From Opitutales bacterium (lineage in GTDB: Bacteria; Verrucomicrobiota; Verrucomicrobiia; Opitutales; UBA953): DNA of 64,000 nt. Below the pieces are notes generated by a model, which ran no database searches, was not told where the DNA came from, and saw only the letters and a list, made by a program, of their open reading frames with translations. Shown here one piece after another: positions 1 through 64,000 of this stretch. The position numbers were made by a program, and so were the translations under genes. The stretch lies in the NCBI GenBank assembly GCA_017531845.1, contig JAFXKI010000003.1, forward strand, positions 62,001-126,000, written 5' to 3'. Each line of letters begins with the position of its first letter. The stretch's first letter is position 1.

Positions 1-546
1 ATTGACGAAAAATCCGCCAAGGCGGTCCGAAAGCCCGCCGCCGCAAAGCGTTCCCGCGGGAACGTCCGGAGAAAGCCAACCGTCGTAATCGGGATCTTTT
101 TCGCGCTTTGCCTTAACGCTTTTTTCGTGTTCGGAAGTATAAAAACGATAGAACGGCGTTTCGCGGAAAAACGTTTCACCGAATCGCTCGGCAAGCTCCG
201 CATAAACGCGCTTGGCGGCGGGAACGAGATCGTCCGCCCCGAGCGTTTTGACGATGCGCATTCCCGTTACGGGGTTGAGAACGCCGGCGGCAACCTGCGA
301 GGCGGCGGTTTTCCAACCGTCGTCGACGATGAGCACCCTGCGTCCGCGCTTTTCGAGCTCGAGCGCGAGTAGCGTTCCCGCCAAGCCCTGCCCGACGATG
401 ACGAAATCGAGCATATCGGCGGAAGCCACTTCTTCGGCGGAGTTTTTTTTATTTTTTTTGAAAAGACGAAACGTGAGATAGCCCAAAAATGCCATCAAAA
501 CGCCCGTTCCCGCGCAGGAAATTTGACTTGGGAGTTCAGGCAACAT
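1..546 (-). CDS. FAD-dependent oxidoreductase, partial (C-terminus beyond window)
   Basis: The first 182 codons of a flavoprotein are visible. After a hydrophobic segment (residues about 12-28) and a lysine-rich stretch comes a Rossmann beta-alpha-beta unit with the dinucleotide-binding motif GQGLAG (52-57) and the acidic end of strand two (VDD, about 74-76). AAGVLNPVTG (86-95) is typical of DAO-type oxidases. It is the last gene of the six-gene minus-strand operon, and its ATG overlaps the end of rlmN by 11 bases. A second possible start at position 414 would remove the membrane segment and begin at MLDFVIVGQG, as soluble relatives do. I favour the longer form because it abuts rlmN, but this is uncertain. 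The substrate cannot be inferred. An abutting inverted pair of the CGGGAACG repeat lies inside it at 49-64. Confidence 0.75.
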   Translation of the reverse strand, partial: MLPELPSQISCAGTGVLMAFLGYLTFRLFKKNKKNSAEEVASADMLDFVIVGQGLAGTLLALELEKRGRRVLIVDDGWKTAASQVAAGVLNPVTGMRIVKTLGADDLVPAAKRVYAELAERFGETFFRETPFYRFYTSEHEKSVKAKREKDPDYDGWLSPDVPAGTLCGGGLSDRLGGFFVN

Positions 547-1642
547 TTTTTTCCTTGTCCAGATTTCTCAAACGAAGCTGACCGCAGGCAGCATCAATGT
601 CGTGCCCTTTTTCGCGGCGCAGAGTCGCGGGAACGCGGCGCTCCTGCAGGATTTTTAAAAACTGCATTTGGCGGTTGCCCGACGGGCGTTTCCACGGCAA
701 GCCTTCAACCGTGTTATAAGGAATCAGATTCACATGCGCGTGGAGTTCCCGCGCGATGTCGGCGAGCTTGCGCGCCTGCTCGAGCGTGTCGTTCACGTCT
801 TCGATGAGAATAAATTCGAGCGTAATCATGCGCCCGTGTTTTTCCGAAAATTCCTTTGCGGCGGGAATGAGTTGTGCGAGCGGGAACTTGCGGTTGACGG
901 GCATGATTTGCGAGCGCACCTCGTCGGTCGCGCCGTGCAGGCTGATTGCGAGGCGAAACTGCATCGGCTCGTCGGCAAGCTCGCGAATTTTCGGCACAAC
1001 GCCGCTCGTGGAAATCGTGATGCGCCGCGCGCCGACGCCCAAGCCCCAAGGCGCATTCGCGATGGTGAGCGCGCGCATCGTAGCCTCGTAATTCATGAGC
1101 GGCTCGCCCATACCCATGACAACGATGTTGTCAAAATCCGTAAATCCGGTTTCGCGCGTGCCCTTATCGCCGCCTTCCCAGCAAACGAACATGAGCTGCG
1201 CCATGATTTCGCCTGCGTCGAGATTGCGTTTCCAGCCCGCCAAGCCGCTTGCGCAAAATTTGCATCCTTGGGCGCAGCCGACCTGAGTCGAAATGCAAAC
1301 GGTTTTGCGGGAACGCTCTTCGCCCGTTCCATCTTGCGGCGCGCGAAGAATCACGCATTCGACGAGCGCGCCGTCGCGCATTTGGAGCAAAAATTTTTCC
1401 GTAACATCGCTTGTCTGCGCGCTTTTTGCGACGAGTTTCGCCGGCATAAAATCATAGGTTTCCGCCAGCCACGCGCGCGTTCCCGCCGAAATATTCGTCA
1501 TTTCCTCGAAAGAGCGCACGCGTTTTTTGTAAATCCATTCGAGAATTTGCGTGGCACGAAACGCTTTTTCGCCGCGCGCCTGCAATGCGGCTGCGAGCGT
1601 TTCTTTAGTTTCGGAAAAAATCAGCGGGCGAGGTTCGGACAT
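536..1642 (-). CDS. rlmN: 23S rRNA (adenine-2503-C2)/tRNA methyltransferase RlmN
   Basis: Radical SAM methyltransferase that methylates C2 of A2503 in 23S rRNA, and in studied homologues A37 of some tRNAs. The protein is 368 residues, normal for the family. The radical SAM cysteines are C123, C127 and C130 (CAQGCKFC). The MGMGEPLMN segment, the GVVPKI region and the C-terminal RREKGHDIDAACGQL segment with the second essential cysteine are all present. The reading frame is open further upstream, but that part overlaps rph; ATG at 1642 gives the usual family start and leaves a 17-base gap to rph. It belongs to the minus-strand operon with rph, ybeY and the 7TM-HD gene, an RNA-processing neighbourhood. 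Confidence 0.96.
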   Translation of the reverse strand: MSEPRPLIFSETKETLAAALQARGEKAFRATQILEWIYKKRVRSFEEMTNISAGTRAWLAETYDFMPAKLVAKSAQTSDVTEKFLLQMRDGALVECVILRAPQDGTGEERSRKTVCISTQVGCAQGCKFCASGLAGWKRNLDAGEIMAQLMFVCWEGGDKGTRETGFTDFDNIVVMGMGEPLMNYEATMRALTIANAPWGLGVGARRITISTSGVVPKIRELADEPMQFRLAISLHGATDEVRSQIMPVNRKFPLAQLIPAAKEFSEKHGRMITLEFILIEDVNDTLEQARKLADIARELHAHVNLIPYNTVEGLPWKRPSGNRQMQFLKILQERRVPATLRREKGHDIDAACGQLRLRNLDKEKNVA

Positions 1643-1659
1643 TTTTTGCCGGAAAAATT

Positions 1660-2385
1660 TTATGCGAGAACGCGTTTTTGGATTTCGGAAATTTCGGCAA
1701 TGCCTTTTTTCCCGAGAGCAATCATTGCAGCAAGTTCCTCCGGAGAAAATGTCGCTTCTTCGCCGGAAGACTGAAGCTCGACAAAACGCCCCGTTCCCGT
1801 CATTACGACGTTTGCATCCACGGCGGCATCTTTGTCTTCCAGATAGCACAAATCAAGAATCGGTGTTTCCTGATACATTCCGACGCTAATGGCGGCGACG
1901 GAATCCGTGAACGGATCTTCGGAGAGTTTACCTGCTTCGATGAATTTTTTGACGGCGAGCTTAGCGGTAACATAGGCACCGGAAATGGACGCGGTGCGCG
2001 TGCCGCCGTCCGCCTGAAGCACGTCGCAATCGATCCAAAGCGTCATGCCGTCGAGTTTTTCGAGGTCGATAACGGCGCGGAGTGCGCGACCGATGAGGCG
2101 TTGAATTTCGACGGTGCGACCGTCGAGTTTGCCGCGGGAAATATCGCGGGCTTTGCGGTCGAGCGTCGAATACGGCAAGAGCGAATATTCTGCAGTGAGC
2201 CAGCCGCCTTTCACGCCTTGGATGCGCATCCACGTCGGCACTTTTTCTTCGAGTGTTGCCGCGCAAATAACACGCGTGTTGCCGAAGCATGCAAGCACGG
2301 ATCCTGCGGCGTGCGGTGCGATGCCGGGCTGAAAGGAAATCGGGCGGAGTTGATCCGCTTCACGGTTGTCGGGTCGGATAATCAT
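1660..2385 (-). CDS. rph: Ribonuclease PH
   Basis: Phosphate-dependent 3'-5' exoribonuclease that trims tRNA 3' ends. At 241 residues it is full length. It starts with the family's RPDNREADQLRPI segment and contains GSVLACFGNTRVICAATLEEKVP, the R-rich segment KARDISRGKLDGRTVEIQRLIGR, and the signature GGTRTASISGAYV. It lies 22 bases downstream of the AmgK-like kinase gene and 17 bases upstream of rlmN, in the same operon as ybeY, consistent with shared RNA maturation duties. The assignment rests on motif order and length and is secure. Confidence 0.97.
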   Translation of the reverse strand: MIIRPDNREADQLRPISFQPGIAPHAAGSVLACFGNTRVICAATLEEKVPTWMRIQGVKGGWLTAEYSLLPYSTLDRKARDISRGKLDGRTVEIQRLIGRALRAVIDLEKLDGMTLWIDCDVLQADGGTRTASISGAYVTAKLAVKKFIEAGKLSEDPFTDSVAAISVGMYQETPILDLCYLEDKDAAVDANVVMTGTGRFVELQSSGEEATFSPEELAAMIALGKKGIAEISEIQKRVLA

Positions 2386-2407
2386 AAATGGAATCAGGAG
2401 TTGGAAA

Positions 2408-3364
2408 TTAGGATACGAGGGATTTTTCCTGGGCGAGCATTTGTTCGGCGAGGGCGTGAAGAAACGGCAGCGTTCCCGCCGTTACGGTTACGAGATTTTT
2501 CAGCGCTGGAAGCGCGTGTTGGCGAAAATGCGGTTTTCCCATTTTCCCGGAAAGGAAGAAATACGCGCCGAGTGCCTGCATGAGGCGTTGAGCGGCGGCA
2601 CGAAAAAGATTTTCCTCCGCTGCGCGATCTGCGGGAACGCTGATTTTTTCGCAGTAAAATTGCAGAAGGGATTTACGGACTTCCGGAGAAATTTCCGCAT
2701 AGGGGTCAAACAAAAGCGAGGCGACATCATACCAGCCGGTTCCGATGCGCATTCCCTGAAAATCAATGAATACGGCGTTCCCGTTTTTCCAAAGAATATT
2801 TTGCGATTGGCAATCGCGGTGAACGAGTTGCGGCGGGAGCGCGAGAAGTGTTTCGGCAAGGTCGGAAAGCTCTGCTTCGAGTGCCGTTTTTTCCGAAACG
2901 GAAAGAGAAATTTTCAAACCGCCTTCCACGGCGTTTTTCAAAAAATAATCGCGTTCCCATTGGTAGTAAGCGCGATTAAAACCGTCTCGCATCATCGGGA
3001 AGTCCGGCGGAAGATTTTTCATTCCCTGCGTATGCAGGCAAGCCAAGCCGCATAATGCCGAGCGATAGGCGGGAAGAAAATCCGCTGAAGTTTCTCGCTG
3101 AAGCGTCCACAAATCCGTATCTCCGAGATCTTCCATCACGAAGAGTTTTTTCTCGGGAAAATCAAGTAAAACGGCCGGGACGGGAACGCCGATTTTTTTC
3201 AGGAAACGGGCAATTCCCGCATAATAAGCGTTTTCCTCTTTTTCCGTATCGTAAAAACAAAATACGGCGGGAACGCCTTCAAAATCGCTTCGGAAAAAGC
3301 GCCGTGTACCCCCGCCCTTTTTCAGTTCCGTGCTTTCGCGCAATATTTTTTCGAGAGAACACAT
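2408..3364 (-). CDS. Aminoglycoside-phosphotransferase-fold sugar kinase, AmgK-like
   Basis: A 318-residue APH-fold kinase. The catalytic loop HRDCQSQN is at 182-189 and the metal-binding DFQG at 201-204, followed by WYDVASLLFDPY, the arrangement of the anomeric MurNAc/GlcNAc kinase AmgK used in peptidoglycan recycling. The N-terminal GGGTRRFFR resembles the nucleotide-binding loop of that family. The open frame runs on upstream inside ybeY; ATG at 3364, one base after the ybeY stop, is the natural start. The usual partner MurU is not in the window, so the substrate is inferred only. It sits between ybeY and rph in the minus-strand operon. An antibiotic-resistance role is unlikely given the housekeeping operon context. 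Confidence 0.72.
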   Translation of the reverse strand: MCSLEKILRESTELKKGGGTRRFFRSDFEGVPAVFCFYDTEKEENAYYAGIARFLKKIGVPVPAVLLDFPEKKLFVMEDLGDTDLWTLQRETSADFLPAYRSALCGLACLHTQGMKNLPPDFPMMRDGFNRAYYQWERDYFLKNAVEGGLKISLSVSEKTALEAELSDLAETLLALPPQLVHRDCQSQNILWKNGNAVFIDFQGMRIGTGWYDVASLLFDPYAEISPEVRKSLLQFYCEKISVPADRAAEENLFRAAAQRLMQALGAYFFLSGKMGKPHFRQHALPALKNLVTVTAGTLPFLHALAEQMLAQEKSLVS

Positions 3365-3365
3365 T

Positions 3366-3911
3366 TTACGGGAATACAAGAGTCTTAAGCGGCGCAAGAT
3401 TTTTTTCACGAAGCAAGTTGAGCGCAAGAGCTTCTGCTGCGCGCATTTCGCGCCGGTCGGCTTCCTCAATGTCGTCCAAACCTGCCAAATGCAACCATCC
3501 GTGAACGAGGTAGAGCAAAAGCTCATCCGCTTCGGGAACGTTTAATTCTTTCGCCATACGTTGAGCTTGAGCAACGCAAACGCAAATTTCGCCGGCGAAA
3601 GCATCGTCGGGAGCGTTATCTCGAGCGGAAGCATTTGCACTTTCCGGAGCGGCGTTTCCGACCGCCCGGTCTTTCGGTTGCGTGAAAACCTCATCGCCCG
3701 GGAACGTAATAACGTCGGTTTTTGAGGGATCGTCGAGAAATGTTTCGTGCATTTCGCAAATTTCCTCGTCGCCGAGAAAGGCAATCGAGAGCGTTCCCGC
3801 CGGAAAAATCCACGGAGCATTTTCCCGCAGACAAGCGATGACGGCGGAAATTTCTCCCGCGTCGACCGAAAAGCCGTCGACTCCGCAAAAAACATCAACC
3901 TCGTTGCCCAT
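3366..3911 (-). CDS. ybeY: Endoribonuclease YbeY (rRNA maturation factor)
   Basis: Zinc-dependent RNase of 16S rRNA 3'-end maturation and ribosome quality control. The family metal site normally reads HGxLHLxGYDH; here it is HGWLHLAGLDD, with H137 and H141 kept and an aspartate (D147) in place of the third histidine. Aspartate could still bind zinc, but the change is notable. The TDVITFPGDE segment (65-74) is followed by a roughly 30-residue alanine- and aspartate-rich insertion before GEICVCV, making the protein 181 residues, longer than the usual 150-160. It lies 6 bases after the 7TM-HD gene, a classic ybeY neighbourhood, and 1 base before the AmgK-like kinase. Confidence 0.9.
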   Translation of the reverse strand: MGNEVDVFCGVDGFSVDAGEISAVIACLRENAPWIFPAGTLSIAFLGDEEICEMHETFLDDPSKTDVITFPGDEVFTQPKDRAVGNAAPESANASARDNAPDDAFAGEICVCVAQAQRMAKELNVPEADELLLYLVHGWLHLAGLDDIEEADRREMRAAEALALNLLREKNLAPLKTLVFP

Positions 3912-3917
3912 AAGCGC

Positions 3918-6293
3918 CTACGCTTCTTTTTTGACGATGCGCACCTTGGTTCGTTTGTCCGCCGGGGTCGCTTCCGCCGGAGTTACTCCGCCCGCCTCTT
4001 TCGGATATTCGATTCGATGGTGGAAAGTGTGAAGCACGGATTTTACGAGGCTTGCACGAATCACGGAAATCTGAGCCATCGTAATGGCACAATCGTCAAA
4101 TTCTCCGTCGTAAATGCGGGAACGAATGAGCGAGCCGACGAGTTCCTCCACCGCTTGCGGCGTGATTTTTTTGAGGGAGCGCGAAGCTGCTTCGACAATG
4201 TCGCACATCATAATAATTGCCGCTTCCAACGAGTGAGGTTTCGGACCGTCGTAGCGAAAGAGCGTTTCATCCACAACGGCATTTTCTCCTTCTTCGGAGA
4301 CGGCGAGGTCTTTCGCTTTTTTGAAAAAGTAGCCGACCAAGCTTGTGCCGTGGTGCTGCTCGATAACGTCTCGCACGCGTTCCGGCAGGTGGTATTCGGA
4401 GGCAAGCTCGGCGCCGTCGCGCACGTGGCTTTTGATAATCAGCGCAGACATTTGCGGCGTGATATCGTCGTGCGGATTGCGATCACTTCCCTGATTTTCC
4501 GTAAAATATTCCGGCTTAAAGGTTTTCCCGATATCGTGAAACAGAGCCGCGCATTTGCAGAGAGCCGTGTTTGCGCCGACTTCGTGCGCCGCTTTTTCCG
4601 CATAATTGGAAACCATTACACAGTGGTGAAACGTTCCCGGCGCCACTAATTGCAATTTTCTCAGCAACGGATGATTGTAATCCGCAAGCTCAATAAACGT
4701 GATGTTTGTGCGCGCCCGGAAAACGCCTTCAAGCATTCCCAAAACGCCGGCGGAAACCACGCCGTAGAAAAGCCCGATCAAAATGGCGGAAAGCGTATTT
4801 GCCAAAATCTGGAGCCACGACGTTTCCGCGTAATAGCCGACGCACAGCGCAGTCAACGCCATCGCCAAGCCCGAGTAAAAACCGGCGCGCACCAACGTCG
4901 ATCGCTTCATCGCATTGCGAGCCACGCGCACCGCTATCAGCGACGACACGGAAATCATCATCAGAATCTGAATGTTCCCGCCCAGCATCAGCGAAGCCAC
5001 CGCGCCGACGAAGAGCGAGGCAAGAATTCCCAGCGGTGCTCCCGCGATTGCGGAAACCGAAATCGCAACAATCGCCGGGGACGAGAGCCAAACCAACGCA
5101 TCCCCCAAAGAGCCGAATGCCTGCACGGCGGTATCGGATTCCGTAAGTTCCAAAATGACGCGAATCAGCAAAATATTGATAACCGTCATCACTCCCGTGA
5201 AAAGCAAACGACGGCGCATAGGTGCTCCTCCGCTCGGAACCAACAAACCGCGATAAATAATCGCGATTACGACAACGCAAAAAACGTAAAGCAGATTTGT
5301 CAAAAACGAAATCGAAACACCAAGCCGTCGCGTCTCATGCTCCGATTGCGCAGCACGATACGCCATCCAGCGTTCCGCGATTTCCTCATCGACGCGCATT
5401 CCCGGCAAAAGCAACGGCGTGCCTTCGTTCACACGGACAACCACCGGCGCAACTGCCGCCACTGCCGCATCCTTCTGCTTATTAGTTGCCTCGGCATCAA
5501 AAACGACGTTCGGGCGAATCAGCGGAGAAAACATATCCACCACCACGGGAACGGACTGCGTCAGCCGCTCAACCGGGAAACCGTTAAAAACTCTTCTCCA
5601 GCAACAAACTTCAACTTCTTCGGCAAACTTTTTGCGAAATTCAGTCGGCGTAAGCCCGTTGCGCCTCGAAAATGCCGCTGCCGTCGGCGAGCGCCCCTTT
5701 TCTTCGGCGATCCCGTTTTCCGCCAAATCTCTGAAAATGCGCACACTTTCATCCGTAAGTAATTTGTAACGGTCGGCAGTTACGCAATTATCAACAAGAC
5801 GGGAAACATCAATTGCCAGCCGATTCAAAATGTCCTGCAACGCAGTATCGCTGTCGGTAACTTTTTGCTCCTCGAAAAGCGAAAGAATCATGTCCAGCCT
5901 TTGGGCACGTTCCTTAGTTTCGTAAATGGCATCAAAATTTTCGGCGACAGCGTTCCCGACCAAGATGTATTTTTCCAAAACCCGGTTAATCTGCTCCATA
6001 TCCGGTCGATACACGGGAACGACATTATAAAGAGCTTCTTCCTCCTTCGCCCGCTTACGCACGGCACTTTCGTAAGAAAAGTCAAAGGGCGCGTCGAAGC
6101 GAAACGTCAATTGCATCCCCTTAAAAATAATCGGCGTATGCGGCGGGCGTCCCCAAAAGGCGACGAACGCGACAAGCGCTACGAAGAGCAAAACGCCTAC
6201 CGCAGAATAAAGCCAACGGGAGAAGCTCCCGCGGGGAACTTCCGTTGCCGGTTCACGATGCTTCTTTTTTTGTCCGTGTTGAAAAATCTGCAT
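3918..6293 (-). CDS. 7TM-HD membrane phosphohydrolase (PgpH-like, cyclic-di-AMP phosphodiesterase family)
   Basis: A 791-residue membrane protein with the full 7TMR-HD architecture: one N-terminal membrane helix (FSRWLYSAVGVLLFVALVAFVAF), a large extracytoplasmic domain, a block of about seven helices, then a cytoplasmic HD domain. The HD domain shows HHCVMVSNYAEKAA, ALFHDIGK and EQHHGTSLV, the metal-binding histidines and HD pair of the family. PgpH members degrade cyclic di-AMP, and the gene commonly precedes ybeY, as here (6-base gap). First gene of the operon running down to position 1. The ATG at 6293 was preferred to a TTG at 6356. Fusing phosphodiesterase and RNA-processing genes in one operon hints at stress or osmotic coupling, which is inference. 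Confidence 0.88.
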   Translation of the reverse strand: MQIFQHGQKKKHREPATEVPRGSFSRWLYSAVGVLLFVALVAFVAFWGRPPHTPIIFKGMQLTFRFDAPFDFSYESAVRKRAKEEEALYNVVPVYRPDMEQINRVLEKYILVGNAVAENFDAIYETKERAQRLDMILSLFEEQKVTDSDTALQDILNRLAIDVSRLVDNCVTADRYKLLTDESVRIFRDLAENGIAEEKGRSPTAAAFSRRNGLTPTEFRKKFAEEVEVCCWRRVFNGFPVERLTQSVPVVVDMFSPLIRPNVVFDAEATNKQKDAAVAAVAPVVVRVNEGTPLLLPGMRVDEEIAERWMAYRAAQSEHETRRLGVSISFLTNLLYVFCVVVIAIIYRGLLVPSGGAPMRRRLLFTGVMTVINILLIRVILELTESDTAVQAFGSLGDALVWLSSPAIVAISVSAIAGAPLGILASLFVGAVASLMLGGNIQILMMISVSSLIAVRVARNAMKRSTLVRAGFYSGLAMALTALCVGYYAETSWLQILANTLSAILIGLFYGVVSAGVLGMLEGVFRARTNITFIELADYNHPLLRKLQLVAPGTFHHCVMVSNYAEKAAHEVGANTALCKCAALFHDIGKTFKPEYFTENQGSDRNPHDDITPQMSALIIKSHVRDGAELASEYHLPERVRDVIEQHHGTSLVGYFFKKAKDLAVSEEGENAVVDETLFRYDGPKPHSLEAAIIMMCDIVEAASRSLKKITPQAVEELVGSLIRSRIYDGEFDDCAITMAQISVIRASLVKSVLHTFHHRIEYPKEAGGVTPAEATPADKRTKVRIVKKEA

Positions 6294-6478
6294 TCTAAGA
6301 AATTCTGAAACGCTTAATTTTACGCGGGAACGCCAATCCGCGCAAGCCGCAAGCAAAACAGCCTTTTCAGAACAAAATTTTACGACACAAATTCACTTGT
6401 AAAACAAAATCTTTTTCTATGTAATGCGCCGAAATTTTTTGAGACAGTATTTTCCGATTTGATGAATTTTAAGAAATT

Positions 6479-7984
6479 ATGAAACCGTTGATCCTTATTG
6501 TTGACGATGAGAAAAACACCCGCGAAGGGCTTGCCGCCACCCTCGAGGAACAATACGAAGTTTCCATGGCAAGCAATGCGGACGAAGCTTTCCGCCTCAT
6601 GGACATCGAAAATTTCGATGTCATAATCACCGACCTGCGCATGGCGGGACAATCCGGACTTTCCGTCATAGACCGCGCGTTGGAACTGCCGCAAAAACCC
6701 GTTTGCATCATGATGACCGCTTACGGGAACGTCGAAACGGCCGTTGAGGCAATGCGCCGCGGAGCTTACGATTTCCTGACCAAACCGCTAAACCTCGAAA
6801 AACTCGAAATCGTTATCCAAAGAGCACTCAAAAGCCGCGACACCGAAAAAGAAAATCGTGCGATGCGAGCCCGCCTGGACAACAAATTCAGTTTCAAAGG
6901 CTTAGTCGGCGAAAGCGACGCTCTCACATCCTGCGTTGAAAAAGCCAAGAAAGTCGCCGCCTCCAAAGCGACCGTGCTCCTTCTCGGCGAAACGGGAACG
7001 GGCAAGGAACTTTTCGCACAGCTCATTCACCAAAACAGCCAGCGAGCCAAAGGACCGTTCGTTCCCGTTCACTGCGCCGCCATCGCCGCCACGCTCTTGG
7101 AAAGCGAAATTTTCGGACACGAAAAAGGGGCGTTCACGGGTGCCAACGAACGCCGCATCGGGCGTTTTGAATCCGCAAACGGCGGCACGCTTTTTCTGGA
7201 CGAAATCGGAGAAATCGACCTCGCGACCCAAGTAAAGCTTCTCCGCTTTCTTGAGACCCGCGCCATTGAGCGGCTCGGCTCGCAGAAACAAATTCAGCTC
7301 GACGTCCGACTCGTTTGCGCCACCAACCGCGACTTGGCAAAAATGGTTGCGGAAGGCACATTCCGCGAAGACCTTTACTACCGTCTTTCCGTCGTCGCAC
7401 TGATACTTCCGCCCTTGCGGGAACGCGCGAGCGATATTCCGATTTTGATCAACCACTACATTCGGCATTTTGCGGCAGAGAACGGACTCAAACCGCCGAA
7501 AATTTCGTCAAAGGCAATGACGATTTTCGGAAAATACACTTGGCCCGGCAACATCCGCGAATTGCGCAATCTTTGCGAAAATCTCGTCGTTATGCACTCC
7601 GGAAGCGAAGTGGGCGAATATGATTTGGATTCCCGCTTTCTGCTCAAGCGCATTGAACCGGCGATGCCCGTCATCCCCAGCACCAACACTTCTCCCTCCG
7701 GAGAGCCGCTCTCCGAAAAGGAACTTCTCAAAGCACTAAAAAAAGATCGTGCTAACCAACGCGAAAAAATCAAAAAAGTGCGCATGCAAGCTCTTTCCAA
7801 GCGGGAAAACGAAAAACGCCTAATGCGCGAAGCTCTCATTCAGGCAAACGGGAACCGCACGGCGGCTGCAGATTACCTCGGCATTTCCCGACGCACCTTC
7901 CACCGAAAACTCCTTGAGGATCCCTCCATCGCCTCCGGTTACACGGCAAAACGCGGCAGACGGTCTGAGGCTGACAACATTTAA
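6479..7984 (+). CDS. NtrC-family sigma-54-dependent response regulator
   Basis: A 501-residue activator with three domains. The receiver (1-120) has acidic pocket D9-D10, phosphoacceptor D52 and K102. The AAA+ domain (about 140-370) has Walker A GETGTGKE (170-177), the sigma-54 contact loop GAFTGA (217-222) and the arginine-rich RLSVVALILPPLRER segment. A Fis-type helix-turn-helix (about 450-485, GNRTAAADYLGISRRTFHRKL) follows a highly charged linker. It should activate RNA polymerase holding sigma-54 after phosphorylation. No sensor kinase is adjacent. It is divergent from the 7TM-HD operon and followed after 22 bases by a PstS-like gene on the same strand, so the two may be co-transcribed. 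Confidence 0.94.
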   Translation: MKPLILIVDDEKNTREGLAATLEEQYEVSMASNADEAFRLMDIENFDVIITDLRMAGQSGLSVIDRALELPQKPVCIMMTAYGNVETAVEAMRRGAYDFLTKPLNLEKLEIVIQRALKSRDTEKENRAMRARLDNKFSFKGLVGESDALTSCVEKAKKVAASKATVLLLGETGTGKELFAQLIHQNSQRAKGPFVPVHCAAIAATLLESEIFGHEKGAFTGANERRIGRFESANGGTLFLDEIGEIDLATQVKLLRFLETRAIERLGSQKQIQLDVRLVCATNRDLAKMVAEGTFREDLYYRLSVVALILPPLRERASDIPILINHYIRHFAAENGLKPPKISSKAMTIFGKYTWPGNIRELRNLCENLVVMHSGSEVGEYDLDSRFLLKRIEPAMPVIPSTNTSPSGEPLSEKELLKALKKDRANQREKIKKVRMQALSKRENEKRLMREALIQANGNRTAAADYLGISRRTFHRKLLEDPSIASGYTAKRGRRSEADNI

Positions 7985-8006
7985 AATCTGTGCTAAAAGA
8001 TGCGGC

Positions 8007-8930
8007 ATGAGTTTTTCTACCGCATCTTTTATTTTAAAAAGAACCTGTCTCGCTGCGGCTCTGCTCACGGCGGGAACGCTCGCCACCCTTGCAGAAACTC
8101 CCGTCCGCTATTCCGGCTCGGACTTTTTGTCCGGCGAGCCCGAAAAAGCACTGAATGCTCACATCGAGAAAAACTACGGCGAAGCTCCGACAAGCAAACT
8201 TCGCGGAAGCATCGCCGGAGAAAAGGAACTGCGCGGCGGCAAGGCAGACTTTGCCCTTCTCATGCTTCCCGCCGCCGGAAAAAACATTCCGGAAGTCAAA
8301 GCCGGAGAATGGCGCGTGTTCCCGCTCGGCTATCAGGTAGCTTACGTTGCCGCCGCCTCCGCCAATCCGCTCAACGAAATTACTTTCGAACAGCTTGCCT
8401 CCATTTTCGGAAACTTCTCAAAAACCGAAGCTAAAAGCTGGGAAGAACTCGGCGCTGCCGGATTTTCGCCTTCCATTACGCCCTGTTCCGGAGACCTCTC
8501 GAAAACCAACGCGGTAACGTTTTTCCAGAGAAAGGTGCTCCCGAACTTCGCATTCCGACCCTCCGTCCGTAATCTTGCCTCCGACGAGAACGCATTTAAG
8601 GAAATTATCAATAATCCCGGAGCCATCGCTATTGTCGGCAAACAAATGCCCGCCGGAGTCCCGATCAAACTTCTCGCCGTTGCCGATAATCACGAGAACG
8701 AAAACGCTACGGCATACGCCCCTATTTTTACGAATATTTACAACGGCGACTATCCGCTTACCATTCCGGTTTACGTCGTTTATCCCACAAAAAACCGCCT
8801 GATGCTGAAATCCGTTTTGTCTTACTTGTACTCACAGGAAATGGCGGATCAGCTTGCAGATGCCGGATTTTTACCGCTTGAGCCCAAGTTGCGGGAACAG
8901 TTCCAAAAAGGCATTGACAATATCAAATAA
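8007..8930 (+). CDS. PstS-like substrate-binding protein
   Basis: A 307-residue exported protein. The signal peptide (about 1-35, ILKRTCLAAALLTAGTLATLAETP) is followed by a PBP-like fold: PVRYSGSDFL opens the first lobe, GGKADFALLMLP and WRVFPLGYQVAYVAA are typical of PstS-type proteins, and ITFEQLASIFGNFSKTEAKSWEELG matches the PstS segment that places the ligand loop. No pstCAB genes follow, so it may be an orphan binding protein or act with a remote transporter. It starts 22 bases after the NtrC-type regulator and probably shares its transcript. The upstream open frame lies inside the regulator gene and was trimmed to ATG 8007. The ligand (phosphate or another oxyanion) is not proven. Confidence 0.8.
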   Translation: MSFSTASFILKRTCLAAALLTAGTLATLAETPVRYSGSDFLSGEPEKALNAHIEKNYGEAPTSKLRGSIAGEKELRGGKADFALLMLPAAGKNIPEVKAGEWRVFPLGYQVAYVAAASANPLNEITFEQLASIFGNFSKTEAKSWEELGAAGFSPSITPCSGDLSKTNAVTFFQRKVLPNFAFRPSVRNLASDENAFKEIINNPGAIAIVGKQMPAGVPIKLLAVADNHENENATAYAPIFTNIYNGDYPLTIPVYVVYPTKNRLMLKSVLSYLYSQEMADQLADAGFLPLEPKLREQFQKGIDNIK

Positions 8931-8943
8931 AAAAGATTCTATT
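8914..8943 (+). promoter_or_regulatory. Candidate promoter for tRNA-Gly
   Basis: TTGACA at 8914-8919 and TCTATT at 8938-8943, 18 bases apart, end about 30 bases before the tRNA. The element overlaps the last codons of the PstS-like gene. Seen in sequence; activity is inferred. Confidence 0.4.
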
Positions 8944-8973
8944 TATTCCAATTTTATTGCTTCTGCAATCTAA

Positions 8974-9049
8974 GCGGGCGTAGCTCAATTGGTAGAGTAC
9001 CACCTTGCCAAGGTGGATGTTGGCGGTTCGAACCCGCTCGCCCGCTCCA
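8974..9049 (+). tRNA. tRNA-Gly (GCC anticodon)
   Basis: A complete cloverleaf: 7-base acceptor stem GCGGGCG/CGCCCGC, D arm with GGTAGAG, anticodon stem CCACC/GGTGG around TT-GCC-AA, and T arm GCGGTTCGAACCCGC. The discriminator T and the CCA end are encoded. The GCC anticodon reads glycine codons GGC and GGU. It stands alone between the PstS-like gene and a terminator. Confidence 0.97.
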
Positions 9050-9061
9050 CTTTCAAACAAC

Positions 9062-9094
9062 AAAAAATCCCGAGTTCTTCGCTCGGGATTTTTT
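9062..9094 (+). terminator. Intrinsic terminator after tRNA-Gly
   Basis: Inverted arms AAAAAATCCCGAG (9062-9074) and CTCGGGATTTTTT (9082-9094) with a 7-base loop end in a T run. It can work on both strands, serving the tRNA and the convergent flavin reductase gene. Confidence 0.9.
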
Positions 9095-9108
9095 ATTTTG
9101 CTTTTTCT

Positions 9109-9687
9109 CTATGCCTCGGCGGGAACGCGAAGCACATCACCGATTGCGTAAAAATGCCCGCCGGCAACGTAGTGGAGCGTTCGCAAATTCGACGGAGCTT
9201 CTTCAAATTTCCAATGCCCGTTTTCAAAAACACGGGAATCCGCCCACGCACCGATACACTCGCCGATAATCAAATCGTAGGCTTTTTCATTGTGCGGTTC
9301 CGAAACGACCTTGAAAATCATCCAGCCGGCGCAACCTTTCACGAGCGGGATTTCAAAACCGTCTATGTAAAAAAGCTCAGCTCCGCTTTTTTCAATCTTT
9401 TCGGGAACGTCATTTTTGCTGACGGAGCCCAAAGCAAGCATCTCTTTCAAAATCCCGACTGTCGGCAACTGAAGCGCGAACATCCCGCTCGCATCTATCA
9501 GCTTGCGCGTAAAATGCGAGGAATCCACCACCACCGTCGCCTTACACGGCAAAACATCTAAGGGACAAGCCCACGTCGCCGGCATCACATCACACACGCC
9601 CGAGTGCGAAGCGGAAACCAGCGTTGTTCCGCCGACATTGAGTAAGCGATACGCCTTTTCCGGCGCAACTTTCGAAATATTTTTCAT
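9109..9687 (-). CDS. Flavin reductase family protein (flavoredoxin-like, FMN-binding)
   Basis: A 192-residue protein of the DIM6/NTAB flavin reductase-like fold. NVGGTTLVSASHSGVCDVMPATWACPLD matches the FMN-binding N-terminal strand region, PCKATVVVDSSHFTRKLIDASGMFALQLP the central strands, and GCAGWMIFKVVSE plus YDLIIGECIGAWAD the second half of the barrel. Members reduce FMN with NAD(P)H or act as electron carriers; the physiological partner cannot be told here. It runs toward the tRNA-Gly terminator and lies 38 bases downstream of the acyltransferase-glycosyltransferase fusion on the same strand. A CGGGAACG copy covers its last codons. Confidence 0.85.
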   Translation of the reverse strand: MKNISKVAPEKAYRLLNVGGTTLVSASHSGVCDVMPATWACPLDVLPCKATVVVDSSHFTRKLIDASGMFALQLPTVGILKEMLALGSVSKNDVPEKIEKSGAELFYIDGFEIPLVKGCAGWMIFKVVSEPHNEKAYDLIIGECIGAWADSRVFENGHWKFEEAPSNLRTLHYVAGGHFYAIGDVLRVPAEA

Positions 9688-9725
9688 AAAACCAATTTCA
9701 GAAAAAACGGCTTCCGTTCCCGCGC

Positions 9726-11627
9726 TTAGAGCTCGGATTTTATCGCATCAAAAGCGGCGGAGGCGGGAACGCCCTCAATTGGCGAGCCGCCTGTCGGCGG
9801 GCAACCTTCCGGCTGAAGAATCACTTTTTTCGCCGCAAAAATCGGACCGGTGCGCACGGGATTCGTCGGACCGAAAATCCCCACGACGGGAACGCCGAGC
9901 ATGTTGGCAAGGTGGAGCCCTCCGGTGTCGTTCCCGCAAATAACGCGGCAAGCGGAAAGCTCGCGCATATAATCGGGCAAATTTGTTTTCCCGGCGCGGT
10001 CGACAACGCGCGCGGTGTTAAATCCCTCTGCAACCTGTGCGGTAATCGCGGCGTCTTTTGCCGTTCCGAAAAGGCGAATTTCGAGGCTCGGGAACGCCTC
10101 AAGCAAAAGTCCGATCAGTTCACGCCAACGCGTGATTTGCCAGCGCTTTTCCGGAGAATTTTCCGTTCCGCAAATCAAGCCTACAATCGGTTTGTCGTTT
10201 GTATCCGAAGAAGCAATACGCAACGGCGTGAAATCCGGCTCCACATCCAGAGCGTGACGTTCCCGTAGCCAGCGCGCCCAGACGAGCGTTTGGTGGTTTT
10301 TCGTCAAATCCAAATCGGCGGGAACGCGCCAAGATTTTGTCAAAAGCGGACGCGGATAGCCCTCGCGCGTCATTCCGCAACGCATCGGCGCGCCGGAAAG
10401 CCACGCTTCTGCATCTCCGCGCAACGAGTTGGTAAACAACACAAAAACTTCCGGGTATTCCGGGCGCAAAAGTTTGCGGCACGCGAACCAGTAACCGAGC
10501 CCCTTGGACTTTGCCGGGAGCGCGATCAACCTGTCCGCGCAATTGAGCAGTTCCAGCATCGGCAGGAAATGAGCCCGCGCCACGAGCGTAATTTCCGCGT
10601 CCGGACGCGCTTTGCGTAAAGTTTGCACGAGAGGAAGAGCCATCACGATGTCGCCCAGCCAATTCGGCAAACGGATAAAAATTTTCTTCTTTTTAGGCAT
10701 TTCTTTCAGTCCAAGGAATTTAAGGTTTTCTTCGAGGCGGCTGCGGCGATGGTGAAGATTAAAGTCGCGCAAGCCTTTCCAACGGTCGTGCATCCAAAGC
10801 CAGTCGGCGCATGCGGAATCAGACTCGGAAAGCTTGTTTTCCAGCCAGCGATTAATCGCGAAATTGACCTCGTCTTTTCCCGTTCCCGCCGGCGCGATTT
10901 CCTCCGCTCGAATTTCTCCGCGCCAGAATCCCTTGCGCTCGCACCAAGCGGCAATCGTTTTTGTTCCCGCGTGCCCGTGCGCCAGCGTTCCCGCAAGTTC
11001 GCTCGACGGTGCGACTCGCCCGAAAAACAGCGACAACACTCCCCGGCGACGCCCCGTTCCCTGATCCGGCAAAACGCAAACCAAGCCGTTTTCGTGCAAG
11101 TAAGACAGTGCCTGCGTCAGCCCTTTTTTTCGCGAAAGCAGGCGGCAGCCCCAGCGTTCCCGCGTGTCTTTCACCCAGCGTTCGATTGCCGGATTGTCAA
11201 AAGGTCGATAAAATACGCCTACGCGGCGTTTTTGTAGCGGCGGGTAAACGAGCGGAATCGTCGTGAGCCCTTCCATCAGGGAAAAATGCGGAATTGCCAC
11301 GACAATCGGCACATCTTTCTCAAGAATTGCGTCCAATACCTCCGTATCCGCAGAAAAATTTCTCAAGACGCGCGCTTTCGTGAAATGCGGGAACGCCAGT
11401 ACCAACATTCCCATTTCCACCATGCGCCGACAACTTTCCAAAGCGATTTTTCGCCGTGCGCGCTCCGTCTTTTCCGGAAAGCAAAGATACAAGTTCCGCA
11501 ACATCATCTCACGGCGCTTCCGCATGAAAAAATAAACGCCGCTTCCAAGCAAAGAAGCCGCTCCCGCCGCCATCCATCGGGGCATGAGTGCTACAAACCC
11601 GCCCAAAATAACAATTAATGCTCTCAT
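9726..11627 (-). CDS. Fusion of LpxL/HtrB-type acyltransferase and family 9 glycosyltransferase
   Basis: A 633-residue protein joining two lipopolysaccharide-type enzymes. Residues 1-300 are a lipid A biosynthesis acyltransferase: N-terminal membrane helix, catalytic HX4E motif (H114, E119 in HFSLMEG), then GVFYRPFDNPAIERWV and PDQGTGRRRGVLSLFFGR. Residues 310-633 are an ADP-heptosyltransferase-like GT9: RLPNWLGDIVMALP opens the first Rossmann fold, GTENSPEKRWQITRWRELI is the donor site, and CGNDTGGLHLANMLGVPVVGIFGPTNP is the family signature. The frame is open throughout, so this is one polypeptide unless Met310 (position 10700) is used as an internal start. Acylation and glycosylation of a lipid A-like lipid at the inner membrane is the likely role. 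The exact acyl chain and sugar are unknown. Confidence 0.88.
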   Translation of the reverse strand: MRALIVILGGFVALMPRWMAAGAASLLGSGVYFFMRKRREMMLRNLYLCFPEKTERARRKIALESCRRMVEMGMLVLAFPHFTKARVLRNFSADTEVLDAILEKDVPIVVAIPHFSLMEGLTTIPLVYPPLQKRRVGVFYRPFDNPAIERWVKDTRERWGCRLLSRKKGLTQALSYLHENGLVCVLPDQGTGRRRGVLSLFFGRVAPSSELAGTLAHGHAGTKTIAAWCERKGFWRGEIRAEEIAPAGTGKDEVNFAINRWLENKLSESDSACADWLWMHDRWKGLRDFNLHHRRSRLEENLKFLGLKEMPKKKKIFIRLPNWLGDIVMALPLVQTLRKARPDAEITLVARAHFLPMLELLNCADRLIALPAKSKGLGYWFACRKLLRPEYPEVFVLFTNSLRGDAEAWLSGAPMRCGMTREGYPRPLLTKSWRVPADLDLTKNHQTLVWARWLRERHALDVEPDFTPLRIASSDTNDKPIVGLICGTENSPEKRWQITRWRELIGLLLEAFPSLEIRLFGTAKDAAITAQVAEGFNTARVVDRAGKTNLPDYMRELSACRVICGNDTGGLHLANMLGVPVVGIFGPTNPVRTGPIFAAKKVILQPEGCPPTGGSPIEGVPASAAFDAIKSEL

Positions 11628-11798
11628 CTCTTGTGCAACGATACGGAGAAACTATCAGCCGTGCCGCGCATTTTCAAACGCAAAGGCGTTGCCCTTAAGA
11701 AAAATCCCTGAATTTCCGTGTTGCCTCGTTCCTGCAAGTCGGCAAAAATTCGAACTCCGAAGCGGGGCAAATCCGTTCCCGCCGAAATTTATCTTTTT

Positions 11799-12755
<957 letters not shown>

Positions 12756-12820
12756 AAGCGAAAAATTTATCTTTAACCTTTAATCTCTAATCTTTAATCT
12801 ATTCCGAAACTGTTCTTTCC

Positions 12821-12849
12821 CACGGAAAGCCGATTCGGCTTCCGCCGTG
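12821..12849 (+). other. Hairpin just upstream of ssrA
   Basis: CACGG (12821-12825) pairs with CCGTG (12845-12849), enclosing the perfect palindrome arms AGCCGA/TCGGCT. It ends 14 bases before the mature tmRNA 5' end and lacks a T run directly after it. It may be the pyrB terminator remnant or a processing signal for the tmRNA precursor; function inferred. Confidence 0.35.
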
Positions 12850-12863
12850 AAAATCGAATTTTT

Positions 12864-13246
12864 GGGGATGTTCCGGATTCGATCTCGGTTCGGAGGTTGC
12901 GACGGCACGCGGACGATGACACTCGGCGTCCTAAAATATGTGTCAGCCAATCAAATGGCAAAAACAACACCATCGCGTTTGAACGCAGCAATGCGTTCGC
13001 GCTTGCCGCCTAATAGCTGCGGCACGGTCACGCCCGCCTACGCCTGCTAAGCGGCCGGGCTGTTAAAAAAGCAGGTAAAACCTCGAGCTTGTCAGCGTTC
13101 CCGCGAGGCTAAAAACGGGAACGAGGATAGGTGTTCCCGGGCGCCCTCGCTCTAAGAAGCACCGAAATTCAATCGAGCGGCTAAGCGTGTAGAAGTTTCA
13201 GCTGAAAGACCGGGAGACGCGGGTTCAACTCCCGCCATCTCCACCA
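12864..13246 (+). ncRNA. ssrA: Transfer-messenger RNA (tmRNA)
   Basis: A 383-base one-piece tmRNA. The 5' GGGGATG pairs with the 3' CATCTCC, followed by A and an encoded CCA. The 5' GGGGATGTTCCGGATTCGAT and 3' GGGTTCAACTCCCGCC blocks form the tRNA-like half. The tag reading frame ends AFERSNAFALAA followed by TAA TAG (12978-13016), the expected C-terminal degron. The pseudoknot region carries two perfect copies of the window's repeat in inverted order, CGTTCCCG at 13096-13103 and CGGGAACG at 13116-13123, with a 12-base loop, plus a near copy TGTTCCCG at 13132. The RNA rescues stalled ribosomes with SmpB, which is not in the window. Confidence 0.97.
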
Positions 13247-13251
13247 ATTTT

Positions 13252-13285
13252 AAGCGAGTTTCGGACTCACCGAAACTCGCTTTTT
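13252..13285 (+). terminator. Intrinsic terminator of ssrA
   Basis: Arms GCGAGTTTCGG (13254-13264) and CCGAAACTCGC (13270-13280) with a 5-base loop, followed directly by TTTTT. It starts 6 bases after the tmRNA CCA end. Confidence 0.93.
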
Positions 13286-13411
13286 GCATTCCCGCTAATC
13301 CCGCAACATTTCAGCCTTCCCTTATTTTTCCGATTCGGGGATTTTTATAAACTCAGCTCAGTTTTTTGTTTTGTTTCGGCGGGAACGCGGGATTAGATTT
13401 TTTCGGAAAAT

Positions 13412-15457
13412 ATGAACGCAGAACATCCTTTTCTTTCGGAAGATTTTTATGTCGATTGGGCGCAACTGACGCCGGAACGCATCGTGCCCGACATCACATT
13501 CGCGCTTGAACGCGCACGCGGGAACGTTGAAGCGATTTGCTCGCAAACGCCCGAATGTATTTCTTTTGAAAATACAATTCTCGGTTTCGCCCGCGCCACG
13601 CGGGAACTCGGTCGCGCGTGGGGACGCGTCTGCCACCTCGAAAGCGTGGAAAACACGCCCGCGCTCCGCGAAGCCTACAACACCGTTTTGCCGAAAGTAA
13701 CGGAATTTTTCAGCTCGCTCACGCTCAACGCGCGACTTTGGGAAAAAATCAAAGCCGCCGCAGAACGCATTCCTGCGGGAACGCTCGGTGCCGTGCAGCA
13801 GCGTTTTCTCGACGAAACACTCGCCGATTTCCGTGAAAACGGCGCGGATTTGCCCGGCGACAAAAAATCCCGCCTCGCCGCCATCAACGCCAAGCTCGCC
13901 GAGCTCACGACGAAATTCGGTGAAAACGTGCTCGATTCCACCAACGCTTGGGAAAAATTTGTTGCCGACGAAACGCTTCTCGCCGGCATTCCCGCGAGCG
14001 CGAAAACCGCAGCCGCCGCTTCCGCCAAAGCGAAAAACCACGACGGCGAATTCCGCTTCACGCTCCAAGCGCCGTCGCTCGTTCCCGTGATGCAATATGC
14101 GGAAAACGACGCTCTGCGCCGCGAGTTTTGGGAAGCCTCCAACGCCGTCGCCCGCGACGACGCAAAGTTTGACAACGCGCCGCTCATCCGCGAAATCCTC
14201 GCCCTGCGCGACGAAAAAGCGAAGCTTCTCGGTTTCGCCGATTTTGCCGATTACACGACTTCGCGCCGCATGGCGAAAAGCGGGAAAACCGCGCGCGATT
14301 TTGTCGAAAATTTGCGCTCCCGCGTGGATTCTTTTTTCAAAAAAGAGACGAAAGATCTCGTAAATTTTGCGCGGGAACGCGGCGACGCGACGGCGGCGAA
14401 AACGGGAAAACTCGCTCCGTGGGCGCTCGGTTTTTGGGCGGAAAAACTGCGACGCGAACGCTACGATTTTGATGCGGAAAGCCTGCGACCGTATTTTGAA
14501 GTCAACGCCGTTATCGCCGGAGCTTTCGCGATCGCGGAAAAACTTTTCGGCGTAAAAATTGTCGAAAAAACGGGCGTTCCCGCGTGGCATCCGGAAGTGA
14601 AAACCTATGAAGTTTTCGACGGCGAAAAAATGCTCGGCGCATTTTACACGGATTGGCATCCGCGCGAAACTAAGCGCGCCGGCGCATGGATGAATTTTCT
14701 CGCAACGCGCGGAGAAGGCGTTCCCGCGCACCTCGGGCTGATTTGCGGCAATATGTCGCCCGCTGTGGACGGCAAGCCGGCGTTGCTTTCGTTCGATGAA
14801 GTGCTGACAATTTTTCACGAGTTCGGGCACTTGCTGCACCACGTTTTGAGCGAAGTCGAAATTCCCGAGCTCGCGGGAACGAACGTCGCATGGGATTTTG
14901 TCGAACTTCCCTCGCAGATCATGGAAAACTGGTGCAAGCACGCAGAGTCGCTGAGCCTTTTCGCCAAGCATTTTGAAACCGGCGAGCCGCTCCCGCAGGA
15001 GTTGTTGGAAAAACTTCTTCGTGCGCAAAACTTCCGCGCCGCAAGCGCCTGCGTGCGCCAGCTTTCCTTCGGGAAAATGGACTTGGATTTCCACATCGAA
15101 ACCGTGAAATACAAGGACTGCGATTTGGAAAACTACTGGAACGAAACGCTCGCCGATTACCTCGTGCCGACCGCGTTCCCGCAGGTTTCCATGGCGCGGA
15201 AATTCCTGCACCTGTTTTCCGAATCCACGGGCTACGCGGCGGGTTATTATTCCTACAAATGGGCGGAAATGCTCGAAGCCGACTGCTTCACGCGCTTTTT
15301 GAACGAGGGAATTTTGAACGAAAAAACCGGACGCGAATTTCGCGAAAAAATCCTCGCGCGCGGGAACGCCGCTCCCGCCGAAACGCTCTTCCGCGATTTC
15401 ATGGGACGCGCGCCCGACCCCGCTGCTCTCCTCAAGCGCGAAGGCTTAGCGGAGTAA
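13412..15457 (+). CDS. prlC: Oligopeptidase A, M3 family zinc metallopeptidase
   Basis: A 681-residue cytoplasmic thimet-type oligopeptidase that degrades peptides released by proteases and signal peptidases. The zinc motif HEFGH is at 469-473, with the downstream WDFVELPSQIMENW supplying the third ligand glutamate. The segments AYYTDWHPR-like AFYTDWHPRETKRAGAWMN and SESTGYAAGYYSYKWAEMLEADCF are family signatures around the substrate-binding tyrosines. Length matches E. coli PrlC (680). It follows the ssrA terminator and is followed after 45 bases by mutT on the same strand. Eleven or so repeat copies lie within it, far above the density in gyrA. Confidence 0.96.
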   Translation: MNAEHPFLSEDFYVDWAQLTPERIVPDITFALERARGNVEAICSQTPECISFENTILGFARATRELGRAWGRVCHLESVENTPALREAYNTVLPKVTEFFSSLTLNARLWEKIKAAAERIPAGTLGAVQQRFLDETLADFRENGADLPGDKKSRLAAINAKLAELTTKFGENVLDSTNAWEKFVADETLLAGIPASAKTAAAASAKAKNHDGEFRFTLQAPSLVPVMQYAENDALRREFWEASNAVARDDAKFDNAPLIREILALRDEKAKLLGFADFADYTTSRRMAKSGKTARDFVENLRSRVDSFFKKETKDLVNFARERGDATAAKTGKLAPWALGFWAEKLRRERYDFDAESLRPYFEVNAVIAGAFAIAEKLFGVKIVEKTGVPAWHPEVKTYEVFDGEKMLGAFYTDWHPRETKRAGAWMNFLATRGEGVPAHLGLICGNMSPAVDGKPALLSFDEVLTIFHEFGHLLHHVLSEVEIPELAGTNVAWDFVELPSQIMENWCKHAESLSLFAKHFETGEPLPQELLEKLLRAQNFRAASACVRQLSFGKMDLDFHIETVKYKDCDLENYWNETLADYLVPTAFPQVSMARKFLHLFSESTGYAAGYYSYKWAEMLEADCFTRFLNEGILNEKTGREFREKILARGNAAPAETLFRDFMGRAPDPAALLKREGLAE

Positions 15458-15502
15458 AATCGGGAATAAAAACGCAAAGTTTTTTTCTTTAACTAATCGA
15501 AG

Positions 15503-15928
15503 ATGACTGAAATTCCGAAGATTCGCGTGGTTGCCGCCGTCGTTGTTCGCGGCGACGGGAAAATTCTCTGCGCACGGCGCGGGAACGCCAAAAATCCGTG
15601 TGTCGCGTGGAAATGGGAATTTCCCGGCGGAAAAATCGAAGCCGGAGAAACGCCGGAAAGCGCGCTTGCGCGGGAAATTCGCGAAGAAATGAATTTCTCC
15701 GTTGTCATCGGAAAACACATCTCGCGCGTGAATCATTCCTACCCGAGTTGCGAAATCGAAATGGACGCATTTTTCTGTGTTCCTGCCGACGCGTGCTCGA
15801 TGCCGGAATTACACGAACACGTCGAAATCCGCTGGCTTGCGCCCGAAGATCTTCCCGCTCTTGATTGGGCGGAGGCTGATAAACCCGTTGTCTACGCCTG
15901 CACCAAAAAGCTTTCCGGTTCGGCATAA
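15503..15928 (+). CDS. mutT: MutT-like Nudix hydrolase (8-oxo-dGTP diphosphatase family)
   Basis: A 141-residue Nudix protein. The Nudix box runs about 43-65: GKIEAGETPESALAREIREE matches GX5EX7REUXEE, but the next conserved glycine is replaced by asparagine (EEMNF). The N-terminal RVVAAVVVRGDGKILCARR and WKWEFPGGKIE are typical of MutT, which removes oxidised dGTP from the nucleotide pool. The catalytic glutamates are intact, so activity is expected; the glycine change may be tolerated. The gene is downstream of prlC and ends before a repeat-built bidirectional terminator. Confidence 0.87.
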   Translation: MTEIPKIRVVAAVVVRGDGKILCARRGNAKNPCVAWKWEFPGGKIEAGETPESALAREIREEMNFSVVIGKHISRVNHSYPSCEIEMDAFFCVPADACSMPELHEHVEIRWLAPEDLPALDWAEADKPVVYACTKKLSGSA

Positions 15929-15950
15929 ATTTCGCCTTTTCTACAAAAAA

Positions 15951-15989
15951 ACACGTTCCCGTGAAAATTATCTTCACGGGAACGCGTGT
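15951..15989 (+). terminator. Bidirectional terminator made from two inverted repeat copies
   Basis: ACACGTTCCCGTGAA (15951-15965) faces TTCACGGGAACGCGTGT (15973-15989), with a two-base bulge and an A-rich 5' flank. The stem core is an inverted pair of the octamer. It separates convergent mutT and the FecR gene. Confidence 0.75.
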
Positions 15990-16046
15990 CTTTACCTATT
16001 AACAGCATCAGGAAATACGAGCAAAAATCTCGTATTTTCAAAGCAT

Positions 16047-16865
16047 TTAGCGATTTCCGACGGATGCGGCAGAATTCACATCGGGGCGGGGACGGTCGAC
16101 GTTATAGCTGTCGCCCTCAACAGTTGCCGTGTAAAAATAAAGCGGATCCGTAGCGAATTTGGAAATACGGTCGTTATCATAATTTTCACCGAAATCTCCG
16201 GAATCGGAAGCAAACGCGTCTGTAACCTGCCTCGAAAGGATACCGGAAACGCGCTCAAACTTAAGTTGCCCCGCAGAGTTGATGCTTATCGAGCGACCGG
16301 CGGTCAGAGAAATACCGGCGCGACCGGTAGGCGTTACTTCAATTTCGCCGTCGATGCAACCGACCGCAACGGAAGCGTTGTCCACGGAAGTATAAAACGT
16401 CGTTCCCTTCACGGCGACATCTCCGGCACGCGTCTTAACGACGAGGCGCGAAGAAGGAAGAAGCTTTGCAACTTTGAAAAAGGCTGTTCCCTTGACAAGG
16501 CGCAGAGTTGTCTGCGAGCCCGCAGTGCCCTTGGGTTCTTCTTTGAAGGAGGAGAAATCTTTTCCTTCGACGACACTCGGATCGTTTTGCTCAAACTGAG
16601 CGAGGTCAATTGACGTATTCTCTTGCAGGACGATGACGGTTCCGTTCCCGAGGGCAATCTTCGCGGAAGCGTCTTTGCCTGTCGATACGCGCGTGTTTTC
16701 AAGAAACGTCGCGCCGGCAGCAAGTTTTTTTTCGGCACCGCCGGCGACGGTATACACAACGTTCCCGCTAACTTCGTTCACGCAAATTTTTCCCGGAGCG
16801 GCAAACAATGCTACTCCGAATGCGAGCACGGTTGCGAAGACGGTTATCAGCTTCTTCAGTTTCAT
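16047..16865 (-). CDS. Exported FecR-domain protein
   Basis: A 272-residue protein with a signal peptide (KKLITVFATVLAFGVALFAAPG, cleaved near residue 23) and a FecR domain (about 28-190). GNVVYTVAGGAEKKLAAGATFLENTRVSTGKDASAKIALGNGTVIVLQENT is the start of the FecR beta-helix-like fold, and VKTRAGDVAVKGTTFYTSV is its most conserved part. Classic FecR proteins are membrane anti-sigma factors; this one has no anti-sigma N-terminus or single membrane anchor and no FecI-type sigma gene beside it. A secreted or periplasmic surface role is more likely. It stands alone with a 464-base upstream region. Confidence 0.82.
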   Translation of the reverse strand: MKLKKLITVFATVLAFGVALFAAPGKICVNEVSGNVVYTVAGGAEKKLAAGATFLENTRVSTGKDASAKIALGNGTVIVLQENTSIDLAQFEQNDPSVVEGKDFSSFKEEPKGTAGSQTTLRLVKGTAFFKVAKLLPSSRLVVKTRAGDVAVKGTTFYTSVDNASVAVGCIDGEIEVTPTGRAGISLTAGRSISINSAGQLKFERVSGILSRQVTDAFASDSGDFGENYDNDRISKFATDPLYFYTATVEGDSYNVDRPRPDVNSAASVGNR

Positions 16866-17329
16866 AGTCTAGTTGGTTTTTCTGGTTGTTTTGAATTATA
16901 ATTTTCGAGAACTTGAATGAGCCTCTCATTAAGTTCAGAGTCTGAGTTAGATTCAAAATCCGTTTCCTTGCAACAAAATTCTACTACATTAGTATTATTA
17001 TCGTTTTGGTAGGAAATAATCCCGCCCCGAACGTTTCCGTCCGGGGCGGTTTAATACTACTTAACACTAACTTAATCTATGCTCGGGGACAAAAGCTAAG
17101 CCTTCGTTCCCGAAAGGCAACCCCGCATGGGCGGGAAAGGTTTTACCTTATGTTTGGTAGCATTTCTTAAAAATTTAATGAACGCAAGCATTTTTCTACC
17201 TATTTGGTAGTTTTTTCATTCGTATAAATTTTGCTTTTTTCACAAGTCCCGGCATGAGTTCTGTTTTGCAAGGATTAAGAAAATTTGATTTTTTCGATTT
17301 AATCTTAATCACTCCAAAACAACAAAATT
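16866..17329. other. Intergenic region between divergent genes with structured elements
   Basis: 464 bases without a gene. At 17032-17051 CCGCCCCG and CGGGGCGG form a GC-rich hairpin followed by TTT. At about 17105-17165 lie three consecutive short hairpins: GCCTT/AAGGC around a repeat copy, CCCGC/GCGGG and AAGGT/ACCTT. The hexamer TGGTAG occurs three times (about 17010, 17155, 17205). This could be a structured leader of the small basic protein gene on the plus strand or a small RNA. I could not match it to a known riboswitch class. Confidence 0.5.
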
Positions 17330-17440
17330 ATGGGCAAACAATACAATAAGGAAAACAAGCGTCGCCGCCGTGCCGCTTACCAAAAACGTTGCAAAGAACG
17401 TATCGCAGAAGCTATCGCGGCGTCGAAGAAACGCAAATAA
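17330..17440 (+). CDS. Small highly basic protein (36 residues)
   Basis: A 36-codon gene reading MGKQYNKENKRRRRAAYQKR then CKERIAEAIAASKKRK. About 40% of residues are lysine or arginine. There are no hydrophobic segments, and the arginine cluster at 10-14 looks made for nucleic acid. Support for being real: it has a sensible ATG, an AT-rich leader, and its own strong terminator 11 bases after the stop. Its size and composition resemble small ribosome- or RNA-binding proteins. I do not recognise a named family with certainty, so the function is open. It heads the plus-strand run that leads to truB and mntP. Confidence 0.72.
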   Translation: MGKQYNKENKRRRRAAYQKRCKERIAEAIAASKKRK

Positions 17441-17450
17441 ACCGTTTCGC

Positions 17451-17493
17451 GCGTTCCCGCGTCCGGCTTCGGTGCGCGGGAACGCTCCTTTTT
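17451..17493 (+). terminator. Terminator made from two inverted repeat copies, after the small basic gene
   Basis: GCGTTCCCGCG (17451-17461) pairs perfectly with CGCGGGAACGC (17475-17485) and is followed by CCTTTTT. Both arms are the extended dispersed repeat. Confidence 0.88.
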
Positions 17494-17523
17494 GTTTTTT
17501 GCCTGATTTTTCTCACACTTCCT

Positions 17524-18066
17524 ATGGTTCCCCAAAAAAATATTTTCCGAGCGGCTATGTCTGCGTTTCTTGCCGCGGCATCGCTCTTTTTCGCTTCCTG
17601 CAAAGTCCCGCCCTCGCCTCCGCCCACGGAAAACGGCTCCGTTATCCCGATTTCCTACGCCATTTTTTCCTGGAAAGAAGTAAATGATTTTAAGCGCATT
17701 TCGGAATATTTCACGAACCGGGAAAACACGGGCTTCAATTGCGTTTTACGCACCGATCCCGAAACCCGCGAAGGACTTTATCTCGTGCTCGGAATCGAAG
17801 TTTCCGAAAAAATTCCCGACGACAGCACGGCAACGCTACGCTATTTCCGTCCGGACAAAGTCGGTGAGCAAACGGCGACATTTCGTCTCCCCGAATTTAA
17901 ATCCTCCGTTCCCGGCGAAATTCTGTTCGGGCTTACCGGCAACGCCTGGCCGAAAGAGTTGAAAAAACGCCGCCCAAGCGCCTGGCAACTTTCCGTTTAC
18001 GCATCGGACGGCACACTGCTCGTCTACCGCCAGTCCTACCTTTGGGAACGGGAACGCGAAAAATAA
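17524..18066 (+). CDS. Predicted lipoprotein, unknown function
   Basis: A 180-residue protein with a lipoprotein signal: RAAMSAFLAAASLFFASC with the lipobox cysteine at residue 26. A second ATG at 17557 would give a shorter but still valid signal peptide. After the cysteine comes a proline-rich KVPPSPPPTENG and then an alpha/beta region without a known motif: WKEVNDFKRISEYFTNRENTGFNCVLRTDPETREGLYLVLGIEV and a repeating strand pattern to the C-terminal WEREREK. It ends 24 bases before the agmatine deiminase gene on the same strand. It is probably anchored in a membrane facing the periplasm. The function is unknown. Confidence 0.75.
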   Translation: MVPQKNIFRAAMSAFLAAASLFFASCKVPPSPPPTENGSVIPISYAIFSWKEVNDFKRISEYFTNRENTGFNCVLRTDPETREGLYLVLGIEVSEKIPDDSTATLRYFRPDKVGEQTATFRLPEFKSSVPGEILFGLTGNAWPKELKKRRPSAWQLSVYASDGTLLVYRQSYLWEREREK

Positions 18067-18090
18067 ACCTCTCCTAATTTCCAAAACAAA

Positions 18091-19119
18091 ATGTCTCCAC
18101 GCGACCTAGGTTTCCGCATGCCCGCCGAATGGGAAAAGCAGGCGGCAATTTGGCTGACTTGGCCCACCAATCCGGCACTATGGCCGGGACACTTCGAGCT
18201 TTTGCTTCCCCAATACGCCGCATTTATCTCCGCAATTTCCCGCTACGAACCCGTTTGCCTCAACTGCGCGGCGGGACCGCTCCGCGAGCAGGCATTGAAA
18301 TATTTAAACGAAGCCAAGGCGGATCTTTCCGTCATCAGCTTTTTTGACCACCCCGCAAACGACGTCTGGTGCCGCGATCACGGACCGCTTTTCGTAAAAA
18401 ATGACAGCTCCGGCGAAGTCGCTCTCACCGACTGGATTTTCAACGGCTGGGGCGGAAAATTCACCGCGAACCTCGACAACGAAATTCCGGAACGCATCGC
18501 AAATGCTCTCAGCATGCGCAGATTCGCGTTCCCGTTCGAACTCGAAGGCGGCGCAATTGAACTCAGCGGCGACGGGCTTTTGCTGACCACGGAATGCGTT
18601 CAAAAAAATCCCAACCGCGCCGACGGGCGAGACGACGACGCCTTCGAAGCCGCACTCAAAACCGGGCTCAACGTAAACGAAATTCTTTGGATTTCCAACG
18701 GCTTGGCAAACGACGACACCGACGGGCACATCGACAACCTCGCCCGCTTCATCGCACCGCGAGCCATCCTCGCCGTTTCCGAAAGCGATCCCGCAAACCC
18801 GAACTTTTCTCCCCTCAAGCAAAATCTTGAGCAACTCCGCGCTCTCAAAACGCCCGAAGGCGGAAAATTCGACGTGCTTGAATTACCCATGCCGGAACCG
18901 TTCACGCTCGCCGGACGCGATTTACCGCCGAGCTACGCGAATTTCCTCATTTTGAATGACGCCGTCATCGTTCCCGTTTACGGACAATCCGGTGACGAGC
19001 GCGCACTCGGCATCATCGCCGACGCGTTCCCGCAACGCAAAGTCATCGGTCTGGATTCCCGCATCATTCTCATCGAGGGCGGCTCTTTCCACTGCCTTTC
19101 TCAACAGCAACCCGCATAG
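18091..19119 (+). CDS. aguA: Agmatine deiminase
   Basis: Hydrolyses agmatine to N-carbamoylputrescine and ammonia, the first step of the plant/bacterial route from arginine to putrescine. The 342-residue protein has the family start RMPAEWEKQAAIWLTWP, the substrate-binding DVWCRDHGPLFV, the catalytic NDDTDGHIDNLARFI histidine segment and, near the C-terminus, the nucleophilic cysteine in GGSFHCLSQQQP. The partner N-carbamoylputrescine amidohydrolase (aguB) is not adjacent. Together with nspC at 28609 it points to polyamine synthesis in this organism. It is in a plus-strand run between the lipoprotein and dut genes. Confidence 0.95.
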   Translation: MSPRDLGFRMPAEWEKQAAIWLTWPTNPALWPGHFELLLPQYAAFISAISRYEPVCLNCAAGPLREQALKYLNEAKADLSVISFFDHPANDVWCRDHGPLFVKNDSSGEVALTDWIFNGWGGKFTANLDNEIPERIANALSMRRFAFPFELEGGAIELSGDGLLLTTECVQKNPNRADGRDDDAFEAALKTGLNVNEILWISNGLANDDTDGHIDNLARFIAPRAILAVSESDPANPNFSPLKQNLEQLRALKTPEGGKFDVLELPMPEPFTLAGRDLPPSYANFLILNDAVIVPVYGQSGDERALGIIADAFPQRKVIGLDSRIILIEGGSFHCLSQQQPA

Positions 19120-19191
19120 CGGCAAGCAGAGATTTTCAAAAAATCTTTGCGGCTTGCGAGAGTTCTCCGGCTCTGATTGAATGCGCGGATT

Positions 19192-19632
19192 ATGACTAAT
19201 GACCAACCGCTCAAACTGCGCATGAAAAAACTCGTTCCCGAGGCTGTCGTTCCCGCTTACGCGAAACCGGGCGACGCCGGGCTCGATCTCACGGCAACTT
19301 CCGTAAAATTTGACGAAGCCACGCGCAAACTCAAAGTCGGGTTCGGCTTGGCGATGGAAATTCCTTTCGGCTACGTCGGCTTGTTGTTCCCTCGTAGCTC
19401 CGTGCACAAAACCGGCTTGGTGATGTCAAACTGCGTCGGCGTAATTGACTCCGGCTATCGCGGCGAGGTCTGCTCCATTTTCTACGTTCCCGAAGGCGCA
19501 CAGCCTTACGCGGTCGGCGACCGCTGCGCCCAGCTCATCGTCCTACCCTACCCGCAAGTCCAAACGGAAGAAGCAAGTGAACTTTCCGAAACCGCTCGCG
19601 GCACAGGCGGATTCGGATCCACCGGCGCATAA
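19192..19632 (+). CDS. dut: dUTP diphosphatase
   Basis: Trimeric dUTPase that makes dUMP and keeps uracil out of DNA. All five motifs are present in 146 residues: PGDAGLDLTA (I), PRSSVHKTGLVMSN (II), GVIDSGYRGEV (III), GDRCAQLIV (IV) and RGTGGFGSTG (V, the flexible C-terminal arm over the active site). The ATG at 19192 was preferred to an upstream TTG at 19177. It follows aguA by 72 bases and is followed by a membrane protein gene after 39 bases. Confidence 0.97.
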   Translation: MTNDQPLKLRMKKLVPEAVVPAYAKPGDAGLDLTATSVKFDEATRKLKVGFGLAMEIPFGYVGLLFPRSSVHKTGLVMSNCVGVIDSGYRGEVCSIFYVPEGAQPYAVGDRCAQLIVLPYPQVQTEEASELSETARGTGGFGSTGA

Positions 19633-19671
19633 TTTTTTTCGAAAAAAAAACACTCTCATCTTTTCCTCAAC

Positions 19672-20304
19672 ATGAAACTTGAAGCTAAATACAGCCGCGA
19701 ATGGCGCGATCGCATGGGCATTATTCTGCTCATGATTATCGGTAGCTCCGGATGGTTTTTCTACGATGGGCTCGTCGCCTATCCGAAATACAACGAAAGT
19801 GCCGCCGCCTATGCCCAAATCGTCGAAATGGTAAAGGAAGAAGGCGTTCCCGAAGAATCCGTCCGCACCGAAGCCGCCGCCCGCTGGGAAAAATGCGCTG
19901 CAGAGTTTGACGCCGACCCGAAGGAGCCGCCGGAACATCCGAAAAACATTGCCCAGCAACTTCAATTCGGCGTCGGGCTCGGAATTTTCGCTATCGCGTT
20001 TTTGCTCTGGGTTTTGCGCGAAATGCGCCGCGTCATTCGCGCTGACGGGGAAACTTTTGACGGATTGACGACCGCGTTCCCGCCCTTCAACGGAAAAACC
20101 TCCGTCCGCTTCGATTCCGTTTTCGGTATCGACCGCCGCAAGTGGAAAAACAAAGGAATCGCCGTCGTTCACTACAAAAACGAAAAAGGCCGTCCCTGCC
20201 GCGCAATCATCGACGATTACAAATATGCAGGCTCGGAAGCGATTCTCGAAAAATGCGATGCCGTCATCGCCGAAAAAAAAGCCACCTCCGCAAAGAAAGC
20301 ATAA
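19672..20304 (+). CDS. Membrane protein of unknown function, two membrane helices
   Basis: A 210-residue protein. The first membrane helix is at about 15-36 (MGIILLMIIGSSGWFFYDGLVAYP) and the second at about 100-118 (FGVGLGIFAIAFLLWVL). Between them is a charged, probably helical segment with EMVKEEGVPEESVRTEAAARWEKCAAEF. After the second helix comes a compact domain reading FDGLTTAFPPFNGKTSVRFDSVFGIDRRKWKNKGIAVVHYKN, which looks like a PH-like or beta-sandwich fold, and a lysine-rich tail. It ends 6 bases before truB, so it is likely translated from the same message. I do not recognise the family. Confidence 0.75.
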   Translation: MKLEAKYSREWRDRMGIILLMIIGSSGWFFYDGLVAYPKYNESAAAYAQIVEMVKEEGVPEESVRTEAAARWEKCAAEFDADPKEPPEHPKNIAQQLQFGVGLGIFAIAFLLWVLREMRRVIRADGETFDGLTTAFPPFNGKTSVRFDSVFGIDRRKWKNKGIAVVHYKNEKGRPCRAIIDDYKYAGSEAILEKCDAVIAEKKATSAKKA

Positions 20305-20310
20305 ATTTCC

Positions 20311-21027
20311 ATGAGCGATTACAACGGAATTTTGCTCATCGATAAACCGACGGGCTGGACCTCGCACGACGTCGTCGCCAAATTGCGCGGCATTCTGCAC
20401 ACGCGCCGAGTCGGACACGCGGGAACGCTTGATCCGCTGGCAACGGGGCTACTCGTCATCCTCGTCGGCACCGCCTGCAAGGCTTCTCAATATCTGATGA
20501 GCCAAGGAAAAATTTACGAAGGCACACTAAAGCTCGGTTGCGTTACCAATACTCAGGATTCCGACGGAGAAATCGTGGAAGAAAATCCCGTTCCCGCCAA
20601 AATCACGACGGAAAAAATCGCGGAAGCCATGCGCTCCATGCTCGGCGACCAATATCAGACGCCGCCCATGTTCTCCGCGATTAAAATCAACGGACAACCG
20701 CTTTACAAAATGGCGCGCAAAGGTCAGGAAACGGAACGAGAACCGCGTTTTATCCGCATTTCCTCCTTCGAAATCATCGGCGCAAATTTGCCGAGCGTCG
20801 ATTTTCGCGTCGAATGCACCAAGGGCACTTACGTGCGCACGCTCGCACACGACTTGGGGCGCAAGCTCGGTCCCGGTGCTTCGCTGACAGCCCTGCGCCG
20901 CATCGCCTCCGGCGACCACAACGTGGCAAACGCCGTTACGCTCGACGCACTTCAGACAATGGCACCCGCAGAGATTGAAGCACGGCTCATCGATGTGCGC
21001 TCCTGTGTGCCCTCGCACGCGCTCTAA
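20311..21027 (+). CDS. truB: tRNA pseudouridine-55 synthase
   Basis: Makes the universal pseudouridine at position 55 in the T loop of tRNAs. The 238-residue protein has LLIDKPTGWTSHDVVAKLR (motif I), the catalytic aspartate D41 in GHAGTLDPLATG, YEGTLKLG and the RVECTKGTYVRTLAHDLG segment. It lacks a long C-terminal PUA domain and is shorter than E. coli TruB (314), as in many bacteria. It follows the two-helix membrane protein by 6 bases and precedes mntP by 12, so the three probably form an operon. The usual rbfA/infB neighbours are missing. Confidence 0.96.
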   Translation: MSDYNGILLIDKPTGWTSHDVVAKLRGILHTRRVGHAGTLDPLATGLLVILVGTACKASQYLMSQGKIYEGTLKLGCVTNTQDSDGEIVEENPVPAKITTEKIAEAMRSMLGDQYQTPPMFSAIKINGQPLYKMARKGQETEREPRFIRISSFEIIGANLPSVDFRVECTKGTYVRTLAHDLGRKLGPGASLTALRRIASGDHNVANAVTLDALQTMAPAEIEARLIDVRSCVPSHAL

Positions 21028-21039
21028 CGCGTTCCCGCC

Positions 21040-21633
21040 GTGAATCTCGCTTCCTCAGTCGGGCTGGGCTTGGCTCTTGCTACGGACGCTTCCGTTGTCG
21101 CTTTTTCCTGCGGGCTGACTTCGCGTGAACACAAACTTTTCTGCCCGATAAAACTCGCCCTTGTCACAGGCATTTTTCAGGGGTTAATGCCGACGCTCGG
21201 TTTTTTTGCGGCGGGAACGTTCGTGCATCACATCGGCGAATGGGCAAACTGGCTCGCATTTGGCGTATTTTTACTGCTCGGCGCAACCTTTATCCGCAAC
21301 GCGTGGACAGAAACTCCGGAGTGCGCCTGCCGGGGATGCAACCGCTGCGTTTTGCGCCACTGGAAAAATATCTTCGCCATCGGCATCGCTACGAGCATCG
21401 ACGCGTTTGCCGTCGGCGCGGGAATCGCCTGCTCGCGCTCGCCTTCCGGTGCGGGAACGCCGCTCGCCGGAGAAATTTTCATCCCTGCCGTAATTATCGC
21501 GGGAACGACATTTCTCTGCGTGCTCGCCGCTTTTCATTCCACGCGATTTTTCAGAAAACTCCCGACAAAGCTTCTCGGAACACTCGCCGGAATTATCCTC
21601 ATCGCCCTCGGCATCCAATCTCTTTTTAAATAA
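21040..21633 (+). CDS. mntP: Manganese efflux pump MntP-like
   Basis: A 197-residue protein with six predicted membrane helices. The MntP/YebN features are the two repeated aspartate motifs: LALATDASVVAFSCGL in helix 1 and GIATSIDAFAVGAGIA in the second half. A cysteine-rich loop (ECACRGCNRCVLRHW) between the halves is unusual and might bind metal. MntP exports manganese to prevent toxicity. Start is GTG at 21040, 12 bases after truB, embedded in a repeat copy (CGTTCCCG at 21030-21037). No metal riboswitch (yybP-ykoY type) is seen upstream. Confidence 0.88.
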   Translation: MNLASSVGLGLALATDASVVAFSCGLTSREHKLFCPIKLALVTGIFQGLMPTLGFFAAGTFVHHIGEWANWLAFGVFLLLGATFIRNAWTETPECACRGCNRCVLRHWKNIFAIGIATSIDAFAVGAGIACSRSPSGAGTPLAGEIFIPAVIIAGTTFLCVLAAFHSTRFFRKLPTKLLGTLAGIILIALGIQSLFK

Positions 21634-21715
21634 AAGAGACGCGAAGGTTACTTACAAAATTTCCGGCTCAAAAACCGACCGAAACACGGATTTTTTTCCC
21701 AAACAGTGCAGGGAG

Positions 21716-21756
21716 AAAATCCTACGAAACAAATGAAGAACGTCTCGCAGGATTTC
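21716..21756 (-). terminator. Possible terminator between mntP and icd
   Basis: AAATCCTACGA and TCGCAGGATTT are inverted with one mismatch and a long loop. On the minus strand the stem is followed by a short T run. Weak; it would serve icd. Confidence 0.4.
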
Positions 21757-21774
21757 GTTTCGCTCCCCCCGCGC

Positions 21775-23022
<1,248 letters not shown>

Positions 23023-23133
23023 TGTAAAAAAATAAAATCTCGGCGATTTTAATTTTTCTTCAAAAAATAACAAATTGAAATTTGAGGGAATTTTTTTGGG
23101 AACCGGGAAATGGGAGTTGAGAGTCGGGAGGGT

Positions 23134-24267
23134 CTAAGAAGAGCGGCAAACTTTTTTCAGCAAATTCTCATTCCCGTCCAGGGGCAACAAAAGTTGGCTC
23201 TCGTCGTCCCGGGAACGCGGTTTCGCCGTTTTCTCGCCGGGAATTACGGGAGCGGCATGAGAAACGGTGATTCCGAGCAAGCGCACCGGCTTTCCCTCGG
23301 GCAAATGCGTTTCGAGCAAATTTTTTGCTGTGCGAAACAAATCCTCGGCTTCCGCAAAAACCGTATCTCTCGTGCGGGAACGCGTCATTTGCGTGAAATC
23401 CGCAAACTTTATTTTCAGCGTCAGCGTATAGCCGGAAAAATTTGCACGGAAGAGCCGGCGATCCAGTTCCTTCGCGATGAGCCGCAACTCCTCTGCGCAT
23501 GCCTCCGCGCCGACAAGATCTTGCCGGAACGTGTCTTCCACACCGAGAGAAACACGCTCGCGGTGCGCCTCTACCTCGCGCGGATCGTTCCCGCGCACAA
23601 TTTCGTAAAACCATGCGCCCGTTTTTCCGAAATGTTCCGTCAGCTCCTCGCGACTGCGTTCCCGCAAATCCTTGCCGTTTGAGATGCCGAGCGCGTGCAT
23701 CTTTTTCGCCGTTGCGGGACCGACGCCGAAAAAACTTTCCACCGGAAGCGCGTCAAGAAACGCGAGGGCATCTTTAGGCAAAATTCGGGAAAGCCCGTCC
23801 GGTTTGCGCAAATCCGAAGCGATTTTTGCCAAAAATTTATTGAACGAAACTCCGGCGGAAGCAGTCAGCCCGAGCTCGGAACGAATTGCTGCGCGAATTT
23901 CCCGCGCAATCTGAGTCGCCGTTTTCCCGCAGGGAGAATCCGTAACATCCAAATACGCTTCATCGAGCGAAAGCGGCTCCACCAAATCCGTGTAGCGGTG
24001 AAAAATTTCGTGAATTTGCGCCGAAACCTGCTTGTAAACTTCAAAGCGCGGCGGCACGAGAATAAGGCGCGGACAAAGCCGCTTCGCCTTTGCGACGGAC
24101 AAAGCCGAACGCACCCCGTAGCGGCGCGCCTCATAACTCGCCGTCGTAATCACGTTGCGCGCGGTATCTTTTGCCACGGCAACGGGCTTGCCGCGCAACT
24201 CCGGGCGATCCCGCTGTTCCACCGAGGCGTAGAACGCGTCCATATCGATATGGATAATTTTTTTCAT
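23134..24267 (-). CDS. dinB: DNA polymerase IV (Y-family, translesion)
   Basis: A 377-residue error-prone polymerase. Catalytic metal ligands are in DMDAFYASVE (8-17) and SLDEAYLDV (100-108); NVITTASYEARRYGVRSAL is the incoming nucleotide site. The helix-hairpin-helix FFGVGPATAKKMHALGI and the little-finger domain follow. The C-terminus has QLLLPL, a plausible sliding-clamp contact. It lets the replication fork pass damaged bases. No recognisable LexA box is visible upstream, where instead two repeat copies lie at about 24294 and 24319. It is divergent from the EamA transporter gene. Confidence 0.95.
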   Translation of the reverse strand: MKKIIHIDMDAFYASVEQRDRPELRGKPVAVAKDTARNVITTASYEARRYGVRSALSVAKAKRLCPRLILVPPRFEVYKQVSAQIHEIFHRYTDLVEPLSLDEAYLDVTDSPCGKTATQIAREIRAAIRSELGLTASAGVSFNKFLAKIASDLRKPDGLSRILPKDALAFLDALPVESFFGVGPATAKKMHALGISNGKDLRERSREELTEHFGKTGAWFYEIVRGNDPREVEAHRERVSLGVEDTFRQDLVGAEACAEELRLIAKELDRRLFRANFSGYTLTLKIKFADFTQMTRSRTRDTVFAEAEDLFRTAKNLLETHLPEGKPVRLLGITVSHAAPVIPGEKTAKPRSRDDESQLLLPLDGNENLLKKVCRSS

Positions 24268-24533
24268 GCAACGCGAATTTTGATTATGCCCGCGGGAACG
24301 CGAAACGCGATTAAAAACGGGAACGCCGCCGCCTCGCTTTTTTGAGAATCGCGGAAAGCGAACAAAGGAGCGTCGCGCAAAGACGCAAAAGTTTTTATTT
24401 TTCTTGGCGGCTTCTATGCTTACTTGAATTTTTTACGTTCCCGCGCTACGCATTTTTGACGCGGCTTAAAAGAAAATACCGTTTTTCGGTTTCCTTTCGA
24501 GGCAGGAAAGCGTATTTTCGCAAGCAACACAAA

Positions 24534-25442
24534 ATGGCAAAAGAGCGTTTCACCGGACATTTACTGATTTTTTTGTCGGCTCTGATTTTCGGTCTCAACT
24601 ACCCGATTTCAAAATGGTTGCTCGCGAATTATTTGTCTCCTGAATTTTACATGTGCGCCCGCATGGCGGCATCCTGCGTGCTTTTTTGGGGGCTTTCGCT
24701 TTTTTTGCCGAAAGAAAAACTTTCACTCAAGAAAATCGGCATTTTCTTTCTGTGTTCCGTCGGCGGCGTAACCGGCAATCAGCTACTTTTCGTGCACGGA
24801 CTAAACATGACCTCGCCGATGGATGCGTCCGTTATCACAGCCGCGCGCCCTATCCTCGTTCTTTTGCTTTCCGCGCTGATTTTGCGGGAACGCGTCACGC
24901 GGCTTAAATCCGCCGGGGTGCTCGTCGGCACCGCCGGAGCGATTTGGCTGATTTTACAATCCGCTACAAACAGCGGGAACGCCGCAAGTCTTGCCGGGAA
25001 TCTTTGCATTTTCGCAAGCGGTTTCGTTTACGCGCTTTATTTCGTGTTCTCCAAGCCGCTTTCCGAAAAATATCAAGCGACGACGATGATGAAATGGATG
25101 TTCCTTTTTGCCGCGCTCCAAATCCTGCCGTTCTACGTTCCCGCGATGGCAACGGCATCTGAGCCGGCTTTGACAGCGCCACTCAACATCGCCGCCCTTG
25201 CCGCAATGATTTTCGTCTTCGTAGGCACCTCGTTCCTCGGATACCTGTTAATCCCGATGGCGGTGCGCCGCATCCGCCCGACCTCCGCAAGTATGTACAA
25301 CAACCTGCACCCGATCATCGCCTGCGTTATAGCCGTCGTGCTCGGGCAGGATTTTCTTTCCTTTGAAAAAATTCTCGCGGCAGCGGCGATTCTTTCCGGC
25401 GTTTTTCTCGTCTCCCGAAGCAACAGAGCAACGGAAAATTAA
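24534..25442 (+). CDS. EamA/DMT-family transporter
   Basis: A 302-residue membrane protein with ten predicted helices in two EamA repeats of five: repeat one begins LLIFLSALIFGLNYPISKWLL and repeat two LAGNLCIFASGFVYALYFVFSKPLSEKY. Typical small-metabolite exporter family segments include PMDASVITAARPILVLLLSALILRERV and ILSGVFLVSR. The substrate (amino acid, nucleotide precursor or other metabolite) cannot be told. The open frame extends far upstream, but that part is hydrophilic and without family similarity, so ATG 24534 was chosen. It is convergent with lnt, 57 bases apart. Confidence 0.88.
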   Translation: MAKERFTGHLLIFLSALIFGLNYPISKWLLANYLSPEFYMCARMAASCVLFWGLSLFLPKEKLSLKKIGIFFLCSVGGVTGNQLLFVHGLNMTSPMDASVITAARPILVLLLSALILRERVTRLKSAGVLVGTAGAIWLILQSATNSGNAASLAGNLCIFASGFVYALYFVFSKPLSEKYQATTMMKWMFLFAALQILPFYVPAMATASEPALTAPLNIAALAAMIFVFVGTSFLGYLLIPMAVRRIRPTSASMYNNLHPIIACVIAVVLGQDFLSFEKILAAAAILSGVFLVSRSNRATEN

Positions 25443-25499
25443 TTAACCGCACGTAAAAAGAAGCGAAACGAAACGGTCCCTGCGGCTCCGTGCATTTTG

Positions 25500-27182
25500 T
25501 TATTTTTTCTCCTTGCAAGAGGAGCGCCAGCGACGGTTGCGGAGATAGGCGGCAAGAAAGAGAAAACCGCCGACGGTTACAAGCCAATCACCGTGCCGTG
25601 CGTAAAATGTGCGTCCGCCGAGCCCGAGCGCGTTCCCGTCTTCGTCAAAACGCCGCCATCCGTGAACCTCGAAACTTTTTTGTCCGCGAAAATAAACAGA
25701 GCCTTCCGTCGTGTTGTTTTCCGTCATTACCGCCATGTGTCCGAGCGGATTAATCAGTCCGCTCCAGCCGGCGTTCCCGCACCGAATCACGGGCACACCG
25801 AGGTTTACCGCCTGCATCACCGAGTGCGCTGCGTGCTGGTAAGCTCCCGCCTCTTTTCCGTACCATGCGTCATTGGTGACGACGGCAAGAAAATCCGCGC
25901 CGCGCCGAACCAAGTCCCGCCCGAGTTCCGGAAACACATCTTCATAACAAACGAGCGCGCCCATGGAAAATGTCCCGCTTTTGAGATAGAGCGGAAGCGG
26001 CTCGGCAGACGTTCCCGCGAGGCAATCCGCCGCCGTCGGCACAATTTTTCGAAACGGCAAATAATCGGCAAACGGCAGATACTCGCCGAACGGCACCAAG
26101 TGGCGCTTGGCGTAAAACATATCGGCAATACCCGTTTTCGGATAAGCGATATGCACGGAGTTGTAGTAAGTGGATTCCGCTTCACCCGAACAAATTCCGC
26201 CGAAAACAAGCGGCTTCCCGGCATGCGCGACAAGCCCGTCAATCCACGCGCGAAAATCGGGCAAATCCGTCGGGAACGGCAACGCCGCCTCCGGCCAAAG
26301 GATAAAGTCCGGCGCAGGCGTATTTTTTGCCGCAGCCAAAGTCAAATCTTCAAGCACGGCAACGGACGCGGGAACGCGCTCGCGGCTCCATTTTTCGTTC
26401 GGATCAAAATCCGGCTGAACCGCCGCAAACGCAAAGTATTTTTCGTTGTTTTTCGCAAAATCCAGACACGCATTCCAATAGACGAAAACGGACAAAAGCA
26501 CGGGAATAAGCGCACAGTAAAATTCCGGACAAATGCTTCGGAGCGAGCTGAACATCGACTGCGAATCTCCCGGACGCACATGCCAAATCTTCGCCTCCAC
26601 CACCAAATGCCGCACATAGCGAGCAACACCGAGATTAAAAAAGATTATCAGAAAACTCGCCCCGGCCGTTCCCGCCCACGGGCAATACGCAAGCATCGCC
26701 GGGCGCTCCCACTGCGTCGCACCGAGCGGCATCCACGGGAATCCGGACAAAAACCACGTCAGCACCCATTCCAGAAAAACCCACAGTCCCGCTAACCCGA
26801 GCAAATTCAGTAAGCGCGAAAAAAAACCGTGTTCTTTTCCGCTTGCCGGGAAAATCACGCGCAACGCAATAAACCATAAAAACGGGAACGCCGAATAAGC
26901 GAGCGGCAAAAGAAAAACGGCAAGCCAGCCCAATGGCGGGTAAATATGCCGCAACCAAATCAACGTAATCACTCCGCCCGCATACGCACAAAGCGCAGAA
27001 CCGAGAAGCCAGCTTCTCCAGCGCGGACGCGCCGACGACCACAACGCCATCGGCACCGCCCACACCCACGCCAACGAAGCAACATCCGCACCCGGCATCG
27101 CCAGCACATAAGCCAAAACAGAAAGCCCCACCGCAGCAAACGCCGACACGCGTTCCCGCGTAAATTTTTCCGAGAAAATCAT
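25500..27182 (-). CDS. lnt: Apolipoprotein N-acyltransferase
   Basis: Adds the third acyl chain to the N-terminal cysteine of lipoproteins in the inner membrane, which fits the several lipoproteins in this window. The 560-residue protein has an N-terminal block of membrane helices, then a nitrilase-type periplasmic domain with the catalytic triad glutamate in LWPEAALP, lysine in KRHLVPFGEYLPF and cysteine in VCYEDVFPE, and a last C-terminal helix (GDWLVTVGGFLFLAAYL). FLSGFPWMPLG before the domain is a family hallmark. It is convergent with the EamA gene and divergent from argA. Confidence 0.96.
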   Translation of the reverse strand: MIFSEKFTRERVSAFAAVGLSVLAYVLAMPGADVASLAWVWAVPMALWSSARPRWRSWLLGSALCAYAGGVITLIWLRHIYPPLGWLAVFLLPLAYSAFPFLWFIALRVIFPASGKEHGFFSRLLNLLGLAGLWVFLEWVLTWFLSGFPWMPLGATQWERPAMLAYCPWAGTAGASFLIIFFNLGVARYVRHLVVEAKIWHVRPGDSQSMFSSLRSICPEFYCALIPVLLSVFVYWNACLDFAKNNEKYFAFAAVQPDFDPNEKWSRERVPASVAVLEDLTLAAAKNTPAPDFILWPEAALPFPTDLPDFRAWIDGLVAHAGKPLVFGGICSGEAESTYYNSVHIAYPKTGIADMFYAKRHLVPFGEYLPFADYLPFRKIVPTAADCLAGTSAEPLPLYLKSGTFSMGALVCYEDVFPELGRDLVRRGADFLAVVTNDAWYGKEAGAYQHAAHSVMQAVNLGVPVIRCGNAGWSGLINPLGHMAVMTENNTTEGSVYFRGQKSFEVHGWRRFDEDGNALGLGGRTFYARHGDWLVTVGGFLFLAAYLRNRRWRSSCKEKK

Positions 27183-27301
27183 TTCCGCTCAGCGTAAAGC
27201 GCACGCGGGAACTTGGAAAGTTTTTTTGTAAAAACGGGAACGCAATCGCGATGCATACTTGCAGGAATGGCCGAAAAGTTGCATAAATACGCGCAAGAAA
27301 G

Positions 27302-28612
27302 ATGGCAAATTCCCGCAATTCCGAGCGTCCGCTCAAACCCACGGATCTCCGTGGCATTCTCAAATACGTCCCGATGTTTCGCGACCACATTTTTGTGATC
27401 GCGCTCGACGGAAGCATCGTCGAACACGAGAATTTTCAAAATCTCGTTACGGATATCGCCGTTCTGCGAAGTTTGAACATCAACGTCGTCATCGTTCACG
27501 GCATCGGCAAACAACTCCGCGATATGGCATCGCGCCAACGCGTTAAGCTAACCGATGCTTACGGCGAAGGAAAAACCGACGCCGACACGATGGAAATCGC
27601 CCTCGAAGCCACCGGAATCGTTTCACAAAAAATCGTCGAGGGGCTTTCTCACGCCAACCTCAAATGCGCCGTCACCAACGCCATTCGCGCCACCCAAGTC
27701 GGCGTCATCGGCGGTATAGATCAGTTACTGACGGGAAAAGTTGAAAAAATCGACACGCCGCTCATCAAATCACTGCTCTCCCAAGGCGTAATCCCGCTCG
27801 TTACGCCCATTCTGTGTGATCGCGACGGCACCTCGCTCCGCGTCAACAGCGATGCCGTCGCCGCCGACCTCGCCGTGGAGCTCGGTGCCTCCAAGCTCAT
27901 TTACCTCACGCCTTTTGCCGGGCTCATTCTCGACGGGAAACTGCAAGTCAACCTCAGTCTTTCCGCACTCGAAAAAGCCTTACAAAAAAATTCGCTCGAA
28001 ATCGAGGAACGCCTGCGCGGGAAAGCTCAGTTCGCCGTGCGCGCGCTCAACAACGGCACCCAGCGCGCGCACATTCTCGACGGGCGCACCAACGGCGGGC
28101 TCCTCGCGGAAATTTTCGACAAAGTCGGCACCGGCTCCATGATTCACGCGAACGACTACGATTGTATTCGCCCCGCCAAGAAAAAGGATGCTCAGTTTAT
28201 TTACAACATTACGAAAAACGCGGTAAAAAACAAAAGCCTCGTCAAGCGTTCCCGCCAGCTCATCGAATCACACACCGAAGATTATTTCGTTTATGAAATT
28301 GACGAAAGCATCATCGGTTGCGCCTGTCTGCGCAAGTTTGCCGATGCGCCGCAAACGGCAGAGCTCTGCAGCGTTTACGTGCAACCGTTTTATCAGGATC
28401 GCGGAGTCGGGAAAAAACTTGTCGCCTACGCGGAACATCAAGCGCGAGAACACGGTATCAAAACTTTAATTACATGCACAACGCAAACTTACGGATTCTT
28501 CAAAAGCGTCTGCGGCTTTGAAGATGCGGAAGCCGAAAATTTGCCACCGTCCCGCTGCGAGGAACTTTGCGAAAACGGACGCAATTCCAAGGCTCTTTTC
28601 AAAAAGCTTTAA
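27302..28612 (+). CDS. argA: Amino-acid N-acetyltransferase (N-acetylglutamate synthase)
   Basis: First step of arginine synthesis: acetyl-CoA plus glutamate to N-acetylglutamate. The 436-residue protein has the classical two-domain build. The N-terminal amino-acid kinase-like domain (about 20-285) contains VIVHGIGKQLR, the arginine-sensing region and VNSDAVAADLAVELGASKLIYLT. The C-terminal GNAT domain (about 293-436) contains ACLRKFADAPQTAELCSVYVQPFYQDRGVGKKLVAYAEHQA, the acetyl-CoA loop. The kinase-like domain probably mediates arginine feedback inhibition. Its last four bases overlap the end of convergent nspC. Arginine made here could feed the agmatine/polyamine route. Confidence 0.95.
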   Translation: MANSRNSERPLKPTDLRGILKYVPMFRDHIFVIALDGSIVEHENFQNLVTDIAVLRSLNINVVIVHGIGKQLRDMASRQRVKLTDAYGEGKTDADTMEIALEATGIVSQKIVEGLSHANLKCAVTNAIRATQVGVIGGIDQLLTGKVEKIDTPLIKSLLSQGVIPLVTPILCDRDGTSLRVNSDAVAADLAVELGASKLIYLTPFAGLILDGKLQVNLSLSALEKALQKNSLEIEERLRGKAQFAVRALNNGTQRAHILDGRTNGGLLAEIFDKVGTGSMIHANDYDCIRPAKKKDAQFIYNITKNAVKNKSLVKRSRQLIESHTEDYFVYEIDESIIGCACLRKFADAPQTAELCSVYVQPFYQDRGVGKKLVAYAEHQAREHGIKTLITCTTQTYGFFKSVCGFEDAEAENLPPSRCEELCENGRNSKALFKKL

Positions 28613-29784
28613 CTCAGCTTATTTTTGTAATCGGCGTAGCCGAATTTTCGGATGAGTTTGTATTCGCCCGTTTCGGGAACGTAGCTTGCAATCGCGGGAA
28701 GACAAATGCCGTTAAACGTCGTGTTTTTCACCATCGTGTAATGCGACATGTCGAGAAGCGCAAGCCGTTGCCCGGGAACGAGCGGCTGCGGGAACGAATA
28801 ATCGCCGAGCACGTCGCCCGCCAAGCAGGTTCCGCCCGCCAAGCGATACGTGTGCGCGAACTCGCCGGGCGTTCCCGCGCCGAGAATTTCCGCGCGATAC
28901 GGCATTTCGAGCGTATCCGGCATGTGTGCGCTCGCCGACGTGTCGAGCACGGCGATCGGCACGCCGTTGTTCACGATGTCCAAAACCGTACAAACAAGCA
29001 CGCCCGTACGTATCGCGACGGCTTCGCCCGGCTCCAAATAAATTTGAATGTGTTCGCCCCATTTTTTGCGGAACGCGAGAATCGTTTCGCAGAGCAAATC
29101 GACATCGTAGCTCGGATGCGTAATCCAGTGCCCGCCTCCGAAATTGATCCATTTCATCTGCGGGATAAATTCGCCGAATTTTTCTTCGAAATGCGGAATC
29201 GTCCGCGCGAGAACGTCCGCGCCCTGCTCGCACATTGTGTGCATGTGAAGCCCTTCGAGCCCGTCCAAATCTCCGGGACGGATTTCGGAACGAATCGTCC
29301 CGAGCCGCGATCCCGTCGCGCACGGATTGTAAATTTCGTGCTCCACCTCCGCGTATTGCGGATTCACGCGCATCCCGCAGGAAATTTTGCGTCCGCTTGC
29401 CGCGACGACTTCGCGAAAACGCTTCCACTGAGACGGCGAATTAAACGAAATATGATCGACGAATTTCACCAACTCATCCACGTCCGCCGGCGGGAACGCG
29501 GGCGAATAAACGTGGCATTCGCCGGAGAAAAATTCGTTCCCGAGCAAGGCTTCGTGCAGACCGCTCGCCGTCGTTCCCGCGAGGTATTTCGAGATTAAAG
29601 GAAACTCGCTGAATTGAGCGAAGCCTTTGAGCGCGAGCAAAATTTTCGCGCCCGTGCGATCCGTTACCGAGCGCAACACGCGGCAATTTTCCTCCAGCAA
29701 GCCGCGATGAATCAAGTGGCACGGCGAAGGCACGCGCGACAAATCCAACCCGGAAAAAGCTTCAATAAAACGATCCTGACTCAT
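28609..29784 (-). CDS. nspC: Carboxynorspermidine / carboxyspermidine decarboxylase
   Basis: PLP-dependent fold-III decarboxylase, the last step of the alternative (carboxyspermidine dehydrogenase) route to spermidine or norspermidine. The 391-residue protein starts with VPSPCHLIHRGLLEEN, the PLP lysine is K53 in LALKGFAQF, and the YFSHYTMVKNTTFNG-like segment near the C-terminus (HYTMVKNTTFNGICLPA) is diagnostic, as is GGGHWITHPSYD. The partner carboxynorspermidine dehydrogenase (lys1-like) is not in the window. With aguA it indicates polyamine production. It overlaps argA by four bases, tail to tail. Confidence 0.95.
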   Translation of the reverse strand: MSQDRFIEAFSGLDLSRVPSPCHLIHRGLLEENCRVLRSVTDRTGAKILLALKGFAQFSEFPLISKYLAGTTASGLHEALLGNEFFSGECHVYSPAFPPADVDELVKFVDHISFNSPSQWKRFREVVAASGRKISCGMRVNPQYAEVEHEIYNPCATGSRLGTIRSEIRPGDLDGLEGLHMHTMCEQGADVLARTIPHFEEKFGEFIPQMKWINFGGGHWITHPSYDVDLLCETILAFRKKWGEHIQIYLEPGEAVAIRTGVLVCTVLDIVNNGVPIAVLDTSASAHMPDTLEMPYRAEILGAGTPGEFAHTYRLAGGTCLAGDVLGDYSFPQPLVPGQRLALLDMSHYTMVKNTTFNGICLPAIASYVPETGEYKLIRKFGYADYKNKLS

Positions 29785-29866
29785 GCCGCCATTCTCTCAA
29801 AAAAACAAATTTGATAAAAGTTTAATGATTCTCGAGCCGACGGAACCGCTTTAAATTTCCGGACTA

Positions 29867-30724
29867 TTATTGCATTGAGAGCGGGAGCCGCCACGCGGAC
29901 GCAGCGGAAAGAATTTCGAGCAACTGCTCGGAGTTTTCGTCGCGAAGCGCATTACGCAGGCTTTCAATGCGGGCTAAAAAAAGTTCGAGAGCCGGCAAAA
30001 TTTCGCTACGGTTTTCTTCCAAAATCGAACGCCACACTTTGGGATTTCCGGCAGAAACACGCGTTGTATCCCGCAAGCCGCCCGCGCCGCATTCCCGCCA
30101 TCCAAGCGGTTTGGAAGCAAGTGCCGCAGAAAGAGCAACCGCCACGGAATGCGGAAGATGGCTAACATGGGCAACTATCGCATCGTGCTCTTTAGGGCAA
30201 ACCAATCGCGTGCGCATACCGAGTTTTTCCCAAAAAGCGCAGGCACGCGTTCCCGCTCCCGTTCGACGGGAACGCTCATCGTCGGCAACAAAGCAAAGGT
30301 GCCCGTCCAGCAAATCCGATCGAGCCGCCGCGATCCCGTTAAGCTCCGAGCCCGCCATCGGATGCGAGCCGACGAAACAGAGCTCCGGCGGCAATACGCG
30401 ATCCGCCTCCGCACAAATCGCCGCTTTCACACTTCCCACATCGGTAATTAGTGCGCCTTGTTTTATCGCGGGAACGCAGGTTTCCAAGAGCGGAACGATT
30501 TTGTCCACGGGAACGCATGCGACCACGATATCCGCTCCGGCAACTGCTTCCTGCGGCGTTTCAAAAACGGCATCGCAATAACTCGTTTGCCGGCAGAAAT
30601 CGCGCGTTTCCGCGCTGCGAGACCACGCGACGCATTGCGAGGCGACGCCTCGCGCTTTTGCGGCTTGCATGATGGAGGCACCCAATAATCCGGCACCGAG
30701 AACGGCAATTTTTTGAATCTTCAC
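29867..30724 (-). CDS. tyrA: Prephenate dehydrogenase
   Basis: NAD(P)-dependent oxidation of prephenate to 4-hydroxyphenylpyruvate in tyrosine synthesis. The 285-residue protein has the Rossmann motif VLGAGLLGASIM (8-19), the ADIVVACVPVD strand, the catalytic region GSHPMAGSELNGIAAARSDLLDG and the helical domain with AHVSHLPHSVAVALSAAL. There is no ACT or chorismate mutase domain. An inverted pair of the repeat octamer (30248-30255 and 30267-30274) lies in the gene and encodes a weakly conserved arginine-rich stretch. It lies 82 bases upstream of nspC on the same strand and is divergent from the FGE-domain gene. Confidence 0.93.
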   Translation of the reverse strand: MKIQKIAVLGAGLLGASIMQAAKARGVASQCVAWSRSAETRDFCRQTSYCDAVFETPQEAVAGADIVVACVPVDKIVPLLETCVPAIKQGALITDVGSVKAAICAEADRVLPPELCFVGSHPMAGSELNGIAAARSDLLDGHLCFVADDERSRRTGAGTRACAFWEKLGMRTRLVCPKEHDAIVAHVSHLPHSVAVALSAALASKPLGWRECGAGGLRDTTRVSAGNPKVWRSILEENRSEILPALELFLARIESLRNALRDENSEQLLEILSAASAWRLPLSMQ

Positions 30725-30812
30725 GAAATTCTCCGTCTTTGTTTATTTGTTGGAAAGAGCAGTGTATTTTGTATTTAATGTTTGCCTTTAACAAGAATTT
30801 CCTTTTTGCGTT

Positions 30813-32597
30813 ATGAGAAATTTCGTTTCTTCATCTTTTCTTTCCCGATCAAAGCTCGGCGGAGTCGGCGGACCGATTGTATTTTTGCTGGTCGCAATTG
30901 CTGCGATTGCCGCTTTCTACTTTGCCAGCCTTTCGAAAGGCTCCCGTGAAGAATACGCCGAAGCGCAGGAAATTGTTCCGGACTCGGCTGAAGCAGAAAA
31001 AAAGCTCTCCGAATCCCGCGCAGCGGAGACGCAATTCAACGCAATTCACGAATTTAAAAAAGACCAAATCACCGGAGAAGACATCGACATTTACGAAAAA
31101 GCCGTTACCTCCTACGGAGACTATCTCGCCTACGCCGGAGCCGCCGCTTCCTACAACCCGAAGCTCGAACAAATGCGCAAGCACCTGCATAACCTTCGTG
31201 CAGACTTTTTGAGAAAACGCACGGCAGAGCTGGAAAGCCGAGCGGAAGCTTTTGCCGCTGAAAAAAATTACGAAGAAGCGGAACGCCTTTTTTCCGAAGC
31301 TTCCAATATCGAATATCGAATCACCAAAGAATATCCGCTCTCTTCCAAAAAAAATCACGCGCGTGCAAACGCACTCGACATTCGTGCCAAAACGATGCAC
31401 GCGATCCCGCTCCAAATGAAGGCTCAGGAGCTTGAAGCGGAAGGAGAAGCCGCCCTCAATGCCGGACACTGGCCCACGGCAAATTCCCGCCTGAGCGAAG
31501 CTCTCGCCATTGAAAAGGAACTTTGGACAAACTATAGAAACGTTATCGTTTCCAATTCCGTGCGGATCCAACGCCTGAGCGACCTGATCGCCACCGTCAA
31601 CTCCGCGCCCGAATACGAACGTCGCGAACAACGGAAAGCCGAAGCCCTCGCAGCCGAAGCCCGAGGCGATTGGGAGGCTGCGGCAAAAGCATGGGAAAGT
31701 GCCCTTTCCGCACACAAGACCATTATTCAGAATTTCCCGCGCTCGCTCTACTCCGGAGAAAGTGTTCGCGAAGAAATCGCAACCAATCTGGATAACGCGA
31801 GAGCTCGCCCGGAATTTCAAAAGCTACTCGAAGATCACGCGCAGATGTCCCGAGATATCCGCTCCGGTAATTCCGAACGCGTTCCGCAAATCGCCAAGCA
31901 AACCTTGCGCCGCGCAGAGCGCATTCGTCGGGATTGGGCAAATTCCACGCTCGTTTCCGATGAATTTCTGAACGAATTGCGCTACATGGACCTCAAAGCG
32001 CCCTCAATTCCCGGAGTGCAAAGTAACCTGTTCAAACTTTTGCTTCCCGTCCCGGGTGCTCCCGCGAACGTACACATGATGAAAACAGAGGTTTCCCAAG
32101 CACTCTACACATTCATCATGCCGTTCAATCCGAGTGCGTTGAAAAATATGGAACACCCGGCAGAATCCGTGGACTACAATGATGCGACCGAATTTTGCCG
32201 CAGACTTTCGCTCCTGTTGGGACGCCCCGTCCGCCTCCCCACACAAGAAGAATTTCTCGCTGCCGCGGGAACGTTCGAGCCGAAATCTATTTCCGAACAG
32301 GCGTGGTTAATAGAAAATTCCTCCGGAAGCGTCCACCCCGTCGGGCATCGGGCGGCAAACGCCGCCGGTTTTTTCGACCTTTACGGAAACGTCGCCGAAT
32401 GGGTCTCCACTTCCGCCCGAGATGCGGGCGAACGCAAAGAATTTGAAGAATTTATTGCCGGCGGCGATTGCCAAACACCCAGCTACTCCTTCCCGTCCGA
32501 TTTCTTTAAAAAAGTTGCCCGCACGGAAAAAAGCCGAACCCGTGGATTCCGCGTCGTAGTTGAAATCGAGGACACCAACGTTTTTCAAAACCGATAA
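30813..32597 (+). CDS. Membrane-anchored coiled-coil protein with C-terminal FGE/sulfatase-modifying-factor-like domain
   Basis: A 594-residue protein. One N-terminal membrane helix (about 20-40, [22 protein letters not shown]) is followed by 350 residues of charged, alanine-rich helix with repeats such as [21 protein letters not shown] and [26 protein letters not shown] that look like TPR units. The C-terminal third (about 410-590) is an FGE-type fold: [57 protein letters not shown] and RTRGFRVV. I do not see the catalytic cysteine pair of true formylglycine-generating enzymes, so it is more likely a binding domain. Its stop overlaps the prfA start (TAATG), so translation is coupled. Confidence 0.82.
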
Positions 32598-33691
32598 TGA
32601 AAACTCTTCCCGACATTTCACCTGCACGCAAACGCGCGGAGGAAATCGAGACGCTCATGGGAGCTCCCGATTTTTATAATGACCAACGCAAAGCGGGAGA
32701 AATTTCCGCCGAGCATTCCCGCCTCACCGCCACCCTCTCTCTCTATGAAAAATGTGCGGGAACGCTACGCGCTATCGAAGAAAATCAGGCAATGATCGAC
32801 GACGCCGAAACCGACGCCGAGCTCAAAGCCCTGGCTGAGGAAGAACTTCCTCAGCTAAAAGCGGACGCCGAAAAACTTTACGCAGACTTGATGATTGCCA
32901 TGATTCCGCCCGACCCGACGGACTCCCGCAACACCATCATCGAAATCCGCGCGGGAACGGGCGGCGACGAAGCTTCGCTCTTCGCCGGAGACCTTTTCCG
33001 CATGTATACGCGCTATGCGGAAGCCTGCGGATGGAAATGGGAAATGCTCAGCTCCGCCCCCTCGGAAGTCGGCGGCTTTAAGGAAGTTTCTGTCCTCATC
33101 ACGGGAACGGACGTTTTCAAAATGCTGAAATTCGAAAGCGGTGTCCACCGTGTTCAGCGCGTTCCCGCAACGGAAGCCGCCGGGCGCGTTCACACCTCCG
33201 CCGCCACCGTCGCCGTGCTCCCGGAAGCGGAAGAAGTGGACGTTCAAATCTCTCCGGAAGATATTGAACTTACGGTTTCGCGTGCCTCCGGAGCCGGCGG
33301 ACAGCACGTCAACAAAACCGAATCCGCCGTACAAATTATCCACAAACCGACCGGAATCATGGTTTACTGTGCGGACGAACGTTCCCAGCTTCGCAACCGC
33401 GCCAAAGCGATGAAAATTCTTCTTTCACGCATTTACGAAAAAAAACAGGAAGAAGAACGTTCCAAATACGCCGCCCAACGCAAAAATCAAATCGGAAGCG
33501 GCGACCGCTCTGAACGCATTCGCACTTACAATTTTCCTCAAAACCGACTTACGGATCACCGTATCGGGCTTTCGCTCCACGGGTTGCCGCAAATTATCGA
33601 CGGTGACGCTGCCGAGCTTATCAACGCACTTCAAGACGCAGACCGCAAAGCCAAGCTTGCCGACTTGGGAATTCGTCCCGAAGGCGAATAA
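32597..33691 (+). CDS. prfA: Peptide chain release factor 1
   Basis: Terminates translation at UAA and UAG. The 364-residue protein has the catalytic GGQ at 234-236 and the stop-codon-reading PAT tripeptide at 190-192 ([14 protein letters not shown]), which marks RF1 rather than RF2. A copy of the dispersed repeat (CGTTCCCG) encodes part of this conserved RVPA segment, showing that the repeat can settle in essential motifs when the codons allow. The start overlaps the preceding stop by one base. prmC, the glutamine methyltransferase that usually follows, is missing; a different methyltransferase follows after 21 bases. Confidence 0.97.
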
Positions 33692-33712
33692 TACCCGCTC
33701 GCATGCCCGGAC

Positions 33713-34450
33713 ATGGACGACTCCGTCAATCTCGCCTATTTTTCCGATCCGGACGTCGTTCTCAATTACGCACGCGCGGCGGTAAACGTCGGACTGTGGG
33801 CTTCCGAAAAGTCAATTTTTGAAAAATATTTATCAAAAAGTGCTGTGATTTTGGAGCTCGGTTGCGGTGCTGGGCGCGTAGCATTCGGCTTGGCAAAACT
33901 CGGATACTCCGACCTCCTCGCCACGGATTTTGCTCCGCCCATGATTGAAATTGCCCGAGAAATCAACGCGCGGGAACGCTCTACAATCCGCTTCGACATC
34001 GCCGATGCCACCGCTTTGGCGTTCCCGGAAAGCAATTTCGACGCTGTCATTTTTGCGTTTAACGGTTTGCAAATGATTCCCAAACAGGATCGCCGCACAC
34101 GTGCGCTAAAAGAAATTTTCCGCGTCTTAAAGCCCGGCGGCATTTTTATTTTTACCGGCCACGACCGTAGCGTACCTGCACGGAAAGCTCATTGGGAAAG
34201 CGAGCGGGAACGCTGGAAAACTCAAGCTCAGGATCCGGCTTTGGACGATTTCGGCGACTGGAATCACGCCACGCCCGCCGGCACTATGTTCATTCATTCC
34301 GCCGCCCCCCGGGAAATGCGGGAAACTCTTGAGCACATCGGCTTCCGCGTTCTTTTCTCCGAAATGCGTTCCCGTATTTGCGCGGAAAATCCTGAAGTTC
34401 TTGATTTTTCGGACGATACGCGCTTTTGGGTTTGCCGCAAAAACGGCTGA
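33713..34450 (+). CDS. Class I SAM-dependent methyltransferase
   Basis: A 245-residue methyltransferase. SAM-binding motif I is ILELGCGAGRVAFGLA (about 46-61), followed by the acidic residue region LLATDFAPPMIEIARE, motif D/A in IRFDIADATALAFPESNFDAVIFAFNGLQMI and KEIFRVLKPGGIFIFTGHD. This is the Methyltransf_11/25 type acting on small molecules or lipids. The substrate is unknown. It follows prfA by 21 bases; it is not PrmC, since the NPPY motif is absent. A bidirectional terminator follows it. Confidence 0.82.
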   Translation: MDDSVNLAYFSDPDVVLNYARAAVNVGLWASEKSIFEKYLSKSAVILELGCGAGRVAFGLAKLGYSDLLATDFAPPMIEIAREINARERSTIRFDIADATALAFPESNFDAVIFAFNGLQMIPKQDRRTRALKEIFRVLKPGGIFIFTGHDRSVPARKAHWESERERWKTQAQDPALDDFGDWNHATPAGTMFIHSAAPREMRETLEHIGFRVLFSEMRSRICAENPEVLDFSDDTRFWVCRKNG

Positions 34451-34471
34451 GTAAATTTGTCCTAAAAAATC

Positions 34472-34513
34472 GCTCCGGGAACGCACAAAGCGTCGCCGGA
34501 GCTTTTGTTTTTT
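34472..34513 (+). terminator. Bidirectional terminator between the methyltransferase gene and dnaA
   Basis: GCTCCGG (34472-34478) pairs with CCGGAGC (34496-34502), with T runs on both sides (TTTTGTTTTTT on plus, ATTTTTTAGG on minus). A repeat copy CGGGAACG sits at the stem-loop junction. Confidence 0.8.
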
Positions 34514-34535
34514 AGACTTACAACAAATAAAAACT

Positions 34536-35969
34536 TTACATGCGGTAACCGGAAAGTTGCTTTTTGAGATATTCAACATCTCGCTTGGTTTCCGCGTCGA
34601 CATCCATGCGGTCGCGAATGGTTTTTCGTGCGTGAATCACGGTTCCGTGGTCGCGCCCTCCGAATGCGGCACCGATGGCAACGAGCTTCATGTCCGTGAG
34701 TTCTCCGCAAAGATACATTGCGACCTGGCGTGCAAACGCGACTTGCGCCGTGCGATCCTTCATTTTCATTTTGGACTCGGGCACCTTGTAATATTCTGCC
34801 ACGCGGCGCTGAATCGCTTCCACGTCAATACGCTTGGTGTGGTTTTTCACGATCTGGCTCTGAAGCAGATGTTCCACCGTTTCGAGCGGGAGCGTCGCCG
34901 GTTTGCGCACGTTAACAAACGCCGTCAGCGTGTTCACAGCTCCCTCCAAATCACGAACGCTGTGGGAGATGTTTTCCGCCACAAATTCGAGCACACCGGC
35001 ATAGCGGCGATAATCAAAACGGCGATCGTCCGCTTTTTGACGCAAAATCGCAAGGCGTGTTTCAAAGCTCGGGGGCTGAATATCGGCGGAAAGCCCGCTT
35101 TGGAAGCGGGAAACGAGTCTGTCCTCCAAACCGACAATGTCGTTCGCCGGACGGTCGCTGGTCAAAATCACTTGGCTTCGGCGCGTAATCAAATCGTTAA
35201 ACGCATGGAAAAACGCTTCCTGCATCTGCCCTTTCCCACCGAAAAACTGAATATCGTCCACCAAAAGTACGTCCGCTTCACGGTAACGGCGGTGAAACTC
35301 TACTGCATTTTTCTCGCGCAAAACCGTGTTTAAAAAGTCATTCGTAAACGCTTCGCTGGTCACGTAAACAATTTTATACGGCGGCAAACCTTTCGCCTGA
35401 CGATCGTCAAAAATTTTGTTGGCGATCGCATGCATGAGATGCGTTTTCCCGACACCCGTCGGACCGAAAAAGAAAATCGGGTTGAATGCGGATTCTTTCG
35501 GCTGCATCGCAACATTCATCGCCGCACTAAACGCCAAATCGTTTTCCGCGCTGGCAACAAAATTCTGAAACGTGTAGCGGCTATCGATAGACGGCGGACG
35601 CACCGCCGCTTTAACCGGAGACGGACGCGAAGCGGGAACGCTCGGCATAGAAAACAGCGAAGCTTCCGCTTCCCGCACGCGAAAATCGGAAACGGGTTCA
35701 GCCGACACTTCTTCGTTCCCGCTCGGTTCCACAATCCGAAACTCCACCTGTGTTCCCGCCGCGCGGAAAAGAGCCGCCTCGATATCGCTACTGTAGTTCT
35801 CAATCAGCCAGTAGGTATCAAACGCAGAAGGTGCAACAAGGGTCATTACGCCGTCTTCGGACTCGCGAATGTGAATATTTTTGATACGGAGGTCAAATTC
35901 GTCTACGGAAATGCGTGTGCTACGGCGCAATTCTTCCCGTGCCGAGCTCCATATTTCGTGATAATTCAT
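34536..35969 (-). CDS. dnaA: Chromosomal replication initiator DnaA
   Basis: AAA+ initiator that binds DnaA boxes and opens the origin. Domain I (about 1-80) starts NYHEIWSSAREELRR; domain II is a proline- and alanine-rich linker; domain III has Walker A FFGPTGVGKTHLMHAI and Walker B VLLVDDIQFFGGK; domain IV ends with the box-recognition signature GAAFGGRDHGTVIHARKTI. ATG 35969 gives 477 residues; ATG 35984 is also possible, and neither has a Shine-Dalgarno. It is transcribed away from the adjacent oriC-like region. Only two repeat copies lie in it, both in the weakly conserved linker region. Confidence 0.97.
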   Translation of the reverse strand: MNYHEIWSSAREELRRSTRISVDEFDLRIKNIHIRESEDGVMTLVAPSAFDTYWLIENYSSDIEAALFRAAGTQVEFRIVEPSGNEEVSAEPVSDFRVREAEASLFSMPSVPASRPSPVKAAVRPPSIDSRYTFQNFVASAENDLAFSAAMNVAMQPKESAFNPIFFFGPTGVGKTHLMHAIANKIFDDRQAKGLPPYKIVYVTSEAFTNDFLNTVLREKNAVEFHRRYREADVLLVDDIQFFGGKGQMQEAFFHAFNDLITRRSQVILTSDRPANDIVGLEDRLVSRFQSGLSADIQPPSFETRLAILRQKADDRRFDYRRYAGVLEFVAENISHSVRDLEGAVNTLTAFVNVRKPATLPLETVEHLLQSQIVKNHTKRIDVEAIQRRVAEYYKVPESKMKMKDRTAQVAFARQVAMYLCGELTDMKLVAIGAAFGGRDHGTVIHARKTIRDRMDVDAETKRDVEYLKKQLSGYRM

Positions 35970-35984
35970 TGTTAAAACGGACAT

Positions 35985-36569
35985 CAAAGTTTCAAGGTTA
36001 AGCGGTTATTCACATTTCCCCGCGAAAGTAAGCACCGAGCCGGGAACGCCAAAAAACGGAAAAATCCTTCTTGCCAAACAGGAATATTTCCTGCATATGC
36101 ACACGATTCTGCAAGCCGCAATCAGCCTGTGAACGCGATAAATAAAAGGATTTCGGGTCGGTTTTCATTATTTTTTAAGGTTTTCGTTCGAAAGAAGCCT
36201 CAAGGGGAGGCTACTCGCGGCGAAATGTAGGGGTCAGTCTGTGCATGCGGGCGAATTTCCGCAAGGGGAAGTTACAGACAGAGTTATTCACAAAACCTTG
36301 TTGATAAGTTTTTCGGATTCTTGCTTGCCAAAATTCGCCAAAAACTTTTGTCCGAAAAATCCCCTTATTTATCCGACACAAACGCTTGTAAAGCTATTTT
36401 TAAGAAACTTACTCTCAGCTTATTCACAGGAAATACACAGCGTTCCCGTTTAAATCCCGCCTTTTTTAGATACATTTTTTTTTAGAAAAAATTAGAGATA
36501 TCCGATTCTTCTTTTTCACCAAGCAAAAATCTTTGCCTCACGAAACAGAAAAATTTACCCTAATAAAAC
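35985..36569. other. Probable chromosomal replication origin (oriC)
   Basis: A 585-base gap between divergent dnaA and mazG. It contains three exact TTATTCACA boxes on the plus strand (36006-36014, 36284-36292, 36420-36428) and one TTATCAACA on the minus strand (36299-36307), all DnaA-box variants. A very AT-rich stretch at about 36455-36520, with runs such as ATTTTTTTTTAG, is a good unwinding element. Hairpins lie at 36196-36212 (AGCCTC/GAGGCT) and 36237-36279 (GTCTGT/ACAGAC). gyrA and gyrB are near. Two repeat copies occur (36041, 36441). Box sequence and dnaA context are seen; origin function is inferred. Confidence 0.85.
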
Positions 36570-37238
36570 ATGGCTTCCATTGACAATCTGATAGATACCG
36601 TTGCCCGACTGCGCGCCCCCGGCGGATGCCCGTGGGATCGTGAGCAGACGCACCGCTCCCTTTGCGGCGGCATGATCGAAGAAGTAGCCGAATTTATCGA
36701 AACGGTCGATCTCGACGAAAAACCGCACATGTGCGAAGAGCTGGGCGACCTGCTCCTCCAAGTCGTCATGCACGCACAAATCGCCGCTGAAAACGGAGAT
36801 TTCACCTTCGAAGACGTCGCCGCCGGCGTAAACGAAAAAATGATACGCCGCCACCCGCATGTTTTTGGTGATCTTTTGCTGAAAGATTCCGCCGCCGTGC
36901 TTAAAAAATGGGACGAAATCAAAGCTACGGAAAAAAGCAACAGCACGAAACAAAAACCTGACGACCTTTTTAAAGACGTTCCCGCCACGCTCTCTGCCCT
37001 GTTTCGAGCCCGCGAGGTCTGGAAAGCCGTCACCAAAAAGAATCTCTGCCCCGGAGACACCGCCGCCCGGGAGAAAATCGATGCGCTTGCCTCCGCGCTC
37101 AGCGAGGAAAGTGCCGGGAACGCGCTTTTTGAAATTGTCGCAGCCTGCCGGCAAGCGGGCATCGACCCCGAAAATGCCCTTCGCCGGAAAACCCAAGCCG
37201 TGCAAGCCGCCTGTCGCGCAAATGCGCACGACGCCTAA
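36570..37238 (+). CDS. mazG: Nucleoside triphosphate pyrophosphohydrolase MazG
   Basis: Hydrolyses non-canonical and canonical NTPs to NMP and pyrophosphate, a house-cleaning enzyme. The 222-residue protein starts LIDTVARLRAPGGCPWDREQTHRSL, the classic MazG opening. The metal-binding acidic helices are MIEEVAEFIETVD and CEELGDLLLQVVMHAQIA, followed by EKMIRRHPHVFGD. The second half is a degenerate MazG-like repeat, as in the E. coli protein (263 residues) but shorter. First gene on the plus side of the origin, ending 9 bases before the YgjP-like protease gene. Confidence 0.93.
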   Translation: MASIDNLIDTVARLRAPGGCPWDREQTHRSLCGGMIEEVAEFIETVDLDEKPHMCEELGDLLLQVVMHAQIAAENGDFTFEDVAAGVNEKMIRRHPHVFGDLLLKDSAAVLKKWDEIKATEKSNSTKQKPDDLFKDVPATLSALFRAREVWKAVTKKNLCPGDTAAREKIDALASALSEESAGNALFEIVAACRQAGIDPENALRRKTQAVQAACRANAHDA

Positions 37239-37247
37239 ATCGCACCG

Positions 37248-38015
37248 ATGCCGGACGTCTCGTTTGAGGTTTCACTCGGTAGCGCAGGAACAGCAACGGT
37301 TGCGCTAACACGTTCCCGCCGCGCGAAGCGAATGATATTACGTGTTCTTCCGGGAGCAAAAATCGTTGTCGTCGTTCCCGAAAATGCACGCGGGAACGTC
37401 GAATCCAAGGCGAAAGCATTTGTTGAAGAAAACGCGCTTTGGCTCAAGAGAAATCTCGAAAAAATCCGCAAGCAGCCACCTCAATCCCGCCGCACGCTTT
37501 TTGAATTTTTAAAAGAAAATCCTTCTCTTTCCGCCTACGGGAAACACTACTCGCTTGAGTTCGGAAGTGCTTCCGTAAAGCCCTTTTACGTTTTCCGGGA
37601 AAGTTCTCCGGTATCCGTTTTTTGTTTACGCGCCGGCAACGAAACCGGCGATGCGGAAGCACTTCTAAGGCAGCTCGCGGCAAAAGTTTTACCGGAGCAT
37701 GCCCGTAATTTGGCGCAACGAGTCGGCATAGGAATAGGAAAAATTTCCGTGCGTGCACAGCGTTCACGTTGGGGTTCCTGTACAGCATTCGGCGATTTAT
37801 CCTTGAATTGGCGTCTCGTGCTGCTACCGCCGGAATTACAGGAACACGTCATTTTGCACGAGCTGGCACACCGTGTTCACATGGACCACTCCGGCGAATT
37901 TTGGGATTTACTTAATGCATGGGATCCGAAAACGGGAACGCACGACCGGGTGCTTTCCAAAATCTGGTCGCCGCTGATTTTCTCCGTTTCCGATGCCGAA
38001 GAGAACGGCTGCTAA
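37248..38015 (+). CDS. YgjP-like metallopeptidase (DUF45, M48-related)
   Basis: A 255-residue protein of the YgjP/WLM metallopeptidase group. The zinc motif is HELAHRVHMDHSGEFWDLL: the HExxH pair with a later histidine in HSGEFW. Upstream lies the family hallmark VRAQRSRWGSCTAFGDLSLNWRLVLLP. The N-terminal TRSRRAKRMILRVLPGAKIVVVVP is also typical of the family. Some relatives are found beside type I restriction genes, but none occur here. The substrate is unknown. It follows mazG by 9 bases and is convergent with gyrA, a terminator hairpin lying between. Confidence 0.85.
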   Translation: MPDVSFEVSLGSAGTATVALTRSRRAKRMILRVLPGAKIVVVVPENARGNVESKAKAFVEENALWLKRNLEKIRKQPPQSRRTLFEFLKENPSLSAYGKHYSLEFGSASVKPFYVFRESSPVSVFCLRAGNETGDAEALLRQLAAKVLPEHARNLAQRVGIGIGKISVRAQRSRWGSCTAFGDLSLNWRLVLLPPELQEHVILHELAHRVHMDHSGEFWDLLNAWDPKTGTHDRVLSKIWSPLIFSVSDAEENGC

Positions 38016-38150
38016 CCACCGATTTTTCTGTTTTTTTAACCGGGAACGATCCCGTTTATGTCCTCGCCGCGGAAATCAGACGTCCCAGGGGAACGCCCAT
38101 ATTTCGTGAACGTAGAGTACGCAGCGGGAACGTCCTTCGAAATTTGGCAC

Positions 38151-38189
38151 AAAAAAATAATCCGCAGGTTACTTCCTACGGATTATTTT
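38151..38189. terminator. Bidirectional terminator between the YgjP-like gene and gyrA
   Basis: AATAATCCGCAGG and CCTACGGATTATT form an inverted repeat with one mismatch and a 6-base loop, flanked by an A run on the left and a T run on the right, so it can stop both convergent transcripts. Confidence 0.75.
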
Positions 38190-38218
38190 CAGTTTCGCTT
38201 TAACGAAAATCTTACAAA

Positions 38219-40684
38219 CTACGCCGAGAGCGTCAGCGGAGATTCCGTTTCGTCGTCGCCGGTGATGACTTTGCAAATGCCGATAACTTCTTCGCCCGCC
38301 TTGGAGTCGATATCCATGAGCTTGACGCCTTGTGCGGCGCGCCCCGTGCGGCGAATACCTTTGACCGGCATACGAATTGCCTGCCCGCCCTTCGTCAGGA
38401 GCATCACTTGGTCGGAATCGAGCACGCTGAGCGCGCCCGCGACGCCGGATTTATTCTTGATGCCGATGACGCCGACGCCGCCGCGATTCTGCTTGCGGAA
38501 GACTTCGCCTTCTTCGTCGTCGTACTGCGTGCGCTTGCCGATACCGTTTTTCCCGGCGATAAGAAGCGTGCACGCGGGATCGACGACTTCCATCGCGACC
38601 ACGGAATCGCCTTCGCGGAGCTTCATGCCCGTCACGCCGGCGGCGGAGCGCCCGAGGTTGCGCGCGTCGGTTTCGTCGAAGCGAATCGTCATCCCGTTTT
38701 CCGTAATGAGAATGACTTGGTCGTTCCCGTTGGTGAGTTTGACGGAGATGAGGTCGTCGCCTTCGCGCAGGTTGATCGCGATAATGCCGCGGCGGTTGCA
38801 ATTCTTGTATTCGGAAAGCGTCGTTTTCTTAACCACACCGTTTTTCGTGCAGAAGAAGACGTTTTTCGTATCGGTAAATTCCGGGATGCAAAGGAGCGTC
38901 GCGAGTTTTTCGCCGTCCTGCATTTCGATGACGTTCGCGATGGAGCGTCCTTTCGAGGTGCGGGAACCTTCGGGAATTTCGTAGGCTTTCTGAACGTAAA
39001 CGCGACCTTTGTTCGTAAAGAACATGATCGTGTCGTGCGTTTTCGCGGAGAAAAGATATTCGATGAAATCTTCGTTGTGCGTTTCCGAGCCGATGAGCCC
39101 CTTGCCGCCGCGTTTCTGCGTGCGGTAAAGATCAAGCGAGGTGCGCTTGATAAATCCTTCGTGCGAAACGGAAATCATGCAGCCTTCGTTCGGAATCACG
39201 TCTTCGGGGCGGAATTCGCCTTCGGCGGGACGGATTTCCGTTTTGCGCGGGGACGCGTATTTTTCGCCCATTTCGCGCAGCTCCGATTTTACGAGCCCCA
39301 GGAGTTTCTTTTCGTTGGAAAGAATTTCGCGGCATTCGTCAATGAAGCCCATAAGCTCGATGTATTCGGCTTCGATTTTGTCGATTTCCAAGCCGGTGAG
39401 CTGATACAGGCGCATGTCGAGAATCGCTTTGACCTGAATTTCGGACAAACCGTATTTCGCCATGAGGCGTTGCGCCGCTTCGTCGCGATCTTTCGACGAA
39501 CGAATGATTTTCACGAAATCATCGCAGAAACGATACGCAATTTTAAAGCCTTCGAGAATATGCGCGCGCGCTTCCGCTTTGCGCAGGCGGAACTTCGTGC
39601 GGCGCGTGATCACGTCGCGGCGGTGCTCGATGAAGCATTCGAGCATTTCGCGAATGTTCATCTGCTTCGGGCGCGTGTGGTCGAGCGCGAGCAAAATCGC
39701 ACCGAACGACGACTCGAGCGCCGTGTGTTTGTAAAGCTTGTTCATCACGACGCGTTCGGATTCGCCGCGCTTGAGCTCGATGACGATGCGCGTGTTCGCG
39801 TCGGATTCGTTACGCAAGTCGCGCACTTCCGTGAGCACTTTGTCCGTAACGAGTTCGGCAATGCGTTTGACAAGGGCTTCGCGGTTGACGTTGTAAGGAA
39901 TTTCCGTGATGACGATTTGTTCGAAGCCGTTTTTAACTTCTTCGATGTGCGCGGTCCCGCGGACTTTCACGATCCCGCGCCCGGTGCGCAGATATTGCTT
40001 AATGCCGTCGGTCCCGCAGATGTAGCCGCCGGTCGGGAAGTCCGGACCTTTAATGATTTCTTCGATTTCGTCGAAAGAAAGCATCGGATTATCGATGAGG
40101 CGGCAGCAAACTTCGACGAGCTCGCCGAGGTTGTGCGGCGGAATATTCGTCGCCATGCCGACGGCGATCCCGGTCGAACCGTTTAAGAGCAAGTTCGGGA
40201 GCGCGCTCGGGAGCACGCTCGGCTCCGTCGTCGATTCCTTGTAGTTCGGTTGAAAATCAACGGTGTCTTCGTCGATATCGCGTAACAAATCTTCGGAAAG
40301 TTCCTGCAGGCGGCACTCGGTGTAACGGTAAGCCGCCGCAGAGTCGCCTTCGATCGAGCCGAAGTTGCCCTGCCCGTCCACGAGCGGATAGCGCATGACC
40401 CAATCCTGCGTAAGGCGCACGAGCGTATCATAAACGGAGCTGTCGCCGTGCGGGTGGTAGTTTTTCAAAACTTCCCCGACGACGCCCGCGCATTTGTCGT
40501 AAGCCGTGTTGTGGCGCAGGCCTTCCCGCAACATCGCGTAAAGCACGCGGCGTTGCACGGGTTTCAAGCCGTCACGGGCATCCGGGAGCGCGCGGGAGAC
40601 AATAACCGACATCGAGTAATCGATGTAAGCGGTCTGCATGATGTCCGTAATATTAGTCGGAGAAAGACGTTCGGTTGTATCCAT
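38219..40684 (-). CDS. gyrA: DNA gyrase subunit A
   Basis: Breakage-reunion subunit of DNA gyrase. The 821-residue protein carries the catalytic tyrosine Y121 (AYRYTECRLQ), the KPVQRRVLYAM segment and, in the beta-pinwheel domain, the GyrA-box-like QKRGGKG that separates gyrase from topoisomerase IV. In the quinolone-determining region, HPHGDSSVYDTLVR keeps the serine (S82) and aspartate (D86) of susceptible enzymes. It lies 42 bases downstream of gyrB on the same strand, so they form an operon. Only one dispersed repeat copy falls in this 2.5 kb gene. Confidence 0.98.
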   Translation of the reverse strand: MDTTERLSPTNITDIMQTAYIDYSMSVIVSRALPDARDGLKPVQRRVLYAMLREGLRHNTAYDKCAGVVGEVLKNYHPHGDSSVYDTLVRLTQDWVMRYPLVDGQGNFGSIEGDSAAAYRYTECRLQELSEDLLRDIDEDTVDFQPNYKESTTEPSVLPSALPNLLLNGSTGIAVGMATNIPPHNLGELVEVCCRLIDNPMLSFDEIEEIIKGPDFPTGGYICGTDGIKQYLRTGRGIVKVRGTAHIEEVKNGFEQIVITEIPYNVNREALVKRIAELVTDKVLTEVRDLRNESDANTRIVIELKRGESERVVMNKLYKHTALESSFGAILLALDHTRPKQMNIREMLECFIEHRRDVITRRTKFRLRKAEARAHILEGFKIAYRFCDDFVKIIRSSKDRDEAAQRLMAKYGLSEIQVKAILDMRLYQLTGLEIDKIEAEYIELMGFIDECREILSNEKKLLGLVKSELREMGEKYASPRKTEIRPAEGEFRPEDVIPNEGCMISVSHEGFIKRTSLDLYRTQKRGGKGLIGSETHNEDFIEYLFSAKTHDTIMFFTNKGRVYVQKAYEIPEGSRTSKGRSIANVIEMQDGEKLATLLCIPEFTDTKNVFFCTKNGVVKKTTLSEYKNCNRRGIIAINLREGDDLISVKLTNGNDQVILITENGMTIRFDETDARNLGRSAAGVTGMKLREGDSVVAMEVVDPACTLLIAGKNGIGKRTQYDDEEGEVFRKQNRGGVGVIGIKNKSGVAGALSVLDSDQVMLLTKGGQAIRMPVKGIRRTGRAAQGVKLMDIDSKAGEEVIGICKVITGDDETESPLTLSA

Positions 40685-40726
40685 TTATTTTTTACAAATT
40701 TTAAAATTAAAACTTCGCGGGAACGC

Positions 40727-43306
<2,580 letters not shown>

Positions 43307-43423
43307 TCAAAAAATATAAGGCGAACATTCTGTCGTTCCCGACGAATTTCCGCAAACTTTATTTATAATAATCACGCGCACGCGTGAAACCGAAACGGTA
43401 GATTTTAAGATCTTTCCCGAGGC

Positions 43424-44635
43424 TTAGCGAAAAATTTTTCGCCGGATCCAAAACCACATTGCCAAGCCCAGGCAAACCGCCGCGCTCAGCCCCAAGCTCG
43501 GAACCAGCCCGGCGGCTTCGTTCACAGCACCCAAAAGCAAAGTGCCGAAGGGGAACGTTCCCGTAAACGCCATTGTGTAGAGGCTTATAACGCGTCCGCG
43601 AAAACGCTCGCACAGATTCATTTGAACTAATGTGTTCGAAGATGCGCCCACAAGCACACTGCCGAAACCGGCAGTAAAAAGCATCACGAAAAACAGCCAC
43701 AGCGGCGGCACCAACGAGATAACAATCAGCGACGTGCCGACAATTGCGTTCCCGATTATCAGAAAGCGCGGCAAAAGGCGTCTCCGCTTCAAGAAAGCGA
43801 TGAGCAATGCCGCAAGAATCGCCCCGACACCCGTCACCGTCAGCATGCGCCCGTAGAGCTCCGGCGTTCCCTCGTAAATTTTGTCCGCAAACATCGGAAG
43901 CAAAACCGTGTAGCTGAAACCGAAGGTGCTCAACAAGGCGATTCCGCAAATCACCGTTCTTAAAACGGGAACAGAAAACGTGTATCGAATCCCTTCCAAA
44001 AGCGAACACAGCGGTCCGCAATTGGCTCCGGCGGGAACGGGCTTTGCATCAAACCTCATCGCCGCAAGTAAAAATATCGTCGGAATCATCAACACCGTAT
44101 CCAAAGCGAAGCAACACGCCGCGCCCCAGAGCGCATAAACCTCGCCGGCGATTGCCGGAGCGACGATGCGGGTAAAGTTGAACAAGGTAGAGTTCAGCCC
44201 TATTGCTTGCGGCAGATCCCGTTTGTCATCAATAAATTTCGCGATGAGCGATTGCCTCGTCGGAATCTCCACCGCGCCGACCAGACCGCGCACGAAGCAT
44301 AGCGTCATCAAAATCCAAACCGCGTTCCCGTCAAAGAGCTGAAAAAACATCAGTCCGGCGGCGGATGCCAATGCGCCGAACTGCACGGCAAGCAGCATTG
44401 TGCGCCGATTTACGCGGTCAATCATCACCCCGGCAACCGGCGTAACGAAGAAATGTGAAACCTGGCTTAAAAACATTGCTAAGCCGGACATCACCGTCGA
44501 ATTTGTCAGAGCATAAACAAGCCAGCCGATTGCCGTCTGCGTTATCCAGCTTCCCGTCAGCGAAATGGCGTGCCCCGAATAAAACAATCTGTAATTTCGG
44601 GAACGGAACGGTGCCAATGCGTCGGGAATTTTCAT
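43424..44635 (-). CDS. Major facilitator superfamily transporter (EntS-like exporter)
   Basis: A 403-residue MFS protein with twelve predicted helices. RSRNYRLFYSGHAISLTGSWITQTAIGWLVYALTNS is the typical first helix of the MFS_3/enterobactin-exporter-like group, and GVMIDRVNRRTML is the loop 2-3 signature. The second half has PMFADKIYEGTPELYGRMLTVTGVGAILAAL. Relatives export siderophores or drugs, but no siderophore genes are near, so the substrate is unknown. A palindromic GGGAACGTTCCC lies at 43551-43562. It is downstream of the carboxylase gene across a terminator and upstream of gyrB. Confidence 0.86.
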   Translation of the reverse strand: MKIPDALAPFRSRNYRLFYSGHAISLTGSWITQTAIGWLVYALTNSTVMSGLAMFLSQVSHFFVTPVAGVMIDRVNRRTMLLAVQFGALASAAGLMFFQLFDGNAVWILMTLCFVRGLVGAVEIPTRQSLIAKFIDDKRDLPQAIGLNSTLFNFTRIVAPAIAGEVYALWGAACCFALDTVLMIPTIFLLAAMRFDAKPVPAGANCGPLCSLLEGIRYTFSVPVLRTVICGIALLSTFGFSYTVLLPMFADKIYEGTPELYGRMLTVTGVGAILAALLIAFLKRRRLLPRFLIIGNAIVGTSLIVISLVPPLWLFFVMLFTAGFGSVLVGASSNTLVQMNLCERFRGRVISLYTMAFTGTFPFGTLLLGAVNEAAGLVPSLGLSAAVCLGLAMWFWIRRKIFR

Positions 44636-44948
44636 TGTCGCGCGCCGTTTTACGCCCGTTCTTGCGGGAACGCAAATATTTTATCGGAAACATTTTTCAA
44701 AGAAAAAAAAAACTCGCCGCAGGGAGGTATTAAGCCGACGTCGAATTCCCGTCCGCGTCGGAGACAGAAGTAAACGCAAAGAACGCAAGCCCGCCGGAAG
44801 CTTCACGCGAAAACGTAAGATTTTTACACCTTTTGCCGATCTGCACCCAGCGTTACGAACACGAAAAAAGAATAAACATAAAAAAGCATTCCCGCGATAT
44901 CGGCTTTTGCCTCGCGGGAACGCTTTTTTGAAGAAGAAAACGTCGAAA
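44636..44948. other. Intergenic region between MFS and oxaloacetate decarboxylase-type genes
   Basis: 313 bases. It contains the carboxylase terminator (44881-44930) and, upstream of the MFS gene, an A-rich stretch with a hairpin CCGACG/CGTCGG (44735-44761) and one repeat copy at about 44666. I see no gene or RNA in it. Confidence 0.5.
44881..44930 (-). terminator. Terminator of the oxaloacetate decarboxylase-type gene, built from repeat copies
   Basis: On the minus strand AAAAAAGCGTTCCCGCGA pairs with TCGCGGGAATGCTTTTT; one arm is a perfect repeat copy and the other has one substitution (GCATTCCCGC). It starts 19 bases after the stop codon. Confidence 0.88.
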
Positions 44949-46442
44949 TTAAGCGATTTCTTCGACTGTAACGGTGTGAGCCGTGCCGTTGACCGTCATC
45001 GAAAGATTCGTAACGTTTCCGGCAAGGCTTGCACGCGCGGAAATCGACGGGATCGCCGCAGGCGCAGTAACGGGTGCCGGAGCCGGAGCAGCGGGTTTCG
45101 GCTCTTCCTTCGGCGGGAAGTAGAGTTCCTTGACCTGTTGCGGGAACATCGCGTAGATGACGCAGTGTTCGTCGTCCGTCGGAAGATTGTTTTCCTTGAG
45201 TTCCTTGCGGAGATCGTCCATGCGCGGCTTGAGCAAGTCTGCCGGACGGCAGGAAATCGGATCTTTTTTCGTGCGTTCCGCAGCGAGCTTCTGAATTTCG
45301 GGATCGACCGGAGCCGGCGTTTGCCCGAAATAGCCGAGAGCAATGTCCATCGCGCCCGGAATAAACTGTTTCCAACGACCGAACTTGACGTTCATCGCCG
45401 CCTGCGTGCCAACGATCTGCGAAGTCGGCGTAACGAGCGGAATCCAGCCGAGCTTTTCGCGGATGTAAGGAATTTCCGCGCAGACTTCTTCGAACTTGTC
45501 TTCCATTTTGAGCTCTTTGAGCTGATTGCGGAAGTTCGAAAGCATCCCGCCCGGGACTTCGTAGCGGAGCGCGTCAATGTTGACGACTTCGTTCTTGTGG
45601 CTCGCAAACTTGGAAAGCTCTTCGTAGATGCCCTTTTCGTATTCGGAAATTTCTTCGATGAGCTTTGCGTCGTAGCTCGGGCAACGCGGATGACCTTTAA
45701 GAAGAGCCATCATGCGAGTGTGGTCCGGATGCGCCGTGCCGTCGGAGAACGGGCGAATTGCGACGTCCACCGCGTCCACGCCCGCGTCGATTGCCGCGAG
45801 GTAGGACGAAGCACCGAGCCCCGTCGTTTCGTGCGTATGGAACCAAACGGGCACCTTCACGTTGTCCTTCAGCCCCTTAATAATATCGTAAGCCGCGCGC
45901 GGCGAAACGAGCCCCGCCATGTCTTTGAGGCAGATGCTGTTCACGCCCATTTCCGCGAGCGTGCAACCGAGCTTGATGAAGCCTTCGACGGTGTGCACCG
46001 GGCTGTTCGTGTAGCAAATCGTGCCTTGAGCTTCGCCGCCGGCTTTTTTCGTTGCTTCGATTGCCGTCTTCATGTTGCGCGGGTCATTGAGCGCGTCGAA
46101 AATACGAATCGTGTTCATGCCGTGCTTAACCGCCTGCGTCGCGAACGCGGTAACGACATCGTCCGGCGACTGATTGTAGGCGACGATGTTTTGCCCGCGC
46201 ATGAGCATCATGTGCGGGGTTTTCGTTTTGGCGCGGATTGCGTCGAGGCGCTTAAACGGAAATTCTTTGAGGAAGCGCAATCCGGCGTCGATGGAAGCGC
46301 CGCCCCAAGTTTCGAGGCGCCCGTAGCCGACGGCATCGAGCTTGTCCAAAATGGGAAGCATCTGCGCCGTGCTCATGCGCGTTGCCGCGAGCGACTGGTG
46401 AGCGTCGCGGAGAAGTGTACTGTTGAATACTACCGGTTTCAT
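44949..46442 (-). CDS. oadA: Oxaloacetate decarboxylase alpha / pyruvate carboxylase B-type subunit lacking the biotinyl domain
   Basis: A 497-residue carboxyltransferase. It has the metal-binding DREF-type segment LLRDAHQSLAATRM, LDAVGYGRLETWGGASIDAGLRFL, MLMRGQNIVAY and the histidine pair in WFHTHETTGLG. These transfer a carboxyl group between biotin and pyruvate/oxaloacetate. The PYC/OADA conserved domain ends near 420 and is followed by a proline-alanine linker. The C-terminus stops at MTVNGTAHTVTVEEIA, which resembles the first strands of a biotinyl domain, but the AMKM lysine motif is missing and a terminator follows within 19 bases. The biotin carrier must be encoded elsewhere, or the gene is truncated. 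No membrane beta or gamma subunit is nearby. No repeat copies occur in it. Confidence 0.88.
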   Translation of the reverse strand: MKPVVFNSTLLRDAHQSLAATRMSTAQMLPILDKLDAVGYGRLETWGGASIDAGLRFLKEFPFKRLDAIRAKTKTPHMMLMRGQNIVAYNQSPDDVVTAFATQAVKHGMNTIRIFDALNDPRNMKTAIEATKKAGGEAQGTICYTNSPVHTVEGFIKLGCTLAEMGVNSICLKDMAGLVSPRAAYDIIKGLKDNVKVPVWFHTHETTGLGASSYLAAIDAGVDAVDVAIRPFSDGTAHPDHTRMMALLKGHPRCPSYDAKLIEEISEYEKGIYEELSKFASHKNEVVNIDALRYEVPGGMLSNFRNQLKELKMEDKFEEVCAEIPYIREKLGWIPLVTPTSQIVGTQAAMNVKFGRWKQFIPGAMDIALGYFGQTPAPVDPEIQKLAAERTKKDPISCRPADLLKPRMDDLRKELKENNLPTDDEHCVIYAMFPQQVKELYFPPKEEPKPAAPAPAPVTAPAAIPSISARASLAGNVTNLSMTVNGTAHTVTVEEIA

Positions 46443-46587
46443 AAATTGTTCGGGTAAAAGTTTCAAAAATGTCTTGTACGATTCTTGCCGTTCCCGCCAC
46501 TTTTGTCGAGCTTTAACGCCGACGAATCACGGTATACTTTGCAAGAAAAATGCAGAAAAAGTCGCAGTTATTGTTTGGCAACAATGT

Positions 46588-46632
46588 AAAAAGCGTTCCC
46601 GCGAAAACAATTTTTCACGGGAACGCTTTTTT
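46588..46632 (-). terminator. Terminator of the RodZ-like gene, built from two inverted repeat copies
   Basis: On the minus strand AAAAAAGCGTTCCCGTGAAA pairs with TTTCGCGGGAACGCTTTTT. Both arms carry the octamer (46594-46601 and 46618-46625), and T runs lie on both sides. It starts 14 bases after the gene's stop. Confidence 0.9.
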
Positions 46633-46645
46633 CGAAAACGAAGGA

Positions 46646-47491
46646 CTAACGATTAACGGAATAGGGATCGGCGGTCCACCAGTTCCCTTCGTTGGAAAAC
46701 GCTGCGCTTTTCTCGTCGGCATCGGTAAACTTCACGGGAACGTTGGCATCGGTTGCCGCCTTGAGTGCGTCGCGCGAGGGGAAGCGGATTTCAAGATTCC
46801 GGTTTCCGGTGTCCCGAATTTCCAAGACGCCGCGAGCTTTCAAGATCATCGGGCGGTTTTCGGAAATTTGAACATTATTCAAAACCGCCGCACGTTGCGA
46901 CCTCGCCGCACCGAAACGGTCCGTAATTGTAACGAGCTGCGGAACTTTCGAGATAAGCTGAAATTCGTAGGTTTGCGTGTCCGGAGTAGAAACGGAGGAC
47001 GTGCTTACCGTTTCGACAGGATCGTCATCCCCGCCAAGCATGCTGATACCGACGGCGACACTGACGAGCACCAACAAAACGGCGACAATCGCCACGACGA
47101 GGCGGCTTCCGCCGGCACTCATCCATTTCCCGAAGGAGAATGCTTCTTTGTTAGAGGAAAAAACGCTTCCGCCGTCGACACCGGAGGCGGTCCCGGTAGC
47201 GGTATTTTCCCCGCCGAGATGGGAGCGATGTCCGCTGCGGGAACTTGCGCTGTGAAAGCTCAGGCTTGTGCGAAATTCCGCCACGAGGCGATCGGCATCG
47301 AGCTTCAGGTATTTCGCGTAGATGCGCAAGAAGCCCACTTTGTAAACGTCGGCAAGCTTTATGCGTTCCGGAGCGTTTTCCTCAAGCGCGGCGAGAAAAT
47401 CACTACGAATCTTCGTCGCTTCCGCCGCGCTACGAATATCGATTCCAAAATTTTTGCGTGCCTCCGTGAGGCGTTCTCCGATGGTTGCCAT
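46646..47491 (-). CDS. RodZ-like helix-turn-helix membrane protein
   Basis: A 281-residue protein with the RodZ layout. An N-terminal HTH_25 domain (about 3-72) reads TIGERLTEARKNFGIDIRSAAEATKIRSDFLAALEE and KVGFLRIYAKYLKLD. A serine/glycine-rich linker follows, then one membrane helix (about 128-150, SRLVVAIVAVLLVLVSVAVGISML) and a periplasmic beta-rich domain of the DUF4115 type. RodZ links the MreB cytoskeleton to the cell-wall elongation machinery. It may alternatively be a transcription regulator of the same fold. It lies between the carboxylase and hprK genes on the minus strand, with a repeat-made terminator after it. Confidence 0.84.
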   Translation of the reverse strand: MATIGERLTEARKNFGIDIRSAAEATKIRSDFLAALEENAPERIKLADVYKVGFLRIYAKYLKLDADRLVAEFRTSLSFHSASSRSGHRSHLGGENTATGTASGVDGGSVFSSNKEAFSFGKWMSAGGSRLVVAIVAVLLVLVSVAVGISMLGGDDDPVETVSTSSVSTPDTQTYEFQLISKVPQLVTITDRFGAARSQRAAVLNNVQISENRPMILKARGVLEIRDTGNRNLEIRFPSRDALKAATDANVPVKFTDADEKSAAFSNEGNWWTADPYSVNR

Positions 47492-47558
47492 AGATGAATA
47501 ACGAAAGACTTATTAAATTCCTGCCGACTTCGACTGACAATGTTTTTTTAGTCTTTTG

Positions 47559-48611
47559 CTATGCACCCGACGTTCCCGGGCTTCCCATGGCGGAAAGTAA
47601 TCGCTCGTTCAGTTCCTGAGCGGGGTCGTGTCCCATTTCGCGTAGTGTATGAACCATTACGGCGACTTCGACCAAGCGTGCCATATCACGTCCCGAACGT
47701 ACCGCCAGCTGAATTTTCGGAATCCGCTTTCCCAAAACTTCAAACGCCTGCGTCTCCATGCCGGTACGTTCCTCTTCCATGCCGTCTTTCCAATGAACCA
47801 GGGAAACAACCAAATCGATGCGCTTGGAACGGCGAACGGAACGCACACCGAACATGCTGGCGACATTGATAATTCCGATTCCCCGGCACTCCATAAAACC
47901 GTAGTTAAGCTCTTTTGATGAACCGATGAGTGTGTTATCGCCGACGAGCCGCACCGTTACGTAATCGTCTGCGACCAGCAGGTATCCGCGCTCAATCAGT
48001 GCCAACGCGCACTCACTTTTCCCGACGCCGCTTTCTCCGCGAATCAAAACGCCCTTCCCGCGCACTTCCATCAGCGTGCCGTGAATATTCGTAACGGGCG
48101 CAAATTCCTGATCGAGCAACATTGTTGCCTCTGCCGTAAAATCCTTTGATTTGAGACGGGAACGCAAGACGGGAACGCCAAACGAGTTTGCGAGATCAAT
48201 CATCGAAGGCGTCGGGCGCAGTCCGCGCGAAACAATGATTCCGGGAATACCCTTGGCAAAAATTTCTTCGAGCAAAACCATCTGCGTTTCCGGGCGCAAA
48301 TCGCTCAAATAGGAAATTTCACCCGCGCCGAAAAGCTGAAGCCGGCGATTCCCGAAATGTTTGAAATAGCCGGTCAGAGCCAACGCGGGGCGGTTTAAAG
48401 ACTTCTCCCCGATAACGTTGTCCAACCCTTTTTCGCCGGCAACGAGTTCGATGTCGAGCCGGTCTTTCGCGCTGCGGTAAAAATCGCGCACGGTAACCAG
48501 ATGTTGGCGATGAACGGTTTCCACGCGTTCGGCTTTCACATCGTCAAATCCGAGAGAATCGGAAGAGAGCGATTCCATGGGGTCATTGCTCGCAAATAAG
48601 CTTTCGGACAT
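47559..48611 (-). CDS. hprK: HPr kinase/phosphorylase
   Basis: Bifunctional enzyme phosphorylating or dephosphorylating HPr serine-46, a carbon-catabolite control step. The 350-residue protein has the P-loop RGESGVGKSECAL (191-203), the catalytic histidine region TNIHGTLMEVRG (about 175-187), the DDYVTV acidic segment and the HPrK signature ECRGIGIINVASMFGVRSVRR. It lies next to galK and the beta-galactosidase genes, a fitting neighbourhood for sugar sensing. HPr and enzyme I of the phosphotransferase system are not in the window. It is divergent from galK. Confidence 0.95.
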   Translation of the reverse strand: MSESLFASNDPMESLSSDSLGFDDVKAERVETVHRQHLVTVRDFYRSAKDRLDIELVAGEKGLDNVIGEKSLNRPALALTGYFKHFGNRRLQLFGAGEISYLSDLRPETQMVLLEEIFAKGIPGIIVSRGLRPTPSMIDLANSFGVPVLRSRLKSKDFTAEATMLLDQEFAPVTNIHGTLMEVRGKGVLIRGESGVGKSECALALIERGYLLVADDYVTVRLVGDNTLIGSSKELNYGFMECRGIGIINVASMFGVRSVRRSKRIDLVVSLVHWKDGMEEERTGMETQAFEVLGKRIPKIQLAVRSGRDMARLVEVAVMVHTLREMGHDPAQELNERLLSAMGSPGTSGA

Positions 48612-48795
48612 AGCACTGACAAAGTTAACTTCTCCGAGCCCGGAATGGCAACGTGTTTTTGATTGAAAAAAGCGAACGGGAACGCCCGAAAAACGCCCCT
48701 TCCGTTAAATTTCTGTTTGGCGGAAGCGGCGAAAAAGCTTAGAATTTCGGTACTTTTCAACGTAAACGTCTTAACTACCAAAATCCCCCTCAGCT

Positions 48796-49947
48796 ATGAG
48801 CATTCAGGAATTCTTCCAATCTCAATTCAACGCAGCCCCCGAAGCCGTTGCACAAGCACCGGGACGCCTCGAATTTATCGGCAACCACGTCGATTACAAC
48901 AAGGGGCTCGTCATGGGTGTTGCCATCGACAAGCATATTTCCGTCGCCGTTTCGCTTCGCGATGACGACGAAATTCACATGGCGAGCGCGGGCTTGAACG
49001 CAACGGGAACGGTCAAGCTCAACGAAGTTTGCCTGCAAAAAGGTCCGCAAGCCTTCATGAATTACCCGCTCGGCGTTTTTGAAATGCTCCGCAAAGCGGG
49101 AATGAAAGCTGACCGCGGCTTCAATCTTGCAGACGCGTCAACCGTGCCGACGGGTGCCGGCGTCAGCTCCTCTGCCGCGATTGAACTCGCGACCGCCTAC
49201 GCGCTTTGCAAAATCTACAATTTCCCGATGTCGAAAATCGATATCGTGCGCACGGGACAAAAAGCGGAAAACATCTTCGTCGGCATGCCTTGCGGCATTC
49301 TCGACCAAGGCGTTTCCGGATTCGGCGAAAAAGACGCGATTGTGCGCATTGACTGCAAAACGGAAGAATTTTCCACTCGCCCGATTCCGGCGGGAACGGT
49401 CTTCTGGGTTTTCAATTCGATGGTCAAACACGCCCTCGTTGCCGGAGACTACGCCAAGCGCCACGCATCCTGCATGAACGCGGCCGCCGAAATCGGCAAA
49501 TATAACGGGAAAATTCAATGCCTCGCTGACGCTACGCCGAGTGCCGTGGAAGCCTGCCGCAGTAAGCTTTCCGAGGAAGATTACAAACGCGCCATGCACG
49601 TCGTTGCCGAGAATGCCCGCGTTGTTGAAATGGAACACGCCCTCGCCGCCGGCGACCTCAACGCTGTCGGTGATTTGCTGAAAGCCTCGCATGCGAGCTC
49701 GCGAGATCTGTTTGAAAATTCATGCCCGGAAATTGATTTTCTTGTAGCCGAACTCAGTGCGCAGCCGAACGTCTACGGAGCACGCTTGAGCGGCGGCGGC
49801 TTTGGCGGAATTTCGATTGCGCTCACGAACGGAGATTTCACGGAAGCGCAAGCTGAAAAAGTTGCAGACGCTTTTGAAGCCAAATTCGGCAAGCGTCCGA
49901 AATACTTCAAAACGACTATCGGCACCGGAGCCGGACTCATCGGATAG
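48796..49947 (+). CDS. galK: Galactokinase-type GHMP kinase
   Basis: Phosphorylates galactose at C1 (Leloir pathway), presumably that released by the split beta-galactosidase downstream. The 383-residue protein has the substrate motif GRLEFIGNHVDYNKG (23-37), the ATP loop STVPTGAGVSSSAAIEL and the C-terminal GARLSGGGFGGISIAL. In standard galactokinases the first motif reads GEHTDY; here the glutamate that contacts the sugar C6 hydroxyl is an asparagine (N30), so a different sugar (for example GalNAc) is possible. galT and galE are absent from the window. A repeat-made terminator follows the gene. Confidence 0.85.
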   Translation: MSIQEFFQSQFNAAPEAVAQAPGRLEFIGNHVDYNKGLVMGVAIDKHISVAVSLRDDDEIHMASAGLNATGTVKLNEVCLQKGPQAFMNYPLGVFEMLRKAGMKADRGFNLADASTVPTGAGVSSSAAIELATAYALCKIYNFPMSKIDIVRTGQKAENIFVGMPCGILDQGVSGFGEKDAIVRIDCKTEEFSTRPIPAGTVFWVFNSMVKHALVAGDYAKRHASCMNAAAEIGKYNGKIQCLADATPSAVEACRSKLSEEDYKRAMHVVAENARVVEMEHALAAGDLNAVGDLLKASHASSRDLFENSCPEIDFLVAELSAQPNVYGARLSGGGFGGISIALTNGDFTEAQAEKVADAFEAKFGKRPKYFKTTIGTGAGLIG

Positions 49948-49973
49948 GCGCGTTCCCGCCGTTTTTACACAAC

Positions 49974-50016
49974 AAAAAAAAGCGTTCCCGTTTTCACGCG
50001 GGAACGCTTTTTTTAT
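49974..50016 (+). terminator. Terminator of galK, built from two inverted repeat copies
   Basis: AAAAAAAAGCGTTCCCG (ending 49990) and CGGGAACGCTTTTTTT (49999-50014) form a perfect stem around an 8-base loop. Both arms are the octamer. T and A runs make it usable on both strands. Confidence 0.93.
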
Positions 50017-50048
50017 CGCGTCAAGGTGAGGTTCTACGCACCTAAACT

Positions 50049-51842
50049 TTATTTTTCCAAAACGGAAAATTCGGCACCGGCACCGTAAATCCCGCCGCTT
50101 TGCGAAGAAAGTGCACGAAAACGAATGAAGCGCGCCGCCACCGGAGCCGGGAAAATCACGCGCTTTTCTTCCTTATCAGCGGAGAAGTTGCCCGTCGCGA
50201 CAGCCGTTCCCCAGGTTTTCCCGTCGTTGCTGACGAAAATCTCGTAACCTTTGACGTCGCCGTTTGTGCTGTCCTGGCGCGGCAAGTAACTCACGCCCTT
50301 AATCGTTTTGACTTCGCCGATATCGAAATCGATTTCGTGCGGATAGTCCGCCTGTGTTACGGAATACGCCGTATGCCAAATCGTTGCGGGGTCGCCGTCA
50401 GTCAGGTTTGCTGCCGCTTCTGCTCCGCTGTTTTCCGAGCTGGCGTAAACAACTTGGGTGCGGACTTTTTCGATTTTCGGGAACGTCAATTCCGTTTTAA
50501 TGTCCGGCAAATCCTCAAAGCGCGCGGAAATCGTTCCGCCATCCTTAAGAGGAATCGTTCCCGTGTAAACCTGCTCGGGTGCACCGTTGACGGAAACGAG
50601 AATTTTTGCGTCCGCTTTTCTGGACGAAACGGAAACGACTCCGTTTTCGCTGCGCGTGACGGAAATCGGCACGGCACCGGACGGCGAAACATTTGCAGAA
50701 GAAACCAACTCATACGGACTTTCCACCGGGCGGATGATGAAGCCGAAATCCGTCGGAGCGGCAAAAACTTTGTCGCGTTTTTCCGTATCGGGACCGCAAC
50801 TTGCGCCTCCGAGCCCGCGCACGCCGACATCGAGATTGAGCGTCGTCGCCGTCGAATTGGCAACTTTGTCCTCGAGTTTAAACGGATTGGTCGCAAAAAG
50901 CAGGTCGAGTGCTTTTACCGGCAAGGCCTGAGCGGAAAACGTGCCGTCGCTTGCAACGAAGATTGCGCCCTGTCCCTTACCGTTTAAAAGCGAGCACCAA
51001 CGGACGTCTTCGTGATTCCCCATTTCCTGCGGCTTGGTGTAATTCGTCATTTGCTTGGCAACGCTCGTTCCGTGAATCGCGATAAACGCACCGGACTGAC
51101 GGTCGGCGTAGTTTTCCTGCGGACCGCGCCCGTAATAGACGAACGTGGAATAATCGGCGGGAACGTCCAACGTATAACCGAGACGAGGAAGATCGAAATT
51201 CGGTTTATTCGAGGTGATATTTGCGGCGAGCTCCACGGAACCGTCCGGGTAAACCGTCCAGATTTGCTGCGTTGTAAACGCTAAATCATCCTGACCCAGT
51301 TCGCGTCCGAGTTCGATTTTCATCGGAGTTCCGTTGGTGGCGCTTCCGTATTGAATCATCGGATCGCCTTTGAGTTCACCGGCATTTTTACCCTGCGAGC
51401 GCACGAGCACGGAAAGCGTAACCGTTCCGTCCGCATTTTTCACGAACGAAGGTTTTCCGAGAACCTCATGCTTCATGTCGAAAAGCCCTTGCTGAAACCA
51501 ATTGCGATACGCCCAGCCGTCGTTGTTCACGATGGCTCGAAACGCGTTCAGCTTCGGACCGTTCCCGTCAACGATGACGGATTTTCCGCCGTAGACGAGG
51601 CTTTCGAGCGTTCCCGTTTTTTTGGAAAAACGCGCTGCGAAATTCGTTCCCTGCACGATAAAGGAAGTTTCCGTTTCCGTCGCAGAAAGCGGAGCACTCA
51701 CCGACGGTTGCTGCTCGGCTTCGACTGCGGGAACGTCGGCAACAGCCGCCGCCTGCGGTTCCGCTTCGTTGCAACCCGTAAACGCTGCAAGCGCGAGCGC
51801 GGCAAGCATCGCGGGAACGCTGTATTTCAAATTTTTCTTCAT
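50049..51842 (-). CDS. Lipoprotein with beta-galactosidase small-chain domain and F5/8 type C domain
   Basis: A 597-residue exported lipoprotein. The signal peptide KYSVPAMLAALALAAFTGC ends in a lipobox. Residues about 60-340 are the beta-galactosidase small-chain (domain 5) fold: GTNFAARFSKKTGTLESLVYGG, LNAFRAIVNNDGWAYRNWFQQGL, FVYYGRGPQENYADRQSGAF and NHEDVRWCSLLNGKGQGA are signatures of the C-terminal part of LacZ. Residues about 450-597 form an F5/8 type C (discoidin) carbohydrate-binding domain (YASSENSGAEAAANLTDGDPATIWHTAYSV, VSYLPRQD, YEIFVSNDGKTWG, ARFIRFRA). It is 31 bases downstream of the gene for domains 1-4 and would complete a LacZ when assembled. The start is ATG 51842; a TTG at 51848 is open upstream. 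Confidence 0.9.
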   Translation of the reverse strand: MKKNLKYSVPAMLAALALAAFTGCNEAEPQAAAVADVPAVEAEQQPSVSAPLSATETETSFIVQGTNFAARFSKKTGTLESLVYGGKSVIVDGNGPKLNAFRAIVNNDGWAYRNWFQQGLFDMKHEVLGKPSFVKNADGTVTLSVLVRSQGKNAGELKGDPMIQYGSATNGTPMKIELGRELGQDDLAFTTQQIWTVYPDGSVELAANITSNKPNFDLPRLGYTLDVPADYSTFVYYGRGPQENYADRQSGAFIAIHGTSVAKQMTNYTKPQEMGNHEDVRWCSLLNGKGQGAIFVASDGTFSAQALPVKALDLLFATNPFKLEDKVANSTATTLNLDVGVRGLGGASCGPDTEKRDKVFAAPTDFGFIIRPVESPYELVSSANVSPSGAVPISVTRSENGVVSVSSRKADAKILVSVNGAPEQVYTGTIPLKDGGTISARFEDLPDIKTELTFPKIEKVRTQVVYASSENSGAEAAANLTDGDPATIWHTAYSVTQADYPHEIDFDIGEVKTIKGVSYLPRQDSTNGDVKGYEIFVSNDGKTWGTAVATGNFSADKEEKRVIFPAPVAARFIRFRALSSQSGGIYGAGAEFSVLEK

Positions 51843-51873
51843 AGTCAAAAAAATATCTCCGATTGAGGTTGGT

Positions 51874-54456
<2,583 letters not shown>

Positions 54457-54492
54457 CTACCATATTTTAGAACGTGTGTTTATTTTTTTTTC

Positions 54493-54507
54493 AACACATC
54501 AAGTGTT
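54493..54507 (-). promoter_or_regulatory. Dyad upstream of split lacZ operon, candidate operator 2
   Basis: AACAC-ATCAA-GTGTT, perfect 5-base arms. It contains the reverse complement of the AACACTTG found in the first dyad, 80 bases away. No matching regulator gene is in the window. Confidence 0.3.
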
Positions 54508-54543
54508 AGAGGTTAATAGAGAGAAATAAAGTCAATATGGCTG

Positions 54544-54581
54544 CCGCCGGAAAGCTCTTGGGGTTTTCCGGCGGTTTTTAT
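54544..54581 (+). terminator. Strong intrinsic terminator with no coding gene before it
   Basis: CCGCCGGAAA (54544-54553) pairs perfectly with TTTCCGGCGG (54565-54574) and is followed by TTTTT and a further T run. It points in the plus direction, while both neighbouring genes (lacZ and comM) are on the minus strand. It may end a short unannotated plus-strand RNA starting near 54470, or block antisense transcription into comM. Confidence 0.8.
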
Positions 54582-54590
54582 TCTTTTTTT

Positions 54591-56126
54591 TCAAAAGTAC
54601 TGTGTGTTGCGGTCAAGACTTCGATAATTGATGGCTTCGAGAAGCTGCGGTGTTTCGATGTTTTGCGTTCCCGCGAGGTCTGCGATTGTCCGTGCCACCT
54701 TTAAAATACGGTCGTAAGCGCGAGCGGAAAGCCCCAGTTTTTCCATGGCACGTTGTAAAACTAATCCCTGCTCGGGAGCCAGCGCACAAACGTCGCGCAG
54801 GTGCTTTGACGTCATTTGCGCATTGCTACGGAGCGGCGTTCCCGCGAAACGGCGTTTCTGGATTCTGCGGGCGGCGGAAATGCGTTCCCGCATCTCGGCT
54901 GAAGATTCCCCGGGAGCGGCGGTGCGTAATTCGTCTATCGAAAGCGCGGGAGCTTCCACGTGAATATCAATTCTGTCCAGCAATGGACCGGACAAACGGG
55001 AACGGTAACGCTGAATCTGCACGGGAGAGCATCGGCATTGGCGCGATTTATCGCCAAGGTAGCCGCAGGGACAAGGATTCATTGCCGCAACCAGCATAAA
55101 GCGGCTCGGCAAAGTGATTTTCCCCGCCGCGCGGGAAATGCTGACCTCGCCGTCCTCGAGCGGTTGGCGCATAACTTCCAATGCCGAACGTTTAAACTCG
55201 GGAAATTCGTCGAGGAAAAGCACTCCGTTGTGCGCGAGAGAAATTTCTCCGGGACCGGGAACGCTCCCGCCACCGATGAGCCCGACATCGGAAATCGTGT
55301 GGTGCGGGCACCGAAACGGACGCATGAAAAATCGGTTTTCGTCGGAAAGAGAAATTCCGGCGGCGGAATGAATGCCCAAAATTTCCAAAAATTCGTCTAT
55401 CGAGGGCTCCGGCAAAATCGTCGGAATGCGTTTTGCAATCATGCTTTTTCCGGAGCCGGGCGAGCCGATCATCAAAAGATTGTGCCCGCCGGCGACGGCG
55501 ACTTCCACCGCACGGCGCACCTGTGTTTGCCCCTTCACTTCGGAAAAATCGACGCCGAATGCGTTCCCGCGCATGCGAAACGGGCTTTTTTCCGATGAAA
55601 GCGGAGTGATTTCCAAATCTCCGTTGAGAAATTTTACGCACTCTGAAAGCGTTTCTACCGGGAAAACTTTTACGCCTTCGACTAACGCTGCTTCCTCGGC
55701 GGATTTTTTCGGCAAAATCAAATCCCGCCCTTCCCTGCGTGCAAGCAACGCCAGTGAAACGCCGCCGCGCACGGAGCGCACGTTCCCGTTCAGGCTAAGC
55801 TCGCCCGCAATGACAAAATTTTCCAACCGGGAAAAATCCATTTGCTTTGAACTCGCCAAAATAGACAACGCTATCGGCAAATCATAAATCGGACCTTCCT
55901 TGCGTATGTCTCCGGGAGCGAGATTGATAACCGTGCGCGTATCCGTCAGAGAAAATCCGCCGTTCATCAAAGCCGCCGTTACGCGCTCCGTGGATTCTTT
56001 GACCGCCGCATCCGGCAAGCCGACGACGCGCAACCCGGGATCGCCGAACAAGCCGGACTTCATTTCAACCTGCACGGGCAAAGCTTCAATACCGATAAGA
56101 GATCCGGAATAAACTATTACAAACAT
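54591..56126 (-). CDS. comM: ComM/YifB-type AAA+ helicase (Mg-chelatase-like)
   Basis: A 511-residue protein of the YifB/ComM family. The N-terminal Lon-like domain opens [23 protein letters not shown] and contains [18 protein letters not shown]. The AAA+ domain has Walker A GSPGSGKS (221-228), [10 protein letters not shown] as Walker B, and the zinc-type cysteines in [42 protein letters not shown]. In Vibrio cholerae ComM is a hexameric helicase promoting branch migration during natural transformation. This ties in with the uptake-sequence-like repeat in the window, although YifB also occurs in bacteria not known to be competent. ATG 56126 was chosen over an upstream open extension. Confidence 0.92.
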
Positions 56127-56407
56127 TACGAAAATCGTAGAAATTGAAACAATTTTCGTCAAATTTCAATTTAACGAGCAGATACCGGAACTTCGGCAGA
56201 AGCTGAAACCTTAGAAATTTTCTCTTTCATCTTTCATATTACATAAGAGTAAAGCGCCCCCGCGAAGCCGATTGAAAATGTTTCAAATTCTCAGATCTTC
56301 GGCATTTAGCAAACACAACGCGTCTGCTACATTTCAACTTGCGGGAACGCCCGCAAAATCCATTTTTTCCTCGCAAAGAAAATACGGTGGCGGTAGCTTC
56401 GTGCGCC

Positions 56408-57577
56408 ATGTTTGATTCCCGAAAAAAATCTTCGCCCGACGGCAAAAATGCCGTTTCCGTCGAGTGTGAAGACGCTACGGGAACGCTCAAAGTCTGTCCT
56501 TTCGGAGTTTGGTCGATTGCGCAAGGGCTCCGCGGTACGCAGGATTTGGAAACCGCCGTTTCGGCACTTTCGGCAACGGAATCTCCGCGCCTGACTTTTG
56601 ATTGCTCCGGGCTTTCCGCGTATGATTCCGCCTTAATCTGCTTTTTGCTGAAATGTATTTATCTCTGTCGCGAAAAAAAAATTCCGGCGGATTTAAACTC
56701 GCTTCCGGAGGATATTCGTCGCCTTACGGAACTCGCGCTTTCTGCTACGCCGGAACAAGCGGTGTCGAAGGTAGTACCTGATTCCTCCGACATTTTTTAC
56801 CGCATCGGGAACGGCGTTACCCGTATTATCCGCGATGCTAAAAGCTATCTGGGATTTCTCGGCGAAACGGTTTGCGCATTCTTCCGCCTTTTTCGGGGAA
56901 AAGCGCGTTACCGCAAGCGAGACATTCTTTACTTCATTCAAAATTGCGGCTTTGAAGCCCTGCCCATCATTGCTCTGATTTCGTTTATTACGGGAATGAT
57001 TCTCGCTTACATCGGTGCGATGCAGCTCGGACAATTCGGCGCGATTATTTACGTCGTCAGCCTGATTGCGATTGCCATGTATCGCGAAATGGGCGTGATT
57101 ATGACAAGCGTTATTATGTGCGGAAGAACGGGATCGGCGTTCGCGGCGCAAATCGGAAGCATGCAGGCAAGCGAAGAAATTTCGGCGCTTCGCGTTCTCG
57201 GAATCAATCCGGTGGAATACCTCGTGCTCCCGCGCATGATCGCGCTTACGCTGATGATGCCGATTCTCACATTCTATTCGAATGCATTCGGCCTCGCGGG
57301 CGGATTTGCCGTCGTTTCCACAATGGGGGTTACGTTTGAACAATTTTGGCATCAAACCGTAATCACAATGAATTTGGAGCATCTTTTCTCCGGGCTGATA
57401 AAAAGTGTCTTCTTCGGTTGGCTCGTTGCCTGGGCCGGGTGTTACCGGGGAATGACGGCGGGAAAAAGCTCGCTCGATGTCGGTGCGGCAGCAACGTCCG
57501 CGGCGGTTTTGGGAATTACACTCATCGTTATCGGCGACGGAATTTTCGCCGTCGTTTTCAATATTTTGGGTTTTTAA
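56408..57577 (+). CDS. mlaE: MlaE-type lipid ABC permease with fused N-terminal STAS domain
   Basis: Membrane component of a lipid (Mla/MCE) transporter between inner and outer membranes. The protein is 389 residues; the C-terminal 250 residues are the permease, with GFEALPIIALISFITGMILAYIGAMQLGQFGA, MYREMGVIMTSVIMCGRTGSAFAAQIGSM and VLGINPVEYLVLPRMIALTLMMP. The N-terminal about 110 residues, including ATGTLKVCPFGVW and PRLTFDCSGLSAYDSALICFLLK, form an STAS domain like MlaB. So MlaB and MlaE are fused here. It is first in the operon mlaE-mlaF-mlaD-pqiC with short gaps (3, 25 and 30 bases). Confidence 0.92.
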   Translation: MFDSRKKSSPDGKNAVSVECEDATGTLKVCPFGVWSIAQGLRGTQDLETAVSALSATESPRLTFDCSGLSAYDSALICFLLKCIYLCREKKIPADLNSLPEDIRRLTELALSATPEQAVSKVVPDSSDIFYRIGNGVTRIIRDAKSYLGFLGETVCAFFRLFRGKARYRKRDILYFIQNCGFEALPIIALISFITGMILAYIGAMQLGQFGAIIYVVSLIAIAMYREMGVIMTSVIMCGRTGSAFAAQIGSMQASEEISALRVLGINPVEYLVLPRMIALTLMMPILTFYSNAFGLAGGFAVVSTMGVTFEQFWHQTVITMNLEHLFSGLIKSVFFGWLVAWAGCYRGMTAGKSSLDVGAAATSAAVLGITLIVIGDGIFAVVFNILGF

Positions 57578-57580
57578 AAA

Positions 57581-58348
57581 ATGACGACGGGAACGCAAAT
57601 GCCGATTATTGAGGTTCGCGATTTGGTTTTGGCATACGGAACGGAGCCGCCGATTATGCGCGATCTCAATTTTTCTGTTTTCCCCAAAGAAATCTTCGTC
57701 ATCATGGGCCGAAGCGGTTGCGGAAAATCCACTCTCTTGCGCCACTTAATCGGGCTTCAGCAAGCCCGCGCCGGGGAAATTTTTCTCTTCGGAAAAAATT
57801 TGCAAGCCGCCGACGAAGCTGGACGAAACGCACTCTTGCGAAGAATGGGCGTAATGTATCAGGGCGGCGCGCTTTGGTCTTCGATGACGGTTCTTGAGAA
57901 CGTGATGCTTCCCCTGGAGGAATACACTTCCCTGAACCTGCGGGAACGCAAGGAAGTCGCCAACTACAAGCTCGCGCTCGTCGGGCTGGAACACGCGGGC
58001 AACAAATATCCGTCCGAAATCTCGGGAGGTATGGCAAAACGCGCGTCCATCGCCCGCGCCATCGCCCTCGATCCGGAAATTTTATTTTTCGACGAACCCG
58101 GAGCCGGGCTCGACCCGATCGCGTCCAAAGAGCTCGACGATTTATTGCTCAATATCCGCGACGCGCTCGGCACCACCATGGTGATTGTTACACACGAGCT
58201 CGACAGTATTTTCTCCGTCGCCGACCGCGCCGTTTTTCTGGATACCCGAACGCGCACCGTCGGAGCCGTCGGCGCGCCGAAGGAACTCCGCACTTCAGCT
58301 GCACCGCACATTCGCTACTTCCTCACAAGAGCGGGAACGCTAAAATAA
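57581..58348 (+). CDS. mlaF: Lipid ABC transporter ATPase MlaF-like
   Basis: A 255-residue ABC ATPase: Walker A GRSGCGKSTLLRHL (about 43-56), Q-loop MYQGGALWSSMTV, signature SEISGGMAKRASIARAIAL, Walker B ILFFDEPGAGLDP and the switch histidine in VIVTHELDS. The GGAL Q-loop neighbourhood and SGGMAKR are specific for the Mla/MCE lineage. It energises lipid movement through the MlaE permease. It starts 3 bases after mlaE. A repeat copy lies near its stop at about 58331. Confidence 0.95.
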   Translation: MTTGTQMPIIEVRDLVLAYGTEPPIMRDLNFSVFPKEIFVIMGRSGCGKSTLLRHLIGLQQARAGEIFLFGKNLQAADEAGRNALLRRMGVMYQGGALWSSMTVLENVMLPLEEYTSLNLRERKEVANYKLALVGLEHAGNKYPSEISGGMAKRASIARAIALDPEILFFDEPGAGLDPIASKELDDLLLNIRDALGTTMVIVTHELDSIFSVADRAVFLDTRTRTVGAVGAPKELRTSAAPHIRYFLTRAGTLK

Positions 58349-58373
58349 ATATCATTTCACACGTTTTTAAAAA

Positions 58374-59369
58374 ATGAGTTACTCCGCTAATAAAACCGCC
58401 ATCGGAATATTTACCGTTGTTTTTTGTATTCTCCTGATTGTGAGTATTGTCTTTTTCGGAAAATATTCGTTCAACCGGAGTAAAACCGATTTCGTAATTT
58501 ATTTTGAAGATTCGCTGAACGGGCTCGACGTCGGCTCCGCCGTTAAGTTCAAGGGAGTCAAAGTCGGTAGCGTCAAAAATATCAAAATGCGCCTCTCCGG
58601 ACAACGCTCCGAGGATATTTCCGTTCCCGTCATTGTGGAAATCGACCACTCCAACCCGGATACGCCCGGTGAAAACCTCCAGCGGGAACGCCTTGAAGCG
58701 GCGATTTTGCAGGGATTACGGGCAAGACTCCAGCTCACCAGCATCGTTACCGGATTGCTCTATGTTGACTTGGACTTTATGCCGGGAACGCCGATTATCC
58801 TCCGCCACCCGAGCCAAAACTACGGTTTACCGGAAATTCCCGCCGTGCCTTCAAACACCTCGCAGATGATGAAAGCCGTATCGACTATTCTTCAGGATTT
58901 ATCCAATGCGAAATTCGCCGAACTCTCCGCCAAGCTCAATCAAACCGCAGAACAGATAAAATCCGGGATCGGCGAAATCGAATTTGCAAAAATCAACGCA
59001 AACCTCGTACGCCTGACCGAATCTGCCGCAAATCTGGTTGAAGCTCCGGAACTGAAAGAAGCACTCTCCAACGCAAATCGCCTCATCTGCGATATTGATC
59101 GGCTCTCCGCCGACATCGCGGCTCAGGTCGATCCCGTTGCGCAGGAAATTAAGCTCAGTCTCTCTGAGCTGCGCACCACGCTCACGGAAATCAATCTCGC
59201 CATTCAAAACGTCCAAAGTGCCGTTTCCCTGCGCCAAGGATCTATCGGGCAAGAATTCGGCGACGCACTCATTCAGATCAACGACGCGGCACGCGCCGTG
59301 CGCGCACTTGCAGATTTTTTACAAATCAAACTCGCCTCCGACACACCTTCGGAAAAAAATTCCCGATAA
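58374..59369 (+). CDS. mlaD: MCE-domain lipid-binding protein MlaD-like
   Basis: A 331-residue substrate-binding component. One N-terminal membrane helix (about 9-31, AIGIFTVVFCILLIVSIVFFGKYS) anchors it; the MCE domain follows (about 38-115: FVIYFEDSLNGLDVGSAVKFKGVKVGSVKNIKM). A later region has long coiled-coil-like helices (SQMMKAVSTILQDLSNAKFAELSAKLNQTAEQI ... NVQSAVS). The domain binds phospholipids and hands them to the permease. A single MCE domain, longer than E. coli MlaD (183). It precedes the PqiC-like lipoprotein gene. Confidence 0.92.
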   Translation: MSYSANKTAIGIFTVVFCILLIVSIVFFGKYSFNRSKTDFVIYFEDSLNGLDVGSAVKFKGVKVGSVKNIKMRLSGQRSEDISVPVIVEIDHSNPDTPGENLQRERLEAAILQGLRARLQLTSIVTGLLYVDLDFMPGTPIILRHPSQNYGLPEIPAVPSNTSQMMKAVSTILQDLSNAKFAELSAKLNQTAEQIKSGIGEIEFAKINANLVRLTESAANLVEAPELKEALSNANRLICDIDRLSADIAAQVDPVAQEIKLSLSELRTTLTEINLAIQNVQSAVSLRQGSIGQEFGDALIQINDAARAVRALADFLQIKLASDTPSEKNSR

Positions 59370-59399
59370 TTCCTCATGCGTTCGCGCCCGACATTTTTT

Positions 59400-59993
59400 A
59401 TGAAGCATAAAATTCTCATCGCCACGGCAGCCGTCCTCTGCTCCGCCCTGCTTTCCGCCTGCAATATCTCCGTGTTTCCGCCGGAATCCGACGCGCAGGC
59501 ACCGAAGCACTACGTTCTTTCCGACGAAACCGTTCCCGTCAGCAACGCTACGCTGCCGCAGATTCCCTTCGGTCGCATTTCGATTCCGTCCTATCTTGAT
59601 GTTCCGCAAATCGTTACACGCAACGGAAATCTTGTTTCGCGAAGCGAAAAAAACCGCTGGGGCGAGCCGCTCTCACGCGGAGTCGCGCGCAATCTCGCTC
59701 TACGCTGTGCCGCACATGCCGCCGCCGTGCACGAAAAAATCGCCTTAGGCGAAACGGAGCGCATCCAAGTCGTGTTTGAGCGCTTCGACGGTGAACTCAA
59801 CGGCAACGTGGAAATTTCCGCGCTCTACACGCTAATTCCCGGAAAGAACTCCGCCGCCGCGACTTCGCACATTTTCAAAACCACCGTTCCCGTCGAAGCA
59901 CCGAACGACTACGATGCCTACGTACGCACGCTGAGCCGGGCTCTCGACGCGCTCGCCGCCGAAATCGTGTCTTCCGCCCTGCTCAAAAATTAA
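59400..59993 (+). CDS. pqiC: PqiC-like (DUF330/ABC auxiliary) lipoprotein
   Basis: A 197-residue lipoprotein. ATG 59400 was chosen; ATG 59376, eight codons upstream, is also possible. The signal MKHKILIATAAVLCSALLSAC is followed by the DUF330 domain: PKHYVLSDE, IPFGRISIPSYLDVPQIVTRNGNLVSRSEKNRWGEPLSRGVARNLA is the family core. In E. coli, PqiC is the outer-membrane partner of the PqiAB MCE system. Located last in the mla operon, it is likely the outer-membrane receptor for this transporter, replacing MlaC/MlaA, which are not in the window. Confidence 0.88.
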   Translation: MKHKILIATAAVLCSALLSACNISVFPPESDAQAPKHYVLSDETVPVSNATLPQIPFGRISIPSYLDVPQIVTRNGNLVSRSEKNRWGEPLSRGVARNLALRCAAHAAAVHEKIALGETERIQVVFERFDGELNGNVEISALYTLIPGKNSAAATSHIFKTTVPVEAPNDYDAYVRTLSRALDALAAEIVSSALLKN

Positions 59994-60020
59994 CTCCTCC
60001 ACTCTTCCACTCCTCCACTT

Positions 60021-60503
60021 ATGATCCAACCCACACCGACCGACGACCCGAACACGCTTTACAGCACGGCAACAGGAGAAATCTGCCTCGACTTGCCCTC
60101 GCCCTACATTCCGCACAAGGAAACCGGGCTTTTGCACCTGCCGCGCTTTATCGCAAAAATTCGCAAACACCTCGCGGGAAAGCTCCCGAAGTCCTATCAG
60201 CGCAATTTCTGCAAAGGCTTTGACCGCTTTCTCTGCCTTCACCTCGGAATCGATCCGCAGAGCGTGGTCGAAGCCGTGCGCGAATACGGGGACGATCCCG
60301 CCAAGCTCGACGCGCGCCTGCTTGAAATTTTTCCGAAGGATTTACGCGTCGCTAAATGGAATCGCGAATGCGTCCAAAAAGGCATGAGTGAAATGGGACG
60401 CGAAGCGCTCAACGACGCCAAACGCAAAATGGACGCGCTTGATCGCACCGATATCATTTCCTTTGCGGACATGATTGACTTTGACGAACAACGCATCCCG
60501 TAA
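60021..60503 (+). CDS. DUF5069 domain protein
   Basis: A 160-residue soluble protein. It reads LPSPYIPHKETGLLHLPRFIAKIRKHLAGKLPKSYQRNFCKGFDRFLCLHLGI, the start of the DUF5069 family known to me from Verrucomicrobiota, followed by WNRECVQKGMSEMGREALNDAKRKMDAL. No catalytic motif is obvious and it has no signal or membrane helix. It lies 27 bases after pqiC and 17 before rseP on the same strand, so it may share the envelope operon. Function unknown. No repeat copy falls in it. Confidence 0.78.
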   Translation: MIQPTPTDDPNTLYSTATGEICLDLPSPYIPHKETGLLHLPRFIAKIRKHLAGKLPKSYQRNFCKGFDRFLCLHLGIDPQSVVEAVREYGDDPAKLDARLLEIFPKDLRVAKWNRECVQKGMSEMGREALNDAKRKMDALDRTDIISFADMIDFDEQRIP

Positions 60504-60520
60504 AAAAAGACACACGTTCC

Positions 60521-62329
60521 ATGACGGATTCCCTCATTTCCGCCCTATTGTCCGCCCGCGGCATTTTTTACATTATCGTATTTTTCGGCGGTTCGATTTT
60601 TGTGCACGAACTCGGGCACTTCCTCGCCGCAAAATCCCGCGGATTAAAGGTTGAGCGATTTTCCATCGGCTTCGGTCCGAAAATTTTCGGCTGGCGGCGC
60701 AAGGAAACCGAATACCGGATTTCTCTGCTTCCGCTTGGAGGTTATGTAGCAATCCCGCAACTTGCGGACATGGAAATGGTAGAGGGGAAAACGGAGAATC
60801 CGGACAGCGTTCCCGCAAAGAAATTGTCTTACCTCGATAAGGTAATCGTTTTTGCCGCCGGTGCATTTTTCAATGTGCTGTTCGCCGTTCTATGCGCCAT
60901 TGTTCTTTGGATTGCAAAAACTCCGGTGATGGAAGGTTGGTCCGGGAACGTTGTCGGCAACACAATTCCGGAGCTTGAAATTTCCCCGGGAAAAATCGAA
61001 ATTTCCCCCGCCGCAAAAGCCGGGATTTTGCCCGGAGACCGTATCGTGGAAATCGACGGCGTTCCCGTCGATTCGTTCAAAGACATCACGATGCAAATCG
61101 CCATCGGCACCCGAAGGACGGAAGCCGGTAAGCCCGCCGCTATGCTGAAAATCCTTCGCGGAGAAAACATTTTCGACCTCGAAGTCTTCCCCGAACTCGT
61201 TGCCTACAATCCTCGTAGCGGGGATTTTGTGCGCACGCTCGGCATTGAGCCGATGATGCCGCTCATTGTTTCCGATCGCGACGGCACCTACGCTCTGCCG
61301 CCCGGATTTCTTAACGGAGATCGCATTCGCGAGATCACCTTGCCGGACAACGCGGGAACGCATCGCGTTTACTCACTTTCTCAGTTTTCGGCACTATTGG
61401 AACGCTCCGGCGGGAAACCGGTTACACTTACGGTCGAACGCGGCATGCCCGCAAAAAATGTTTCCGTCGCGCTAACGCCTAAAACCGTTCCCGCGCTCCG
61501 GGAATCCGGAAAAATTTCCTTTGAAGAAAACGGTCAACGCCGCGAGCTTGACCTCGTTCCCGTTCCCGATGAGCTTTCGGATTTTTCTCCGTCGGCACAG
61601 CGTAAAAACCTTGTCGTGCTCAACGCGCTCCCGCCGGACTCCTCTTTGTCCGAAATTTGCGTTCCCGGTACTAAAATTGCGGGAATTTCCTCGAAAGCCC
61701 AAGGAATCCGCCTTATTTCCTCGCCGAAGGATCTCGAAAACTTTTCCGGCGAAGGACAGGAACTTTCGCTTTTCCTTGATTTGCCCGGCGGGAAGCAAAC
61801 CGTCGTAACCGTCGGCAATGCCTCCGCCGAGCGAATTCCGGAAAAAAAAGTTTTGCGCGCCGGCTTGCCGCTCGCGTTCCCGCAAAAATACGTGCGCGAA
61901 ACGCCCTGGACACAAATTGCGGATGCCATCGAGCTTACGTATTCCTCCGTTGTCGGACTTCTTAATCCGAAGTCCGACATTGGCGTTTCCCATCTTAACG
62001 GTATTTTTTCGATTGCAGACACTTACTACGAGCTTTCGTTCGATTTGCGGCGCGTGCTGATGCTGACGATTCTTATCAACATCAACCTCGCATTTCTGAA
62101 CCTCTTGCCCGTTCCCGTTCTCGACGGCGGTCATATTCTCTTCGCGACAATTGAACGCGTCCGCCGCAAACCGCTTCCGAAAAGTGTTCTATCTGCGGTC
62201 CAAACCGTTTTTGTTTTTGCTTTGCTTATCTTCATGGCGTTCATCCTTTTCCGGGATTTTTCGCGCACGCGCGGGAATGCCGATTTAAAAACGTTGGAAC
62301 TCATTTCCGAGCATCGCTTTTTCCGGTAA
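60521..62329 (+). CDS. rseP: Intramembrane site-2 protease RseP
   Basis: Cleaves membrane anti-sigma factors or signal peptides. The 602-residue protein has the active-site HELGH in FVHELGHFLAAKSRGLKV near the N-terminus, the third metal ligand in LNLLPVPVLDGGHILF, and PDZ-type segments (KAGILPGDRIVEIDGVPVDSF). E. coli RseP is 450 residues, so the periplasmic part is 150 longer, with possibly a second or third degenerate PDZ unit. The gene carries many repeat copies, including the overlapping tandem pair at 61555-61568 in the insertion. Start ATG 60521 follows the DUF5069 gene by 17 bases. The usual dxr/bamA neighbours are absent. Confidence 0.92.
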   Translation: MTDSLISALLSARGIFYIIVFFGGSIFVHELGHFLAAKSRGLKVERFSIGFGPKIFGWRRKETEYRISLLPLGGYVAIPQLADMEMVEGKTENPDSVPAKKLSYLDKVIVFAAGAFFNVLFAVLCAIVLWIAKTPVMEGWSGNVVGNTIPELEISPGKIEISPAAKAGILPGDRIVEIDGVPVDSFKDITMQIAIGTRRTEAGKPAAMLKILRGENIFDLEVFPELVAYNPRSGDFVRTLGIEPMMPLIVSDRDGTYALPPGFLNGDRIREITLPDNAGTHRVYSLSQFSALLERSGGKPVTLTVERGMPAKNVSVALTPKTVPALRESGKISFEENGQRRELDLVPVPDELSDFSPSAQRKNLVVLNALPPDSSLSEICVPGTKIAGISSKAQGIRLISSPKDLENFSGEGQELSLFLDLPGGKQTVVTVGNASAERIPEKKVLRAGLPLAFPQKYVRETPWTQIADAIELTYSSVVGLLNPKSDIGVSHLNGIFSIADTYYELSFDLRRVLMLTILININLAFLNLLPVPVLDGGHILFATIERVRRKPLPKSVLSAVQTVFVFALLIFMAFILFRDFSRTRGNADLKTLELISEHRFFR

Positions 62330-62343
62330 AAACGAAATCGGAG

Positions 62344-62366
62344 AACAGGCAAAACACCTGTTTTTT
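62344..62366 (+). terminator. Weak bidirectional terminator after rseP
   Basis: AACAGG (62344-62349) pairs with CCTGTT (62357-62362), followed by TTTT. Short stem; convergent to the SGNH hydrolase gene. Confidence 0.55.
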
Positions 62367-62404
62367 ATTTGCGCCCACCCGAGAAAAGCAAAGAACGGCA
62401 AAAA

Positions 62405-63160
62405 TCAGCGCGCGTAGTCCGAATCAATTTCGCTGAGCGCTTTTTGAAGTTCGGCAGCAATAATGCGGTAGCCTTGTGCGTTCAGGTGGACGCGATCCCG
62501 CATGAATTTCGGATCGGCTGTTTTTTGTCCGGCGGCAAGCAGAAGCTTGCCTGGATTCACGAAAAACACCTGCTCGCTGTCCGCAAGTTGCGCGTAAAGC
62601 CTATTCGCTTGCTCTATCGTTTCCGCGAGCGCGACTTCACGGCGCGGGTAAATTCCGACAATCAAAATTTTTGCCTGCGGAGATTTTTTCCTCAAAAGTT
62701 TAACAAACGCCGCCATATTGTCCCCGCAGGCGACGGCGTTGTCGCCTCGGTGCCCGATATTGTTCGTGCCGAGGTTTACCAATATTACACGCGGAGAAAT
62801 TCCGTCAAGTTCTCCGTTTGCGGCGCGATAATACGCGTTGTCGATATAGTCAAACCCGAACCCGCAATTCGTTACCGCGTGTTTCCCGAAAAGCATCGAC
62901 CAGGAATCCTCACCCACGACCGGCTTCACCGACTTCGGTTCTCCGCCCCACCAATGCGTGATGCTGTCCCCGAAAAAAACATACGCCGGTTTCACTCTTC
63001 GGTTTCGCTCCAAAACCGCCGCATGGCGATCCGCCCAGCCGTAAGAATCCCGCTGATGCGGCTCGGCTTTCAGCGACAACGGTAAAGTATCGGCATGCGC
63101 ACACAATACGGCAAACGACGCCAACAAGGCACCGGCAAAAATTTTGACAAACGGAATCAT
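62405..63160 (-). CDS. Exported SGNH/GDSL-type hydrolase
   Basis: A 251-residue secreted esterase-like protein. The signal peptide is KIFAGALLASFAVLCAHA. Block I has the serine nucleophile in FFGDSITHWW; block III glycine/asparagine is LVNLGTNNIGHRG, with the oxyanion asparagine; block V supplies the DxxH pair in MRDRVHLNAQGYRI. The whole resembles platelet-activating-factor acetylhydrolase-type SGNH domains often attached to carbohydrate utilisation. Likely substrate is an acetylated sugar or a lipid. It is convergent with rseP and 174 bases from pgk. Confidence 0.9.
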   Translation of the reverse strand: MIPFVKIFAGALLASFAVLCAHADTLPLSLKAEPHQRDSYGWADRHAAVLERNRRVKPAYVFFGDSITHWWGGEPKSVKPVVGEDSWSMLFGKHAVTNCGFGFDYIDNAYYRAANGELDGISPRVILVNLGTNNIGHRGDNAVACGDNMAAFVKLLRKKSPQAKILIVGIYPRREVALAETIEQANRLYAQLADSEQVFFVNPGKLLLAAGQKTADPKFMRDRVHLNAQGYRIIAAELQKALSEIDSDYAR

Positions 63161-63334
63161 GCCGTAAACCTATCTGCTTTGAACACGGGAACGCAAAATT
63201 TTTCGCCCGAAAAAAAACGTCCGCCGCCCCTGATTTTAGCGAACCGCGAACGCGTTCCCGCGCGCTTTTGCATTTGCCAAGGCGTTCCCGCAGGTATTTA
63301 ATGCGGGGACACTTTAATTATCTACAAACACATC

Positions 63335-64000
63335 ATGGCAGCTAAAACAATTCGTGATATCGATGTTAACGGCAAACGCGTGTTCATCCGCGTTGACTTC
63401 AATGTCCCGCAGGACAAAGTAACCGGCGCGATTACCAATCCGCAACGCATTATCGCGGCGCTCCCGACGATTCAATACGCGCTCGACAACGGTGCGGCAG
63501 TCGTTCTCGCCTCGCACCTCGGGCGCCCGAACGGTCAGGTTACGCCGAAATTCTCCCTCAAACCCGTCGCCGAAGAACTTTCCAAGCAAATCGGCAAGCC
63601 GGTAAAATTCGTCGAAGACTGCGTCGGCGAAGCTGCCGAACAGGCAAAAGCCAACCTCAAGCCGGGCGAAATTCTCCTCCTCGAAAATCTTCGCTTCCAC
63701 ATCGAAGAAGAAGGCAAGGCGAAAGACGCCGACGGCAACAAAATCAAAGCCGATCCGGAAAAAGTCGCCGCGTTCCGCGCCAGCCTTTCCAAGAATGTTG
63801 ACGTTTATGTGAACGACGCATTCGGCACGGCTCACCGCGCGCACTCCTCGATGGTCGGCGTCGATCTTCCCGCGAAGGTTGCCGGCTTCCTCATGGAAAA
63901 AGAACTCAAGGCGTTTGCGGCGGTGCTCGACAATCCGGCGCGCCCGCTTCTCGCCATTCTCGGCGGCGCGAAAATCGCAGACAAAATTCCGCTGATTAAA
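63335..64000 (+). CDS. pgk: Phosphoglycerate kinase, partial (N-terminal 222 residues)
   Basis: Reversible phosphate transfer between 1,3-bisphosphoglycerate and ADP in glycolysis. The visible part has the substrate loop [28 protein letters not shown] and the [16 protein letters not shown] segment; the GGAKIADKI helix begins the nucleotide domain at the edge. Length so far fits a normal 390-400 residue enzyme. No repeat copy lies in the visible 666 bases, whereas two lie within 100 bases upstream (63252 and 63282). The gene is cut by the window edge. Confidence 0.96.

Follow-up and report, generated by a model that had tools for sequence, protein, structure and literature searches.

The tmRNA gene (ssrA) in the window (the whole 64,000-nucleotide stretch of DNA analyzed here) encodes, in the pseudoknot region of its product, an inverted pair of an 8-base word that is highly repeated in the surrounding genome. 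This arrangement raises the question of whether the repeat has entered a structural RNA as an additional helix or whether a helix that tmRNA always had is merely written in its letters. An earlier note had described the pair as a helix with a 12-base loop, had proposed to see by alignment and folding whether it replaces a pseudoknot arm, and had concluded that the repeat must be under strong, lasting pressure. Here, we conclude, with a probability of about 80%, that the tmRNA is an ordinary one whose PK3 stem 2 is spelt with a genus-wide iterated motif, presumably enriched by an agent acting on DNA, and that structured RNAs tolerate this motif.

The motif core CGTTCCCG, its other-strand copy CGGGAACG 12 bases further on, and the near copy TGTTCCCG were all found exactly where the earlier note had placed them (Table 1). 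ARAGORN and the Rfam model agree that the pair lies within tmRNA, and the gene has the tRNA-like ends, the tag frame, and the covariance-model match of a tmRNA. The segment 13090–13130 folds with −17.1 kcal/mol (z = −4.06), a value equaled by 0 of 200 shuffles. The helix thus folds as had been claimed, but its loop is not free, as it contains the stem 1 strand CGAGG and the structure is a pseudoknot. In the H-type pseudoknot search, the end of stem 2 adjoins the start of the 3′ strand of stem 1, which is the usual geometry of tmRNA PK3. In this region, the Rfam model displays only nested helices. A 2-base mismatch (13094–13095) separates the motif part of stem 2 from four outer pairs. In its place after the tag frame, its H-type geometry, and the abutment of its two stems, the structure is the same as PK3 in the mRNA-like domain of RF00023; the one difference is that its stem 2 is spelt as the genome-wide DNA motif. 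The near copy was rejected as a meaningful element, as 1.22 one-mismatch sites are expected per 383 bp and it is not kept in the genus. When 13104–13170 was folded without the 5′ half of PK3, TGTTCCCG paired with CGGGAACG, a possible competing fold.

Table 1. Positions of the tmRNA, inverted-pair, and RNase P RNA features (window coordinates unless a locus is named)
Feature	Position	Strand	Basis
tmRNA gene (ssrA), tag GKNNTIAFERSNAFALAA	12864-13246	+	ARAGORN; RF00023 142.6 bits, E 2.8e-57
PK3 stem 1, 5′ strand CCTCG	13081-13085	+	pseudoknot search, shuffle control, alignment
PK3 stem 2 outer extension, 5′ strand	13090-13093	+	pseudoknot search, fold
PK3 stem 2, 5′ strand = motif copy CGTTCCCG	13096-13103	+	exact match, pseudoknot search, fold
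PK3 stem 1, 3′ strand CGAGG	13104-13108	+	pseudoknot search, shuffle control
PK3 stem 2, 3′ strand = other-strand motif copy CGGGAACG	13116-13123	+	exact match, pseudoknot search, fold
PK3 stem 2 outer extension, 3′ strand	13126-13129	+	pseudoknot search, fold
Near copy TGTTCCCG; overlaps PK4 5′ strand 13130-13135	13132-13139	+	alignment, fold
Inverted motif pair, intergenic terminator-like hairpin	15954-15984	.	terminator scan: 17 pairs, 15987-15951; strong
Inverted motif pair, intergenic, A and T tracts flanking	46594-46625	.	absent from terminator scan list
Inverted motif pair, intergenic terminator-like hairpin	49983-50006	.	terminator scan: 16 pairs, 50014-49975; strong
RNase P RNA loci of six motif-rich species, 1-4 CGGGAACG copies	L077 1501-1897; L078, L081, L082, L083, L084	- (L077)	

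The same pseudoknot was looked for in relatives. A tmRNA match over the cut-off was obtained in 70 of the 95 genomes searched (71 records once the window and a duplicate of G003 are counted). ARAGORN called 69 tmRNAs (none for G084 and G059), and dropping the G003 duplicate left 68, comprising 8 from the genus and 60 from outside it. Among these 68, 26 were aligned, and 15, picked by alignment quality, were tested for pseudoknots; the latter are all eight genus members and seven from the sister genera g3 and g4, with g2, g5, and the order-level rows left out. One further alignment, in which the outgroup rows appeared by eye to be out of register in stem 2, was excluded from the pair counts. 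All 15 yielded PK3, its stem 2 directly adjoining stem 1. Some pseudoknot will turn up in any sequence searched in this way; each result was therefore compared with 300 dinucleotide shuffles, and 14 of the 15 were clearly above this control. No shuffle scored as high for any of the eight genus members; the numbers for the outgroups were 5 (G009), 39 (G010), 1 (G013), 0 (G016), 0 (G025), 1 (G030), and 1 (G032), so the PK3 of G010 is weak. Stem 2 is thus homologous to that of the sister genera, which spell it otherwise (for example, GGCTTTC/GAAAGCC in G025), and nothing has been added to the tmRNA or replaced in it. PK3 stem 2 is an old part of tmRNA in a new spelling. The earlier note was correct that a structural RNA had taken on the motif. 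The finding by which it would have been refuted, an identical sequence in tmRNAs of relatives that lack the motif, was not made in PK3 of any of the 60 tmRNAs from outside the genus.

Within the genus, the 5′/3′ strands of stem 2 are CGTTCCCG/CGGGAACG in G000 (the source genome of the window) and G003, CGTTCCCG/AGGGAACG in G005 and G006, CGTTCCCG/TGGGAAAG in G002, CATTCCCG/AGGGAACG in G001, and CGCTCCAA/TGGGAACG in G007. G004 has CGTTAGCA/TGAAAACG, in which neither strand is the motif though the genome is rich in it. The exact pair is therefore found in two of the eight members, and the exact 5′ copy in five. The tmRNAs of these five are 93–99% identical, and their common 5′ copy is accordingly weak evidence of upkeep. 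Among the 60 tmRNAs outside the genus, CGTTCCCG was found in none, and CGGGAACG in two (G063 and G089), where it lies at about position 320, close to the 3′ end in the region of the T arm and not in PK3.

The motif is real and specific to the genus Candidatus Spyradosoma (gut bacteria). The window holds 211 exact copies, against 6.9 in shuffles; the count is 22 times that expected from a second-order Markov model. The source genome (1.69 Mb) holds 5192 copies (about one per 325 bp), against 86 of the reversed word, and both strands are enriched (2602 and 2590 copies, against 45 and 41 reversed). The core is sharp, with one-mismatch variants at 0.2–3.5 times their expectation and only two flanking bases biased (G 55%, C 56%); its best extension is the 10-mer GCGTTCCCGC. 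The other motif-rich members have 6161 (G002), 6550 (G003), 5322 (G004), 5274 (G005), and 5434 (G006) copies, and the two motif-poor members have 1362 (G001) and 546 (G007), which exceed the count of the reversed word 9-fold and 6-fold, respectively. Among the 95 genomes, the enrichment is confined to the eight genus members. The other 87 have 4–492 copies, the highest being G083 (3.4 Mb; 492 copies against 154 reversed, a mild excess). In a set of 387 genomes from the phylum, high counts of the 10-mer are limited to the four genus members drawn (1586–2235 copies), and the next-highest count is 111, in a 5.8-Mb genome. A candidate stretch of contig C1 with the motif on one strand was rejected; its density fits a count of reverse matches made only among the matches listed. 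A literature search, whose coverage was without most subscription journals, found no publication on the motif, and the text matches to its letters, among the matches listed and as far as the excerpts from those works extend, look like chance letters in unrelated work.

The tmRNA itself is normal, and the element that calls for an explanation is the DNA word. The strong pressure that had been read from the helix was not supported by the tmRNA. Across the six motif-rich species, 7 copies were counted in a total of 2287 nt of tmRNA (3.06/kb), which is the average of their genomes (~3.1/kb, from genome counts and rounded sizes). In the window, 383-bp stretches have a mean of 1.24 copies, with at least one copy in 73% and at least two in 38%; a close convergent pair is rarer than two copies and is found in 4.0%. 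Base pairing within a stem doubles any single copy, so the pair in tmRNA does not count as a sign of additional pressure, and to this are added the zero copies in the tmRNA of G004 and the near identity of the tmRNAs that share the 5′ copy. What the pair demonstrates is that being structured does not exempt an RNA from the motif.

RNase P RNA, which was found in all eight genus members, points the same way. Exact copies number 3 in G000, 4 in G003, 3 in G005, 2 in G006, 2 in G002, 1 in G004, and 0 in both G001 and G007; the 15 copies of the six motif-rich species in 2369 nt correspond to 6.33/kb, exceeding the rate in tmRNA. All 15 read CGGGAACG in the RNA and occupy only four alignment sites, so they do not represent 15 events. 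CGGGAACG is foldable as a C–G and a G–C pair closing a GGAA tetraloop of the GNRA class, a kind of loop that RNase P RNAs often contain, and most of the copies lie where this hairpin can form. In the model alignments, two of the sites are at hairpin loops (L12 and L18), one is in the unmodeled P19 region, and one is in the P3 loop. The L12 loop is GCAA in the motif-poor G001 and G007 and in the motif-rich G005 and G006, and GAAA in G002. In stretches of G003, G004, and G002 scanned for further RNA families, tRNA was the one addition to tmRNA and RNase P RNA, and 23S rRNA was found in one of the eight genus genomes (G007).

Protein-coding genes bear on the level at which the motif acts. A coding set of 45 ORFs, covering 85% of the window, was chosen mechanically by codon score. 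It contains 162 copies, 81 sense and 81 antisense, and this equal orientation argues against a role at the mRNA level and toward action on DNA. The density is 2.98/kb in the ORFs and 5.09/kb in the remainder, which is contaminated by genes that the coding set missed. In gyrB (L126–L133), a site at the codons for RER has the motif in all eight genus members and lacks it in G008 and G009. At other sites, the motif accompanies amino-acid differences, namely HGDG versus HGNG (G005, G006, and G002) and VGEG or VGDG versus VGNG (G004). The gyrB of G001, which is 89% identical to that of G000, is without the motif at four of the six G000 sites, and three of these four are common to G003 and G005. The pattern fits a motif that would be ancestral and that G001 would have lost by decay. 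Resolution of the gyrB tree is poor, and G001, whose gyrB (L127) is clearly nearest that of G000 (0.89), has a tmRNA (L031) about equally near G007 (0.84) and G000 (0.83), which leaves the history unsure. This discord may reflect interspecies exchange, a bin of mixed origin, or differing rates.

Here, we propose a mechanism based on these comparisons. An agent acting on DNA would enrich the motif throughout the genomes of Candidatus Spyradosoma, and structured RNAs would take it up in forms that preserve their folds. In tmRNA, both strands of one stem would become motif copies together; in RNase P RNA, the strand CGGGAACG would be used, itself able to form the GGAA hairpin. Against this explanation, G004 has no copy in its tmRNA despite the 5322 in its genome, and the PK3 of G010 is weak.

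The driver presumably acts at the DNA level, and the motif is most likely uptake-sequence-like or HIP1-like. Our best guess, at clearly less than even odds, is that natural transformation maintains the motif as a DNA uptake sequence. Like the uptake sequences of Neisseria (DUS) and Pasteurellaceae (USS), the motif is a short word enriched on both strands, with close inverted pairs in terminator-like hairpins. PMC2397512 describes the Neisseria sequences as occurring in closely spaced inverted repeats with terminator activity and gives their mean spacing in meningococci as ~1150 nt, as compared with ~325 bp for the Spyradosoma motif. The close inverted pairs of the window (gap of 17 or less) are 8 convergent, 0 divergent, and 6 same-strand (strand-shuffle P = 0.010 for at least 8 convergent), and include the intergenic pairs in Table 1. 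The sequence and the phylum are different from those of DUS and USS. DUS dialects exist in Neisseriaceae, whereas dialect-like variants were not seen in the sister genera of Spyradosoma, and this would count against the uptake reading; another iterated word in these genera was considered and rejected, as no other iterated 8-mer was found there. ComEC was detected in 22 of 23 genomes and DprA in 18 of 19, both in all eight genus members and in most motif-free relatives. Because motif-free sister genera also have them, they permit the uptake reading without singling it out.

A methylation and mismatch-repair ratchet like that suggested for HIP1 ranks next as the driver and is, in our view, rather unlikely; it would leave the reading of the tmRNA unchanged. 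Cyanobacterial HIP1 (GCGATCGC) is also a short iterated word of one lineage, found within and between genes, and the sharp bounds of the Spyradosoma motif, with single-mismatch variants only slightly enriched, would suit such a ratchet. PMC4390886 links HIP sequences to methylases in each of the genomes where they occur. Matches to the methylase family PF01555 were found in all eight genus members and in 4 of 11 others, with none in the tested members of g2, g3, and g5, and matches to PF00145 in six of eight and 5 of 11; these are family matches, which do not imply recognition specificity. However, the motif is not enriched in G010 despite six matches to PF01555 there, a methylase with orthologs across the six rich species was not established, and no single N4/N6 or C5 methylase pattern following the motif was found by the PF01555 and PF00145 searches in these 8 and 11 genomes. 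Moreover, CGTTCCCG is not palindromic as HIP1 is, although its 10-mer has GCG...CGC arms, and no methylase matching it was identified. The motif is also ~3 times as dense as HIP1, for which PMC4390886 gives a saturation level of about one per 1000 nt in cyanobacteria. Phosphorothioation by Dnd was rejected as a driver, as DndC was found in 0 of 19 genomes, with a weak control in that 0 of 14 control genomes exceeded the cut-off. The specificity of Dnd is GAAC/GTTC.

It may also be asked whether the resemblance between stem 2 and the motif is a coincidence, the stem having its sequence for RNA reasons alone and being the same without the genome-wide motif. The low-copy members are already close to the motif, G001 with CATTCCCG/AGGGAACG and G007 with its 3′ strand TGGGAACG, and AGGGAACG (G001, G005, and G006) becomes CGGGAACG (G000 and G003) by one change that also creates a base pair. 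However, neither G001 nor G007 is motif-free, as judged from their excess over the reversed control, so their stems may be decaying copies. Together with the gyrB site that has the motif in all eight members and the absence of CGTTCCCG from all tmRNAs outside the genus, this makes coincidence improbable. That the motif was selected in tmRNA and RNase P as RNA (a stable stem and a GNRA docking loop), and is in part an RNA element, is very improbable: the GGAA-capable orientation of every RNase P copy and the stability of the tmRNA helix would suit it, but the copies in coding sequence are exactly equal in orientation and the density is higher outside the ORFs, no more than four sites account for the RNase P copies, and the GyrB amino-acid differences are more in keeping with a word in DNA than with a hairpin in RNA.

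Returning to the ordinary tmRNA spelt with a DNA word, a fuller account can be offered as speculation that we consider doubtful as a whole. The motif would be an uptake sequence of Spyradosoma's own, the first in Verrucomicrobiota, with ~3 times the density of that in Neisseria; it would alter GyrB amino acids, be written into RNase P RNA and tmRNA through RNA-compatible shapes (the PK3 stem and GNRA hairpins), and have been largely lost in G001 and G007. The uptake-sequence trait is known from two families, and an uptake sequence here would add one phylum to its known range. As the structures and tolerances of tmRNA and RNase P RNA are known, these RNAs provide a gauge of how far a DNA word pushes RNA-constrained sequence. 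With six motif-rich and two motif-poor species in one genus, the gain, loss, and cost of the word can be read from alignments. Repeats of a separate type, CACCAACCC, were seen in the motif-poor G007 (L092–L095); in 72 kb, 53 copies of CACCAACC were counted, against 3.1 expected, and they are clustered. Some copies of the G007 repeat in L091 lie, as judged by eye, within rRNA-like sequence.
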